Shown: one piece after another, positions 1 to 64,000 of the stretch
Layout of the letters: every line of letters starts with the position of its first letter
How positions within the stretch are numbered: position 1 is the first letter of the stretch
NCBI GenBank assembly: GCA_025061985.1
Contig: JANXAW010000026.1
Coordinates: forward strand, 1-64,000
Direction: 5' to 3'
DNA: 64,000 nt
From: Fimbriimonadales bacterium
GTDB taxonomy: Bacteria; Armatimonadota; Fimbriimonadia; Fimbriimonadales; GBS-DC
Translations under genes and position numbers: made by a program
The notes under the pieces: generated by a model
Seen by the model: only the letters and a program-made list of their open reading frames with translations
Databases searched by the model: none
What the model was told of the DNA's origin: nothing

Positions 1-411
1 TGCATAAGTGAAATTGGCAAAATACAACCCCAAAGCGACCATCAGCAGCGCAGCCGCCCACGCAGGTGGGTTAGAACGCCCCATCCCTAATGCGCTGATT
101 ACGCACAACACGCCCAGAATCAGCCACAGCACGCGCTCCACCATTCCCAACCCGCCGATTGGCAACCCCAGCCAAGTGCCAATCGCTTTCGTGATAAAGT
201 AAAGCCCCAGCCCGTAGGCGAAGAGGATTAGCAACCGATGCCGCACCCCTGGCAAGAAGAACCCCAGTCCCGCCAATAGCGCCAACAACAGCGCGTGACG
301 CCGCACCATCGGCACCTCTTGAAGCAGATAAACTGCCACCACCCCTGCCGTTGCCATCAGAAACGGCAACCAGCGTAGTTGCCACGCCTCGCTCTGAAGC
401 CACGCACGCAT
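1..411 (-). CDS. polytopic membrane protein, C-terminus beyond window edge
   Basis: Reading the minus strand from ATG at 411 gives MRAWLQSEAWQLRWLPFLMATAGVVAVYLLQEVPMVRRHALLLALLAGLGFFLPGVRHRLLILFAYGLGLYF..., open to the window edge; the start overlaps the argH stop by 1 nt. The listed ORF 71..403 is a different frame. Confidence 0.6.
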   Translation of the reverse strand, partial: MRAWLQSEAWQLRWLPFLMATAGVVAVYLLQEVPMVRRHALLLALLAGLGFFLPGVRHRLLILFAYGLGLYFITKAIGTWLGLPIGGLGMVERVLWLILGVLCVISALGMGRSNPPAWAAALLMVALGLYFANFTYA

Positions 412-1838
412 CAGTTCGGGTTCAGCAGCTCGTTGAGTTGATGCTCAATCACCGCCAGCCACTGCTGCGCCTGCTCAATCTGCTGCTCTACGGACTCTGG
501 CGCGGTGCCGCCCAGTAGGGTGCGGGCACGAACCGCACGCTCTGGGCTGATCACCTCCAGCGCATCTGCCTCAAAGCGCGGGTGATGGCGTTGCAGCTGC
601 TCTAAAGTCAGGTCTTCCAAGCCAATGCCTTGTTGAATACACTCCCGCACGAGCTGCCCCACAATGTGGTGCGCCTCGCGAAACGGAACCCCCTTGCGCA
701 CGAGGTAATCCGCTAGCTCCGTGGCGGTGGAAAAATCGCGCTGCAACGCCGCCCGCATCCGCTCAGGACGCCACTGCGCCCGCGCAAGCATCTCGGTCAT
801 CAGGCGCACTGAGGGCACAACCGTGTCTATCGTCGCAAACAGCAGCGGCTTATCGTCTTGCAAATCGCGATTGTAGGTCAGCGGTAGCCCCTTGAGCAAC
901 GCAAGCATCCCCATCAGGTTACCAATCACCAGCGCGCTGCGCCCCCGAATTAGCTCGGCGATGTCAGGGTTCTTCTTCTGAGGCATGAGGCTACTGCCCG
1001 TCGTATGCTCATCCGAAAGTTCTACATAGCCATACTCAGGCGTGCTCCACAAAATCAGCTCCTGCGCTAAGCGACTGAGGTGTACCATTAGCAGCGCGCA
1101 CACGAACAAATACTCCGCCACGAAATCACGGTCGGACACAGCGTCCATACTGTTGGGCACAGGCATCGCAAAGCCCAGTTCGGCAGCCAACAACTCGCGG
1201 TCAATCGGGAGGGAAGTGCCTGCTAATGCGCCTGCCCCCAGTGGGCAAAGGTTCATGCGGTCGCCTGCGTGCGCCAGCCGCGACAAATCGCGAATGAACG
1301 CCCAACAGTGCGCCATTAGGTGATGCCCCAGCGTCACGGGTTGGGCGTGCTGCTGGTGGGTTAGCCCTGGCATCAGCGTCTCTTTGTGCTGAGCTGCCAG
1401 CTGCATCAGTTGCTGACAGAGGTCAAACAGCGCGCGGGCAAGGTTCGTGGTGCGCTCGCGCAGCCACATCCGCACTTCAGTAGCAATAAGGTCATTGCGG
1501 CTGCGCCCCATATGCAGCTTGCCCGCCAACGCACCAACTTTCTCGTACAAGCGCGCCTCTATCGCCGTGTGGATATCCTCGTACTCATCCGAGGGGAACC
1601 ACTCGCCCTCCTCAAGCTCCGTGTGGATTTCAAGCAATGCGTCTACAAGGCGGTTCGCTTCGTGCGTGCTCAGTAGCCCCCTGATCCCCAGCATCCGAGC
1701 GTAGGCAGCATTCACCTGCAATTCTTGCTTCCACAGGCGCACATCGTGCTGCAGCGAGTAAGAGTACGCTTCCGCTTCGGGCGAGAGCTTGCCCTCGAAG
1801 CGCCCGCCCCACATCTTGAACGAGTCGCGCTTTGGCAT
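411..1838 (-). CDS. argH: argininosuccinate lyase
   Basis: MPKRDSFKMWGGRF start, GSSLMPQKKNPDIAELIRGR signature. ORF extends to 1889, but ATG 1838 sits 7 nt after a GGTATAAT box. Confidence 0.95.
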   Translation of the reverse strand: MPKRDSFKMWGGRFEGKLSPEAEAYSYSLQHDVRLWKQELQVNAAYARMLGIRGLLSTHEANRLVDALLEIHTELEEGEWFPSDEYEDIHTAIEARLYEKVGALAGKLHMGRSRNDLIATEVRMWLRERTTNLARALFDLCQQLMQLAAQHKETLMPGLTHQQHAQPVTLGHHLMAHCWAFIRDLSRLAHAGDRMNLCPLGAGALAGTSLPIDRELLAAELGFAMPVPNSMDAVSDRDFVAEYLFVCALLMVHLSRLAQELILWSTPEYGYVELSDEHTTGSSLMPQKKNPDIAELIRGRSALVIGNLMGMLALLKGLPLTYNRDLQDDKPLLFATIDTVVPSVRLMTEMLARAQWRPERMRAALQRDFSTATELADYLVRKGVPFREAHHIVGQLVRECIQQGIGLEDLTLEQLQRHHPRFEADALEVISPERAVRARTLLGGTAPESVEQQIEQAQQWLAVIEHQLNELLNPN

Positions 1839-1845
1839 CGTCGGG

Positions 1846-1853
1846 ATTATACC
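1846..1853 (-). promoter_or_regulatory. extended -10 box GGTATAAT, 7 nt from argH ATG (leaderless candidate)
   Basis: attatacc on + strand. Confidence 0.6.
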
Positions 1854-1998
1854 CCTGCGTAGCGTTCCCAGCTGGGGGTTGGTACGCAAAGTGGCGCAGA
1901 AGGAGCCGCCCCCCTTAGCGCTTTGCGCTCAGAGCGCGGGCAAGGCACAAGAGGTGTCTTGCAGGAACTGGGCGTGCTAAGGCGAATAAGGCTTGCCG

Positions 1999-3984
1999 AT
2001 GGCGGTTCAGGACGAACTAGCGAAGGCGCGACAGACAGCAGAAGAGATCGCCGCTGAAGAGCACAGGTTCCAAGAAGGGTTTACTTTCCGCACCTTCTTG
2101 GGGCTTCTGTTTGTCGCTTTCGTGATGCTGCCAGGCTGCATTTACATGGGGCTGGTAGCAGGAGTGGGGTTGGGCGCAGCGGCTGAGTGGGTCACCATTG
2201 TGCTGTTTGCCGAAGTGATGCGCCGCTCGCTGCAACCTTTGCGACGCCAAGAGATTTACATGCTGTACTATATCGCTGCCTCACTGGCGGCGATGGGCTT
2301 GTATGGGTTGTCGGGCGGGCCTTTGCAGTGGAAGATTTGGGATCAGTTCTTTGTGCAATCTGCGCCTGCTGCGCCAATTGCTGACGAGGTGCCCCGTTGG
2401 GCAGTTCCCGCGCCCGATTCGCCTGCTCTGCGCGAACGTACCTTTTTCCATCCTGACTGGGCAGTGCCCTTGTTCTTGCTTTTGCTCACTGAAATTTTGG
2501 GGCGCGCCAGCTGGATGAGCATGGGCTACCTGCTATTTCGGATGACCTCCGATGTGGAGCGCTTGCCCTTCCCGCTGGCACCTGTAGCCGCTTCAGGTGC
2601 GCTCGCGCTGGCAGAAGCGGGCACACGCGAACAATCGTGGCGCTGGGGGGTGTTCTCCACAGGCACGGTCATCGGCATGGGGTTCGGCGTGTTCTACGTG
2701 GGCATTCCTGTGTTCACTGGTACGCTGTTCGGCAACGCCCTGCAGCTCATCCCCATCCCCTTCTTAGACCTCACGCAAAATGTAGAGGCTGCCCTGCCCT
2801 CAGCAATCATTGGCGTTTCCATCAACTTAGGGGAAGTGTTACTGGGCTTTGTACTGCCCTACCACATCCTGCTGGGCGCAGCGATCAGTTCTGTTGCCAC
2901 GTATGTGATCGCGAACCCCATCCTCTACCGCGCAGGTCTAATTCCTAACTGGCAGCCGAACTCACCCGCCTTGCAAACAAAACTCGCTGTCGACTTGGAC
3001 TTTTGGCTGGCAATCATCGTGGGCTTGCAGCTAGCCGTGGCGGTGATCGGTGTAGGGCTAGTAGTGCGCACCATCCGTGAATATCGGCTCAACCGCGCGT
3101 TGCAAATCCGAGGTCTAACCCCGCCTCCCGGACGCGGCGATCCCCCGCTTTGGATCCCACTGGTGGTCTGGGCGGTTTCGGTAGTTTCCTACATCATCCT
3201 CTGCCGGATTTTGGTGCCAGAGTTCCCCTTGTGGATTGTGGTGGGCTTTGGGTTGCTATGGAGCCCGCTCAACAGCTACATATCCGCGCGCATGATTGGA
3301 CTAACGGGGCAAGGGGTAACGGTGCCCCTTATCCGCGAGGTGGCGATTATCAGCAGCGGCTACCCGAAGGTGGACATCTGGTACGCCCCGTTGCCTTTGT
3401 ATGACCACGGCTGGGCAGCCCTACGCTTTCGCGAGATAGAGCTTACGGGCACGAAGTTCACCAGCATCCTCAAAGCGGAGTTGGTGATGTTGCCCGTGAT
3501 TTTTATCGCCAGCTTTCTGTTTTGGGCGTTCTTCTGGAAAGCCAGCCCGATCCCATCGCCACTGTTCCCCTTTGCACAAAAGATGTGGCCTTACTACGCA
3601 CAGATGGAGGCGGTATGGAAGCAAATCAACCTGCCACAAAGCCAGATACGCGAGGCGGTGCTGGGCGCGCTGAACATCCCACGCATTATCATTGGCTTCG
3701 TATCGGGCCTGGGGCTGTTCTGGCTATTTAACGCCTTCAAGTGGCCCATCCTGCTGTTCTACGGCTTAGTGAGTGGCGTGGGGCAGCTGCCCCACTTTAC
3801 GCTCCCCAGGCTTTTGGGCGCGTGGCTGGGGTATCGCTACTTCAAGAAGCGCTACGGCGAGGATAACTGGTTGCGGTACGCGCCCGTGCTGCTAGCGGGC
3901 TTTTCCTGCGGAATGGGCTTGGTTGGCATGCTGGGCATTGCGTTGGCGTTAGTCGCCAAGTCAGTCTCTGTGTTGCCGTTCTAG
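1999..3984 (+). CDS. OPT-superfamily-like polytopic membrane transporter
   Basis: About 660 aa with many hydrophobic helices; resembles the large OPT-like membrane proteins of Armatimonadota/Planctomycetes. ATG 1999 or TTG 1993. Confidence 0.6.
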   Translation: MAVQDELAKARQTAEEIAAEEHRFQEGFTFRTFLGLLFVAFVMLPGCIYMGLVAGVGLGAAAEWVTIVLFAEVMRRSLQPLRRQEIYMLYYIAASLAAMGLYGLSGGPLQWKIWDQFFVQSAPAAPIADEVPRWAVPAPDSPALRERTFFHPDWAVPLFLLLLTEILGRASWMSMGYLLFRMTSDVERLPFPLAPVAASGALALAEAGTREQSWRWGVFSTGTVIGMGFGVFYVGIPVFTGTLFGNALQLIPIPFLDLTQNVEAALPSAIIGVSINLGEVLLGFVLPYHILLGAAISSVATYVIANPILYRAGLIPNWQPNSPALQTKLAVDLDFWLAIIVGLQLAVAVIGVGLVVRTIREYRLNRALQIRGLTPPPGRGDPPLWIPLVVWAVSVVSYIILCRILVPEFPLWIVVGFGLLWSPLNSYISARMIGLTGQGVTVPLIREVAIISSGYPKVDIWYAPLPLYDHGWAALRFREIELTGTKFTSILKAELVMLPVIFIASFLFWAFFWKASPIPSPLFPFAQKMWPYYAQMEAVWKQINLPQSQIREAVLGALNIPRIIIGFVSGLGLFWLFNAFKWPILLFYGLVSGVGQLPHFTLPRLLGAWLGYRYFKKRYGEDNWLRYAPVLLAGFSCGMGLVGMLGIALALVAKSVSVLPF

Positions 3985-4029
3985 GCTCGGTGCGTGAACA
4001 CGCAGCGCTGGCGCCCTACCGGCGGCAAG

Positions 4030-4090
4030 CCCTTTGTCATTCCGAGCCGAAGGCGAGGAATCTCATACCCCTCGCTGCACTCGGGGTGAC
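4030..4090. repeat. palindromic intergenic repeat, copy 1
   Basis: ccctttgtcattccgagccgaaggcgaggaatc...ctcgctgcactcggggtgac; the leading 33 nt recur at 7210 with one mismatch; arms form an inverted repeat. Confidence 0.85.
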
Positions 4091-4138
4091 GGAAGACGCT
4101 TGTGCAGTGTTGGCGCCGTACCAGACCAAAAGACGCCT

Positions 4139-4978
4139 ATGCGTGCCTTGGAACAGGAGCTAACATTCAACGCATTAGCCGAGGTGCTGCGCCAATCGCC
4201 GCCGTTGCAGATAGCAACGCGGCTGTGGCTCTGCCATGGCACATGGCATCCACGAGGCGTTGTGCTGGAACTTAGGTGGCGTCGTGTTGCTGACGCGCTG
4301 GTGCAGATGTGCAACGCCATTTTAATGCGCCAGCCCACTTGTAGCCTTGCGCTTTCTGGGGGCAAGACGCCTGAAACGCTCTACCGACTGCTCAGCACGC
4401 GGCGCTATCGCGAGGCATTAGACTGGTCGCGCGTGTACCTTTTTTGGGGCGATGAGCGCTACGTGCCCCACGATGACCCTCGCAGCAACTATCAGATGGC
4501 ATATCGAGCGTGGCTGCGCAAAGCAGGCATCCCTGCCGCCAACATCCACCCCATGCCTACCCATTATCCTGACCCTGATGCAGCGGCGCGCGCCTACGAA
4601 GCCGAGCTGCGAGCGTACTTCGGCGACACCAAGCCGTTCCCGCGCTTTGACTTGGTGTTGCTTGGACTGGGCGAGGATGGGCACATCGCCTCCCTGTTTG
4701 CAGGCGACCCTGCCTTAGGTGAGCAAACGCGCTGGGTTGTACCTAGCTGCGCCCCCACTGAGCCATCCCAACGCCTCACGCTCACCTTGCCTGTGCTCAA
4801 TCACGCCCAACGCATCTGGTTTCTGGTAGCGGGCGAGTCTAAGCGCGCAGTAATAGCCCGGCTTTTCCAAGGGCCGCCAGACCCCACCTTGCCTGCCACT
4901 CAGCTCAGCCCGATAGGTGAATGCTTCTGGTGGCTGAGTAAGGAACTACGCAAAATGCTCACCCTACTTCAACCGTAG
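4139..4978 (+). CDS. pgl: 6-phosphogluconolactonase (DevB type)
   Basis: LALSGGKTPETLYRLLS, FWGDERYVPHDDPRSNY, LLGLGEDGHIASLFAG. Upstream ORF extension (RAEGEESHTPRCTRGD) is translated repeat. Confidence 0.88.
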   Translation: MRALEQELTFNALAEVLRQSPPLQIATRLWLCHGTWHPRGVVLELRWRRVADALVQMCNAILMRQPTCSLALSGGKTPETLYRLLSTRRYREALDWSRVYLFWGDERYVPHDDPRSNYQMAYRAWLRKAGIPAANIHPMPTHYPDPDAAARAYEAELRAYFGDTKPFPRFDLVLLGLGEDGHIASLFAGDPALGEQTRWVVPSCAPTEPSQRLTLTLPVLNHAQRIWFLVAGESKRAVIARLFQGPPDPTLPATQLSPIGECFWWLSKELRKMLTLLQP

Positions 4979-5013
4979 TTGCCTACGCAAGCAGGCTTCA
5001 TGTGCGTAAGGGC

Positions 5014-5061
5014 GGCTCCGACTGCTAGCCAGCACAGGCGTTCCTTCGGCACCTCGGAGCC
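5014..5061. repeat. inverted repeat GGCTCCGA...TCGGAGCC between pgl and dnaK
   Basis: perfect 8-bp arms, 32-nt loop. Confidence 0.5.
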
Positions 5062-5063
5062 TT

Positions 5064-5084
5064 CTTGACAATTCCACACTCAAC
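5064..5084. promoter_or_regulatory. HAIR-like HspR operator CTTGACA-N7-ACTCAAC
   Basis: 11/14 match to HAIR consensus CTTGAGT-N7-ACTCAAG; overlaps -35. Confidence 0.55.
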
Positions 5085-5095
5085 TCAGGTATAAT
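5065..5095 (+). promoter_or_regulatory. sigma70-type promoter of dnaK (TTGACA-N19-TATAAT, GG before -10)
   Basis: ttgaca 5065-5070, ggtataat 5088-5095. Confidence 0.75.
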
Positions 5096-5198
5096 CACCT
5101 TACTCAACAAACGGGAACTTTCGGGTAGCAGCGGAAGTATCAATTCCTGCAGAAGTTGAGCGCACACGCCGAATATCCCTAGTGCGGAGGATGAAGCC

Positions 5199-7088
5199 AT
5201 GGGCAAGGTCGTAGGTATTGACTTGGGTACCACGAACTCGGTGGTTGCAGTACTGGAGGGTGGCGAACCCGTAGTCATTCCAACTGCGGAAGGCGGGCGT
5301 CTGTGCCCGTCCGTGGTGGGCTTTACAAAGACGGGCGAGCGACTGATCGGCGCCCCCGCAAAGCGCCAAGCCATCGTCAACCCCGAAAACACGATTTTCT
5401 CCATCAAGCGCTTCATCGGGCGTCGGTATGACGAAGTAGAAGAGGAGCGCAAGCGCGTGCCATACAAGGTCGTCGCCGACAGCAAGGGCGATGCTGCGGT
5501 CTACATCCCCGCAATCGACAAGACCCTTCGCCCCGAGGAAATCTCGGCGATGGTGCTGCAAAAGCTCAAAGCCGACGCCGAAGCCTACTTGGGCGAGAAG
5601 GTCGAGGCGGCAGTCATCACCGTGCCTGCCTACTTCAACGACGCGCAGCGCACCGCCACTAAGAACGCAGGTGAAATCGCGGGGCTGAAGGTGCTGCGCA
5701 TCATCAACGAGCCGACCGCTGCCGCCCTCGCCTACGGACTGGATAAGAAGAAGAACGAAGTCATCTTAGTGTTCGACCTCGGTGGGGGCACTTTCGACGT
5801 GTCGATTCTGGAAGTCGGCGACGGCGTGTTCGAGGTCAAGGCTACTGCAGGCGATACCCACCTCGGCGGCGATGACTTTGATCAGCGCATCGTCGACTAC
5901 CTCGCTGACGAGTTCAAGAAAGAGCACGGAATCGACCTGCGCCAAGACCGTCAGGCACTGCAACGCCTCAAGGAAGCTGCTGAGCGTGCCAAGATCGAGC
6001 TTTCCAGCGTGACCACCACCACGATCAACCTGCCGTTTATCACGGCAGACGCCAGCGGCCCGAAGCACCTGGATATGACGCTCACACGCGCGAAGTTCGA
6101 AGACCTCTGCGCCGACCTGTTTGAGCGGCTCAAGGGGCCCATCTTCCGCGCGCTGGAGGATGCGGGTCTTAAGCCCACAGATGTAGACGAGGTCATCTTG
6201 GTGGGCGGCTCTACGCGCATCCCCAAGGTGCAGGAGATGGTGCGCCAGATCACGGGCAAGGAGCCGCACAAGGGCGTCAACCCCGACGAAGTGGTGGCAA
6301 TCGGCGCTGCAATTCAAGCGGGTGTGCTGGCAGGCGAGGTCAAGGACATCGTGCTGCTGGACGTCACGCCACTCTCGCTGGGCATCGAGACCAAAGGCGG
6401 TATCTTCACCGTGCTTATCCCGCGCAACACTACCATCCCAACGCGCAAGAGCGAAATCTTCACAACCGCTGCCGATGGGCAGACCAGCGTAGAGGTGCGC
6501 GTCTACCAAGGCGAGCGACCAATGGCGCGCGACAACAAACTGCTCGGCGTGTTCCACCTCGACGGCATCCCACCCGCACCTGCTGGCGTGCCACAAATTG
6601 AGGTGACCTTCGACATCGACGCCAACGGCATCCTGCAGGTGTCGGCGAAGGACCTCGGCACGGGACGCGCGCAAAGCATTCGCATCACTGGCTCCACCAA
6701 CCTCACCCGCGAGGAAGTGGAGCGCATGATCAAAGAAGCTGAAGCGAACGCCGAGCGCGACCGCAAGCGCCGCGAGGAAGCCGAGCAACTCAACCGTGCC
6801 GAGCGCTTCGCCATCGAAACCGAACGCCTGCTCCGAGAGCACGGTGCCTCCGTCAACGCATCGGACCGCGAACGCGCCGAGTCGCTCATCCGCCAAATCC
6901 GCGAGGCAGTCCAGCAACAGAACGCCGAACGTGCTACGAGCCTCTTGAGCGAACTGGAGACCGTGACCTATCGCATCACCGAACAGCTCTATCGCGAGCG
7001 CACTGCAGGTGCAACCGCTGGCACCTCCACAACCACCAGCACCAGCGGCGACGACGTAATCGACGCCGAGTATCGCGAGGAGAAGTAA
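5199..7088 (+). CDS. dnaK: molecular chaperone DnaK (Hsp70)
   Basis: [51 protein letters not shown]-terminus. Confidence 0.98.
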
Positions 7089-7097
7089 TCCAAACCC

Positions 7098-7185
7098 ACG
7101 TAGCGTCGGCGAGACGCCAACGCTAGCCCAGCACGATGGCGTCTGCGCCATTACTTGGCGACGGCAACTTGCCGTCGTACTGCAG
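7098..7185. repeat. run of three consecutive hairpins downstream of dnaK
   Basis: AGCGTCGGCG-AGA-CGCCAACGCT; ATGGCG-TCTG-CGCCAT; GACGGCAA-C-TTGCCGTC. Confidence 0.6.
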
Positions 7186-7209
7186 CACTAGCATCTTGTT
7201 AGCGAACAA

Positions 7210-7270
7210 CCCTTTGTCGTTCCGAGCCGAAGGCGAGGAATCCGAGATTCCTCGCTACGCTCGGAATGAC
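7210..7270. repeat. palindromic intergenic repeat, copy 2
   Basis: ccctttgtcgttccgagccgaaggcgaggaatccgagattcctcgctacgctcggaatgac; arms near-complementary. Confidence 0.85.
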
Positions 7271-7341
7271 CCAGCACCCAAAATCCACCTATGATGATGT
7301 AGTGCCTGCGCCAAGCGCGCAGCGACAAGAGGTGAACACGC

Positions 7342-8424
7342 ATGCGCGGATTCAAAGACTACTATCAAATCTTGGGGGTACCGCGGAACGCCACCGAAAA
7401 AGAAATCAAGGCGGCGTACCGCAGGCTTGCGCGCAAGTACCACCCCGACGTAAACCCTGGCGACAAGCAGGCGGAGGAAAAGTTCAAAGAAATCAACGAA
7501 GCCTACCAGGTGCTATCAGACCCCGAAAAGCGCGCAGCCTACGACCGCTACGGCGAACAATGGCAGATGTATCAGCGCATGCGTGAGCAGTACGGCGAAA
7601 ACTTCCAGCCAAGCGACTTCCAAACCCCCTTTGGCTTTGGTGACTTTGAGGAGTTCATCCAAAACCTCCTGCGTGGCGCTGGCTTTGGGGGTGGCTTGCG
7701 CGTGCAGCGAACGCCACGCGATATTGAGCAAACCCTTGAAATCAGCATGCAGGAGGCAATTCGGGGCGCTACGCGCACAATCCAGATTGGCGTCGAAGAG
7801 CCGTGCCCCACTTGCAAGGGCACGGGCGTTGCCCCTGAGAGTCGACGCACTTGCCGCGTCTGCGGGGGCACAGGGCGCCGCCGCTTTGGAATGTTCGGAC
7901 TGGAGATGCACTGCGACGAGTGCGATGGCACAGGAGTCGTAGGGGCACCCTGCCCCACCTGCCGCGGCACAGGAGCCGTGATGCGCACACGCACCCTCAC
8001 CGTTACCATCCCCCCAGGCGTTGCCGAAGGGCAACGCCTACGCCTCGCAGGTGAAGGCGCAGTGGGCGCCGATGGGCGACGCGGTGACCTATACCTCCGC
8101 ATCAAAATCGCCCCCGACTCGCGCTTCGAACGCAAAGAAGACGACCTTTACACCGACGTGGACATTGACTACCTCACGGCGATTTTGGGGGGCGAGGTAG
8201 AAGTGCCCACACCCCACGGCACTGTCAAGATGAAAGTGCCTCCGGGCACCCAAAGTGGCACCCGCTTCCGCTTGGCAGGCAAAGGGCTGCCCCTCGGCAA
8301 GGGACAAATGGGTGACTTGTACGCACGTGCCCGAATCACTGTGCCTAAGTACCTCACTCCACGCGAACGCGAATTGCTGGAGCAGCTGCGACAACTGCGC
8401 GACCGACAGGAGGTGAAACCGTGA
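7342..8424 (+). CDS. dnaJ: chaperone DnaJ with four CxxCxGxG zinc motifs
   Basis: [67 protein letters not shown]. Confidence 0.95.
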
Positions 8425-8819
8425 AACAAGACAAGAACCGACCGTCGGATGAGCCAGTTTATCTTATCAGCGTTGCGGCGCGAATGTGCGGATTGCACCC
8501 GCAAACGCTGCGCCTCTACGAACGGCTGGGGCTAATCCAACCCCACCGCGTAGGCAACAGTAAGCGCCTCTACTCAGAGGCGGATATCGCACGCCTGCGC
8601 CTTATCCAGCGCCTCACCCAGCAACTGGGAGTCAATCTCGCTGGAGTAGACATCATCTTGCGACTTTTAGATCGCATTGAGCAAATGAACCGCGAGATTG
8701 CTGAACTGGTAGCGCAAACCAACATGCGCATCCTGCAACTTATCCACGAGCACAACCTGCCTGTAGACCCACAATCGCTGCTCATCCGCTTCGAACGCCA
8801 TGAGGAAGACCTTGACTGA
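8421..8819 (+). CDS. hspR: MerR-family heat-shock repressor HspR
   Basis: [44 protein letters not shown]...[18 protein letters not shown]-type overlap with dnaJ. Confidence 0.88.
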
Positions 8820-9255
8820 GTTCACCTCCGATAGCGCAGGTGCTACCGCAGCCTTCGCCGCAGAATTTGCGCAGCAGCTCCAGCCGGACACGGTCGTCCT
8901 CCTTTATGGCGATTTGGGCGCGGGCAAAACCACCTTCATCCGCGGGCTAGCACGCGGTTTGGGCATCACGGAACCTATCCGCAGCCCTACTTTCACCCTC
9001 ATCCACGAATACACCATTCAGCAGCCGCCACCCCTAAGCGGGCTGCCCTTCTTCCACATAGACCTCTATCGCATTGAAACCCCTCAGCAACTGCTCACCC
9101 TCGGATTGGAAGAGGTGCTCGAACGCGGCGGGATCACTGCAATTGAATGGGCGGAACGGCTTAGCCTTGCCTCGCTGTCGCCACGCCCCACCCACCTCTG
9201 GGAAGTACACTTACACATCGAAGGTGACCACCAGCGACGTATCCTCATTCGCTGA
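8800..9255 (+). CDS. tsaE: tRNA threonylcarbamoyladenosine biosynthesis ATPase TsaE
   Basis: [23 protein letters not shown]...[10 protein letters not shown]...HIDLYRI. Confidence 0.9.
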
Positions 9256-9264
9256 AACAATGCC

Positions 9265-11787
9265 CTACGCAGCGGCTTGTTCGCGCTCAGCCACAGGGAT
9301 ACGCAGCACAAACTCCGCACCTTGCTGAGTGTCGCCAAGCATCAGCATCCCCTTGTGCTTGTGCGCGATCTCCAGCGAAATCGCAAGCCCTAAACCCGTG
9401 CCTTTGTTGGGATCCTTGGTCGTGAAGAACGGGTCAAAGATTTGCGAGCGGATTTCTGGGGGCACACCAGGCCCGTTATCGCGTACCCGCAGCTCGGCAT
9501 ATGTCTGCCGACTGTCATGGTACACACCTGTTTCTATCACAATCTGCCCGTTTTCGCAGCCCTCCAAAGCGTCGCGCGCATTTGTCAGCAAGTTGATTAC
9601 AATCTGCTCTAACGAGTTCGCCTCCCCGAGCACAGGCGGCAAATCAGGCGCATAACGCTCCACGAGCGTAATTCCGCGATTGCGCAGCTGTTCGCGCAAC
9701 AAAATAAGAGCGTTTTGGGCAACCTCGTTCAAATTCACAGGCTCAAACACCTCGCGCGGCTTGCGTGCAAAGGTACGCAAGTGCTGAATAATGTGGCTCA
9801 TCCGTACGGTTTGGCGATGGATTATCTGAAGGTCTTCGCGTAGAGTTTCCAGCTGCTGCGCGTCTAAGGAAGAGCCGTTTCGCAGCATCTCCAAGTTCTG
9901 CTGGGCAATCGCACGGATGATTGCAAGTGGTTGGTTCAGTTCGTGTGCGACGCCCGACGCTAAAGTGCCCAGCGAGGCGAGTTTGCTGGATTGGATAAGC
10001 TGCGCTTCTGCTCGCTGCACAGCGTCCACCATGTGATTGAACGAGTCGGCAAGGTCATCTAAGTCGGGAACCCCGCGTTGGGGCAATACAACGCGCCGTG
10101 AAAGGTCGCCTGCCGCGATTTCGTGAGCTGTTCGAACTAAGACGCGCAGGGGGCGCACGAGCATCCGATGCAGAAATACGCCCCCCAACACGAGAAACCC
10201 CAGCACACATGCTAACGCGATACTAAACGCCGTACGCACCTGAGCATCTATGCTGCGGCGCATTTCGGCAGCGACCGTTCCTAACCGGCTTTGCGCACGC
10301 CGTAGCGCCCCATGCAATTGGGCTGATAGCCCCTGTTTGAGTTCCCGCTGAGTTTGCACAAAGGAGCTATCGATCATCTCTGCCAGTCCGCGTTGTTGGG
10401 CCTCGGTGAGGGCGTCCAGCAACGCCGTTGAGCGTTGGAGAGAGCGACGCTTAGCGTACTCGATGCGCTCCCAACTGCGCGCCTGTTGACGGGTGGTTTG
10501 TCCTCTAAAATCGCGCTGAGCAGCTTGATTTGCCCAACGCAAGGCAACGCGCGTTTGCGCCTCTTGCGCTGCAAACTGTTGCTCTAACGACTGCTGCAGT
10601 GCACTCACCAGCTGGAACGCTTCCTGGGCGGGCTGGGCGATTAGCAATACCGCTCTAAGGCGTGGCACGGGAGCGCTTGCCACCAACTGCTCGCCCTCAG
10701 GGGTGGGTAGTAGCACACTGCGCGCGTGGAATCCTTCTTGCCAAAGCGGCGCAAACTGGGTATCGGTTTGCCCGACCCGCCGTAGGTCGGGATGGGCGAG
10801 AATGAGCCCATCGCGTTGCACCAAAAACGCGACCCCTCGTTCGCCTACACGGAAGCCACGCACGACCGCATTAACCTCGTCCAGCCCCACAAGCGCAAAT
10901 ATCGCCCCCCGAAATCCCTTCCCCATCTGACGGATGGGGGTCATCATAGGGATGAGCGGCTGCAGCCGCCCCTCTATCAAGTACAGGCGCGCCTCCCCCC
11001 ACGCAGTTTCTTGGTGCGCTCGCACCTGCGCCCATAGCTTCTGCAAATCGTCTTGCATCGCCCTTGGGTCATCTAATGCATCACTCAGTTCCAACAGCGG
11101 ACTGCCCTCGGCATCTAAAACCGCAAGCACCTCATAGGCAGGTTCACGATCTTGCAAGGCTTGCAAAATCCATCGACTCTCCTGCAACTCGCCACTCTGC
11201 ACAGCGGGCTGCTGCGCAATCAGCGTAAGTTGCGCCACATAGTTGCGCAGCAAACTCTCAACCTGACGCGAGAGCTGCATAGAAAGAAGTCCTAGGTGCT
11301 GATGAATGGTCTGCTGAAGTGCTTCGCGTGTCGCGTTGGCAGTGTCGCGCTTGAGACGAAGGAGTGATTGCTTTTGCGTAATCTGCACATGCTGCTCTAC
11401 CTGATGCAGCGTGCGGTTCAGGTTCTCAAGGGTCCGCACCTCCATTTGCTTGAGCGCGCCGAGAACAACCCTTTGGGTCTCGCTCACTGCCTCTCGAAGC
11501 AGTCGCGTTTGCTCGGCTTGTATCTGTGCTCGCTGACGCTCCAGCTGCTCGGCGGTGCGCCGACGCATCTGCGCCTGCGAATCGTGCAGCACCCGCTCTA
11601 CCCCCGTTTCCATAGTGCGTCGGAACCGGTGCAACTCTGCTTGGATGTCGAGCTGCAAGTGCGCTGTTGATTGCTCTACTTGCTCCTCCAAATAGTCGTA
11701 CAGCAAGCTGCCCGCTAGCACCGCCGGCAGCAACGCTGTTAGTGCGTAAAACAGCAACAACCGCCCACGCAAGCCTACCTTTCTCAT
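9265..11787 (-). CDS. sensor histidine kinase: TM, coiled-coil stalk, dCache-like domain, coiled-coil stalk, TM, HAMP, HisKA, HATPase
   Basis: [20 protein letters not shown]-box, [30 protein letters not shown]-rich helical segments flank the sensory core. Confidence 0.88.
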
Positions 11788-12746
11788 TCGTACACCCGTG
11801 CGGCAAGATTCAAAAGCATTTCAGGGATCGTCACCCCCAGTGCACGCGCGGTTCGGAGGTTGTAGTAGCTCAGCAAACGACGAGGCGTAAGTAGAGGCAA
11901 ATCCTCTGGTTTTTCACCGTTTAGGATCCGTATCACCTGCTCGGCTGCTAAAGCGCCTTGCTCTGCCATATCAATGCCTAAGCCCAACAACGCCCCGCGT
12001 CGCACAAAGGTCTCTGCAAAGCTTAGCACGACCACCTTGTGCGCCGACGCCCACTCCACGATTTGCTGGAACGGCTCTGGTGAGGCGCAGACGGGGTCGG
12101 GAATCAGCCACAGAGCGTCCACCTTCCCATTGAGCCGCTGGAGCGCTGAACCTAGTTGCGCAGGGGTTTCAGCGTGCGCCTCCTCCAGCACCAAGCCTAG
12201 CTTAGCAGCGTCCTCACGCCCCTGCTGCACCAACTGCTGAAACACAGGCTCTCGGGGGTTGTACACCACGCCAACCCGCTTGACTGCAGGAACAGCATCA
12301 AGCAGTGCCCGCAACTGCCGCTGGGGGCGCACTGTGAGCGCAACGCCCGCAAATCGCCTCCCGCTGCGCTCAGCACTCTCTATCAACCCCAACCCCACAG
12401 GGTCTACCACCATCGTGAAGACTACAGGAACTTGCTCCAAAGGGGGCAGCTTCTCATAGTACGCTTTAAGCAGGTTTGCAGCATCTGTACCCACTGCCAC
12501 GATTACCTTCGGCTTACGCTCCAAAAGGCGGCGAGGCAACTCGGCATCGCTACGCTCTCCTCTAAGGGCGAAGATTTCCAAGTGTACAGTGACACCCTGC
12601 CGCTCTAACTCCTGGCGAAACCGCTGCACAGCGTCGGCATAAAACCCACCTTCGCGACTTTGAAGAATCGCGATGGACACGCCCTGCCCGTGCAGCAGCG
12701 CGTACGCGACACCCCACACCGCCACGGTCCCACCAAATCGCTTCAC
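11784..12746 (-). CDS. ABC-type substrate-binding protein (TrpX/ABC_sub_bind-like)
   Basis: SIAILQSREGGFYADAVQRFRQELERQG...KPKVIVAVGTDAANLLKAYYEKLPPLEQVPVVFTMVVDPV. Confidence 0.75.
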   Translation of the reverse strand: MKRFGGTVAVWGVAYALLHGQGVSIAILQSREGGFYADAVQRFRQELERQGVTVHLEIFALRGERSDAELPRRLLERKPKVIVAVGTDAANLLKAYYEKLPPLEQVPVVFTMVVDPVGLGLIESAERSGRRFAGVALTVRPQRQLRALLDAVPAVKRVGVVYNPREPVFQQLVQQGREDAAKLGLVLEEAHAETPAQLGSALQRLNGKVDALWLIPDPVCASPEPFQQIVEWASAHKVVVLSFAETFVRRGALLGLGIDMAEQGALAAEQVIRILNGEKPEDLPLLTPRRLLSYYNLRTARALGVTIPEMLLNLAARVYE

Positions 12747-12752
12747 AGCGGA

Positions 12753-14651
12753 TCACCAGTCGCGCTGATACGAGAACCATAGGCTACGTCTCCCCCCTGG
12801 CACCCCGCGCGCCATCTCGGTGCGCACGTTGAAAAGGTTATCGATTCGCAAGTTCCATTGACTTCGGTCATCTTGGGGGTAGATGAGGTTTAGGTAAGTA
12901 TTCCAAGCGTAAGCGTCGATAAAACCTTGCCCCACTGCGGGGTAGTTGAACACAAGTTGACCGCTCAAGCCGCGCTCTTTGTAGTAAGCGAGGCGGAAAA
13001 CGGCGCGATGGCGAGCAGGCTTGTAGTCCACCCGCACACCATGGCGGACATGCATATAGCCCACCTGCAACGTCCAGCAAGGGGAAAGCTTAAAAACAGC
13101 GTCCGCTGTGTAGCCCCACACGCGAAACTGGTGAAGGTTCTGATACCAGCGACGCGTGGGTTGGTTCATGTCGCGTGGGAAGACCGAAACAACATGCTTG
13201 AGGTCCGCGCTAAAGAACGCTACATCCAGCTGCCAGTGCGGCTGGAGCAGGCGATAACCGAATTCCCACGTAGTAGTGGTTTCAGGGCGCAATTGCGGAT
13301 TACCTTCAACGCTAATTGGCACAGGGTTACCGAGAAAGTTCCACCACACAATGTAGTTGCGCAGATAAAGCTCTGTAAAACTGGGAGCGCGGAAAGCGTA
13401 CCCTAAGGAAGCGCGGAAACGATGCCGCTCGTGGGCGATGTATGTAAAGCCGACACGCGGGCTGAACTGGTTGCCATAAATGGAGTGGGCATCAAAGCGC
13501 GCGCCCAAAATCGGACGCCATCGCCCTAATTGCCACTCTGCTTGTGCATAGAGGGCGAGGTTGTGTGCTGTATGGCTACCACCGAAATGGTTGCCACTGC
13601 TGGCACGCATGTACCGGTAATCCACGCCTGCTAACAGTTGCGCTGTAGGTAAACGCCACTGGTAGTAGGTTTCAGTCGCAAGCATACTTTGCTGCCACGC
13701 CATACGCGTCAGTGGCGCATTCGGAACGAACGGCGGCACAGACTGCACCTTGTGAAACACGATATCCCCTACAAGCCCATACAAGCGACTGGTTTGACTG
13801 AACTTGCCGAATTCGCGACTGTACTCTACTTGGAAGTAATGAGTGCGCCAATGGCTGCGGTCTTGCGGAGTGGCATAGGTGTTGTAGCGCATCCCAACCT
13901 GTCCGCGCTCAAGGTCAGAGTAAAGGTAGTTAACACGCCACTGCCCGCGTTCAGGCGTGCCTTGTGTGAAGGCAAGACGCACCGTGCGCACAGTCGAATC
14001 GTTATTCCGTATGCGGTCGCTGCCAGGGTCGCGCCAGAAGGAAGTCTGGACGCTAACGCGGGTAGGCGCGCCTTGAGGCGTTATCCAGCGTAGCGAGGCG
14101 TTGTACCCTCCTCGCCCCGTATAGCCGCTCCACAACGAGGAACGCTGAGTATCACTTTGCTGTGTAATAATGTTCACCACCCCTGCGAAAGCGTTCGGTC
14201 CATACATCGCTGAGCCAGGCCCAAAGGCGACCTCCACTCGCTCTACATCGTGCGTGCTAAGGCTCATCGCAGGGAAATTCCCCAAAATCGGGTCGTTTAG
14301 CGGCTGCCCGTCTAACAAAAAGAGCATCCGCTCATTGAACTCGGAGGCACTGTATGCCCCACGCATGCTCAAAAACCGGTGCTGCGACGACTCTTGCCCC
14401 TCAAATTCCGCCACCATCCGCTCCAGCAACTCTTGGATCGTTTGAGCGCCACTTAGCTCTATTTCGCGACGGCTCAGCACACGCACGGTGGTAAACGATT
14501 CGGCCACGGTGCGTTCGGTGCGCGTCGCAGTCTTCACTACTTCCTGAGGGTCTGCGAACAACCATTCTGCGGTCTCAGACGTATACTGCGCAGCACCGAG
14601 CGCCGTGCAGCCAAGCATGCCCACTACAGCCAAGCTCCAACGAGTACGCAT
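12753..14651 (-). CDS. TonB-dependent outer-membrane receptor with plug domain
   Basis: TATRTERTVAESFTTVRVLSRREIELSGAQTIQELLERM plug, YGPNAFAGVVNIITQ, terminal aromatic ...SLWFSYQRDW. Confidence 0.88.
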   Translation of the reverse strand: MRTRWSLAVVGMLGCTALGAAQYTSETAEWLFADPQEVVKTATRTERTVAESFTTVRVLSRREIELSGAQTIQELLERMVAEFEGQESSQHRFLSMRGAYSASEFNERMLFLLDGQPLNDPILGNFPAMSLSTHDVERVEVAFGPGSAMYGPNAFAGVVNIITQQSDTQRSSLWSGYTGRGGYNASLRWITPQGAPTRVSVQTSFWRDPGSDRIRNNDSTVRTVRLAFTQGTPERGQWRVNYLYSDLERGQVGMRYNTYATPQDRSHWRTHYFQVEYSREFGKFSQTSRLYGLVGDIVFHKVQSVPPFVPNAPLTRMAWQQSMLATETYYQWRLPTAQLLAGVDYRYMRASSGNHFGGSHTAHNLALYAQAEWQLGRWRPILGARFDAHSIYGNQFSPRVGFTYIAHERHRFRASLGYAFRAPSFTELYLRNYIVWWNFLGNPVPISVEGNPQLRPETTTTWEFGYRLLQPHWQLDVAFFSADLKHVVSVFPRDMNQPTRRWYQNLHQFRVWGYTADAVFKLSPCWTLQVGYMHVRHGVRVDYKPARHRAVFRLAYYKERGLSGQLVFNYPAVGQGFIDAYAWNTYLNLIYPQDDRSQWNLRIDNLFNVRTEMARGVPGGRRSLWFSYQRDW

Positions 14652-14657
14652 GTGACA

Positions 14658-15023
14658 TCACCTCATTATCAACAACCGCTGTGCCTCCTGGAGCACGCGG
14701 CGGACCTCGCAAAGGTCGAATGGCTTCACAAGCGTTGCGAGCGCCTCCGTGCCGACATCGCTCTCCAAAAACACATCGGGGTAGCTGTCCATTACTACCA
14801 CAGGAGTGCGGTTGCCTTGCTGGCGGAGACGACGCACAAAGTCCACCCCGCTCATGTAGGGCATGTGGATATCAGTGAGGATCAGGTCATAGGTGTGAAC
14901 AGTGAGGCGTTGGAGAGCTTCGCGCCCGTTAGATGCCACATCTACCTGACAGCCGAAGTCCTCCAGCGCCTGTTGCAGTAAGTGTTGCACCATTTCCTCG
15001 TCGTCCACCACCAGCACACGCAT
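14658..15023 (-). CDS. stand-alone response-regulator receiver protein
   Basis: MRVLVVDDEEMVQHLL...DLILTDIHMPYMSGVDFV...LVKPFDL. Confidence 0.88.
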   Translation of the reverse strand: MRVLVVDDEEMVQHLLQQALEDFGCQVDVASNGREALQRLTVHTYDLILTDIHMPYMSGVDFVRRLRQQGNRTPVVVMDSYPDVFLESDVGTEALATLVKPFDLCEVRRVLQEAQRLLIMR

Positions 15024-15065
15024 CCTAACTAAGGATTTTCGGCAACCGCTAGCGAAAATGCAGGG

Positions 15066-16805
15066 TTATGCTGCCTTCCGAAGCGAGGCACGCTGCTTCC
15101 ATTCTGCAGGCTTTCTTGCAAGCAGGGACGGCTCTATAGGTTTGGTCAAGTAATCGTCCATCCCGCTTTGCAGGCACTGCTCCCGGTCGCCCTGTAAGGC
15201 GTTGGCAGTTAGGGCAATAGTTGGAGTTCGAGGCAAGCCGTAGCGCCGCTCGTGCATGCGGATGCGACGGGTTGCCTCATAGCCATCCATTTCGGGCATC
15301 TGGCAGTCCATTAGCACCACCTCATAAGAGCCAGCTTGGAACCGCTCCACAGCTTCGCGTCCGTTGGAAGCCACCTGCACCAGCACCTTCCACTGCTCCA
15401 ACATCCTGCGAATCACTTTCTGGTTTACGGGGTTGTCTTCGGCAACTAATACGCGCAGCCCTTGGATGGATTGAAGAACCTCCTCTACCGCGACTTCCGT
15501 TGCAGTTGCCGATGCCTCTGCCTTGGGGAATGCTACAACGAACCAGAAGGTGGAACCGACACCTTCCGCGCTTTGCACGCCCACTTGTCCGCCCATCAGC
15601 TCCACCAGCCTACGCACAATTGCAAGCCCTAGCCCCGTGCCGCCGTATTTGCGCGTCGTAGAGCCATCCGCCTGGCGAAACGGCTCGAAAATCACCGCTT
15701 GACGATCGAGGGGGATACCGATGCCAGTGTCTTGCACTTCAAAGCGCAGCGTAAGCTGCGATTCGGTTTCGTTTACCACCTGCACTCGCACAGCAATCTC
15801 GCCCTGATGCGTAAACTTGACTGCGTTGCTAAGCAAATTGAGCAAGATTTGGCGCAACCGTGTGGGGTCGCCCAACACATGCAAAGGCACTTCGCGAGGC
15901 AACTCGTGGCGGAGGGTCAATCCCTTTGCTTGAACTTGGGGCGCAACCATCGCGCAACTTTCCGATACTAACTGAGCGATGTCAACAGGGACTTGCTCCA
16001 ACTCCACTTGGTCTGCCTCGATTTTGGCGAAGTGCAGGATATCGTCGAGGATTTCCAGCAGGTGCTTGGCGCTTACTTCGGCAGTGGTAAGGAGTTCGCG
16101 TTGTTCTGCCGTAAGTGGGGTCTCCTTCAGCAAGCTCAGCATCCCTAGCACGCCGTTCATGGGCGTGCGGATTTCGTGGCTCATGTTGGCTAAGAACTCT
16201 GTGCGCGCCTGCGCCAAGCGCTCGGCAGCTTGCTTAGCCTCAACCAGCGCCTGCCGCGAACGCTCGTTTAACAACGCCATCGCCAGTAGCTCGCCCAACT
16301 GCGTCAAGAACTCAACCTGCCACTCAGGGAGTGAGGGCTGATAGCGAGCGTGGGCACTTCCTAACAGGGCTATCCCCATCACCTGCCCCATCCACTGAAG
16401 GGGGATTACGTAAGCGTTGAGCGGAGAGCGACGATGGAGTTGCACCATCTGCACCGCAGGAACAAGCCACTCTGCGCTGGTAAGCTCTAACCAGCCCTTC
16501 TGGAAGTAGGGTGCGTCCGCGCCTACGGCATGGAGCAACTGCAGCGCCTCACCCTCGCGTGCCCAAAGCGCCAGTGTGGATGCCTCACCGATCACGCCGT
16601 GCTGGATCAATGCCAAGCGCACAGCATCCAGTCGCTCTTCAAGAGGTGGTTCTGTCTGCAAAGCGAGGGCAACCTGGGTGAGCAAGCGTTGCAGCTCTGC
16701 CCGGCGAGCTTCTGCTTGCTCGCGCAACACCTGCTCCGTAATGTCGTGCTGAATCGCACAATATCCCACCAGCTTTCCCGTCGAGTCTAAAATCGGCGCA
16801 ATCAC
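15066..16805 (-). CDS. hybrid histidine kinase (GAF-HisKA-HATPase-REC), apparent 3' part of a disrupted gene
   Basis: [52 protein letters not shown]; continues a PAS domain that begins in another frame upstream. Confidence 0.85.
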
Positions 16806-16885
16806 GCTCTCCGCTCAGTAGTGGGTCTGAGGGCTGAACTCTACCCCGTTTTCTGGGGTCTTGATGGCAACCCCCTTCTTACGGT

Positions 16886-17338
16886 TCAAAAAGCGCCCCC
16901 TGAATTGCTCCCGCGTTGCAAACTCGCAAAGAGCTGCTCGTAAAACGACTCAGGCATCATCCCGCTCTTGAGAATGTTTGGACGCTGCCCAACAGCCTCT
17001 TCGGGAGTATAGCCCGTAAGCTGCGTGAAAGCAGGGTTGACGTACTGGATGCGCGCCTCGGCATCAGTCAGGATAACCGCCACGGGCACTGCCTCAATAG
17101 CACGCTGCAGTCGAGTAAGCTGCTCCTGCTGAAGTTTGGCTATCTCATGGGCATGGCAATTGACGCGGCTTAGCTGCCCGCCAACGATTGCCACGATACC
17201 TAACGCTATAAGCAATGCTGCACAGTACATGGCAGGGGTAAGAGATAGCCCCATTCCCCACCGCAGCGCAATCAGCTGCAACAGAAACACCACCACGAAA
17301 GGCCTTGCTAGCGCACACAGCGTTCTGAGCTTGGGCAT
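16886..17338 (-). pseudogene. 5' part of the same hybrid kinase (2 TM + PAS), separated by a frameshift and an in-frame TGA
   Basis: MPKLRTLCALARPFVVVFLLQL...RAIEAVPVAVILTDAEARIQYVNPAFTQLTGYTPEEAVGQRPNILKSGMMPESFYEQLFASLQRG then frame loss. Confidence 0.65.
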
Positions 17339-17483
17339 GCGCACTATTCCGCAAGCGGTTATTCCATACCCGTGCGCTAACTCACAACGCCCGCTAACCC
17401 CAAAAATCTGGAATCTTTCAGGGTCTGGACTTTGCAGGGAGTGTGGAACCTTGTAGCAGGTACAGCCTGCGCGGGGAACGGCC

Positions 17484-17843
17484 ATGCGAAGCCCAGGTAC
17501 GCGAGGTTTCACGCTAGTAGAGATTATGGTGGTTGTGCTGATCATCGGCATTTTAGTGTCGTTAGCGGTGCCGAGTTGGATGCGTGCTCGCGAGCGCGCC
17601 CAAACACGAATCTGCGTGGCTAACCTGCGCCAAATCCAGCAAGCGAAAGAGATGTATGCCCTCGCTACGCGCGCCCGCTCAGGCACAAGCGTTTCCATGA
17701 GCGACTTGGTGCCTACATACCTTGAAGCAGAGCCGTTCTGCCCCGCGGGCGGCGGAGCACCCTACGAAGTAGGAGCGATTGGTGAACCGCCGATCTGCCC
17801 CACGGGCTTGCCAAACCACCGACTCGATTGGGAGGGCGAGTAA
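17484..17843 (+). CDS. type IV pilin-like / pseudopilin
   Basis: RGFTLVEIMVVVLIIGILVSLAVPSWMRARERAQTRICVANLRQIQQAKE. Confidence 0.88.
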   Translation: MRSPGTRGFTLVEIMVVVLIIGILVSLAVPSWMRARERAQTRICVANLRQIQQAKEMYALATRARSGTSVSMSDLVPTYLEAEPFCPAGGGAPYEVGAIGEPPICPTGLPNHRLDWEGE

Positions 17844-17846
17844 GGC

Positions 17847-18329
17847 ATGCGGCGGGAGATTGGCTCTGCGTTAGCGGAAGTGCTGGTCGCGGTGTTTATC
17901 GTAGTGCTACTAGTGCTCAGTATCGCCGCCATCTCACCGCTGACCACGCGTCTGCAGCGCCAAGCCGAACAGCGCACCTTCGCTACAAACCTGGCTCAGA
18001 CCGTCTTAGAGCGTATACGCACCCTCGATTTCCTGCAGATCACAGCACAAGGCTTAGTCGCTGCGGGGCTCGGCGAAACTATCGAGCTAAATGACACCAA
18101 CCTGTTTCGAGTACGCTTCACAAACCTGCGCCTTAGCAATGGCGAAACACTAAGCATCGCGGCGCACCTACGCAACGGTTTCTGCACAGTCGAGGTGCAT
18201 AACCTTACTACAGCCAACAACATTTCTATCGGGCTGAAAACCGTGATTGTTACAGTGCACTGGCAAGAGCCAGTGACTGATCGCTGGCAACAAGTGCGTC
18301 TTGCCACAAGCGTTGCCAGCCTCAACTAA
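17847..18329 (+). CDS. minor pseudopilin (PilV-like)
   Basis: GSALAEVLVAVFIVVLLVLSIAAISPLTTRLQRQAEQRTFATNLAQTVLERIR. Confidence 0.65.
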   Translation: MRREIGSALAEVLVAVFIVVLLVLSIAAISPLTTRLQRQAEQRTFATNLAQTVLERIRTLDFLQITAQGLVAAGLGETIELNDTNLFRVRFTNLRLSNGETLSIAAHLRNGFCTVEVHNLTTANNISIGLKTVIVTVHWQEPVTDRWQQVRLATSVASLN

Positions 18330-18391
18330 GCTAAAGCGCTTGTTAGCGTTTTGTGCGCGTCTTGCACCACAGATTGGTAGGGGAGGTTGCG

Positions 18392-18979
18392 ATGACTGGG
18401 GGTAGGAGGTGCCGCCACTGTGGCACAACGCTTTTGGAAGTGCTGATGGCAACCGCGATTGCAGGGGTGGCAATCGCGTTGCTGGTGAGCACGCAAGTGC
18501 TGGTGCTGCGCAACTACGAACGCACTGCCCGTCATAACACCGCTAACCGCGCTGTTTACAACGCTTTGCGAGAAATCCGCGAAGTAGCTTGGCAAGCTAT
18601 CCACGTTCAAGAGCTTCTCCAGCAGCCCAACACAGCGCGCATTACCTCGTCTGCCATCACCCTTCTAATGCCAGCACGTGACCCGAACGGTCAAATCCGC
18701 ATTCCACCCCAGCCCAACCTACAGAACCCCGTTCGGCTCGTTGCAAACTTTGGGAATGGGCAGCTGGTGATGGCGCACAACGGCTGGTCGCGCGTTCTTC
18801 TGACGAACTTGGTGAATACCACACCCGATGGCGCTCCCTACGCACCCTTCACTGTTCAGCAGGTGGCGCCAGGGATAATCGCGCTCCATGTGCGCCTAAG
18901 CGTACGCATCCCCCATGCCTCGGGCACGCAACACATTGCCTATGAGGAAACAATTCTCCTACGCAATGCCCAGCGATAA
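18392..18979 (+). CDS. minor pseudopilin (PilW-like)
   Basis: MTGGRRCRHCGTTLLEVLMATAIAGVAIALLVSTQVLVLRNYERTARH. Confidence 0.65.
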   Translation: MTGGRRCRHCGTTLLEVLMATAIAGVAIALLVSTQVLVLRNYERTARHNTANRAVYNALREIREVAWQAIHVQELLQQPNTARITSSAITLLMPARDPNGQIRIPPQPNLQNPVRLVANFGNGQLVMAHNGWSRVLLTNLVNTTPDGAPYAPFTVQQVAPGIIALHVRLSVRIPHASGTQHIAYEETILLRNAQR

Positions 18980-19000
18980 CTTTTGGGGAGGTGAGCACAG

Positions 19001-20878
19001 ATGTACAAGCGTCTCAAACGCTGTGTTCGGGGTAGCACCTTGGTAACGACCTTGATAATGAGCGGCTTAGCGACTATCACGGGGATCGCTTACTTAGAGA
19101 TCGCTACCCGCGATGTGCGCACCGCAGCAGCTCGCATGAACGAGCTAGTCACGCACAACCTTGCCGAAGCGGGCGTGCAAGCAGTCATGCAAGATATTTG
19201 GCGCCAGTTCAAAATTGCCCAGCGGTTTAGCGCGCTCCAAAGCTTGTTAGAAGGTGCCAGCCCGTCCAATCCTCGGTGGGTGCGCACTAGCACGATCACG
19301 GGAGTGGGTAACTACCAAGCCTTCGTTATCAGCTATGAGCCCGTGGATAGCTATCGTCGACGCCTGACCGTGCGCTCGGTTGGGTGGATTGACTACAACA
19401 ACAACGGCATGCTCGATGCTAATGAACCCCGAAGGGTGGTAGACCAAAGCTTTGAGCTGTCCCTGAGCCGTTCTGAGGTGTTCAACTATGCCTACTTTGT
19501 GAACAACTACGGTTGGATGTACGGCTTTAGTGGAGAGCAGTTGGTGATGAACGGCGACTCGCGCTCCAATGGCGACTTTGAGCTACGGTATGGCTCTGGA
19601 GGTCCGCCCGTGTTTAATGGCTCGATCATAGCCTCTCCTAACGAAAAGCTTAGCCCACGCGCACAGGGGCGGATTATCCTGCCTTATGGTCATCGAGTCC
19701 CGCGCCAGTGGAGCAATGCAGAGTACGCCGCCCGCCAGCTTCTTGACCCATTCATGCGCCCTGCTTACAACAGCCTCGTGCACGGAGTGTTTGAAAGCAG
19801 CACTTTCCGCCTGTGGCGCGACTATCTTTACCACGCTGACGCGCAGATGGTGGGTGGCTCGCCGTTTGGTGCGGTGTTGGCAGATGTCGACGGCACGCGC
19901 AACTTCCACAATCAAACCTTGGACAGCCGCCCCACAAGCGAACTGGTTTTGCCAAACCTCAACGACCTGAACTTTTACATTGAGCTTTCACGCACGTGGC
20001 GCAATCCGCGCGCAACCTTCTCCGATGGCACGCCCAACCCGAACTATAACCAACCCGCACGCATCGAAGTGTGGGATCCACAAAAGGGACGCTATGTGCG
20101 CTTGGATACTAACGGCGTTATCAACGGGAGCGTCGCCCTTATCGGCTATAAGGACCGCCCCATCCGCATCCACGGACCCATCACTGTCACGCAGGATGTG
20201 GTGATTCGGGGCTACGTGGAAGGGCAAGGCACCATCTACGCAGGGCGCAACGTCCACATCGTAGGCGACATCATCTACAAGAACCCGCCCGACTTCCGCG
20301 GAAATGCGCTGAACACAGTGCTTAGCCACAACGAGCGCAAAGACGCCCTCGGCTTAGCAGCCCGCGGCAGCATCATTATGGGCAACACGCGACGCTTTGG
20401 ATACTACCCGCTTTACTTCATGACCCCACCTTTCACCCGCGGACGCTACGACGAAAATGGCAACTGGATCCCGCCTTTCGATGCGCGTCAAGTAGATAGC
20501 ACGGGGCGCATGCGCTACCAATCCGCCTACGGCGACCCCGAACAAAACGAGATCGAGCGCCTCTCCCTGCAGATAGACATTGATCAAAATGGCGTTATTG
20601 ACGCAGACGAGCGAGGGATTTCGCGAATCGACGCGATTATGTTCACGAACTTCGTCGGTGGAGGAAACCTTGCCACAGACGGGCGCGGCTTGACTATCAA
20701 CGGTGCGATTATCGCAAAAGATGAAGCGATGGTGCTCTACAGCCTCCCCCTGCGCTTTAACTATGACTGGCGCATCCGGGAGCGCAGCCTTGATGATGAG
20801 CCACTGATCAACATCCAGCTACCGCGTGTATCAGAAATTGTCCGTCTCGTTTGGCAAAGCCCAAACCGCTCCTTCTAA
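19001..20878 (+). CDS. large PilX-like pilus-associated protein
   Basis: GSTLVTTLIMSGLATITGIAYLEIATRDVRTAAARMNELVTHNLAEAGVQAVM N-terminus; ARGSIIMGN region; contiguous with pseudopilins. Confidence 0.6.
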   Translation: MYKRLKRCVRGSTLVTTLIMSGLATITGIAYLEIATRDVRTAAARMNELVTHNLAEAGVQAVMQDIWRQFKIAQRFSALQSLLEGASPSNPRWVRTSTITGVGNYQAFVISYEPVDSYRRRLTVRSVGWIDYNNNGMLDANEPRRVVDQSFELSLSRSEVFNYAYFVNNYGWMYGFSGEQLVMNGDSRSNGDFELRYGSGGPPVFNGSIIASPNEKLSPRAQGRIILPYGHRVPRQWSNAEYAARQLLDPFMRPAYNSLVHGVFESSTFRLWRDYLYHADAQMVGGSPFGAVLADVDGTRNFHNQTLDSRPTSELVLPNLNDLNFYIELSRTWRNPRATFSDGTPNPNYNQPARIEVWDPQKGRYVRLDTNGVINGSVALIGYKDRPIRIHGPITVTQDVVIRGYVEGQGTIYAGRNVHIVGDIIYKNPPDFRGNALNTVLSHNERKDALGLAARGSIIMGNTRRFGYYPLYFMTPPFTRGRYDENGNWIPPFDARQVDSTGRMRYQSAYGDPEQNEIERLSLQIDIDQNGVIDADERGISRIDAIMFTNFVGGGNLATDGRGLTINGAIIAKDEAMVLYSLPLRFNYDWRIRERSLDDEPLINIQLPRVSEIVRLVWQSPNRSF

Positions 20879-20973
20879 AGCCAGATAGAGCGGATGCAAA
20901 CGACCAATTGCATCCTTTTGGAGTGTGGCTACCGCACTCGCTAGCGCAACTGGATAGGAGGTGAGCATGAAGC

Positions 20974-21438
20974 ATGAAGAAGGTGCGCCTATGCGTTAGC
21001 GTCGTCTGCATGGTTTTGGCAATTGCTCTAAGTTGGGGGATTGCTACGGAAGGGCGCCGACCTGACGAGCGCCCTGAGTGGTGGAGGGCGTATGAGAACG
21101 CGCCTCCCCTACAGGTCAGTCCACAGGTAGTGCCCCCTAAGGGGGATGTGCCCAGCGTCATAGAAGAGGCTGTGACCCGCAACGCACCCACAGGTGTGCC
21201 AGAACACTTGGTAATCACGCCCTCGGACCTTCCTCCCGACGCAACTAGCGCAGCCCCCGTTATCAACACCGCTCAGGTCGCCCAAGAAGCGGCACGTACG
21301 ACAGAGGCGCCCCGCTGGGAGCGCCGCTGGATGCTGTTGGGCGCATTCCTACTGCTTGGTGGGGGAGTCGCCTTTGGCATTATGCGTTGGATAGCCAACC
21401 GACTTCCAGAGCCGCCGCAGCCCTCGCGCCACAAGTAA
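20974..21438 (+). CDS. hypothetical protein with signal peptide/TM and C-terminal TM anchor
   Basis: MKKVRLCVSVVCMVLAIALSWGIA...RWMLLGAFLLLGGGVAFGIMRWIANRLPEPP. Confidence 0.6.
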   Translation: MKKVRLCVSVVCMVLAIALSWGIATEGRRPDERPEWWRAYENAPPLQVSPQVVPPKGDVPSVIEEAVTRNAPTGVPEHLVITPSDLPPDATSAAPVINTAQVAQEAARTTEAPRWERRWMLLGAFLLLGGGVAFGIMRWIANRLPEPPQPSRHK

Positions 21439-21442
21439 GCCC

Positions 21443-21476
21443 AGAGGTACGTCGGCACCGCCGCCGGCGTACCTCT
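21443..21476. terminator. bidirectional hairpin between convergent genes
   Basis: AGAGGTACGTCGGC-ACCGCC-GCCGGCGTACCTCT, 14-bp stem with one wobble. Confidence 0.75.
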
Positions 21477-22300
21477 TAGCTTTGAAACACCGCACGCAAA
21501 GCATCTGCGATGTGGCGCAGCCCCAGCTCAGGGAACAGCCGATAGCCACTTACTTCCGCCGTGATGTAGCCCTGATAGCCCACTGCCTCTAACGCTGCAC
21601 GCACCGCCATCCACGGCACATCTCCCTGAAGCAGGTTCGTGAACCCCTGGATGTTGCCTATGTCGGTGCGAAAGTCTTTCACATGCACGCGCTTGATACG
21701 CGTCCCCAAGATGTTAATCCAGTGCTGGGGATATCCGTAGGCTAAGATATTGCCCGCATCAAAATAAACGCCCACATAGGCACTGCCCAGTGAGTCAACA
21801 AAGTCGCGCATCTCTAGCGGGCTAAGCAAGAAGCGGTTCCACACGTTCTCAAGCGCAATTGCGACCTTGCGCCGTTCTGCTTCGGGGATTAGCTCTTGGA
21901 GCGCAGCGCGTGCTCGCTCATAGGCAACGTCATACGGCACATCGGGCGTTACTATCCCCGGTACTACCAAAATTGCGTCGATCCCCATCGCCTGAGCTAG
22001 ACGCAACTGATGGCGACATAGCTCCACCGACTCTGCCCGCACCTGTGGGTCTGGATGAGTGAACGGTTTCTGCCAGTAGACGCCTGTTGACAGAGCGCTT
22101 AGCTCAATCCCGAGCGCGTCAGCCTCGTGACGAATGCGCGAAGCATCAGAGTCACTTGTTGCGGGGCTGATCGCCCCCGAAAACTCCATGTTGAACTCAA
22201 TCGCGTCAAAGCCCGACTCTTTCGCCACTCGCAAGCAGGTTTTCACGTCCCAGTCGCCAGGCATCGTCCATCGGTTGATTGCTATCTTGAAAGCTGCCAT
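21476..22300 (-). CDS. sugar phosphate isomerase/epimerase (xylose-isomerase-like TIM barrel)
   Basis: KIAINRWTMPGDWDVKTCLRVAKESGFDAIEFNME...GVYFDAGNILAYGYPQHWINILGTRIKRVHVKDF. Confidence 0.85.
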   Translation of the reverse strand: MAAFKIAINRWTMPGDWDVKTCLRVAKESGFDAIEFNMEFSGAISPATSDSDASRIRHEADALGIELSALSTGVYWQKPFTHPDPQVRAESVELCRHQLRLAQAMGIDAILVVPGIVTPDVPYDVAYERARAALQELIPEAERRKVAIALENVWNRFLLSPLEMRDFVDSLGSAYVGVYFDAGNILAYGYPQHWINILGTRIKRVHVKDFRTDIGNIQGFTNLLQGDVPWMAVRAALEAVGYQGYITAEVSGYRLFPELGLRHIADALRAVFQS

Positions 22301-22351
22301 AGTCTTTCCGTTTGCCGCTGGTTTGCCGATTCCTGCTCTCAAAGGTGGGCG

Positions 22352-22359
22352 GGTACAAT
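22352..22359 (+). promoter_or_regulatory. extended -10 box GGTACAAT, 10 nt from accC GTG
   Basis: gggtacaat then GTG 22370. Confidence 0.5.
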
Positions 22360-22369
22360 AAACCTCGCT

Positions 22370-23740
22370 GTGTTTCGCAAGGTACTGATTGCCAACCGGG
22401 GCGAGATTGCGGTGCGCATTATCCGCGCCTGCCGCGAACTTGGCATCCGCACAGTGGCTGTCTACTCAGAAGCTGACCGCGACGCAATGCATGTGCAGCT
22501 TGCGGATGAAGCGGTGTGCATTGGGCCTGCCCCCAGCGTGGAAAGCTACTTGAACATCCCCCATATTTTGATGGCAGCTCACATCACGGGGGCGGAAGCC
22601 ATCCATCCGGGCTACGGCTATCTTTCGGAGCGCAGTAGCTTCGCAGAAGCCTGCGCAGCTCAAGGCATCAAGTTCATCGGACCGCCGCCCGATGCCATCG
22701 CCAAGATGGGTGACAAGTCGTTGGCACGCCAAATCGCTCAGCGCGCGGGCGCCCCAGTATTGCCCGGCACAGAGCATGCCATCCAAACCGAAGACGAGGC
22801 AGTTGCGGCAGCGCGTCGCATCGGCTACCCCCTGCTTATCAAAGCTGCTGCGGGCGGCGGCGGTCGCGGTATCCGGCGCGTGATGAGCGAAGACGACCTT
22901 CTCCCTGCTTTACGAATTGCCCAGTCGGAAGCCCAAGCTGCCTTCGGCTCCTCCGATGTCTACCTGGAAAAGTACATCCCCGAACCACGCCATGTCGAGG
23001 TACAAATCTTGGCTGACGAGCATGGCAAGGTGTTACACCTTTACGAGCGCGAATGCTCTGTCCAAACGCCCCGCCACCAGAAAATGATTGAGGAAGCTCC
23101 CGCCCCTAACCTCAAGCCCGAAACGCGCGCTGCCCTCGGCGAAGCAGCAGTTAAAGTCGCACAGGCTGTCGGCTACCAAAACGCCGGCACGGTTGAGTTT
23201 TTGGTAGATTCGGACGAAAACTTCTACTTTATCGAAATGAACACACGCCTGCAAGTGGAGCACCCCGTAACGGAAGCAATCACCGGTATTGACATCGTGC
23301 AGTGGCAAATCCGTATCGCCGCGGGTGAGCCGCTGCCTTTCGAGCAGCACGAGATACCCATTCACGGACACGCGATCGAAGCACGCCTTACTGCCGAAAT
23401 CCCAGAGCGGGATTTCACTCCCTCTACGGGGCGGATTAGCGAGTGGACGCCTCCCGGCGGTCCTGGGGTGCGCGTAGACAGCCATCTTTACACAGGCTAC
23501 GGTGTGCCTCCATACTACGACCCGCTCTTGGCGAAGATTATTGTGCACGCACCTACCCGCGCAATGGCACTTGCTCGTTTAGAACGCGCCTTGCAGGAAA
23601 CGCGCATCGCGGGGGTTCATACCTGCCGCGACTTCTTGCTGCGAATCGTGCGCACCGACGAGTTCCGCAAAGGCTTAGTCTCCACGCCATTTGTGCCACG
23701 CTTGCTAAGAAGCGATCTTATGGTGGGAGGTGTGCGATGA
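22370..23740 (+). CDS. accC: acetyl-CoA carboxylase biotin carboxylase subunit
   Basis: MFRKVLIANRGEIAVRIIRACRELG (GTG start), KAAAGGGGRGIRRV, FIEMNTRLQVEHPVTE; the ORF-track 5' extension is unlikely. Confidence 0.96.
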   Translation: MFRKVLIANRGEIAVRIIRACRELGIRTVAVYSEADRDAMHVQLADEAVCIGPAPSVESYLNIPHILMAAHITGAEAIHPGYGYLSERSSFAEACAAQGIKFIGPPPDAIAKMGDKSLARQIAQRAGAPVLPGTEHAIQTEDEAVAAARRIGYPLLIKAAAGGGGRGIRRVMSEDDLLPALRIAQSEAQAAFGSSDVYLEKYIPEPRHVEVQILADEHGKVLHLYERECSVQTPRHQKMIEEAPAPNLKPETRAALGEAAVKVAQAVGYQNAGTVEFLVDSDENFYFIEMNTRLQVEHPVTEAITGIDIVQWQIRIAAGEPLPFEQHEIPIHGHAIEARLTAEIPERDFTPSTGRISEWTPPGGPGVRVDSHLYTGYGVPPYYDPLLAKIIVHAPTRAMALARLERALQETRIAGVHTCRDFLLRIVRTDEFRKGLVSTPFVPRLLRSDLMVGGVR

Positions 23741-24207
23741 ACGGTAAGCCTACGGGGCGTCGTGCAGCACGAGAGTGGGCGCTGCGTGCACTATACCAAA
23801 TCGACCTAGGAGGCAAACCCGTAGAGGAAGCTATTGAGGAAGTACTTAGCGTAGCGGGACTAAGCCCTGAAGATGGTGATGTAGTGCGCGAACTGGTTAC
23901 GGGGACGGCGCAAGCGCAAGCCACAGAGCTGGATCCCATCATTCAGCAGTACGCCCGTGGCTGGACGATTGACCGCATGGCAGTGATAGACCGCAACATC
24001 CTGCGCCTTGCGCTCTACGAACTCCGCCACCACCCCGAGCAACCGTTCAAAGTGGTCATCAATGATGCCATTGAACTCGCCAAAAAATATAGCACCGCCG
24101 AATCTGGGCGGTTCGTAAACGGCATCTTAGGAGCGATTGTGCGCCAGATGTACCCCGATGAAGCCACTCCCCCACCTAGGGGGGCTAGACCAGCTCGTCC
24201 AAAATAA
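23737..24207 (+). CDS. nusB: transcription antitermination factor NusB
   Basis: RRAAREWALRALYQIDLGG...VINDAIELAKKYSTAESGRFVNGILG; ATGA overlap with accC stop. Confidence 0.92.
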   Translation: MNGKPTGRRAAREWALRALYQIDLGGKPVEEAIEEVLSVAGLSPEDGDVVRELVTGTAQAQATELDPIIQQYARGWTIDRMAVIDRNILRLALYELRHHPEQPFKVVINDAIELAKKYSTAESGRFVNGILGAIVRQMYPDEATPPPRGARPARPK

Positions 24208-24400
24208 GCGTGTCACCAAGCACTTGGTAGAGCTGCTCTTCGTTGTAGAGGTGCATTTCCTTGAAAAAACCGCCCCAAAGTGGCGGGCACTCGTCGGCGC
24301 GCTCGCAGAGCTCTATCCTCATGCTCTTCAATTCCCCAAGGTCGGCTTCGGTACGCGCTTGTCGCGTTTCGAGCTTATCCATTCGCTCTTCTTTCTGCAT
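24185..24400 (-). CDS. small coiled-coil protein encoded immediately after flhA
   Basis: MQKEERMDKLETRQARTEADLGELKSMRIELCERADECPPLWGGFFKEMHLYNEEQLYQVLGDTLILDELV; ATG 7 nt after flhA stop. Confidence 0.45.
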   Translation of the reverse strand: MQKEERMDKLETRQARTEADLGELKSMRIELCERADECPPLWGGFFKEMHLYNEEQLYQVLGDTLILDELV

Positions 24401-24407
24401 GCGCACT

Positions 24408-26501
24408 TCAAGCGGCTACTGCGCTGCCGAGTACCTCCGCCTTCGTTACCTGGCGCATGATTTCGATATCGGTGCGCGGGGCAATCTCGTGATACGCAAT
24501 CACGTGGATTTGTGGCAGCTCTGTCCCAAGCAGCTTGCGGATGGGCAGTCGCAAGTTGCCTGCACAGCCCAAGATAGGCAAGTAGCCTTGTGCGGTCATC
24601 TGCTGCGCGTGGTGTCCGATGGTGCGCAGCAGGGTGCGACTGGTTTCCACATCCAAACTGAGTGCGACGCCGTGAGGGGTTTGTTCTACACGCTCGCGTA
24701 AGTAGGCTTCTAGCGCGGGTTCAAACACCATTAAGCGCAGCTTGCCGTCTGGGGATTGCAGGCGATGGGTGATGGTGCGGGCTAGGGCTGCGCGCACGTA
24801 CTCACCCAACGCTTCCACATCGCGCGTACGCCCAGCATGGTCGCCAAGAGTCTCTAAAATGGTGACCAAGTCGCGGATGGGAACACCTTCGCGCAGCAGG
24901 TGTTGCAGCACCTTTTGCACCTCGCCTAGTGTCAGCAGGTCAGGCACGACTTCCTGTACAACCACAGGGTTATGCTCTTTGAGGTTATCCAGCAGCTGCT
25001 GTACCTCGGCGCGCCCTAACAGCTCGGCGGCGTGTCGTCGCACGATCTCGGTAAGATGCGTGGCGACTACTGCGGTCGGCTCTACAACCGTGTAGCCCAA
25101 CCGTTGGGCATGCTCGCGTTGATGCGGCTCAATCCAGTAGGCGCGCATCCCAAACACCGGCTCGGTAGTGGGGATGCCCTCGACTGGCAAAGCGTCTGTG
25201 GATGGGGGCATCGCCAGCAAGAGGCGTGGCTGCACCTCCGCCTGAGCCACAACCTCGCCTCGAATCTTGATTTGATATTGCAGTGGGCGCAAGCGCACAT
25301 TATCGCGCACGCGCACAGAGGGCATCACAAACCCCAGCTCGGTTGCCAACTGACGACGAATAGCTGCGATCCGCTCCAGCAGATCACCCTTCTGGTTGGG
25401 GTCTACCAGCGCCATCAGCCCGTAGCCGATCTCCAGCTCAATCGCGTCCACTTTGAGCAGTGGTAGCACGGCTTCAGGACCTGTGGGGGGCGGCGGTGCG
25501 CTCTCTGGCTGGGGCTTTTCGGGTTCTGCAGGGGGCAACAAGTTCACTCGGCTCGCCAAGTAGCCCAACCCAAACAACGCCCCTCCCACCACCAGAAACT
25601 GTAGCTTGGGAAAGCCAGGCACTAATGCCAGCAGTGCCACCGCTCCTCCAGCTCCCATCAGCACGCGCGGATACTGCAACACCTGCGCCGCTAAGTCTTG
25701 ACCCATAGCTTGGTCAGTAGAGGCGCGGGTCACCATCAAGCCTGTGGCAGTGGAAATCAGCACGGCGGGTATCTGCGCCACCAAACCCTCGCCCACCGTG
25801 AGCAGTGTGTAGGTTCGAAGCACAGTGAGGGCATCCCCCTGCCCGCGCAGGAAGCCTACCGCAAAGCCTCCAATGATGTTGATGAGCATAATCAGCACGG
25901 CAGCGATCGCATCGCCCCTGACGAACTTGCTGGCACCGTCCATCGCTCCATAAAAGTCGGCTTCCAACTCAATCGCGCGACGGCGTCGCCTCGCCTCTTC
26001 TTGGTCAATTAGCCCTGCATTTAAGTCGGCGTCGATCGCCATCTGCTTGCCTGGCATCGCATCCAGCGTGAAGCGTGCTGCCACCTCTGCCACGCGCCCT
26101 GCCCCGTTTGTGATCACTACAAACTGCACCACCACCAAAATCAAAAACGCCACCACCCCCACCACAAAATCGCCGCCCACTACGAACTGCCCAAAGGTTT
26201 CAATCACCCTCCCTGCGTCCCCCGTGCCCAAGATCAGCTTAGTAGCGGCGATGCTGAGCCCGAGACGAAACAATGTGGCAATCAGTAGCAATGCTGGAAA
26301 CACTGAAAACTGCAGCGGGTTGGTAATGTTGACCGCCATAAATGCGATCACAATTGAGGCTGCGAAGTTGAACACAATGCACGTATCCAGCAGCCACTTG
26401 GGGATGGGCAAAATGAGGATGGAGATTACGACCAAAATCGCAAGCGCGATTAGCAAATCGGAATGTCGCAGCGCCCGCGATAACCAGCTCGCCCACGCCA
26501 T
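24408..26501 (-). CDS. flhA: flagellar biosynthesis protein FlhA
   Basis: DLLIALAILVVISILILPIPKWLLD...LFRLGLSIAATKLIL...ARFTLDAMPGKQMAIDADLNAGLID. Confidence 0.96.
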   Translation of the reverse strand: MAWASWLSRALRHSDLLIALAILVVISILILPIPKWLLDTCIVFNFAASIVIAFMAVNITNPLQFSVFPALLLIATLFRLGLSIAATKLILGTGDAGRVIETFGQFVVGGDFVVGVVAFLILVVVQFVVITNGAGRVAEVAARFTLDAMPGKQMAIDADLNAGLIDQEEARRRRRAIELEADFYGAMDGASKFVRGDAIAAVLIMLINIIGGFAVGFLRGQGDALTVLRTYTLLTVGEGLVAQIPAVLISTATGLMVTRASTDQAMGQDLAAQVLQYPRVLMGAGGAVALLALVPGFPKLQFLVVGGALFGLGYLASRVNLLPPAEPEKPQPESAPPPPTGPEAVLPLLKVDAIELEIGYGLMALVDPNQKGDLLERIAAIRRQLATELGFVMPSVRVRDNVRLRPLQYQIKIRGEVVAQAEVQPRLLLAMPPSTDALPVEGIPTTEPVFGMRAYWIEPHQREHAQRLGYTVVEPTAVVATHLTEIVRRHAAELLGRAEVQQLLDNLKEHNPVVVQEVVPDLLTLGEVQKVLQHLLREGVPIRDLVTILETLGDHAGRTRDVEALGEYVRAALARTITHRLQSPDGKLRLMVFEPALEAYLRERVEQTPHGVALSLDVETSRTLLRTIGHHAQQMTAQGYLPILGCAGNLRLPIRKLLGTELPQIHVIAYHEIAPRTDIEIMRQVTKAEVLGSAVAA

Positions 26502-26553
26502 ACGGCGAAATTGTCGGCGTAGGCGAGCTATTTTTGCAGGGAACCCGAATGCG

Positions 26554-27834
26554 CTACGGATAGATACCGCGGATGATAGTCGCTTCGGCTACGCGCTTGA
26601 CGCCAATGATGTATGCGCCCATCCGCAGGTTCACTTTGTTTTGCTCTGCTGTTTGCGCCACGTGTTGGTAGCTGCGGCGCATCGCTTTTTCTAGCTTCTG
26701 GTTGACTTCCTCCTCTTCCCAGAAGAAGGACTGCAGGTCTTGCACCCACTCGAAGTAGGACACCAACACGCCGCCAGCGTTCGCCAGGATATCTGGCACA
26801 ACCAGCACGCCTTTGTCGTCGAGGATTTCGTCAGCATCGGGGGTCACGGGGCCGTTTGCGGCTTCTACAATAACGCGTGCCTTGATGCGGTCAGCGTTCG
26901 CGCTGGTGATTACACCGTGCAAAGCAGCGGGTACTAACACATCGCAGGGCAATTCCAAAAGCTCCTCGTTGGTGATATGGTCGGCGTCGCGGTAGGCTTG
27001 TAGACAGCCGTCGCGTCCGGCGCAGTGGAGGAGAGAGGGGATATCTAATCCGTTGGGGTTGTAGATCCCGCCGCGCACGTCGGAGACGGCGATAACTTTC
27101 GCCCCCGCTTGGTGCATCAGTTTAGCAGTGGAGGAGCCGACGTTGCCAAAGCCTTGGATCACAACGCGCGCGCCATCCAGCCGACGCCCGATTTGTTGCA
27201 ACGCTTGGTCAGCCACTACCATTACCCCGCGCCCCGTCGCTTCCAGTCGCCCCTCCGAGCCACCGATTGGGATGGGCTTACCTGTCACGACGGCAGGCAC
27301 TGTGTACCCCTTGTGCATAGAGTAGGTGTCCATAATCCACGCCATCACTTGGGGGTTGGTTCCCACATCGGGCGCGGGCACATCCGACTCAGGACCGATT
27401 AGCATCGAAATCTCGGTAATGTAGCGGCGGGTGAGGTTTTCCAGCTCGTGGATAGACAGGCGCTTGGGGTCGCAAACGACGCCGCCTTTGGCGCCGCTGT
27501 AGGGAATGTTGACCACCGCGCATTTCCAAGTCATCCACATCGCCAGCGCGCGCACTTCGTCTAACGTGACCTCAGGGTGGTAGCGGATGCCACCCTTGGC
27601 TGGACCGCGGGCTGGGTTGTGGTGCACACGGTAGCCTGTGAACACGCGAATGGAACCGTCATCCATTTTGACGGGGAAATTCACGGTTAGCTCACGACGG
27701 GGGCGTTTGAGGATCTCCAGCAGGCTGCGGTCAAGGTTTAGGTAGTGCGCAGCAGCTTCTAATTGGCGGATAGCTATGGCGTATGCACTGCGCTCGTCCG
27801 TGCGGTGTTGTTGATCCGTCGCCATCTGCGCCAT
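26554..27834 (-). CDS. gdhA: Glu/Leu/Phe/Val dehydrogenase (glutamate dehydrogenase)
   Basis: [53 protein letters not shown]. Confidence 0.95.
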
Positions 27835-27856
27835 TGCAGTGATGCCTCCTTATCTG

Positions 27857-27864
27857 TGTATACC
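27857..27864 (-). promoter_or_regulatory. GGTATACA box upstream of gdhA
   Basis: 22 nt from ATG, Shine-Dalgarno present. Confidence 0.45.
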
Positions 27865-27869
27865 GCACT

Positions 27870-28343
27870 TCATTGCCTGGTGTTCCATAGATACAACCCT
27901 TCGTCGGGTTCAGGTGGTAAAATGCGCCGAACCAGCCAATAAGCGGGAACCGCCAACGCAATATTATACACCATGCTCCCCAACGTTGCTTGCCAGAATG
28001 CGCCACTTCCAAGGCTCGGGGCAGCGAAGTAGTAAAGCGTTTGGCTAAGAAGGTTCAGCGCTGCCACAGCAGGTACTACGCTGAGCCAGTGCCGATTTGA
28101 GATGAGCATCGGTAGGTGTGCCACAGCGGTTGCTGCTAACACACGGCTTATGATAAGGCTCCCCACTGTTTGCTCCAGCATACTGGCATGTAGTAGCCCG
28201 GTAAAAAAGCCTGCCCACGCAGCCGTATTCGGATTCGTAAGCAGTGCTAAGCATCCCAGCACTAACAGGGGGAAGTCGGGCGTGGCGCTACCTATTTGCA
28301 TGCGTGGCGCCCACACGCCTTGAGCTATCGCTGCCAGCCACAC
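27870..28343 (-). CDS. MreD-like membrane protein
   Basis: PDFPLLVLGCLALLTNPNTAAWAGFFTGLLHASMLEQTVGSLIISRVLAATAVAHL...; GTG start uncertain. Confidence 0.55.
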   Translation of the reverse strand: MWLAAIAQGVWAPRMQIGSATPDFPLLVLGCLALLTNPNTAAWAGFFTGLLHASMLEQTVGSLIISRVLAATAVAHLPMLISNRHWLSVVPAVAALNLLSQTLYYFAAPSLGSGAFWQATLGSMVYNIALAVPAYWLVRRILPPEPDEGLYLWNTRQ

Positions 28344-28463
28344 CAGTCCCAGCCAGCGTAACGTCCGCTGCAGGCGCCCTGAAAGCAGTAAGTGCGTGAG
28401 CCAGTGGAAGCGAATGCGCGAATAGTCAGGGTATGGCGGTGTAATCGCTTTTCCCTCCTGCCT

Positions 28464-29258
28464 CTACGTGCCGTTGGTAGCGCTTGTGTCGCCGCGCTGG
28501 GTTGCTTGGAGCTTGCGCTCTAGCTCCTCCAGCTCACGAAGCGCGTCCGACTCTTCGACTGCGCTGGTAGTCGTAGCTTCGGCGGGGCGTAGTCCCAGGC
28601 GTTGTTCGATCCTTGCCAGCTCTTGCTCTGCCTCGTAGTCAAGTTGGGCATCTTGTAAGGCGGCCAGCCGCCCTTGCAGGCTCTGCGCTGCCATTTCTTG
28701 GCGCGCCGCTGCCTCAGCCTCTGCCCGCTGAATGCGTTGCTCTGCTGCGCTCCAAACGGATTCGAGGTTTTCAATGGTGATGCCCTCTAGCGCCTTGTTG
28801 ATAGCGTTTTGGATTTGGGCTTGCTTCCAGCGGGCTTTCATCGCCAACGCTTGCGCGGTCTTGACCCGCACCTCCTCCTCTTGGCGACGGATTGCCAGCT
28901 TGATGGACTCTACGGTCTCAATGGCTTGCTGCAGCGAGGCGCGCATGCTCTGCAGAGCGCCTTCTTGTGCTTTCTTTTCGCGGATAAGTTGCAGGGCAAG
29001 GTCGCGCTTGCCGTGTTGCAGGGCAAGTTCGGCTTTGCGCTCTAAGTCGCGCACGGTGCGCTCTAGCTTTTCCACTTCGGCTTGCAGAATGTTCTTTTGC
29101 GTGATTGCTTGGATGGCGCGTTCGCGGTTGCGTGCGAGGGTCTCTTGCATCTCACGCCGCGCTTGATCCAATAGCACCTCAGGGTCTTCCAACTGCTCTA
29201 CCTTGCCCGTTAGCCACGCAACGAGATAGCGCCACAGTCGTGCCAGTGCCTTGAACAT
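28464..29258 (-). CDS. pspA: PspA/IM30 family protein
   Basis: LVAWLTGKVEQLEDPEVLLDQARREMQETLARNRERAIQAITQKN, long coiled coil. Confidence 0.88.
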   Translation of the reverse strand: MFKALARLWRYLVAWLTGKVEQLEDPEVLLDQARREMQETLARNRERAIQAITQKNILQAEVEKLERTVRDLERKAELALQHGKRDLALQLIREKKAQEGALQSMRASLQQAIETVESIKLAIRRQEEEVRVKTAQALAMKARWKQAQIQNAINKALEGITIENLESVWSAAEQRIQRAEAEAAARQEMAAQSLQGRLAALQDAQLDYEAEQELARIEQRLGLRPAEATTTSAVEESDALRELEELERKLQATQRGDTSATNGT

Positions 29259-29290
29259 CGTTGGATGCCCCCTGTTGGTTAGCAGAGTGA

Positions 29291-29298
29291 AGTGTACC
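29291..29298 (-). promoter_or_regulatory. GGTACACT box upstream of pspA
   Basis: agtgtacc on + strand, 32 nt from ATG. Confidence 0.45.
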
Positions 29299-29309
29299 CA
29301 ATTGCTGTT

Positions 29310-29984
29310 TCACAGAGCATCTTTAGAGCGTAGGAGGGCGCGCCCCATCACGACGAAATCTGCCCCCCACCGCAAGGCTTGCTCAGGAGTAGCGACCCGT
29401 TTCTGGTCGTGCGCAGGGCTGCCCACGGGGCGCACTCCCGGCGTGATAATCAGAAACTCTGGAGGCAAGTGGCGACGAAGCAGGCGCACCTCCAAGGGCG
29501 AAGCAACTACGCCGTCTAATCCTGCTTGTAGCGCCAGCTTTGCTAGGCGCAGTGTTTGCGCACGCGGAGCGCGGGGAATGCCCATCGCGTGCAAGGCAGG
29601 TGCGTCCAAGCTAGTCAGCACTGTCACCCCAATCAGAAGCGGGCGATGGGGCAAGTCGCTTAGCGCTGTGCGCGCCGCTTCCAACATCGCTACTCCACCC
29701 ATAACGTGGAGCGTGAGCATCCATACCCCAAACTCCGCTGCTTGGCGCACCGCCTGCGCCACTACATTTGGTATGTCGTGGAACTTGAGGTCTAAAAAGA
29801 TGCGTTCTGCCCCCGCCTCATGCAAGGTGTGAATCACAGGCAAGCCATGCGCGAGATGCAGCACGCTCCCAACCTTATACGCATACACCTTATCGCGGTA
29901 CTGCTGCACCCAGTCGCACGCCTGACCTATGTTGGGCGTGTCTAAGGCGAGAATCGTGCGCTGCGCTACCGATCCATTACCCAT
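29310..29984 (-). CDS. pyrF: orotidine 5'-phosphate decarboxylase
   Basis: ILALDTPNIGQACDWVQQYRDKVYAYKVGSVL...IFLDLKFHDIPNVVAQA. Confidence 0.93.
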   Translation of the reverse strand: MGNGSVAQRTILALDTPNIGQACDWVQQYRDKVYAYKVGSVLHLAHGLPVIHTLHEAGAERIFLDLKFHDIPNVVAQAVRQAAEFGVWMLTLHVMGGVAMLEAARTALSDLPHRPLLIGVTVLTSLDAPALHAMGIPRAPRAQTLRLAKLALQAGLDGVVASPLEVRLLRRHLPPEFLIITPGVRPVGSPAHDQKRVATPEQALRWGADFVVMGRALLRSKDAL

Positions 29985-29987
29985 TCT

Positions 29988-30509
29988 TCACCCTTTGCTG
30001 GCGCGGATGGCTTTTTGCAACTCAGCTTCCAGCTTGCGCCCAATCGCTGGCGCATAGCCTACCTGCACGAATTGGATTTTGCCCTGAGCATCAATGATCA
30101 CAAAGGTTGGGATGCCACTCACACGATAGGCTTTGGCAACAGCCCCATCCTTGTCCAGGAGCACTGTAAAGTCGTAGTTGTTTCGCTGCATAAAAGCGCG
30201 CACCCTCTCCTCGCTCTCCCGCAAGTTGATGGTGAGGATATGGGCCTCCTCGCCGTACTTTTTCGCCAGCTGTTGCGTATGGGGTAAAGCAGCCCGGCAT
30301 GGGCCGCACCATGTCGCCCAGAAATCCAAGTACACGGGTTTACCACGCAGTTTGCTCAGCTCTACTTCCGTGCCGTCTAGCGAGGTGAGCTTGAAGTTGG
30401 GGGCTTCGCTGCCGATTGGCAGCGTTTCCTCTTCCTGCTGGAACACAGCGTACGCACTGCCAAGCACCACTGCGCCCAGCATTAGCCCTATCCAGAACCG
30501 CTTGCTCAT
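29988..30509 (-). CDS. TlpA/ResA-like membrane-anchored thioredoxin
   Basis: VYLDFWATWCGPCRAALPHTQQLAKKYG with N-terminal TM. Confidence 0.9.
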   Translation of the reverse strand: MSKRFWIGLMLGAVVLGSAYAVFQQEEETLPIGSEAPNFKLTSLDGTEVELSKLRGKPVYLDFWATWCGPCRAALPHTQQLAKKYGEEAHILTINLRESEERVRAFMQRNNYDFTVLLDKDGAVAKAYRVSGIPTFVIIDAQGKIQFVQVGYAPAIGRKLEAELQKAIRASKG

Positions 30510-30531
30510 CTTGGTACGCCTCCGGCGATAG

Positions 30532-30539
30532 AGTATACC
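30532..30539 (-). promoter_or_regulatory. GGTATACT box upstream of the TlpA-like gene
   Basis: 22 nt from ATG, GGAGG between. Confidence 0.5.
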
Positions 30540-30646
30540 GCTTGCGCAACGGGAGTAGCCTTGCAACTCACGCGGAGCGCAAAAAGCGGAATGCCACGCT
30601 TGGTGCTAGGAGTGTGGAATAACGCTTTGGAGGCGCTGCGGGCAGC

Positions 30647-31522
30647 ATGACCACCATTATAGGCTTCGTCGTTGTATTTGGGGCAGTGTTCGGCGGCTTT
30701 ATTATGCACGGCGGGAAGATTGCCGCCCTGATTCAGGTTTCGGAGTTCGTGATCATCGGTGGCGCGGGGTTGGGTGCCCTAATTGCTTCTAACCCTCCCA
30801 GCGTTATCGCAGGAATTGTCAGGGGCGTCTTGGGTTTGCTCAAGGGCAGCCCCTATAGCAAGAAAGAGACCTTCTTGGAGCTGCTTCGCGCTCTGTTTGC
30901 CCTGTTCACCTTAGCCCGCAAGGAGGGGCTGCTGGCGTTGGAGCAGCATGTGGAACGCCCGCACGAAAGCTCGCTATTCCAGCAGTTCCCTTTCCTTTCC
31001 AGCAATCACCACGCGCTGAATTTCTTGTGCGACACGATGAAAGTGGTGCTTTCGGGGGCAGTCGGCGCGTTTGAGCTGGCAGAACTCACCGAAGCCGATC
31101 TTGAAAAGCACCATGAGGAGGCAATGCGTCCCTCGCACGCCCTCAGCAAAATCGGCGATGCGATGCCAGGTTTTGGAATCGTCGCAGCTGTGTTGGGCGT
31201 TGTCATCACGATGGGTTACCTAGACCAAGGTCCCGAAACGATTGGACAGAAGGTCGCAGCCGCGCTGGTAGGCACTTTCCTAGGCGTGCTACTGGCATAC
31301 GGCGTGTTTCAGCCACTGGCTATGGCGCTAGAGCACCAAGCTCACGCCGAAGCGCAGTATTACCAGTGCATTCGTCAGGCGTTGATTGCGTTTGCACGAG
31401 GCGATGCCCCACTAACTTGCATTGAGTTCGCGCGGCGCAGCATTGAGCCCCATGTGCGCCCCTCCTTCCAAGAGATGGAGGAAGCGGTGAAAGGCGGTGG
31501 CAGCGTCGCACAAGCCGCCTAA
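30647..31522 (+). CDS. motA: flagellar motor stator protein MotA
   Basis: TTIIGFVVVFGAVFGGFIMHGGKIAALIQVSEFVIIGGAGLGALIASNP...GIVAAVLGVVITMGYL. Confidence 0.95.
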   Translation: MTTIIGFVVVFGAVFGGFIMHGGKIAALIQVSEFVIIGGAGLGALIASNPPSVIAGIVRGVLGLLKGSPYSKKETFLELLRALFALFTLARKEGLLALEQHVERPHESSLFQQFPFLSSNHHALNFLCDTMKVVLSGAVGAFELAELTEADLEKHHEEAMRPSHALSKIGDAMPGFGIVAAVLGVVITMGYLDQGPETIGQKVAAALVGTFLGVLLAYGVFQPLAMALEHQAHAEAQYYQCIRQALIAFARGDAPLTCIEFARRSIEPHVRPSFQEMEEAVKGGGSVAQAA

Positions 31523-31538
31523 CCGCAGGAGGTTGCCA

Positions 31539-32378
31539 ATGGCAAAGAATGGCGGTAGCGAGATCCGCATCATAAAGAAGAAAAACGGTGGGCACGGGCA
31601 TCATGGGGGCGCGTGGAAAGTCGCCTACGCCGACTTCGTCACTGCAATGATGGCTTTCTTCTTGGTGATGTGGCTCATCGGCTTAGACGCGAAAACGCGC
31701 GCTGCCATCGCTGCCTACTTTCGCGACCCTGTGGGCTTTATGGAAGCAGTGCGCAGAAGCGAAGCTATTTTCACCATCAACGATGCCCTACCCCCCGGCG
31801 GTAAAAACACACCCCATATGCCACGCGCCCCCAAAGACGGCAACCCTCGCCCGACTAAAGATCGCAAAACCGAACGTCGGGCGCTGGAGCAACTCAGGCG
31901 TGAGTTGGAAGGCGCTATAGCAAGCATTCCCGAACTCGCTCACCTCAAAGACCACGTGGAAATCGAGTTTGTCAAGGAGGGGCTGCGGATTGAGCTGCTG
32001 GAGGGCAAGGAGCCGATGTTCTTTCGGACGGGCAGCGCGCAGCTCACGCCTGCTGCACGTCGCCTGCTGACCCTTATCGCCCAAAAACTTGGCAAACTGG
32101 ACAACCACATCGTGGTGGAAGGGCACACTGATGCCCAGCCCTATCGCGCGGGTGCGCACTACACCAACTGGGAACTGTCTACCGACCGTGCAAACGCCGC
32201 GCGGCGCGTGTTGGAAAGCTCTGGACTGCGCAAGGGGCAAGTCTTGGAAGTACGCGGCTACGCCGATACACGCCCCCGAAACCCCTACGACCCCTTCCAC
32301 TACTCCAATCGGCGTGTGTCGCTACTGATTCCCTACCTCTCTAAGGAGGAGGCTGAGTCTCTCAAAAGCGTTCCGTGA
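31539..32378 (+). CDS. motB: flagellar motor protein MotB
   Basis: AWKVAYADFVTAMMAFFLVMWLIGL plus OmpA-like VEGHTDAQPY...LSTDRANAARRVLE. Confidence 0.95.
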   Translation: MAKNGGSEIRIIKKKNGGHGHHGGAWKVAYADFVTAMMAFFLVMWLIGLDAKTRAAIAAYFRDPVGFMEAVRRSEAIFTINDALPPGGKNTPHMPRAPKDGNPRPTKDRKTERRALEQLRRELEGAIASIPELAHLKDHVEIEFVKEGLRIELLEGKEPMFFRTGSAQLTPAARRLLTLIAQKLGKLDNHIVVEGHTDAQPYRAGAHYTNWELSTDRANAARRVLESSGLRKGQVLEVRGYADTRPRNPYDPFHYSNRRVSLLIPYLSKEEAESLKSVP

Positions 32379-32433
32379 CGCCTCAAAATGGCTTGCGTAA
32401 ACGGGTTCTGTCTGCAATGGGGCTTTTCGCTTC

Positions 32434-32461
32434 GAGGGGGCGGTTGCTACCCCCGCTTTTT
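32434..32461 (+). terminator. rho-independent terminator after motB
   Basis: GGGGG...CCCCCGCTTTTT. Confidence 0.6.
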
Positions 32462-32527
32462 GTCCGCAGCACACCAATGTTGGGGGAGAGGCACAGCTGC
32501 TCAAAGGCTTCTCGCCTAGCAAGCCCG

Positions 32528-33838
32528 CTATATGCCTCCGCGCGCCTTAACCTGCAAATAGTGGTTGACCAAAGCGGGCACTAAAGTGTCAGGGTCGGCG
32601 TCGATGCAGTGGATTCCCATCCGCTCCAAGGTACGAATAGCTGCAAGGCGGTCGCTGAGCGTTTGCGTGGCAACTGCACGACGATAAAAAGTGGCGGGGG
32701 TGTCGGGCACTTGGCGGCTCCACGCATGTAAGCGCGGGTCTGCTACTGTAGCTGCCACGCACAGATGTTGCTGGCTCAAAGCACGCAATGCATGAAGCAC
32801 CATCCGCGATGCGTCGGGGTCAATCAGGTCAGTAAACAGTACGATAAGCGAGCGCTTGCGCCAACGCTTTGCTAAGTAAGTGGAGGCGTACAGGTAGTCT
32901 GGCTCTACCAAGCGAGGCTGAACATCGTGGAGTGTCTCTACAATCTTGCCAACCTGGCTGCGCCCCCGTTGGGGCACGAGGAACGCATCAATTTCGTCAG
33001 CGAACACCAGCGCTCCCACCTTGTCGTCCATCTGTACAGCAACATATGCCAACATCAACGCTGCGTTGAGCACTGCATCAAACTTGCGCTTGCCTTTCAC
33101 TTCCGCCAGCATGTTGCGCCCTGCATCCAGCATTAGCACCACGCTTTGGCTACGCTCGACCTGGTAATCCCGCACGATAGGTTTACCGCGACGCGCCGTG
33201 GCTTTCCAATCGATTTTGCGGAACTCGTCATCAGGGGTGTATTCGCGCAATGACTCGAATTCGGTGCCCTGCCCGCGCAATCGCAGTTGGCGAAAGCCCA
33301 TCTGTTGGAGCCGTCCTCGGTGGCGCAGTAGGTCATACTCCCGCAGTTGCAGTAGGTTTGGGTAAACGGGCACGCGCTCGCGTGCTGGTAAGCGGTAATC
33401 CCGCGCCGTAAGTCCCAAAAGCCCCTCCACACGCAAGAACACATCCTCAAAGCGTGCCTCTCCTCGATAGCGTGGCGTAAGGTGATAAGTAACGCGAACC
33501 ACTTGATCGGGTACCAGCTTCACGGCGAACTCGCGCTGGTCATAGTCGCAAAATGGCGGTGGCTCGTCGCGCAGCCGAGCGCGGCGTACCGTGCGCATCG
33601 TGTGACGCAGCAGCAGTTCGATTCGATTGGACGCGCCTAGGGAGAGCACACGCTCGTGCTTGCGTTGAACCTCGAACGCGCTTGCACGGGGCAAAGTAAA
33701 GGCATCCGTGGTGATCGCGAGAACCGCCAGTAGGTCTACAAGCAGCACTAGCCCTAGCAAATCAGGGCGGGCGGCGCCCGCCAGGGCAACCAGCCCGCCC
33801 AATCCCAGCGCGATCCACGCGCGGTAGGTTAGCACCAT
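32528..33838 (-). CDS. DUF58 domain protein
   Basis: GTEFESLREYTPDDEFRKIDWKATARRGKPIVRDYQVERSQSVVLMLDAGRNM. Confidence 0.9.
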   Translation of the reverse strand: MVLTYRAWIALGLGGLVALAGAARPDLLGLVLLVDLLAVLAITTDAFTLPRASAFEVQRKHERVLSLGASNRIELLLRHTMRTVRRARLRDEPPPFCDYDQREFAVKLVPDQVVRVTYHLTPRYRGEARFEDVFLRVEGLLGLTARDYRLPARERVPVYPNLLQLREYDLLRHRGRLQQMGFRQLRLRGQGTEFESLREYTPDDEFRKIDWKATARRGKPIVRDYQVERSQSVVLMLDAGRNMLAEVKGKRKFDAVLNAALMLAYVAVQMDDKVGALVFADEIDAFLVPQRGRSQVGKIVETLHDVQPRLVEPDYLYASTYLAKRWRKRSLIVLFTDLIDPDASRMVLHALRALSQQHLCVAATVADPRLHAWSRQVPDTPATFYRRAVATQTLSDRLAAIRTLERMGIHCIDADPDTLVPALVNHYLQVKARGGI

Positions 33839-33842
33839 TAGA

Positions 33843-34730
33843 CTAGAGCCGAATGTACTTGTAGCACTTGCCCAAGTTGTCTTCGGTCACTACGCCCTCC
33901 AGATAGGGGCGGCACGAGTTGAATGGGTCGTTCGGTTGCGTGCCCACATACCGGGCGTAGGGCGTGCCCGACACACACCAGAAGTCAGCTCCTTCGCGTC
34001 TGACGAAGGGGTCTGCACCAGAGCGCCCTGGGTAAGTATAGAACATCCCCTGCCCAGCTTGCCCCAGCTTGCGCGCTTTCACGGCCTTTGCATGCCCGTC
34101 CACATAGTTGGCTTGCACGAACTCGCTGTGGCGCGCGCGCACAGGCACGATTAGGAAAATGGTGCTTAAGTCAGGCTTGCGTCGAAGCACGTTGCCTGTA
34201 CCCCCAAGCGCCAAGTCGGCTTCGAAGTTAATGGTTGTCTCCGCCGGGAACTCCACCTCGGCAAGTGAAACCGTTCCTTTCCTAACAGCGGCCGGATTCT
34301 GGTCGATCCGAGTGCGCCCAGGCGGCAGCAGGTCGTAGTTGTACATATAGCTAATCGTCTCGGGCAAGTTGCAAGTGGGAATGCCAAGTACTGCGACAAA
34401 GCCTGCATTCAAGTAGAGCGCGTTCGGCTCGCTGGGGCACCTTACAATGTCAAGATTCTTGATGTAAGGGTAGATGGCGTCGAATAGGGTAAACGCGCAT
34501 GGTCGCCCAGCAGCGTTGAAAGCAGGCTCGTACACAGCCATCGGAAATTTCTCGTCGTAGTCATGGGTGTAGGCGAGTGTGGCTGTCGCCATCTGCTTGA
34601 GGTTGTTCATGCACTGGGTCTGGCGCGCTTTCTCGCGCGCTTGCGCAAACACCGGGAACAGAATCGCAGCTAGAATGGCGATAATCGCGATTACCACCAA
34701 TAGCTCGATTAGTGTGAAGCCTTTTCGCAT
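33843..34730 (-). CDS. DUF1559-type prepilin-like protein
   Basis: [46 protein letters not shown] ... [15 protein letters not shown]. Confidence 0.93.
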
Positions 34731-34906
34731 ACTGCATCCTCCTCGGCAAAGTTAGGCTCTGGAACTCCCGGCAGTGCTCCAGAAAGGTGGCATCAGCCCC
34801 TTCTGCCAGGCGGACATCCCCTACCACCTTCCTGTGGCATGCCTATTATACATCTTACACATCGCCCTATGGACTCCTGCTGGAAGTCGCGAGACTTACT
34901 GGACGG

Positions 34907-35947
34907 TTAGTCATAAGAAAACTCCTCGTCGGCGCGGTAGCTACTCGTCAGTTGCTTGACTAACTGGCGCAGGAGGTCGTTAAGCAAGGCACTTGCGCCG
35001 AAGCGAAACCGCTCAGGCGTAAGCCACATTTCGCCCAGCGTTTCGTACACCAGCACGAGATAGCGCAGAGCGTCTTTTGCCGTGCGAATGCCCCCCGCGG
35101 GTTTCATACCCACGGCGCGCCCCGTAGCGTCGTAAAAATCGCGAATCGCTTCTAACATCACCAAGGTGGCAGGCAACGTAGCTGCGGGCTGTATTTTGCC
35201 TGTGCTGGTTTTGATGAAATCGGCTCCCGCCATCAAAGCGATATGCGCTGCGCGACGGATGGCGTCGTAGTCGCCTAACTCCCCTGTTTCTAAGATGACC
35301 TTGAGGCGAACACGCTCCCCGCAAAGCTCTTTGACCCTGGCGATTTCGTCGAACACACGCCGATAGTCCCCCTGCAAAAACGCTCCGCGATTGATGACCA
35401 TATCGATCTCGTCGGCTCCCTCGCGGATTGCCCATTTCACATCGGCAAGGCGTAGCGAGAAGGGATATTGCCCTGATGGGAACGCAGTAGCCACGGTCGC
35501 CACTTTGACAGGAGTGCCTTGCAATGCCTCCTTCGCAACGCCAATAAAGTTCGGATACACGCACACAGCGGCTACAGGGGGCGCTGCGACGGTCTCAGCG
35601 TCTGGCATGCCCGCGCGCGGCGTGTAGGGTTGACGCGCGCGGCTACATAGGCGGCGCACTTTCTCTACTGTGTCTGCCCCCTCCAGCGTGGTGAGATCGC
35701 ACATGCTAATCGCAAGACGCAGCGCGTTAATCTTGGTGTGTTTTTTGAGGCTGCGCTTGCTCAGCCACTCGCAGCGCTGCTGCAGTTCATAAGCGTTCAC
35801 GGGAGGCACAGTGCGCCACGCTTGCCCTGCTCTCGGGATAAGGCGACGCAACGCCTTGTGGTCGGAAATGTCTACGCCCACCAGTTCGCCAAACGGGATA
35901 GGCGCTGGTTGCACTCGCAACGGTTTGGTGGCAGCAGTTGTTGGCAT
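34907..35947 (-). CDS. deoC: deoxyribose-phosphate aldolase
   Basis: VATVATAFPSGQYPFSLRLADVKWAIREGADEIDMVINRGAFLQGDYRRV...GADFIKTSTGK...GMKPAGGIRTAKDA. Confidence 0.93.
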   Translation of the reverse strand: MPTTAATKPLRVQPAPIPFGELVGVDISDHKALRRLIPRAGQAWRTVPPVNAYELQQRCEWLSKRSLKKHTKINALRLAISMCDLTTLEGADTVEKVRRLCSRARQPYTPRAGMPDAETVAAPPVAAVCVYPNFIGVAKEALQGTPVKVATVATAFPSGQYPFSLRLADVKWAIREGADEIDMVINRGAFLQGDYRRVFDEIARVKELCGERVRLKVILETGELGDYDAIRRAAHIALMAGADFIKTSTGKIQPAATLPATLVMLEAIRDFYDATGRAVGMKPAGGIRTAKDALRYLVLVYETLGEMWLTPERFRFGASALLNDLLRQLVKQLTSSYRADEEFSYD

Positions 35948-35964
35948 ATGCTACTTGATATGCC
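35943..35964. repeat. inverted repeat GGCATAT-N8-ATATGCC across the deoC start
   Basis: perfect 7-bp arms between divergent deoC and hrcA. Confidence 0.65.
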
Positions 35965-36001
35965 CACGCTCGTCAGATTCCTGCTGAGTTGCCCTATTCG
36001 A

Positions 36002-36009
36002 GGTAGAAT
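36002..36009 (+). promoter_or_regulatory. GGTAGAAT box upstream of hrcA
   Basis: 18 nt from GTG. Confidence 0.45.
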
Positions 36010-36027
36010 CGAAGGTGGTGAGGCTCT

Positions 36028-37089
36028 GTGCCACGCCGCGCGGCTACAGATCCAAACGTGTTGGATGCGCGCAAGGCAGCGATTTTGCGCGCGGTAACGC
36101 GCGAGCATATCCGCACGGGTGAACCCGTTGGCTCGCAGGCGATTGTGCAACGCTACGCGCTGGGTATCAAGCCCGCCACAGTGCGCAACGAGATGGCGGT
36201 GATGACGGAATATGGCTATCTGCTTCAGCCGCATACCAGCGCGGGGCGTGTGCCGACCACGCGCGGCTATCGCTACTACGTAGAACACCTAATCGGTGGC
36301 GTTCCAAGGCTGCGCATTGAAAGCTACCTCAAGCAGCTGCCCGAACCTGGCGAGAGCCTTGAAGAGACATTAGAAGCTACGCTGCAAATCTTAGCACGCG
36401 CTGCCCGCTACATTGCCTTCGCCGCCACGGCGCGCGATGAAACGATCCGTGTGCTACGCTACGTGCTAACCCCTTGTGGCGCGCGGCGCGTGCTCTCGGT
36501 GGTGATTTTAGAACATGGCGCGGTCGATAACCGTTTGGTAGAGCTGGGCTATGCGCCTTCTCAGCGCGCCCTCAACCGTATCCAGGGCGTGCTCGCCTCG
36601 CTGATTGAGGGGCAAACCGTGCGCGCCGTGCTGCAGTTAGACCCAAACCAACCCCCCGCTATGGAGTCGCCAGAGGAGCGCGAGGCAATTGCAACGCTAT
36701 TGCGCACAGCCCAACATCAACTTCAGGAGGCAACTGAGGGCGAACTACTTTATGCAGGCACGGTGTACATGCTCCACCAGCCTGAGTTTCAGCGTGAGGT
36801 GTACCAGCTGGAGGCGGTCTTGCGCGTGCTGGAAGAGCGTAAGTCGCTCTACCGCCTGCTTCGAAAGCACGGCGAAGCAGATGTGCAACTCACTATTGGC
36901 GAGGAGAACCCGATAGAGGCGTTGCGCTGCTGCACGCTGATTAGCGCGCGCTACTATGTGGGTACGCGCCCTGCGGGAGTGATTGGGCTAATGGGACCCG
37001 TGCGCATGGACTATGACCACGCCCTGCCTACCGTTCGTCGCACGGCGCAGGCACTAAGCGACTTGCTCACACGCACCCTGCTTTCGTAG
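36028..37089 (+). CDS. hrcA: heat-inducible transcriptional repressor HrcA
   Basis: LDARKAAILRAVTREHIRTGEPVGSQAIVQRYALGIKPATVRNEMAVMTEYGYLLQPHTSAGRVPTTRGYRYYVE; GTG start. Confidence 0.95.
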   Translation: MPRRAATDPNVLDARKAAILRAVTREHIRTGEPVGSQAIVQRYALGIKPATVRNEMAVMTEYGYLLQPHTSAGRVPTTRGYRYYVEHLIGGVPRLRIESYLKQLPEPGESLEETLEATLQILARAARYIAFAATARDETIRVLRYVLTPCGARRVLSVVILEHGAVDNRLVELGYAPSQRALNRIQGVLASLIEGQTVRAVLQLDPNQPPAMESPEEREAIATLLRTAQHQLQEATEGELLYAGTVYMLHQPEFQREVYQLEAVLRVLEERKSLYRLLRKHGEADVQLTIGEENPIEALRCCTLISARYYVGTRPAGVIGLMGPVRMDYDHALPTVRRTAQALSDLLTRTLLS

Positions 37090-37124
37090 CGTCAGCATCC
37101 GCGCTAACATAGGAGAGTTCCACG

Positions 37125-37694
37125 ATGCGAGTTCTGATGATTGACAACTACGACAGTTTTACTTACAATCTGGTGCAATACCTTGGCGAGCTGGGCGCGG
37201 ATATCACCGTCGTGCGTAACGACGAAATCACCGTCGAGCAGGCGCTTGCCCTCAAACCCGACCGCATTGTAATCTCGCCTGGCCCGTGCACTCCCTATGA
37301 GGCAGGCATCAGCATCCCGCTAATCCAGGCAGCTGCAGGCAAAGTTCCCCTCTTAGGCGTATGCTTGGGGCACCAAGCGATCGGCGCGGCATTTGGTGGC
37401 AAGATTGTACGTGCGAAACGCCCTATGCACGGCAAAGAGTCGCTGGTGCGCCATACGAACGTGGGCGTGTTTCGCGGCACACCGAACCCCTTGCGCGCCA
37501 TCCGCTACCACTCGCTGGTCATTGAGCGCGCCACTCTCCCCGACTGCCTCGAAATCACTGCCGAAAGCGAGGATGACCACGAGATTATGGGCGTGCGCCA
37601 CAAAGCCTATCCTATCGAGGGCGTGCAATTTCACCCCGAATCGATCCTTAGCGAGGCGGGGATGCAAATCCTAAAGAACTTTTTGGAGGGCTAA
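37125..37694 (+). CDS. trpG: anthranilate/aminodeoxychorismate synthase glutamine amidotransferase component
   Basis: [21 protein letters not shown]-like start, [24 protein letters not shown]. Confidence 0.92.
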
Positions 37695-37712
37695 GCCCTT
37701 GCGGTCTGCTCC

Positions 37713-40694
37713 ATGCAGGCAGTAATGCTTGAAGGGATCGCCTTCGAACAGCCCGAGCGTGCGGCTCGTCTTTGGGCGCGCTGGCGCGGTACGGGCGCGC
37801 AGGCAGAGCTGTTCGATACCTTTGCCCCTGTGCTGGTGGATGCGCTCCGAGATGCCCCTGACCCCGACCGCTTGCTGCTGAACTTTGACCGTTGGCTGGA
37901 ATCGCTTGGAGCCACGCTCACCTACTACCGCCTGTTTGCCGACTCGCCTGCTGCGCTCAAGCCCGCGCTGACGCTGTTTGCCACTTCGCAGTACATGGCC
38001 GACACTGTCTTGCAAAACCCTGAACTAAGCGAGCTGTTGCTGGATGTGTCGTTGCTCACTCGCCCGCGAACGCGGGCGGATTTGCGTCGCGACGTGGCGC
38101 GTCTTTTCAAAGCCTGCACCACCTACTGGATGAAGTTAGACCGTCTGCGCGCCTTCAAGCAACAGGAAGTGTTGCGCATCACTGCGCTCGATGTGTTGGG
38201 CAAAGCCTCTTTGCCAGAGGTGGCACGCCGATTGTCGGATTTGGCGGATGTATGCGTTGGCGCGGTGTTGGAAGCCTGCCATCAAGAGCTGAGCGCTCAG
38301 CAAGGTGTGTCGGGCGAACATGGGCTGAGCGTGATTGGCATGGGCAAGTGGGGCGGGCGCGAGCTGAACTATAGCTCCGATATTGACCTCATCCTAATCT
38401 GTGCGGATCAGCCGCCCCTGCGTGGCGCGCGCGATCCCCTTGCCTACCTCACCAAGCTTGCGGAGATGCTGGTCAAAGCCCTCTCGGAGCCGATGCGCCG
38501 CGGGATTGTGTTTCGCGTGGATTTGCGCTTGCGCCCCGAAGGCAGGTTTGGTCCGCTGGTGCGTACGCTGAGTGCTGCTGTACACTACTACGAGAACTGG
38601 GCGGAGCTGTGGGAGCGTCAAGCGATGCTCAAGGCGCGCGTGTGCGCGGGCGACCCGCGCGTGGGTGCAACTTTCTTAGAGCAGCTGCAGGGCTGGCTGT
38701 ACCGCCCTGCCTTCAGCGAGGCGGAGCTTGCCGAGCTTGCTGACCAACGCGCCCGCCTTGAGGCGCAAGCGCGCGCCCGCAACGCGCTTGAAACCGACAT
38801 CAAAAACGGTTGGGGTGGCATCCGCGACATTGAGTTCGCCACGCAAGCCCTACAGTTGATTTTGGGGGGCAAGTACCCACGCCTGCGCACGCCCAACACG
38901 CTGGAAGCGCTCCATCGGCTCAAGACGGCGCGCCTGCTATCCGCCGCTGAAGCCGACGCGCTCAGCAACGCCTACTGCTTCCTGCGCACCGTGGAGCATC
39001 GCCTGCAGATCCAGTACGGGCATCAAACCCACACACTGCCCAGCGCGCCTGCGGAACGCGCCCGCTTTGCCAAGCTCATGGGCTACGCCGATCCAAGCGC
39101 GTTCGAGGCTGACCTGCAACGCCATCGGGAAGTCGCCCACCAGTACCGCGAGCGCGTGCTGCGCACGCCTACCTCAGAGGCAGCAACAGGCGTTATCCAG
39201 TTGGAAGCGGTGAGCCAGCGTACGCTTGAACCGCTCACCCCGTTGCTAGGCACGCCCGAAGGCGAACCGCAGTGGCTACATGCGCTTCAAGAACTTGGCT
39301 TTAGGGAACCATCGCGTGCCTACTCCGTGCTAGTAGCTAATATCGTCGGCACACCGTACGGGATTCCCACGCCTGAGGCGCGTCGTGCCTTTGAAGCGGT
39401 ACTACCCAAGATGCTTGCTGCCTGTGCCCGAACGCCTGACCCTGACCGCGCGCTGACTGGGCTGGAGCAGTTGGCAGACGCCTACCCAAACCGCGCCTCG
39501 CTGTTCGCTGCGTTTGCAGAGTCGCCTGAGGTGCTGACGCGCCTTGCGGAGTTGGCACAGGCGCCTCCACTGTGGAACCGCCTGCTGGCGCGCTTGGAGC
39601 TATTGGATATGCTGTTTGGCGAGGAGATTGTGGCGCGTGGCGCCAAAAGCCGTGCACAGCATGCGGAAGCCCTACAGCAACGCCTCAGCCATTGCCGCAC
39701 TGTGAATGCACGCCTAACCAATCTTGCAGCCTATGCGCGGCGCGAGCAGCTGCGCATCGGCGCTCGTGACCTGTGGGGCGAAACCAGCCCTGAGCAAACC
39801 GCACGCGACCTTACTGCCTTAGCTGAAGTATTGCTTATCCAGCTTTGGCAGACGCTCGCCCCTGATGTACCGATCCTGATTATCGGCTGGGGCAGTTTGG
39901 GTGCGGGCGACCTCGGCTACCGCAGCGACTGGGATATCGCCTTCGCTTGCGCCGACACTGCTGACCTTGAGCGCGTGCATGCGTGCGCCCAACAGTTCCT
40001 AAGCCACTGCCAGCAACTGGCTGAGCAAGGCGCGTTTCGCCCCGTAGATACGCAGCTGCGCCCTGAGGGCAAAGCGGGTGCGCTGGTACGCACGCTCTTG
40101 GGCTGGGCAAGCTACTTTGCGAACACTGCCGAGCCGTGGGAACGGTTGGCTGCCCTTCGCGCACGCCCGCTCAATCCCGAATCGCCCCTCAGCGAGCCGT
40201 TTCTGCACGCGCTAAACGCCTTCCGCTACGGCACGCCGCCTACGCCTGAAGCCTTGCAAGCAATGCATCACCTCATCCAGCGCGCGCTCACCGAGCGCGT
40301 ACCCCCCACTCAGTTGCAAAACCACCTCAAGCTAGGGCGTGCGGGGCAAGCCGTCATTGATTTCCTCACCCACTGGCTGGTCGTGCAGCACGCCACCCTA
40401 CAAGACCACCCGCACTCCCTTGAAACCTGCGCGCAGTTAGAGTGGCTGTGGCGTCGCGGTCTCATAGAGCGTGCCGACCACGATGCACTGGTTGAGGCAT
40501 GGCAGTTTCTGTACCATCTGCGCAACCGATTGACGCTGCTGTTTGACCACGCGCCCGAAACACTTCCTACGGGCGAGGCGTTAGAGACCGTCGCACGAAG
40601 CCTTAACTTCCCCAACGGGCACGCGCTGCAAGCAGCCGTTCAGGAACATCAGGCGAATCTTCGGGCAATCGCAGAGCGGTTCTGGCATCGCTAA
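37713..40694 (+). CDS. glnE: bifunctional glutamine-synthetase adenylyltransferase/deadenylase
   Basis: 993 aa; VIGMGKWGGRELNYSSDIDLI and second domain GWGSLGAGDLGYRSDWDIAF. Confidence 0.93.
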   Translation: MQAVMLEGIAFEQPERAARLWARWRGTGAQAELFDTFAPVLVDALRDAPDPDRLLLNFDRWLESLGATLTYYRLFADSPAALKPALTLFATSQYMADTVLQNPELSELLLDVSLLTRPRTRADLRRDVARLFKACTTYWMKLDRLRAFKQQEVLRITALDVLGKASLPEVARRLSDLADVCVGAVLEACHQELSAQQGVSGEHGLSVIGMGKWGGRELNYSSDIDLILICADQPPLRGARDPLAYLTKLAEMLVKALSEPMRRGIVFRVDLRLRPEGRFGPLVRTLSAAVHYYENWAELWERQAMLKARVCAGDPRVGATFLEQLQGWLYRPAFSEAELAELADQRARLEAQARARNALETDIKNGWGGIRDIEFATQALQLILGGKYPRLRTPNTLEALHRLKTARLLSAAEADALSNAYCFLRTVEHRLQIQYGHQTHTLPSAPAERARFAKLMGYADPSAFEADLQRHREVAHQYRERVLRTPTSEAATGVIQLEAVSQRTLEPLTPLLGTPEGEPQWLHALQELGFREPSRAYSVLVANIVGTPYGIPTPEARRAFEAVLPKMLAACARTPDPDRALTGLEQLADAYPNRASLFAAFAESPEVLTRLAELAQAPPLWNRLLARLELLDMLFGEEIVARGAKSRAQHAEALQQRLSHCRTVNARLTNLAAYARREQLRIGARDLWGETSPEQTARDLTALAEVLLIQLWQTLAPDVPILIIGWGSLGAGDLGYRSDWDIAFACADTADLERVHACAQQFLSHCQQLAEQGAFRPVDTQLRPEGKAGALVRTLLGWASYFANTAEPWERLAALRARPLNPESPLSEPFLHALNAFRYGTPPTPEALQAMHHLIQRALTERVPPTQLQNHLKLGRAGQAVIDFLTHWLVVQHATLQDHPHSLETCAQLEWLWRRGLIERADHDALVEAWQFLYHLRNRLTLLFDHAPETLPTGEALETVARSLNFPNGHALQAAVQEHQANLRAIAERFWHR

Positions 40695-40708
40695 GCGCCT
40701 TTCGGCGC
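40695..40708. repeat. short hairpin GCGCC-TTTC-GGCGC after glnE
   Basis: 5-bp stem adjacent to glnE stop. Confidence 0.4.
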
Positions 40709-40717
40709 GATGATACA

Positions 40718-40725
40718 GGTATCAT
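40718..40725 (+). promoter_or_regulatory. GGTATCAT box, 6 nt from CAP-domain ATG (leaderless candidate)
   Basis: caggtatcatacggacATG. Confidence 0.5.
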
Positions 40726-40731
40726 ACGGAC

Positions 40732-41196
40732 ATGCAACAACAGCGCCGTGAGCCACCAAAAGAGCCAACCGAGCGCGAACTGCGCGCGATAGAACAGCGC
40801 GTGCACCAGCTCGTCAACGAACAGCGCAAACGCTTCAAGTTGCCGCCGTTAGCATGGCGCGAGGATGTTGCCCGCGCTGCCCGCGACCACAGCAAAAACA
40901 TGGCAGAGCGCAACTTCTTCAGCCACACTGACCCCCGCTTGGGCGATGTAGATAAGCGACTGAACCGCTTTCGCATCCCATGGCGCGCTTGCGGTGAGAA
41001 CATCTCAGTGCTGCAGGGCTACAAAGACCCCGCGCGCGTCGCCGTCCAAGGCTGGATGAGCAGCCCCGAACACCGCGCCAACATCTTGCGCAAAGAGTTC
41101 ACCCACGAGGGCGTCGGCGTCTTCTACCGCAGGCGCGACCAGCGCTACTACTTCACCCAAATCTTCATCCGCCCTCCAGAGGAACCTAAGCGGTAG
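40732..41196 (+). CDS. CAP/SCP-domain protein lacking an obvious signal peptide
   Basis: VNEQRKRFKLPPLAWREDVARAARDHSKNMAERNFFSHTDPRLGDVDKRL...SSPEHRANILRKEFTHEGVGV. Confidence 0.88.
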   Translation: MQQQRREPPKEPTERELRAIEQRVHQLVNEQRKRFKLPPLAWREDVARAARDHSKNMAERNFFSHTDPRLGDVDKRLNRFRIPWRACGENISVLQGYKDPARVAVQGWMSSPEHRANILRKEFTHEGVGVFYRRRDQRYYFTQIFIRPPEEPKR

Positions 41197-41245
41197 GAAC
41201 AACGTAGCGCCGCCGCCCCGTAGCACCAGCATCCACCGACAAAGT

Positions 41246-41272
41246 AGGGGCAGACCCAGAGAGTCTGCCCCT
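41246..41272. terminator. perfect 10-bp hairpin AGGGGCAGAC-CCAGAGA-GTCTGCCCCT
   Basis: between convergent genes. Confidence 0.6.
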
Positions 41273-41340
41273 GAAAGCGTATCCCAAGATGCCTTTCCTC
41301 AGCGCCAGCTATCCCGCTGCCGCTGCGCATCCCAAACGTA

Positions 41341-42474
41341 CTACAGCCGATTCGCCGAAGAACCCGCCTCAATCAGATACCAGCGACCATCTACTCGCTC
41401 GAAGGTGTAGTGGATGTAGACCAAGCGACGGATGCCCGTTGCCTCGTCGATGTAATGATGCTCGCCGCGCACTACAAGCTGCGTCTCGCCCCGTTTGGAG
41501 ATGCGCGTGAAGCGAATCTGCTCGGTCTTGACCGCACGGATGGCGTCCCGCGTAAGCTCTATAAAGTCTTGTGCAGGTAGCGAGTATGCGTACTGCCCGT
41601 CTAGGTAGATTGCTATGTAGCTATTCGGGCGGATGTAGCGCTCGACAAAGCTTGGGTCGCGCAGCAGCCACGCAGCCCGCAGGTCGCTCAGCAACCGTTG
41701 CTGCTCATCGGGCTGACGACGCTCCAAGTAGTAGGGCGACTCGATCTGCAAAGGTACTTCCACGAACACAGTGGACTGAGGTGGCATGTATGCCACTCGG
41801 TAGACCACGATAAACGGTGGGCACGGGTCGTAGTACCAATACGGCGCGTAGACGACGCGGTACGGCTCTGGATGCACATAGTAGTAGCGGTAGCTGAAGC
41901 GGAACCGCCCTAACTGATACTCCACATAGAAGCCCCCGTAGGCGTAAGTTGGATCGATAGGTACCAGCACGTAGCGATCGCGCCATCGGTGTGGGTTGAG
42001 TAGCTCTGCTTGGCGCACCAGCGCGGGCAGATTCGAGCCTTGGATCGGTGTTGGACGGTTCAGCTCCTCAGGCGTGGGTGGGGTCAGCACAGGGCGCGCT
42101 TCAAACGGCACGGGGCGTGCCTCCAGCGGCACGCGCCGCCCTTCCAGCGGCACACGCCCGATGTCAGCAGGTGTTTGCTCTCGATTGTCGCGTTGTTGTG
42201 GCGCGTTTTGGGCAGTAGAACTCACGCCCCCAGCAGACGTGCTGTCGCCCCGTCGCTGCTTCTTGCGGAACGGGTTCTCTTCCTCTTGGCTGGAAGGTGC
42301 CCGCGAAGGCTGCGAGCTATTGCTCTGCTCGCGGTTTTCGATACGGCGTGGCTTGTTCCCTTGGTCGTCTTCTTGAACAAACGCTGACTCCGTTGTCGTG
42401 GCGGATGCTTCCACACTTGCGCCCACAAGCCCAGCGCAAAGTGCAACGCTTGCGATAAGCCACAAGTACCGCAT
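41341..42474 (-). CDS. secreted hypothetical protein, Tyr-rich middle and SnoaL/NTF2-like C-terminal domain
   Basis: MRYLWLIASVALCAGLVGASVEAS signal; three VPLEGRR-type heptads; C-terminal VHYTFERVDGRWYLIEAG-like region. Confidence 0.6.
   Translation of the reverse strand: MRYLWLIASVALCAGLVGASVEASATTTESAFVQEDDQGNKPRRIENREQSNSSQPSRAPSSQEEENPFRKKQRRGDSTSAGGVSSTAQNAPQQRDNREQTPADIGRVPLEGRRVPLEARPVPFEARPVLTPPTPEELNRPTPIQGSNLPALVRQAELLNPHRWRDRYVLVPIDPTYAYGGFYVEYQLGRFRFSYRYYYVHPEPYRVVYAPYWYYDPCPPFIVVYRVAYMPPQSTVFVEVPLQIESPYYLERRQPDEQQRLLSDLRAAWLLRDPSFVERYIRPNSYIAIYLDGQYAYSLPAQDFIELTRDAIRAVKTEQIRFTRISKRGETQLVVRGEHHYIDEATGIRRLVYIHYTFERVDGRWYLIEAGSSANRL
42091..42153. repeat. three 21-bp coding repeats (VPLEGRR/VPLEARP/VPFEARP)
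   Basis: in-frame heptad repetition. Confidence 0.75.
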
Positions 42475-42492
42475 AACAACCCCCTGCCTTAG

Positions 42493-42500
42493 ATTGTACC
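42493..42500 (-). promoter_or_regulatory. GGTACAAT box upstream of the 41341-42474 gene
   Basis: 18 nt from ATG. Confidence 0.5.
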
Positions 42501-42599
42501 CGCGACGGGCAACGCACAGTGCCTCACCCCATACGAGTAGGTAAGGTTGGCACTTGTTGCGCAGGCACAATACCGCCCGAGGCGCAGGTGCGCCTTAGA

Positions 42600-43487
42600 T
42601 TAGACGCTCAAAGAAGCCGTTGCATTACACAGCGCCAGCTGATCCGCCAGCCACTCCAGCGAGTCTGCAAGGCGCGGTCCAGGGCGACTGAAGTACATGT
42701 TGCCGTCCGTAATAAACACGGCGCCACGTCGCACGGCAGGCAGGTCGTGCCAGCCTGGCATCGCTTCCAAAGCAGGCATATCCTGCAAGGTGCGCTCCAC
42801 GGCGAACCCGCAGCAGGCAATCACGATGGCTTCGGGCTGCCAGCGCAGCACCTCGTCCCAGCTTAGGCGGCGCGAGGGGCGTCCCGCAACGCCATGCCCA
42901 TCAATGCCCCCAGCAAGTTGCACCAGCTCAGGTGTCCAGTGCCCGCAGCTGAAAGGCGGATCGAGCCACTCTAAGAAAGTCACCCGCACAGGCGGGCGGT
43001 TGCGCGTGCGCTGGCGCACGCGCTCTATGCGTGCCTTGAACTCAGCCACCAAAGCACGCCCCCGCTCAGGCACGCCCGCCGCGTCTGCCACCATCTGAAA
43101 GGTATCCATCACTCCCTGCAGCGTGGTTGGCTCGAGGTTTAGCACCCGCGTGCGCGGACTGAGCATCGCTACTGCCTCTTGCACCGTGTTGTATGACACG
43201 GCACACACACTACATAAAGCCTGCGTAATCAGCAAGTCAGGATCCAACTGGCGCAGCAGCTCCAAATCCAGCCCATAGAGGGTGGCGTGCGTCATCAGCG
43301 TCTCAGAGACCATGCGGTCAATCTCGCGGCTGGGCAGGTCGGGCGGAATGAGGCTATAAGTAATCACGGGGCGGTCTAAAATCTCTGGCGGATAGTCGCA
43401 CTCATGGCTGCGGGCAACCAGATAGTCCCCCAATCCAAGCGCACATACAATCTCAGTGGCACTGGGCAGCAGCGAAACAATCCGCAT
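42600..43487 (-). CDS. BtuF-like ABC-type substrate-binding protein, no obvious signal peptide
   Basis: MRIVSLLPSATEIVCALGLGDYLVARSHECDYPPEI...PDLLITQALCSVCAV. Confidence 0.88.
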   Translation of the reverse strand: MRIVSLLPSATEIVCALGLGDYLVARSHECDYPPEILDRPVITYSLIPPDLPSREIDRMVSETLMTHATLYGLDLELLRQLDPDLLITQALCSVCAVSYNTVQEAVAMLSPRTRVLNLEPTTLQGVMDTFQMVADAAGVPERGRALVAEFKARIERVRQRTRNRPPVRVTFLEWLDPPFSCGHWTPELVQLAGGIDGHGVAGRPSRRLSWDEVLRWQPEAIVIACCGFAVERTLQDMPALEAMPGWHDLPAVRRGAVFITDGNMYFSRPGPRLADSLEWLADQLALCNATASLSV

Positions 43488-43493
43488 ACGCCG

Positions 43494-43501
43494 ATTATAC
43501 C
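43494..43501 (-). promoter_or_regulatory. GGTATAAT box, 6 nt from the BtuF-like ATG (leaderless candidate)
   Basis: attatacc on + strand. Confidence 0.6.
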
Positions 43502-43557
43502 TCTGAAGGCGCCGCTCTCCACCGCAACATAACTAACGCAATAGCGCTGCCGTCATA

Positions 43558-43565
43558 GGTACAAT
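43558..43565 (+). promoter_or_regulatory. GGTACAAT box, 8 nt from panB ATG (leaderless candidate)
   Basis: ataggtacaatctcttctgATG. Confidence 0.6.
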
Positions 43566-43573
43566 CTCTTCTG

Positions 43574-44383
43574 ATGCCCGATAAAGTCACAACCCGCACG
43601 TTGCAGCAAATGAAGGTGCAGGGGCGACGCATTGTTGCCCTGACCGCCTACGATTATCCCTCCGCTCAGTTGGCAGACGCTGCGGGCGTGGACGTGATTT
43701 TGGTGGGCGACTCAGTGGGCAACACGGTGCTGGGCTATGAGAACACCCTGCCTGTGCAACTGGAGGAGATTTTGCATCACCTCCGGGCGGTTCGCCGCGG
43801 TGTGCAACGCGCCTTGCTGGTTGCTGACATGCCGTTCCTAACTTACGGCGTATCGGTAGAGGAGGCGGTCTACAATGCAGGCAAGCTGATTCAGGCAGGT
43901 GCGGAGGCGGTCAAAGTGGAGGGCGCCAGCCCGCGCGTGCTGGAGTCGATTCGCGCGATGGTCGGCATCGGCATCCCCGTGATGGCACACTTGGGGCTAA
44001 CCCCGCAGTCGATTCACCAGTTTGGCGGCTATCGGCTTCAAGGGCGCACCGCCCCTGAGCAGGAGGCGTTGGTACAATCAGCGCACGCGGTGCAGGAAGC
44101 GGGCGCGTTCAGCCTTGTGTTAGAGGTCATCCCCGCCAGCCTCGCCCAACGAATCACCCAGGAACTGCGCATCCCCACGATTGGCATCGGCGCGGGCCCG
44201 CATTGCGACGGAGAAATCCAAGTGTGGCACGACATCTTGGGGCTGAGCCCGCACCAGTACAAGCACACTAAGCGCTACGCCCACCTGCGCGAGACCATCC
44301 TCAACGCCTTGCGCCAGTATGTTGAGGAAGTGCGCACGGGTCAGTTCCCCACCCTTGAGCAAAGCTTTGAGGTGAAATCGTGA
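43574..44383 (+). CDS. panB: 3-methyl-2-oxobutanoate hydroxymethyltransferase
   Basis: RIVALTAYDYPSAQLADAAGVDVILVGDSVGNTVLGYENTLPV...VLEVIPASLAQRIT. Confidence 0.95.
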   Translation: MPDKVTTRTLQQMKVQGRRIVALTAYDYPSAQLADAAGVDVILVGDSVGNTVLGYENTLPVQLEEILHHLRAVRRGVQRALLVADMPFLTYGVSVEEAVYNAGKLIQAGAEAVKVEGASPRVLESIRAMVGIGIPVMAHLGLTPQSIHQFGGYRLQGRTAPEQEALVQSAHAVQEAGAFSLVLEVIPASLAQRITQELRIPTIGIGAGPHCDGEIQVWHDILGLSPHQYKHTKRYAHLRETILNALRQYVEEVRTGQFPTLEQSFEVKS

Positions 44384-44934
44384 GCGCGGAGCTGCTTCAG
44401 CAGATAGGCGCGGTTTTGCACGGGCACTTTCTGCTGACTTCTGGCAGGCACAGCGCCGTCTACTTTGAGAAGTTCCGCTTGCTGGAGCGACCGCGTCTGC
44501 TTAGCGAGTTCGTGGCAGCTATGCTGGCAGGATTGCCTGCGCAGCAGGCGCAGCTGGTGGTTGGTCCAACACTCGGTGGCGTGCTGGTGGCATACGAAGC
44601 GGCGCGTCAGTTAGGCATCCCCGCTGCTTACGCAGAGCGCGAAGGCGACAAACGCGCCTTCCGTCGCAACGGCGCACCTAAACCCCATACGCCCGTGCTG
44701 GTGGTAGACGATGTGCTGACCACAGGCACCTCCATCCGCGAGGTATTGGAGCTGCTGCAGGGCTACCAAGCGCAAGTGGTGGGCATTGGCGTGCTGATTG
44801 ACCGCTCCGAGCAGCCAGTAGATTTCGGCGTGCCTTTCCACTGCGCTTTGCGACTGCCTGCTTCCAGCTACGATCCATCTGAGTGCCCACTGTGCAAAGC
44901 GGGCATTCCCCTCACCAAGCGCGGCAGCCGCTGA
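44380..44934 (+). CDS. pyrE: orotate phosphoribosyltransferase
   Basis: FLLTSGRHSAVYFEKFRLLE...VLVVDDVLTTGTSIREVLELL; GTG start overlapping panB stop. Confidence 0.93.
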   Translation: MSAELLQQIGAVLHGHFLLTSGRHSAVYFEKFRLLERPRLLSEFVAAMLAGLPAQQAQLVVGPTLGGVLVAYEAARQLGIPAAYAEREGDKRAFRRNGAPKPHTPVLVVDDVLTTGTSIREVLELLQGYQAQVVGIGVLIDRSEQPVDFGVPFHCALRLPASSYDPSECPLCKAGIPLTKRGSR

Positions 44935-45037
44935 GACGCAAAACACCCGCCTCATCCTTTTCGGCTTCCCCTTTCCAACAAACCTGCCTCGCGGTTCCCC
45001 ACCTGCAAGGAGAAACCTGTGGGAGCCGAGCACAGTC

Positions 45038-45045
45038 GGTATAAT
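45038..45045 (+). promoter_or_regulatory. GGTATAAT box, 9 nt from the TrkA-like ATG (leaderless candidate)
   Basis: gtcggtataataagcccactATG. Confidence 0.6.
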
Positions 45046-45054
45046 AAGCCCACT

Positions 45055-45720
45055 ATGTATGCGATTATCGCGGGCGGCGGTGGCATTGGCTACCACTTGA
45101 CTAAGGCGCTCCATCAGCACGGCTACGAGGTCTTGCTCATTGAGAAAAACCGCAAGCGGGCGATGGATTTGGCAGACGACTTGGGCGAGCGCGTGATGTA
45201 CGGCGACGCGTGCGAGGTGCGCGTACTAAACGAAGCAGGCGCGCGACGCGCCGATGTGGTGGTAGCAGCTACAGGCGACGACGAGGATAACCTTATCATC
45301 TGCCAATTGGCAAAAAACTACTTCAAAGTCAAGCGCGTGTTAGCCATTGTGCGCGACCCACGCCACGAAGCGCTCTTTGCACGACTGGGCATCCACGAAA
45401 CGATTTGCAGCACGCGGTTCATTTTCAACATTCTGCAGCAAGAAGTAGAATACGGCGAGGTGTTGCCCATCGGAGCAATCATGCGCGGGCAAATTGAGGT
45501 CGTAGAAGCGGAAATCACGCCCGAATCGCCCGTGGCAGGCAAAAGCATCGGCGAAATCGAGCTGCCCCCTAAGACGCTCTTAGCAGCCGTAGTGCGTCAT
45601 GGGCAACTCATGCTTGGCTTGGCGAACCTAATTTTGCAGCCGGGCGACACCGTGATTGCCCTCACCCCGCCCGAACACGAGCAACAGCTAGCTCGCATCA
45701 TCCGCGGCACTGCACGCTAA
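45055..45720 (+). CDS. trkA: TrkA-like potassium channel NAD-binding (RCK) protein
   Basis: MYAIIAGGGGIGYHLTKALHQHGYEVLLIEKNRKRAMDLADDLG...DACEVRVLNEAGARRADVVVAATGDDEDNL. Confidence 0.9.
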   Translation: MYAIIAGGGGIGYHLTKALHQHGYEVLLIEKNRKRAMDLADDLGERVMYGDACEVRVLNEAGARRADVVVAATGDDEDNLIICQLAKNYFKVKRVLAIVRDPRHEALFARLGIHETICSTRFIFNILQQEVEYGEVLPIGAIMRGQIEVVEAEITPESPVAGKSIGEIELPPKTLLAAVVRHGQLMLGLANLILQPGDTVIALTPPEHEQQLARIIRGTAR

Positions 45721-45775
45721 GTCGTACAAGCGCGCTGGCGGTGGTGAGGAGTGGAGCTATCCCAACGGTCAGGGG

Positions 45776-46672
45776 CTAATGCGTGCGCTCCACGGCATAG
45801 GCTGCCAGCCAGCGCAGCGGTTCGGCACGCTGATCGAAGTCGCAAAGCGCACTTAGCGCCTCTTGATACGCTTGGCGGGCATGCGCGCGAGCCGTTTCTA
45901 TCCCGAAGAGGGCAGTGTAGGTTGCCTTGCGACGGGCGCGATCGGAGCCAACAGGCTTACCTAACTGCTCAGGCGTAGCAGTCTCGTTGAGAATATCGTC
46001 GGTAATCTGAAACGCCAGCCCGAGCGCACGGCTGTAGGCATCTAATGCACTCAGTTGGTGGGGCGTCGCCCCTGCCAAGAGTGCCCCTGAAAGCACGCTG
46101 GCGCGAATTAGCGCACCCGTCTTGCGCGTGTGTATCGCGCGTAACTGCTCAGCGGAAACCGTTTCCCCTTCGCTTAGGATGTCCTCCGCCTGACCACCAC
46201 ACATCCCCTGCAACCCTGTGGCATCCGCTATTAGGTGTAGCACGGCGACAACATGCTCGGCGGGGCTGAAATCCGCTTGGCGGGCAATCAGTTCAAACGC
46301 TTTTGCAAACAGCGCATCGCCTGCCAAAATCGCCATCGCCTCGCCGTACTTAACCCACACCGTAGGCTGTCCACGACGCAGGCGGTCATTGTCCATCGCA
46401 GGCAAATCGTCGTGCACCAAGCTAAAAGCGTGAATAAGCTCCAGCGCACAAGCAGTCGGCAACACCCGCTCAGCATTGCCCCCCAAGGCCTCCGCAGCCG
46501 CGATACACAGGATTGGGCGCAGACGTTTGCCCGCCCCTAACGCAGCGTAGCGCATCGCCTCAGGCAACTGACGTGGCAAGGGCTGGTCATACGCAAGATA
46601 CGCCTCTAACGCGCGGTTCACCAGTACCACACGAGGCGCCAGATACTCCTGCAAGCGCGCCTGCCACTCCAT
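45776..46672 (-). CDS. ispA: polyprenyl synthetase (farnesyl/geranylgeranyl diphosphate synthase)
   Basis: MRYAALGAGKRLRPIL, LIHAFSLVHDDLPAMDNDRLRRGQPT, FQITDDILNETAT; start at M3 preferred from promoter spacing. Confidence 0.9.
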   Translation of the reverse strand: MEWQARLQEYLAPRVVLVNRALEAYLAYDQPLPRQLPEAMRYAALGAGKRLRPILCIAAAEALGGNAERVLPTACALELIHAFSLVHDDLPAMDNDRLRRGQPTVWVKYGEAMAILAGDALFAKAFELIARQADFSPAEHVVAVLHLIADATGLQGMCGGQAEDILSEGETVSAEQLRAIHTRKTGALIRASVLSGALLAGATPHQLSALDAYSRALGLAFQITDDILNETATPEQLGKPVGSDRARRKATYTALFGIETARAHARQAYQEALSALCDFDQRAEPLRWLAAYAVERTH

Positions 46673-46679
46673 CGGCATA

Positions 46680-46687
46680 AGAATACC
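46680..46687 (-). promoter_or_regulatory. GGTATTCT box, 7 nt from ATG 46672
   Basis: agaatacc on + strand. Confidence 0.4.
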
Positions 46688-46740
46688 TATGCTTTGCAGG
46701 AATCACAGCAAGGCAAGAGATACTATTAGGTTAGAGGAGG

Positions 46741-48333
46741 ATGACGACGATGGTTTTCAAGAGCCCATACGCAGATGTGACCATTCCCGACATCGGCGTC
46801 GTTCAAATGGTCTACCAGCACGCTTTGGAGTACGGCGACAAGCCCGCAATGATTGATGGTCCCACAGGGCGCACCCTTACCTACCGCCAGTTGTATGGGG
46901 GCGTGCGGCGCGTAGCGGGCAACCTCGCCAAGCGTGGGCTGCAAAAAGGCGATGTGGTCGGCATCTACAGCCCCAACCTGCCTGAGTACGCTTTGGCATT
47001 CCACGGAGTCGTGTTGGCAGGCGGAGTCGTCACCACAGCAAACCCCCTCTACACTGCCGATGAGTTAGCTTACCAGCTACGCGACTCTAACGCCAAGTTC
47101 CTAATCACGGTTCCCCCCTTGCTAGACAAGGCACGCGAGGCAGCGGCGAAATCGAATGTGCAAGAGGTATTCGTGATTGGCGAAGCGGAGGGTGCTACGC
47201 CGTTTACTGAGTTGCTTGCCGAAGCAGAGCCGCCCGAAGTGCCACTCAACCCCGCCGAAGACCTCGTGGTACTGCCCTACTCCAGTGGCACAACGGGCTT
47301 GCCCAAAGGCGTGATGCTCACCCACCGCAACCTCGTGGCAAATATGGCGCAAATACTCGGCTCAGGCGTAAACCTCCAACCTGACGATCGCGCAATCGGC
47401 GTGCTGCCGTTTTACCACATCTACGGCATGCTGGTCATCCTCAACCTCTGCCTCTACAAAGGCATGACCATCGTCACGATGCCGCGCTTTGACTTGGAGC
47501 AGTTCCTCAAGATTATGCAAGACTACAAGATTACGCGCGCAAACCTTGTACCCCCGATTATCTTGGCACTGGCAAAGCACCCAATCGTAGACAACTACGA
47601 CCTCTCACACCTGCAGATTATCACATCGGGTGCAGCGCCGCTTAGTGCTGATTTAGCAGAAGCGTGCGCAAAACGCTTGAATTGCATCGTGCTTCAGGGC
47701 TACGGGCTGACCGAGACGAGCCCTGTCACCCACCTCAATCCAGAAGACCCCGCCCGTATCAAGCTCGGCTCGGTGGGCGTGCCGATCGCTAACACCGAGT
47801 GTATGGTGGTGAGCTTGGAGACGGGCAACCCGCTGGGCGTGCGTCAAGAGGGCGAAATCTGGATTCGCGGCCCACAAGTGATGAAGGGCTACCTCAACAA
47901 CCCTGATGCCACTGCGCAGACGATTACGCCCGAAGGCTGGCTGCGCACGGGTGATGTGGGCTACGTGGATGAGGATGGCTACTTCTACATCGTTGACCGC
48001 GTCAAGGAGATGATCAAGTATAAGGGGTTGCAAATCGCGCCCGCGGAGCTGGAGGCAGTGCTGCTTACGCACCCTGCCGTAGCAGATGCTGCCGTTATTC
48101 CCAGCCCCGATGAGGAAGCAGGCGAAGTGCCCAAAGCCTTCGTGGTGCTCAAGGGGCAAGCTACCGCTGAAGAACTAATGGAGTATGTCGCCGCGCGCGT
48201 TGCCCCCTTCAAGAAAATTCGGCGCGTGGAGTTTGTAGAGCAGATCCCCAAGTCGCCGTCGGGCAAAATCCTGCGCCGTGTGCTGGTGCAGCAAGAGCGC
48301 GAGCGCGCCGCTTCCCAAGGCGGAACTGGATAG
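46741..48333 (+). CDS. AMP-dependent CoA ligase (4-coumarate-CoA-ligase-like)
   Basis: PYSSGTTGLPKGVMLTHRNLVANM, GYGLTETSPVTHLNP, GWLRTGDVGYVDEDGYFYIVDRVKEMIKYKGLQIAPAELE, PKSPSGKILRR. Confidence 0.93.
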   Translation: MTTMVFKSPYADVTIPDIGVVQMVYQHALEYGDKPAMIDGPTGRTLTYRQLYGGVRRVAGNLAKRGLQKGDVVGIYSPNLPEYALAFHGVVLAGGVVTTANPLYTADELAYQLRDSNAKFLITVPPLLDKAREAAAKSNVQEVFVIGEAEGATPFTELLAEAEPPEVPLNPAEDLVVLPYSSGTTGLPKGVMLTHRNLVANMAQILGSGVNLQPDDRAIGVLPFYHIYGMLVILNLCLYKGMTIVTMPRFDLEQFLKIMQDYKITRANLVPPIILALAKHPIVDNYDLSHLQIITSGAAPLSADLAEACAKRLNCIVLQGYGLTETSPVTHLNPEDPARIKLGSVGVPIANTECMVVSLETGNPLGVRQEGEIWIRGPQVMKGYLNNPDATAQTITPEGWLRTGDVGYVDEDGYFYIVDRVKEMIKYKGLQIAPAELEAVLLTHPAVADAAVIPSPDEEAGEVPKAFVVLKGQATAEELMEYVAARVAPFKKIRRVEFVEQIPKSPSGKILRRVLVQQERERAASQGGTG

Positions 48334-48343
48334 CCTGCAAACG

Positions 48344-48387
48344 GAGTGGACGCCCTCGCATCGCTGTCGGCGGGGGCGTCCGCACTC
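48344..48387. terminator. hairpin GAGTGGACGCCC...GGGCGTCCGCACTC
   Basis: long stem with one bulge between genes. Confidence 0.5.
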
Positions 48388-48475
48388 TGGTAGGATGACA
48401 CCTTTGCTGGTGCGAGACGACGGTGCGGGACGCCTTCGTATCCTGTGCAACAACTAGTCGGAGAGCGCTCCACCC

Positions 48476-49357
48476 ATGGCGTCCCCTACTCTCAGCATCT
48501 GCATCGTGAACTGGAACACGCGCGAGTTGCTTCGCGCGTGCCTGCGCTCCCTTTACCGCTACCCGCCGTCAGAGCCGTTTGAGGTAATCGTGGTGGATAA
48601 TGCCTCGCCCGACGGCAGTGCTGAAATGGTGCGCGCCGAGTTTCCCCAAGTGTTGCTGATCGCTAACTCCGAAAACTTTGGCTACGCGAAGGGCAACAAC
48701 CAGGCGATGGAGCGCGCGCAGGGCGAGTTCGTGCTGCTGCTCAACCCCGACACAGAAGTGTTTGAGGACACCTTGCAGAACGCAATTGCGTTCATGCGTG
48801 CCCATCCTGAGGCAGGAGCAATCGGCGCCAAGCAACTGTTCCCCGACGGGCGTGTGCAAGCCTCCGTGCGCGGCTTCCCAACCCCTGCTAACTTGCTGTT
48901 TGAGGTATCGGGGTTGGCTTGGGTCTTTCCACGCTCGCGCCTACTTGGCGGCTACCGCATGCGCTGGTTCACCTACGATACCCTCGCCGAAGTCGATCAG
49001 CCGATGGCAACCTTCCTAATGACCCGCCGCACCGTTATCCAGCAGGTAGGGCTAATGGATGAGGCATTCCCGCTCTTTTTCAACGATGTGGACTGGTGCT
49101 ACCGCATCAAGCAGGCAGGTTGGCGCATCTACTTCGTGCCCGAAGTGCGCATTTTGCACCACGGGGGCGCCAGCACAAAGCAAGTGCGCTTAGAAGCAAT
49201 CCGCGAGTCGCATCGCGCCCTAGAACGGTTTTATCAGAAGCACTACAAAGAACGGCTCAATCCGCTCCTCTACGCGCTTTGCATCGGCGCGATTCGGTTT
49301 GGGGGGCTTGTGCGCGTGTGGTACGCACGCTGGCAACAAACTCGCCCGCGCTCCTAA
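48476..49357 (+). CDS. family 2 glycosyltransferase
   Basis: LSICIVNWNTRELLRACLRSLYRYPPSEPFEVIVVDNASPDGSAEMVR...LLNPDTEVFEDTL. Confidence 0.92.
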   Translation: MASPTLSICIVNWNTRELLRACLRSLYRYPPSEPFEVIVVDNASPDGSAEMVRAEFPQVLLIANSENFGYAKGNNQAMERAQGEFVLLLNPDTEVFEDTLQNAIAFMRAHPEAGAIGAKQLFPDGRVQASVRGFPTPANLLFEVSGLAWVFPRSRLLGGYRMRWFTYDTLAEVDQPMATFLMTRRTVIQQVGLMDEAFPLFFNDVDWCYRIKQAGWRIYFVPEVRILHHGGASTKQVRLEAIRESHRALERFYQKHYKERLNPLLYALCIGAIRFGGLVRVWYARWQQTRPRS

Positions 49358-49473
49358 CCAAACCGCTTCGCCAATCGGCGCGCCAGCAGAAATGGCTGCT
49401 GCACCTCGCTGAACACTTGGGCGGTACCTCAAGCAGCAGGAACCCTTCCCCTCGCGTCTAACACACACTACCA

Positions 49474-52188
49474 ATGGCACGGATAGCACTATTGGTTGCA
49501 GGGATGGCGATCGTGGCACAGCTGGCGTTTAGTCAACACCCGCGTCCTGACTTTGAGCGCACCCTTTGGCAGTCGCTGAACGGCACTTGGGAGTTCCAGT
49601 TTGACCCTCAGAACATAGGCATTCAGCAGAACTGGCAGAGTTTGCCCAAGCCCTACGAGCGTACAATCCGCGTGCCCTTCGCGTGGGAAAGCAAGCTTAG
49701 CGGAATCGGCGATACGATGTTTAAGGGCGTTGCGTGGTATCGCCGTGAGTTCAGCCTACCCGAAAAGTGGCGCGGCAAACGGATTTGGCTCTGCTTCGGC
49801 GCCGTGGACCACCACGCCACTGTGTGGATCAATGGCGAGCGCGTGGGTGAGCACGAAGGCGGCTACTCCGAGTTCCGTTTTGACATTACCCCTTATGTGC
49901 GCTTTGACCGACCGAACACGGTAGTGGTGCGCGTGGAAGACCATACTGACCGCTCCACCCCCTTAGGCAAGCAAACGCCTGAGTGGTACACCAGCGTAAG
50001 CGGCATCTGGCAAAGCGTGTGGCTGGAAGCTACAGGCGCCGCAGCAATCCAGCGCTTCCGAATCATCCCTCTTGCGAATGAAGCGGGCGTGCCCACAGGT
50101 GTGATAGAGTTCATCGTGGAAATAGACCGTGCCCAACAGCACGAGCCGCTCCAGTTGGAGCTGCGCTCACGCAACCGTCTCTTCCCAACGCGGCGCTTCG
50201 GCATCTTAGAAGGCGAAACCTCCAAAACTTTCCGCTTGGTGCTGGAAAACCCGCGCCTCTGGACGCCCGAGAATCCGCACCTATACCCCTTCGAGCTGCG
50301 TCTGCTCTCAAAGGACGGTAAGCGCTTGCAGGATGCCGTGCGGGGCTATTTCGGCGTGCGCACAGTACGCTGGGGCACCTACAAAGGCTCTGAGTTCAGC
50401 TACGTGCTGCTCAACGGCAAACCGATTTACTTGCGTGGCGTATTAGACCAATCCTATAACCCTGACGGGCTGTACACTGCCCCTGATGATGCGTTCCTCA
50501 AGCGCGATATTCTGCTTGCAAAGCAAGCGGGCTTCAACATGCTGCGCATCCACATCAAAGCCGACGAGCCACGCAAACTCTACTGGGCAGATAAACTGGG
50601 CATTTTGGTGCAAGCAGACATCCCCTGTTTCTATGTGCCTTCCGAGCGCGCCCGAACCCTGTTTGAAAAAACCCTGCGCGACCAAATTTTGCGCGATTTC
50701 AACCATCCTTGCATTATCGCGTGGACTATCTTCAACGAAGAGTGGGGCATCGGCGCGCTTAGCCCTGAAAACCGCGCCCATCGCGTGGAATGGGTGCTGC
50801 AGATGGTACGCCTTGCGCGTAGCTTAGACCCAACCCGCCTCGTTCACGACAACTCAGGTTGGGCACACCTGGAGACAGACCTCAACTCGTTCCACTGGTA
50901 CGGGCGGAATGTTGACCTGTTTCGCCAGCAGTACCAGACAGTGAACCGCCAAGAAGTAGGCAAAGACAAGACTTGGAACTATATCGACGGGCGGCGCAGC
51001 CGTGGAGAGCCATTCGTCAATAACGAGTTTGGCTACGTCGCCGCTTTCGACGGCGATGGTGACTGGTCGTGGGGCGGGCTGGCATTGCTCAACACCCTGC
51101 GCAGCTTAGATAAGCTGGTGGGTTACACCTACACAGAACTCACCGATATCGAGTGGGAACACAATGGCGTTTACAACTATGACCGCAGCCCCAAAGAGTA
51201 CGGCTTCGATTTTTGGGCGCCGGGGATGAGTTTACGCGACCTGTTCGCAGAAGACTTTCTGGTGTTGGACGTGCCCGCTATCAAGCGCGCCACGCGGGGC
51301 GAAGTAGCGCAAGTACCAATCTTGTTTAGCCACTACTCAGGGCGCTTCGCAGAGAGACCTTTTACGCTCTTCTATCGGCTGGACTACATTGACGCGTTGG
51401 GCAACCGCCACCGAGGGCGAGTTCATCGACAGGTTTTCGCGCGTACACCTGCTTATCAACTGGTGCCCCTAACGATTGCAGTAGTGCGACTACCCAACGA
51501 GCCGTGTTTAGCGACGCTGGTGGTGTGGGCAGAGGATTGGGAGCGGCGGCGCGTGCACATCAACTACACGCAGTGGCTGGTGGACATTGAATCGTTGCCG
51601 AAGGTGGAAATCAAGCGAGGGCAGGTCATCTTACGCTTTGCGCCTACCGAATACACTGTTAGTGAGTTTAGCGTGCAAAGCAAGCCAGACCGCCCCTTGC
51701 AAGGCAAGCATTGGGCACGCGGGCACGGCTGTGTGGAATATGCTCTCACGATCCCCCAAGGCATATCCATTGCGGACATTCGGCGCATTCGCTTGCGGAT
51801 GGAGGTCGGGGCACGCGCAGGACGCGAGAAAGTAGACTGGGCACAACGCATTCATCCTGAAGACTACCCGCAAACCGACGGCAAGAAGTATCCTTCGCGC
51901 GTGCTGGTAGAAATCGCAGGTGAGCGCGCTGCCACGTGGGAGCTGCCCGACGACCCCGCCGACGCACGTGGTGTGCTATCGCATTGGGCAGGGATTGAAC
52001 GCGGCTCCTACGGCTACTTGCGCGAGGCAGTGCTAAAGATGAATCCCGTTATCCGCGCCCGCATTCAGCAAGAGCGTAAACTAACTATCCGACTCATTGT
52101 GCCTCCCGACCTGCCAGGTGGTATCGCCATCTACGGCGCCACAATGGGCTGCTACCCTTTGGAGCCGACGGTGATCCTTGAACTCTAG
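49474..52188 (+). CDS. secreted glycoside hydrolase family 2
   Basis: LNGTWEFQFDP, VPFAWES, WYRREFSLPEKW, LRGVLDQSYNPDGLYTAP, ILRDFNHPCIIAWTIFNEEWG. Confidence 0.92.
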   Translation: MARIALLVAGMAIVAQLAFSQHPRPDFERTLWQSLNGTWEFQFDPQNIGIQQNWQSLPKPYERTIRVPFAWESKLSGIGDTMFKGVAWYRREFSLPEKWRGKRIWLCFGAVDHHATVWINGERVGEHEGGYSEFRFDITPYVRFDRPNTVVVRVEDHTDRSTPLGKQTPEWYTSVSGIWQSVWLEATGAAAIQRFRIIPLANEAGVPTGVIEFIVEIDRAQQHEPLQLELRSRNRLFPTRRFGILEGETSKTFRLVLENPRLWTPENPHLYPFELRLLSKDGKRLQDAVRGYFGVRTVRWGTYKGSEFSYVLLNGKPIYLRGVLDQSYNPDGLYTAPDDAFLKRDILLAKQAGFNMLRIHIKADEPRKLYWADKLGILVQADIPCFYVPSERARTLFEKTLRDQILRDFNHPCIIAWTIFNEEWGIGALSPENRAHRVEWVLQMVRLARSLDPTRLVHDNSGWAHLETDLNSFHWYGRNVDLFRQQYQTVNRQEVGKDKTWNYIDGRRSRGEPFVNNEFGYVAAFDGDGDWSWGGLALLNTLRSLDKLVGYTYTELTDIEWEHNGVYNYDRSPKEYGFDFWAPGMSLRDLFAEDFLVLDVPAIKRATRGEVAQVPILFSHYSGRFAERPFTLFYRLDYIDALGNRHRGRVHRQVFARTPAYQLVPLTIAVVRLPNEPCLATLVVWAEDWERRRVHINYTQWLVDIESLPKVEIKRGQVILRFAPTEYTVSEFSVQSKPDRPLQGKHWARGHGCVEYALTIPQGISIADIRRIRLRMEVGARAGREKVDWAQRIHPEDYPQTDGKKYPSRVLVEIAGERAATWELPDDPADARGVLSHWAGIERGSYGYLREAVLKMNPVIRARIQQERKLTIRLIVPPDLPGGIAIYGATMGCYPLEPTVILEL

Positions 52189-52299
52189 AGGAGACGCTCC
52201 CCTGAACCCTCCTGCAAGCTCTTTTGCTATGTAAGGAAGGACCTTAGGAGGGAGTTCAAGGCTTTGCCCCTTGCAGGTTCCCCCCACGAGGGGGGCCCG

Positions 52300-52337
52300 A
52301 AAAAAAAAACTCGGTTCCCCCTTCCCAGGGGTGAACC
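52300..52337 (-). terminator. rho-independent terminator of tsf with 10-nt U tract
   Basis: minus strand GGTTCACCCCTGGGAAGGGGGAACCGAGTTTTTTTTTT. Confidence 0.85.
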
Positions 52338-52365
52338 TTATGGAAGGGGGTTGCTACAACGCAGT

Positions 52366-53235
52366 TTAGGAGGATGGCCCGATTTCTAAGCGCACGAAGC
52401 GCACCACCTTCAGGTCGCCTGCCGTTTTGAGCAACTCGCCGATGGTCTTAGATTCGTCCTTGTAAAACGGCTGCTCCAGCAGGGCGACGCGCTGGATGAA
52501 GTTTTTGTTCACGCGCCCTCGCGCGATGTTTTCAGCGATGTTTGCGGGTTTGCCTTCGTTGAGGGCGCGCTGCTTCTCGATTTCCAGCTCTTGCTGCAGC
52601 ACCTCAGCGGGGATCTCGTCTTTGCTAAGGTACTTGGGCGCGCCCCATGCGACTTGAATAGCGATTTCGTGGGCAAGGTGGCGCATTGTATCGGGATCGG
52701 CATTACCCGTCAGCACGACCATCGTGCCCACGAGCTTGTTGTGGTGGATGTAGACGTCTACGATACCGTTTTCACCTTCAGGCACGCGCGCCACTGCGTA
52801 GTTTTGGAAGGCGATGCGCTCGCCTGTCTTACCCATCACCAACTCGATCAGTTTTTCAACGGTGGTATTCGGATCTCCGAATGAGGGGCGCTGGAGCAAG
52901 GTGTCCATCTTGCCTTCCTCGCCGAGTGCGAGGGCGTGGCGCACCAGCTCGTCCGCGAGTTTCTGGAACTCCTCGTTTCGCGCCACGAAGTCGGTTTCGC
53001 AGCGCAGGTCAATCAGGGCGCCAGCGCGTCCATCCTCGCTGATGATACCTGCGATCACGCCCTGATTTACCTCTTTGGTGGCGCGCTTGGTGGCGATGAT
53101 GGCGCCTTTCTGGCGCAAGATGAGGCGGGCTTTCTCCAAATCCCCGCCCGCTTGCTCCAGCGCCTGCTTGCAGTCCATAAACCCTGCACCAGTTTCATCG
53201 CGTAACTCCTTGATCAGTTGAGGGCTGATGTTCAT
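52366..53235 (-). CDS. tsf: translation elongation factor Ts
   Basis: [38 protein letters not shown] overlap with rpsB stop. Confidence 0.95.
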
Positions 53236-54125
53236 CGGTACTCCTCCTCCAGATCCTCCAAGCGATGGCGTTTCATTAACTCCCACTCTCTACCCATTGC
53301 CTCCTCTTCAGAGAGGCGGGATTCACCCACAGCGATTTCCTCGCCGAACATCTTGCCGTATTCGGCAACCTGTTCGGGCGAAAGCGGCGCTTCTTCCTCA
53401 ACCACAGGCATTTCCTCAGGAATGACCTCGGCACCTTGCCATTCAAGCTGCTTCTCCTCGATAATCGCATCGGCAATCCGCCCCGCAATGAGCCGAATGG
53501 AGCGGATGGCATCATCGTTGCCAGGGATAGGATAATCCACCTCCTCAGGGTCGCAGTTTGTGTCTACGATAGCGATGGTGGTGATTCCTAGGCGTTGGGC
53601 TTCCGCGACTGCTGTGTGCTCCTCTTTGATATCTACAATGAACAGTGCAGCAGGCAAGCCGGGCATCTCTTTGATGCCGCCGAGGTTGCGCTCAAGCTTT
53701 TCGTATTCTTTGCGCAAGCGTGCCGCCTCTTTTTTGGGGATGCGATCCAGCTCACCTTCCTGGATCATCCGCTCCAGTTCCTTGAGGCGCTTGATGCGCA
53801 TTTGGATGGTGCGGAAGTTGGTCAGCGTGCCTCCCAGCCAGCGGTGCGTAATATAGTACTGGCGGCAGCGCAGAGCAGCCTCCTTAATGGCATCGCGCGC
53901 TTGTTTCTTCGTGCCCACAAACAAGATGTGCCCACCGTTGTTGACAATCTCTTTGACGGCTTTCTGTGCTTTGTCAAACATCTCGATAGTCTTGTGAAGG
54001 TCGATGATGTGGATGCCGTTGCGTGCGCCGTAGATGTAGCGCCGCATGTTTGGGTGCCACTTGCGGGTGGGATGCCCAAAATGCACCCCCGCCTCCAGTA
54101 ACTCGCGTATCGTTAGCTCTGCCAT
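53232..54125 (-). CDS. rpsB: 30S ribosomal protein S2
   Basis: [43 protein letters not shown]. Confidence 0.97.
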
Positions 54126-54161
54126 CGGTTCACCTCCGGGTTAGTTGCCACCCGCGCCGTC

Positions 54162-54219
54162 TACCGCGCTTACGATCTGAGCGAGCGCACTCAGACACCC
54201 CAGCGCGTCGGGCGCGGTA
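54162..54219 (-). ncRNA. candidate structured rpsB 5' leader
   Basis: perfect 8-bp arms TACCGCGC/GCGCGGTA enclosing CTGAGTGCGCTCGCTCAG hairpin. Confidence 0.4.
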
Positions 54220-54233
54220 CGAGATGCCAGCAA

Positions 54234-54241
54234 AGTATACC
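54234..54241 (-). promoter_or_regulatory. GGTATACT box upstream of the rpsB leader
   Basis: agtatacc on + strand. Confidence 0.5.
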
Positions 54242-54287
54242 CAACCTGCGCACGAGGGGCGAGCCCAAGTCGCGGAGGCAACCACCG

Positions 54288-55124
54288 TTAGGCAAGCTGA
54301 TGCCACCACCACAGCCATGGTGCGCTGAACAGAAAGCTGTCGAACCGATCCAGCACTCCTCCGTGCCCCGGCAAAATCCTACCAAAGTCCTTCACGCCCA
54401 CTGCGCGTTTGAGTGCGGACTCAAACAGGTCGCCCAGTTGCCCCAACACGCCTACCCCCAGCCCTGCCACAGTAGCCCAGGTAGGGGTGTAGCCGAGCAT
54501 TGTCCCGCCGACACTGCCTATCAGCACACAGAGTATAAGGTTGGCGACAAAACCTTCAATTGTCTTTGCTGGGCTAATCAAAGTAGCGATTTTTCGCCTT
54601 CCTATGAACTTGCCGACGAAGTAGGCAGCTGTATCGCCCATCCAGAGCATCGCAAACAGCCAGAGCACCACAAGTGCGCCCCGCTCAACCTGCCACGCCC
54701 CCAGCGTCGTGAGCGCGTAGTCCTCCCGCAGTCGCACCCCGAAGCTAAACAGCCAGCCAATATAGAGCATACCAAATGTGCCGTACCCTATGTTGTGGGC
54801 TACAGAGGTAATCCGCCCCAACCAAGCGCGTCCCAACTCATACAAGAGCGCCCCCAAGAAGACTGGCAGTAAGACGCGCGCAAGCGCAACGTCTGGCAAC
54901 CACCAAGTCATAAATGGCAGGCAGGCTCCTGCAAGTAGCAATACTGGGTTAGGTTGTACAGGGGGCTGCAGCGACGCAGCTCGATAGGTCCACGCAAACT
55001 CAACGGAGCCAACCAGCGCCAATAGGCTCAAAGACAGCCCAAAAAGACCGCCGCCGGGGGCGAAAATTGCTACCAGCATCAAAGGGATGCCGATAAGCGC
55101 GGTAAGCACGCGAAGGCGCAACAT
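54288..55124 (-). CDS. cdsA: phosphatidate cytidylyltransferase
   Basis: MLRLRVLTALIGIPLMLVAIFAPGG...LFESALKRAVGVKDFGRILPGHGGVLDRFDS. Confidence 0.93.
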   Translation of the reverse strand: MLRLRVLTALIGIPLMLVAIFAPGGGLFGLSLSLLALVGSVEFAWTYRAASLQPPVQPNPVLLLAGACLPFMTWWLPDVALARVLLPVFLGALLYELGRAWLGRITSVAHNIGYGTFGMLYIGWLFSFGVRLREDYALTTLGAWQVERGALVVLWLFAMLWMGDTAAYFVGKFIGRRKIATLISPAKTIEGFVANLILCVLIGSVGGTMLGYTPTWATVAGLGVGVLGQLGDLFESALKRAVGVKDFGRILPGHGGVLDRFDSFLFSAPWLWWWHQLA

Positions 55125-55134
55125 CAGGTCTCTT

Positions 55135-56463
55135 TTAGGCTTGTGCTTGCTGCTCCGATTCAGGCAGGGCGGGAGTGGGCTGCCACCGCACATACAAAGT
55201 CAGCCCGTCGACGCGATCTACCTTCACTAGCTCCCCTTCTTCTATCGGTGGGTCCAGAGCAATGGCGCGCCACAGAGAGCCGTCCACAAACACCATTCCC
55301 TCAGGGTCAAGGCGCGTGCGCACCTGCCCCGTCATGCCCACCAGACGCTCTCGCCCACTTACCTTGCGACGGAACTGAGCTCGAATCCCTGAGTAGGCGA
55401 TGAACGTAAACAGGGCAGCCGTCAGCGCCGTCATCGTGCCAACTAGCCATAGGCTCACGCGGAACACAGGCGAGTCGGACTGGAACAAGATGATGGAACC
55501 GATGGCGAACGACACTAACGCCCCCGCCGTAAGGATACCATGTGAACTTGTAAACAGCTCCGCCACAAACAGGGCGAACGCAAGCAAAATCAGGGCGACC
55601 CCCAACACATTAACAGGCAGCACAGAAGCAGCATACAACGCCAACAACAGCGCGATAATCCCAATGACGCCCGGAAAAGTAGCACCAGGGTTTTGCAATT
55701 CGCCTAGCAAGCCGTAAATTGCCAGCAGCATTAGAATGTAGAATACGTTCGGGTGCGCCAGGAATATCAGGAGCGACTCGCGCCACGTCTTGGGCACTTC
55801 GCGAAGAGGGACGTTGCGCGTGCGCAGCACCACCGTGCGCCCGCCAGCTAACCGCACAGAGCGTCCATCTATCTTCGCCAACAGTTCCTGCGGAGTGGTG
55901 GCAATCAGGTCTATCACGCGCTTCTCCAATGCTTCCGTTTCAGTAACGGATGCTGCCTCGGTGACCGCCTTGACCACCCAGTCGGCGTTGCGCCCACGCT
56001 GTTTAGCGATGGTCTTAGCATAGGCAATAGTGTCGCTCATTACTTTGCGCTTCATATCTTTGGGGATGTCCTCTCCCCCCATGCTGACAGGTGTTGCGGC
56101 GCCGATGTTTGTGCCTGGCGCCATCGCGGCGATATTGGCAGCTACAGTGATAAACACCCCAGCCGAACCTGCGCGCGCTCCCGAAGGATACACGAACACG
56201 ATCACGGGGATGGGACTGTTGAGGAAGGTGGTGGTGATGTCGCGCGTGGCTTGCATCTCACCCCCAGGGGTATCCAGTAAGACCATAAACGCCGCCGCGT
56301 TGGCTTTGACGGCGTCCGCATGCGCGCGCATAAGATAGTCCGCGGATGCGCGATGCACAATCTCTTTGAACTGGATGTAGTACACAGGGCGCGCTGTCCG
56401 CGGCTGCGCTCCCGCCGTCAGCAACATCCCCCACAGCAGTCCCCAGAACAGGTGCAGTCTCAT
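55135..56463 (-). CDS. NfeD-family membrane serine protease (ClpP-like + NfeD OB domain)
   Basis: MVLLDTPGGEMQATRDITTTFLNSPIPVIVFVYPSGARAGSAGVFITVAANIAAMAPGTNIGAATPV. Confidence 0.9.
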   Translation of the reverse strand: MRLHLFWGLLWGMLLTAGAQPRTARPVYYIQFKEIVHRASADYLMRAHADAVKANAAAFMVLLDTPGGEMQATRDITTTFLNSPIPVIVFVYPSGARAGSAGVFITVAANIAAMAPGTNIGAATPVSMGGEDIPKDMKRKVMSDTIAYAKTIAKQRGRNADWVVKAVTEAASVTETEALEKRVIDLIATTPQELLAKIDGRSVRLAGGRTVVLRTRNVPLREVPKTWRESLLIFLAHPNVFYILMLLAIYGLLGELQNPGATFPGVIGIIALLLALYAASVLPVNVLGVALILLAFALFVAELFTSSHGILTAGALVSFAIGSIILFQSDSPVFRVSLWLVGTMTALTAALFTFIAYSGIRAQFRRKVSGRERLVGMTGQVRTRLDPEGMVFVDGSLWRAIALDPPIEEGELVKVDRVDGLTLYVRWQPTPALPESEQQAQA

Positions 56464-56470
56464 CACCCTT

Positions 56471-56478
56471 ATTTTACC
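56471..56478 (-). promoter_or_regulatory. GGTAAAAT box, 7 nt from the nfeD-like ATG (leaderless candidate)
   Basis: attttacc on + strand. Confidence 0.55.
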
Positions 56479-56566
56479 CAAGTAGGTATTATTCAATCTT
56501 GCTGCGGGGAAACAAAAACCCACGCATCCGCCGACAATTAGGCCTGAGGGAGGCGACGCTAGTGCG

Positions 56567-57604
56567 ATGATTTGCCCTAAGTGCTTTGCGGAGATACCTG
56601 ACACCAGTGTGTTCTGTTTGGAGTGTGGCTCGCGCCTGAAGGACGATACACTTGACCCGCTTTATGCGGAAGGCTCAGATCGCGAGGTGTATCCGGAGCT
56701 GGCGCGCGCCAACCTGCTGCGCATTCAGGGGCGGTATGAAGAGGCTATTGAAGTGTGTCGTCGCATCTTGGGGCGGTTCCCCAGCAACGAGACTGTGCAC
56801 GCCCTGCTGGGCGACATTTACGCAGACCAAGGTAAGCTGGATGATGCCATCCAGTGGTACGAACTGCTAGTAGAGCTGGCGCCTCAAAACATGCATTACA
56901 GTGCGAAGTTGCATCATCTGCGTGCGCTGCGTGCTGCGCAGTCCGCTCCAGCTTTGCCTACACCTGAAACGAAGCCCGCCAAGCATCGGCTATTCGCCTA
57001 CGGGTTGTATGGATTGCTGGGGTTGATTGTGGTTGGGGCTGCGTTTGTAGCGGGCGCGCGGATGCAGAACCTGCTTAGCACCGAAGCCCAGCCCGCTAAG
57101 GCTACGCAAGCAAGCGTTGTTCCCCCCTCCAAAACCGTTGAAACGCCGCGCATTCCACCGCCAACCCCTGCTGCGCCAGAGCCTTCTCCTGCGCCACCGC
57201 CTACCGCTCCTTTGGAGTTTACGGGCATGAGCGCCGTAGAGGCAGAGTTAGCGTACAAGCTCAGCCAGCAACTTAACGGCACGCCCGTATGGTGCGCTTA
57301 CGAACCATTGGCTGATCGGTGGTATGCTCGTTTGCGCATCCAGTCTGGCGTACTGAGCAAGGGGCGCATCCTGCAAGAAGCATTAGCTCTCGCCCGGGCG
57401 TTCTATGCCAAGTACCCTAACGCCCGCTTAACCGTTGCGATTGTTGTGCCCAGCCCCAGTGGTGGCGACGTGTTGGTGTTCTCAAGCGAGATAGCGCCCT
57501 CTTTAGCAGCTGTTGACCCAGCCGCGCTTCAAGAGGAGCAGGTGCGCGCGCTTTTGCAACAGCTGCAGGCGTGGTGGAACCCCACACTCCGCTTGCAAGG
57601 GTAG
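56567..57604 (+). CDS. zinc-ribbon/TPR protein with TM and Pro-rich linker
   Basis: CPKCFAEIPDTSVFCLECGSRL; TPR RIQGRYEEAIEVCRRILGRFPSNETVHALLGDIYADQGKLDDAIQWYELLVELAPQN. Confidence 0.75.
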   Translation: MICPKCFAEIPDTSVFCLECGSRLKDDTLDPLYAEGSDREVYPELARANLLRIQGRYEEAIEVCRRILGRFPSNETVHALLGDIYADQGKLDDAIQWYELLVELAPQNMHYSAKLHHLRALRAAQSAPALPTPETKPAKHRLFAYGLYGLLGLIVVGAAFVAGARMQNLLSTEAQPAKATQASVVPPSKTVETPRIPPPTPAAPEPSPAPPPTAPLEFTGMSAVEAELAYKLSQQLNGTPVWCAYEPLADRWYARLRIQSGVLSKGRILQEALALARAFYAKYPNARLTVAIVVPSPSGGDVLVFSSEIAPSLAAVDPAALQEEQVRALLQQLQAWWNPTLRLQG

Positions 57605-57610
57605 TTGCTC

Positions 57611-58702
57611 CTACGAAGCTGTGGGGACATATGTCTTCTTTCGTCGCGCTCGGATGGCAGCGATTTCTTCCTCAGTGATGGCGCGCTCAAAGCTGCGGAA
57701 GCCCGCCAGACGGAAGCCATGCTTGCGTGCCAACGCCTGCATCGTGCGCACCTGCTCTAAACTGACCTCTTTGCCTAAGGTGAAGTTCTCAATGCGCCCT
57801 TCGAGCGCCAGCATCATCGTCTCTGCCATGCAAGCGTAGGCTGTGCGAGGAGGAAATCCAAAGTCGAAGCCGAAATCCACCTCGCCGGGCACTTCCACCA
57901 CCCCGCCCTCTATCACCAGCACATCGTCGCGCTCGCGTGCCACGCGCACCGAAACATCGCGCGGGCGTGCTACATCCACCACCACCGCCCCCGACTTGAG
58001 GTCTTTGGGGTAGATAATCGCATCGAGCGCGCTGGTGACGGTAATCACCACATCGGCAGTTGGCAAATCGCGCGCAAGGTCTGCAGAAACGCGCACCGTA
58101 CCGCGAGCGATCGGGCGCAGTTGCTCGGCAATCGGTTCTAAGCGTGCCTCGTCGCGCCCTAAAAGGAGAAGCTCACGCGCCTGAGGCGCCAGCGCCTCCG
58201 CGCAGGTGCGCCCAATAGATCCCGTCGCCCCCACCACTGCCACCGTAGCGTCTGCAATATCGATATCCATCTTCTGTGCGCCCAGCACAGCTGCTTCGAT
58301 TGCCGTGGCAACTGTGTAGCTGTTGCCAGTGGTTACGGCGATATCCAAGTGCTTGGCGATGGTGATACCGCCGTCGCCCACCACTGAGGTGAACGCCCCT
58401 AGCCCTATAACGTGCGCTCCTAGCTCTTGGGCGATCTGCCCGCAGCGAATGATTTTCGCATACACCACTTCTAAGGGCAAGCTGAGCATCATTCGGGGCG
58501 AAAGCGGACAACCAATAAACCAGCCCTCTGTGGTCGCTCCTGTCAGCGAGCGTATGCCGGTAATCTTTGACAAAACTACCGGCTCTTTGCGTAGCAGTAG
58601 TTTTTCAACCCAGCGCTCGGGCAAGTAACGTGCCAAGGGGTATTTGCGCGCCACATCCCGCTTGACATCCACAGGATGGATAATGAACGCAAACCGGTGC
58701 AT
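57611..58702 (-). CDS. acyl-ACP reductase-like (AAR-like) NAD(P)-binding enzyme
   Basis: GAFTSVV...VTTGNSYTVA, ATVAVVGATGSIGRTCAEAL, TAYACMAETMMLALEGRIENFTLGK, paralleling cyanobacterial AAR motifs. Confidence 0.65.
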   Translation of the reverse strand: MHRFAFIIHPVDVKRDVARKYPLARYLPERWVEKLLLRKEPVVLSKITGIRSLTGATTEGWFIGCPLSPRMMLSLPLEVVYAKIIRCGQIAQELGAHVIGLGAFTSVVGDGGITIAKHLDIAVTTGNSYTVATAIEAAVLGAQKMDIDIADATVAVVGATGSIGRTCAEALAPQARELLLLGRDEARLEPIAEQLRPIARGTVRVSADLARDLPTADVVITVTSALDAIIYPKDLKSGAVVVDVARPRDVSVRVARERDDVLVIEGGVVEVPGEVDFGFDFGFPPRTAYACMAETMMLALEGRIENFTLGKEVSLEQVRTMQALARKHGFRLAGFRSFERAITEEEIAAIRARRKKTYVPTAS

Positions 58703-58709
58703 GGCCAAG

Positions 58710-58717
58710 AAGATACC
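58710..58717 (-). promoter_or_regulatory. GGTATCTT box, 7 nt from the AAR-like ATG
   Basis: aagatacc on + strand. Confidence 0.45.
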
Positions 58718-58728
58718 CCAACTCAGAA

Positions 58729-58752
58729 AAGCCCCTCCAAATGGAGGGGCTT
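58729..58752 (-). terminator. rho-independent terminator GCCCCTCC-ATTT-GGAGGGGC-TTTT
   Basis: perfect 8-bp stem, T tract on minus strand. Confidence 0.8.
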
Positions 58753-58762
58753 GCACGTGCTC

Positions 58763-59008
58763 TTAGGCGGGATTACCATCTTTGGAGCTTCGTCGCTGTC
58801 GAACGTTCTTTAGCCCGAAGCGATACTTAGCAAACGCCTCTTCTATGCGATCCTCTAAAATAAGTTTCGCGAACTCACGTGCCCCTTCGATCTTTGCTTG
58901 ATTGGGCTTGCGTCGTCGGATTGCCTTTATTGCTTCTGCCATATCGATCTCACCTGCCTTGAACGCTCTAAGGATACCCTCGATGTAAGCGCTGCGTTGG
59001 TCTGTCAT
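58763..59008 (-). CDS. small hypothetical protein (81 aa)
   Basis: own GGTATACT box, GGGAGG Shine-Dalgarno and terminator. Confidence 0.6.
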   Translation of the reverse strand: MTDQRSAYIEGILRAFKAGEIDMAEAIKAIRRRKPNQAKIEGAREFAKLILEDRIEEAFAKYRFGLKNVRQRRSSKDGNPA

Positions 59009-59033
59009 ACCAATGACCTCCCTTGCAGCTTCA

Positions 59034-59041
59034 AGTATACC
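59034..59041 (-). promoter_or_regulatory. GGTATACT box upstream of the 81-aa ORF
   Basis: agtatacc on + strand. Confidence 0.5.
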
Positions 59042-59136
59042 TTTTTTGGAATGCCCTTGTCAAGTGAGGCAAAAGCGAGTGTTTCGATAGTAGCTGCGCG
59101 TATTCGTCGCTCTTCCTGCAGCAAGAAGAAGGTGCA

Positions 59137-60231
59137 CTACCCTGCTTCTTCTGTTTCGGAAGCGCCTACTGCGTTCAGCATAAACTGGACAAGAACAGTG
59201 TAGAACTCGTCGGGGCGTTCGTAGCGGGCTTGTACGTGTGCGCATCCTTCTGCCCACCAAAGCTGTTTTGGCTCGCGTGCCGCACGGTAGAGGCGCTCGG
59301 CATGATAGGCAGGGATAAGCTGGTCGTGGGTGCCGTGCATCAGTAGCACGGGGCGAGGCGCAATTTGGGCAATCACTGCCTCAGGTGCCACCTCGCGAGG
59401 CGACCGCCGCGTCATCAGAGCGCCCAGCCAAAGCGTGGGGTGCAGCAGGGGCGAGGCTTTGCCCAACGTGCCGCACCACCAGTCCTTCACCGCCTCGTCT
59501 AAGCGTGCGTAGGCAGAATCCGCAGCGACTGCACGGATACGCGGGTCTTCGGCTGCTGCCAGCAGCACTGCCGCCCCGCCCATCGAAGAGCCGTAGGCAA
59601 CGATTGGTAGCCCTGGCGCCGTACGCGCCACAAAGTCCACTGCCGACAGCACATCCAGTCGCTCGCGATCGCCAATCGTGCAAAGATTGCCCTCACTTTG
59701 ACCCATCGCACGGAAATCAAACACCAAGCAGTGGAAGCCTACCTTCCACAACTCCCTCGCCACGGGCAACGGCTCACAGCGATTCATCAGATAGCCGTGG
59801 CAAAGAATGGCAACCCCTATCGGTTTGGGCGCAGGCATCCACCACCCGTGTAGGCGCACCCCATCGCGCGAAGGAAAGACAACGCTTTGATACGGCATCC
59901 CCAAATCGCGCGGCGTCATAAAAAACGGCGTACGTGGCGGTCGCAGCGACGCCCGCACGACCAGATAGTTCCCCAACAACCATACGCCGACTGCGAACCC
60001 GGCACCCGCAATCAGTGTCAGCCACAGCACGACTACAAGTATAACCCATCTCCTTGGCAGATGTGATGCTCCATCGGCGGGAGATGCTTTGCGGGTGGGG
60101 ATTGACAGATTCCTTAGATGCGACAAAGAGGTATAAATTCGGCACAGGGGGAACATGAAGAATGAACCTAGCGTTGCGTCGTGGTCCATACGTGCCGCGG
60201 CTCGACGCATATGCGCCGCAACTCGACACAT
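59137..60231 (-). CDS. membrane-anchored alpha/beta hydrolase; true start probably internal
   Basis: GVAILCHGYLMNRCEPLPVARELWKVGFHCLVFDFRAMGQSEGN...AYGSSMGGAAVLLAA...MHGTHDQLIP. Confidence 0.8.
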   Translation of the reverse strand: MCRVAAHMRRAAARMDHDATLGSFFMFPLCRIYTSLSHLRNLSIPTRKASPADGASHLPRRWVILVVVLWLTLIAGAGFAVGVWLLGNYLVVRASLRPPRTPFFMTPRDLGMPYQSVVFPSRDGVRLHGWWMPAPKPIGVAILCHGYLMNRCEPLPVARELWKVGFHCLVFDFRAMGQSEGNLCTIGDRERLDVLSAVDFVARTAPGLPIVAYGSSMGGAAVLLAAAEDPRIRAVAADSAYARLDEAVKDWWCGTLGKASPLLHPTLWLGALMTRRSPREVAPEAVIAQIAPRPVLLMHGTHDQLIPAYHAERLYRAAREPKQLWWAEGCAHVQARYERPDEFYTVLVQFMLNAVGASETEEAG

Positions 60232-60238
60232 ATGTGTG
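60187..60238. repeat. 21-bp tandem repeat (about 2.5 units) carrying CATATG-centred palindromes
   Basis: catacgtgccgcggctcgacg / catatgcgccgcaactcgaca / catatgtgtg. Confidence 0.8.
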
Positions 60239-60492
60239 AGGACGCGAAGAGAGGGCGTCGTGGTAAGCCCGCGGGGGTGGTGGCGTGCGAGATTTGGCGC
60301 AAGATTGGCGACGCGCCGCCTGCCGACCGTAGCGAGTGCGAGTACGTTGCCTCACCCAGTCGCTCGCCGTATCGGATTGCCTACTCAGGCGAGGTAGCGG
60401 GTCAGACAGTGCATTATGTATTGCGTTGGCGCACGGTACGCGGCGAGGCAGGACCTATTAGCGAAACGCAGAGCGCGACGGTGACGGGGTGA
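60229..60492 (+). pseudogene. orphan C-terminal domain fragment (fn3-like IWRKIG...YYVLRW family)
   Basis: GKPAGVVACEIWRKIGDAPPADRSECEYVASPSRSPYRIAYSGEVAGQTVHYVLRWRTVRGEAGPISETQSATVTG with no N-terminal domain upstream in frame. Confidence 0.4.
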
Positions 60493-60610
60493 GGCGTTTG
60501 CCCTTCTCTACACCTTGCACCTGAAAGCCATCGGCGTCTTGCGGACGAACCTCGTCGGCGGAGACGTCGACGCTACGGTAGGGGCGCGCCCGACTCAGCC
60601 GTCTGGGCTG

Positions 60611-61056
60611 CTATGATTGATCGCAACGAGGAGTCTCTTCGGGCAAGAACATCACTTCCACGCCTGCCAACCCCCGTAAAGCCTCAAAGTGTCTGTCCCG
60701 AGTTAGCAGCGGCAGCCGGTATGCCAGCGCGAACGCAGCAATCCACACATCGTTTTCGGGGATTGGCGTGCCCTGCGCCCGCAGAAACTGCTTCATTTGT
60801 GCATGTACCCGCTGCACAGCGCGCCCAAACGCTAGTAATGGGTAGTCGCCTATCAACGCTTGCATTACCTGCCGCTGGTAGTCGGGGCGTGCGGAAACCA
60901 ACGCGCCGTAATACAGCTCCCCTACCGTGATTCCACATAGATAAATAGATGAAACTGCGCTTGTTCGCCCAGAAGCGCCTTCAGGTTTACCCGCCCACGC
61001 AGTATCTCTGCTACGATGCTTGTATCCAGCAGATACCTACCAGCGCTCTGTGTCAA
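60611..61056 (-). pseudogene. PIN-domain VapC-like toxin, frameshifted near 60955
   Basis: TTG...LTQSAGRYLLDTSIVAEILRGRVNLKALLGEQAQ | VSSIYLCGITVGELYYGALVSARPDYQRQV...NDVWIAAFALAYRLPLLTRDRHFEAL. Confidence 0.75.
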
Positions 61057-61273
61057 TGCGCTCACAGCCTTCCTCTATCGCCTGTAGCAGTGCGTCCACC
61101 TCTTCATCGGAGAGTGCGCCTGCGACGCGGTTGAAGTGCGCGGCAGGGATGCCTCTGGGCAGGCGCGGTGGCGTTGGCTCGTCGTCCAGCACCATCAAGC
61201 GCACGCGCTTGCCCTGAAACTCCTGAGCGCGGGCAACAATCTCTTCCCGCAAGCCTTCTAGAATGGTTGGCAT
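61037..61273 (-). CDS. antitoxin-like small protein preceding vapC
   Basis: MPTILEGLREEIVARAQEFQGKRVRLMVLDDEPTPPR...; 20-nt overlap with the PIN gene start. Confidence 0.6.
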   Translation of the reverse strand: MPTILEGLREEIVARAQEFQGKRVRLMVLDDEPTPPRLPRGIPAAHFNRVAGALSDEEVDALLQAIEEGCERIDTERW

Positions 61274-61444
61274 AGCGCGATTTTACCTGAGTAGGAACCC
61301 TAACGCACCCATTCGTCGCGTTCCTGTGGCAAAAGCTGTTCATTTGGTGGACGACGGCATGAGACGTGCCCCCTTGCAGACAAGGCCTACTTATTGAAGC
61401 CGCTAGCCAACAACGAGCATTTCCCAAACCCCTTTCACCACCCC

Positions 61445-61473
61445 TTGACGCTTCCCACTCCACATGCTATAAT
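61445..61473 (+). promoter_or_regulatory. sigma70 promoter of the GH13 gene, TTGACG-N17-TATAAT
   Basis: near-consensus hexamers at 17-nt spacing. Confidence 0.75.
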
Positions 61474-61540
61474 ATGCCCAGAATACGATTTCTGAGCAAA
61501 TGCGCGCATGTAGACAGCCCACCGCAGGGGGCGGGCACGA

Positions 61541-63703
61541 ATGAAGCGTAATGCCATCTGTATCGTGGGTGCCACTCTACTGCTGCTTGAGGCGAGCTAT
61601 GCGGACGAGCCGACCTATCCCGTGCAGTTTCGCCTCGTGCTGGAACGCCCTGCGGAACGGGTCTACTTGGCGGGCACTTTCAACGAATGGCAACCCCGCG
61701 CAACCCCGATGCAGCCCGACGCCGAGCGGCGCGTATGGACACTGACCCTGCACCTGCCTGCAGGAGCGCATCAGTACAAGTTTGTGGTCAACGGCACGGA
61801 GTGGCTGACTGACCCAAATGCGCCTGTGATTGACGACGGGAACGGCAACCTCAACTCGGTGGTGTGGGTGGAGCCAGACGGCTACAACCGCCCCGCTGCC
61901 ATAGGCGATGGGCACATCACGCGCAGCGGTATTCGCCACAACCCCAACGACCTGCGCGACCGTAACCCCGTAGAAGGGCGACTTTACCTGCGCCTGCGCA
62001 CCCGCAAAGCCGATGTGGAGCGCGTATGGCTACATTACCGCGCGGGTAAACACACGCAGCGCGTTGCTATGACCCCTGCCGTTAGCGACGCCCTCTACAC
62101 CTACTACCGCGCGGCGCTTCCTGAAACGAACCTTGAGTATTGGTTTGTGATTGAGGACGGCAAAGCACGGATACGCCTCCCCGCGGGCAACGCCGCGTTC
62201 CGCCATCGGCTGGGTGAACATCAGTTTGAAGTACCCACTTGGGTGCAGGATGCGATTTTCTACCAAATCATGCCCGACCGCTTCTACAACGCCGACCCTA
62301 CCAATGACCCTGACCCTGATCAGCCCATTGATTTCACAGGGCGCAAGGAAGGCGACGGCTTCTATGGGGGCGACCTAAAGGGCATCCTGCACAAGCTGGA
62401 CTACTTGCGCGATTTGGGCATCACGGCGCTGTACCTGAACCCTGTGTTTGCCTCGGTAACGCACCACAACTACGACACCGACGATTACGAGCGCGTAGAC
62501 CCTGCATTGGGCACCGAGGAAGACCTCATTCAGCTCGCTCAGACGCTTCGCCAGCACGAGATGCGCCTCATCTTGGACGGCGTGTTCAACCATGTGGGCG
62601 TCTACTTCTTTGCGTTCCAAGACCTGCTGCGCCATCAGGAGCGCTCGGCGTTTCGCGACTGGTTCATTGTAGAGCGATTTCCCGTAGCGGTGGAGCCGAA
62701 CCCGAACTACTGGGCGTGGTGGAACATCCCGTATATGCCTAAGTTGAACCATCAGAACCCCGCCGTGCGTCGCTACTTGCTGGGCGTGGTGATGCGCTGG
62801 ACGCGCATGTTGCGCTTAGACGGCTGGCGACTGGATGTGCCGAATGAAGTGCCTGATGTGTTCTGGCGCGAGTTTCGCCCTGTAGTGCGCCGTGCAAACC
62901 CTGAGGCAGTTATCATTGGCGAGATTTGGGGCGATGCAGGGCGCTGGCTGCAGGGGGATATGTTTGACAGCGTGATGAACTATCTCTGGCGGGCAGCGGT
63001 GCTAGGCTTTGTGGCGCACGGCACGCTCAAGCCTTCTCAGTTTGACCAGCGCATGGCGCATCTGCAAGTGATGTACCCGCGCCAGAGCCTGTATGCGATG
63101 TACAATATGCTCAGCAGCCACGATACGCCGCGCTTTCGGCGCGAGTGTGGGGGTGATTTGCAGCGCGTGCGCTTGGGCTTGCTGCTTCAGTTCACTAGCA
63201 TTGGCGCACCCGCTATTTACTACGGCGACGAAATCGGCATGGATGGGGGTGGCATTCCCGACAACCGTCGCCCGATGCGCTTTGAGCTGAGCGACGAGGA
63301 GCGTGCCCTGCGCGAATTCGTAAAGCAGCTGATTGCGCTGCGTAAGGCGGAGCCTGCCCTGCGTCGCGGCGAGTGGCAAACCTTGCTTGTAGACGATGTC
63401 AAAAGCGTCTACGCCTTCGCACGGTACTTGGACTCCCCTGCCCCTCAAACGAACCCTGTGGTGGTTGCGCTCAACACGAGCACTCAACCGCAGACGGTTA
63501 GCCTACCCGTTGTTGGCGACGCGCCTCGTTGGCGCGTAGCCCTTAGCACTTACGATTTGGAGCAGGCGATTTTTCCTGCTTCGAACGGGCGGATTACGCT
63601 GACGCTACCGCCCCTTGCGGGAACCGTGTTGGTTCCCACAAACAACCCACAGCAAGGAGGGAATGCACAATGCAGTTCACACAGCGACGTGGCTTCACTT
63701 TGA
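61541..63703 (+). CDS. secreted GH13 alpha-amylase family enzyme with N-terminal CBM48-like domain
   Basis: [79 protein letters not shown]. Confidence 0.93.
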
Positions 63704-64000
63704 TTGAGCTGTTGGTCGTGATTGCGATTATCGCCATCTTAGCGGCGATTCTGTTCCCTGTGTTCGCGCAAGCGCGTGAGAAAGCGCGCCAGACAACGTG
63801 TCTCAACAACCTGCGTCAAGCGGGCATTGCTCTGTTGATGTACGCAAAAGACTACGACAACTACGTGCCTATCTTTTGCTTTGCAGAGTACTACCAGTTT
63901 GCAGCGCGTATCCAGCCGTATGTCAAGAATCGCGACATTTTCCGATGCCCATCCTCGTCGTTTCCGCAAGGCACTGCTCAACTGATTCAGCGGGACAACG
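63670..64000 (+). CDS. DUF1559-type prepilin-like protein, truncated by window edge
   Basis: [52 protein letters not shown]. Confidence 0.9.

Follow-up and report, generated by a model that had tools for sequence, protein, structure and literature searches.

The dnaK-dnaJ-hspR locus

The window, i.e., the whole 64-kb stretch of DNA analyzed here, carries a dnaK-dnaJ-hspR gene run whose upstream region contains a candidate HspR operator and two predicted promoters, P1 and P2. Families of the order (Fimbriimonadales, phylum Armatimonadota), to which the genome of the window belongs by type, are labelled f1 (the own family) and f2-f5. The features considered are the following:

5064-5084, + strand: HAIR-like candidate HspR operator, CTTGACA-N7-ACTCAAC, from the sequence and its conservation at dnaK (f1 consensus CTTGACAATAccnCACTCAAG)
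5065-5070, + strand: predicted -35 box of P1, TTGACA, inside the left half of the operator (TTGA(C/T)A in 14/14 f1 promoters)
5090-5095, + strand: predicted -10 box of P1, TATAAT, 19 bp after the -35 box (conserved at N19 in f1)
5102-5108, + strand: ACTCAAC, a third HAIR half-site-like element between P1 and P2, from the oriented upstream regions
5113-5118, + strand: putative ECF-type -35 element of P2, GGGAAC (GGAAC at 5114-5118), from the motif GGAAC-N15-18-NGTW of f1 dnaK promoters
5136-5139, + strand: putative ECF-type -10 element of P2, AGTA, N17 after GGAAC, from the sequence and motif comparison
5199-7088, + strand: dnaK (NCBIfam TIGR02350, 969.6 bits against a cut-off of 822.55)
7342-8424, + strand: dnaJ (NCBIfam NF008035, 358.8 bits against 338; TIGR02349 reaches 377.0, just under its cut-off of 377.2)
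8421-8819, + strand: hspR, MerR-family heat-shock repressor (NCBIfam equivalog NF047375, 113.5 bits against a cut-off of 105)
36028-37089: hrcA

The first-pass annotation had placed hspR in the dnaK gene run, and the match at equivalog level, on the same strand as dnaK and dnaJ, bears this out. The next gene of the run, tsaE, overlaps hspR. Orthologues of hspR within the genus are 87-91% identical, including those of the Fimbriimonadales/Armatimonadetes metagenome-assembled genomes KatS3mg016 and KatS3mg018, and the spacing between dnaK and hspR is unchanged in the family relatives.

The dnaK and dnaJ genes are separated by a gap of 250 bp, and a weak promoter-like site (9/12), of a quality no more frequent than chance expects, is found just upstream of dnaJ at 7266-7295. 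Given the gap and this site, the dnaK promoter may not be the main source of hspR transcripts, and the transcription of dnaJ-hspR might be separate from that of dnaK. The same gap holds one copy of a REP-like 89-nt repeat with a palindromic-looking core, whose two copies (4002-4090 and 7182-7270) are 74% identical.

The candidate operator and the P1 promoter

The sequence at 5064-5084 reads CTTGACA ATTCCAC ACTCAAC and matches HAIR (CTTGAGT-N7-ACTCAAG) at 11 of 14 positions with the N7 spacing, exactly as previously described for this site. Taken alone, such a match is weak and at chance level, and it is its position and its conservation that give it significance. With up to 3 mismatches, HAIR is found twice in the window against 1.93 matches expected from shuffles, and the second match, at 51321, was discarded as a chance-level hit. 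In the own genome (a 1.35-Mb assembly, 66% complete) there is likewise no excess, since HAIR with 3 mismatches occurs 37 times and a reversed control pattern 56 times; genome-wide matches of this quality are uninformative. The right half of the operator ends in C in the window, and the last G of HAIR is kept in 93% of the f1 dnaK sites; a terminal C is also frequent at the clpB sites and in the actinobacterial control. The additional ACTCAAC element, located 24 bp after the right half of the operator, is kept as (A/G)CTCA in most of f1. A CIRCE element was not found at dnaK (best score 10/18), and the predicted RNA structure of the dnaK leader was no better than that of shuffled sequences (z 0.27).

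The left half of the operator overlaps a TTGACA-N19-TATAAT promoter, as had been claimed, with its hexamers at 5065-5070 and 5090-5095. The unusual spacing is a property of the whole group: in the 14 f1 promoters the mean match to TATAAT is 5.5/6 at N19, any other spacing between 14 and 23 giving no more than about 3, and N19 is again the best spacing, with 3.5/6, in ten other promoters with CTTGAYA. It could be thought that CTTGACA differs from CTTGAGT purely through the constraint imposed by the -35 box, and this explanation was dropped because CTTGAYA is also found at clpB, where it is not part of a -35 box. For the same reason, the left half probably deviates from CTTGAGT as a variant that the lineage tolerates, and not solely as a compromise with the -35 box.

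A spacer of 19 bp is typical of MerR-activated promoters, and HspR belongs to the MerR family, which raises the possibility that HspR acts on the over-long spacer of P1 as a topological switch of the MerR type, both repressing and activating through an operator with unequal halves (CTTGAYA on the left, ACTCAAG on the right), rather than as a plain -35 blocker. The clear preference for N19 in both sets of promoters speaks for this reading. Operators of MerR and CueR sit near the middle of the spacer, whereas here the dyad centre (5074) falls only 4 nt into the spacer and the operator covers the -35 box instead of being centred between the -35 and -10 boxes. Moreover, the papers cited below describe HspR as a repressor. 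We consider this switch very unlikely and favour a repressor that would cover the -35 box of P1.

Conservation of the operator at dnaK promoters across the order

The conservation of the operator was analyzed in 57 promoters from 56 genomes of the order, taking the 600 bp that precede dnaK and scoring HAIR within 200 bp of the start codon. A HAIR-like site of at least 10/14 was present in 57/57 promoters, from five families, compared with 6.3% of dinucleotide shuffles, and a site of at least 11/14 was present in 49/57, compared with 0.9% of such shuffles. The scores were 14 in 4 promoters, 13 in 6, 12 in 25, 11 in 14, and 10 in 8, a score of 12 being reached by 0.14% of the dinucleotide shuffles. 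The same script applied to the dnaK of Nonomuraea (Actinomycetota) as a positive control returned two HAIR-like sites of 12/14. Conservation of the half-sites in relatives had been set out from the beginning as a test that could refute the operator, and the half-sites are kept across the five families. Farther upstream of the operator the DNA looks unrelated between members of the genus, suggesting that the operator block is under selection. One genome (G008, contigs L198 and L143) has two dnaK copies with similar promoters, reflecting either a mixture of strains or a genuine duplication.

Given a left half that includes TTGACA, the strong conservation of TATAAT at N19, and a single-copy match to HAIR at chance level, the conserved block could be just a core promoter, with both hexamers kept by sigma-A and a coincidental likeness to HAIR. 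Nevertheless, the right half belongs to neither hexamer but to the spacer between them, and it hardly varies, its core CTCAA being conserved in 100% of the f1 dnaK promoters, whose left half reads CTTGA(C/T)A. In f3 (Fimbriimonadaceae-like) the dnaK site is found at 34-86 bp from the start codon, in many cases as the canonical CTTGAGT-N7-ACTCAAG, up to 14/14, and at clpB and hsp20 the site is found outside a -35 box. A core promoter without an operator is thus highly improbable, and the block is better read as a predicted HspR operator superimposed on P1.

A putative second promoter of the ECF type

Downstream of P1 there is a putative second promoter, P2 (GGGAAC-N17-AGTA, 5113-5139), which was overlooked in the first reading of the sequence. 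Every f1 dnaK gene has, downstream of P1, a GGGAAC (AGGAAC in one case) followed after about 17 bases by NGTA or NGTT. The motif GGAAC-N15-18-NGTW occurs in 14/14 dnaK, 13/13 clpB, and 15/15 hsp20 promoters of f1, and in 20/43 dnaK promoters outside f1, against a background of 1.9% in shuffles and 1.8% in real 200-bp windows. The N17 spacing is also found at clpB, in nearly all hsp20 copies, and at an ECF sigma gene described below. The strict CGTW form is present in 4/14 of the f1 dnaK copies, and the AGTA of the window departs from it; all 15 hsp20 copies and the ECF gene have CGTA.

Among the 22 loci encoding ECF-type sigma factors that were inspected in the genomes of three members of the genus, the motif appears directly upstream of one orthologous gene only (3 loci), in the form GGAAC-N17-CGTA, 10-12 bp before the start codon (G000:C22, L312:1067-1092). 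This gene (L312:1105-1716) is followed by one encoding a zf-HC2 zinc-finger protein (pair at L312:1105-2339, G000:C22), which is a typical anti-sigma arrangement. Being the sole orthologue among the 22 loci with the motif, and having the zf-HC2 gene next to it, it is the best candidate to encode the sigma factor of P2. The distribution of the motif suggests a likely stress-sigma regulon that would include dnaK, clpB, and hsp20.

Other predicted targets of HspR and the HrcA/CIRCE branch

A search for HAIR elsewhere had been proposed for clpB and grpE, and only the first expectation was borne out. In f1, all complete clpB genes (13/13) have CTTGAYA-N7-(A/G)CT(C/A)AA starting 32-35 bp before the ATG, and no HAIR-like site was found at the f1 grpE or groES loci. 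For 15/16 f1 hsp20 genes, the search also revealed a HAIR-like site that starts 52-67 bp ahead of the gene, several of them with a perfect HAIR, and the best HAIR match of the own genome (13/14) is located just upstream of an hsp20 gene. The clpB operator sits downstream of a -10-like GGTATTATA element and beside the ribosome-binding site, and the hsp20 operator begins directly after the ECF-type -10 element. Together with the placement over the -35 box at dnaK, all three positions would block either initiation or promoter clearance.

The weaker MerR-type gene found elsewhere (G000:C8:7426), together with a left half, CTTGAYA, that differs from the consensus HAIR, might point to a binder other than the HspR of this operon, and we regard it as very improbable, given that no other gene of the own genome matches HspR strongly, that motif, targets (dnaK, clpB, and hsp20), and operon context all fit HspR, and that canonical HAIR is present at hsp20 and in f3.

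The groES loci have a CIRCE element matching 15-18 of 18 positions in 18/20 cases, and hrcA is encoded in the window. The heat-shock genes of actinobacteria show a division resembling the one found here, with HspR for dnaK, clpB, and the small Hsp, and HrcA for groE.

The hsp20 leader in G000:C11 (L001:1461-1521, reverse strand) has an almost invariant HAIR spacer, GGAAGGC, matched by a downstream CCTTCC that in the predicted fold also pairs with the ribosome-binding site (z -1.55). No compensatory changes were seen in this pairing. The region could act as a leader resembling an RNA thermometer, or it could contain a second operator.

Proposed regulatory circuit and comparison with known systems

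Taking these observations together, we consider it highly probable that a predicted HspR operator acts on P1, clpB, and hsp20, alongside a putative ECF-type P2 and with HrcA/CIRCE acting on groESL. HspR, the product of the third gene in the dnaK-dnaJ-hspR run, would bind 5064-5084, covering the -35 box and repressing P1, and hspR would be autoregulated via P1. Repression would presumably be relieved when unfolded protein titrates DnaK, acting as the co-repressor. The same HspR would control clpB and hsp20, the ECF sigma with its zinc-finger anti-sigma partner would probably drive P2 and the corresponding motif copies of clpB and hsp20, and HrcA/CIRCE would control groESL. We infer the binding of HspR and of the ECF sigma, repression and derepression, the DnaK co-repressor step, and co-transcription from the sequence, its conservation, motif co-occurrence, and the presence of the genes. 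The HspR-HAIR control of dnaK suggested in the first-pass annotation gains support at this level, as the half-sites are conserved and the motif also appears at the expected targets clpB and hsp20.

That annotation regarded HspR-HAIR control as established in Actinobacteria, which is correct for that group and too narrow as a limit, because it is also established in Helicobacter pylori (PMC6102357), Deinococcus (PMC6888292), and Campylobacter jejuni (PMC7464140). In Streptomyces, HspR/HAIR has been reported at dnaK and clpB (Bucca 1995; Grandvalet 1999; both as cited in PMC6102357). The repeat, the N7 spacing, and the targets dnaK and clpB are the same, whereas the dnaK of S. coelicolor has three HAIR copies and here there is one, with CTTGAYA as its left half and no grpE in the dnaK-dnaJ-hspR run. 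In H. pylori a HAIR-like repeat is essential for HspR binding and repression (PMC6102357). Its Pcbp promoter resembles our case in having such a repeat at a repressed heat-shock promoter, but it differs in its extended binding region of 70-80 bp and in its cbpA promoter context (PMC6102357); here hspR follows dnaK-dnaJ.

A close parallel for the two promoters is Corynebacterium glutamicum, whose dnaK has conserved HAIR boxes and two promoters, a sigma-A P1 and a sigma-H/sigma-E P2 with GGAACA-N16-CGTT (PMC3917453, PMC10012870). Both systems pair a sigma-A-type promoter with a second one of ECF type, which in our case is putative and resembles the motif GGAAC-N16/17-CGTT, and both have HAIR at the promoter. 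In C. glutamicum, a member of a different phylum, P1 and P2 overlap, whereas in f1 some 50 bp separate P1 and the operator from the downstream P2, and the window has AGTA as its P2 -10 element. In Deinococcus radiodurans, also from a different phylum, HspR/HAIR operates together with Sig1 (PMC6888292), so that outside Actinobacteria, too, chaperone genes are under both a repressor and an alternative sigma factor. The two-layer control of dnaK in Corynebacterium and the comparable pairing in Deinococcus suggest that the circuit may be ancient or may have been put together more than once.

A literature search for HspR and Armatimonadetes returned no report of HspR in that phylum, although papers outside the searched library may exist. 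The site at dnaK is very probably a real operator, representing a known mechanism in a new phylum, and the putative ECF-type P2 is the main addition. Judging from the sequence comparisons, the control circuit elucidated in Actinobacteria appears to be at work in a remote phylum that has hardly been studied. This would extend HspR/HAIR and its paired ECF-sigma promoter to Armatimonadota, where there are almost no experimental data on regulation. The predicted operators at dnaK, clpB, and hsp20 constitute a ready set of natural half-site variants for specificity tests of HspR.
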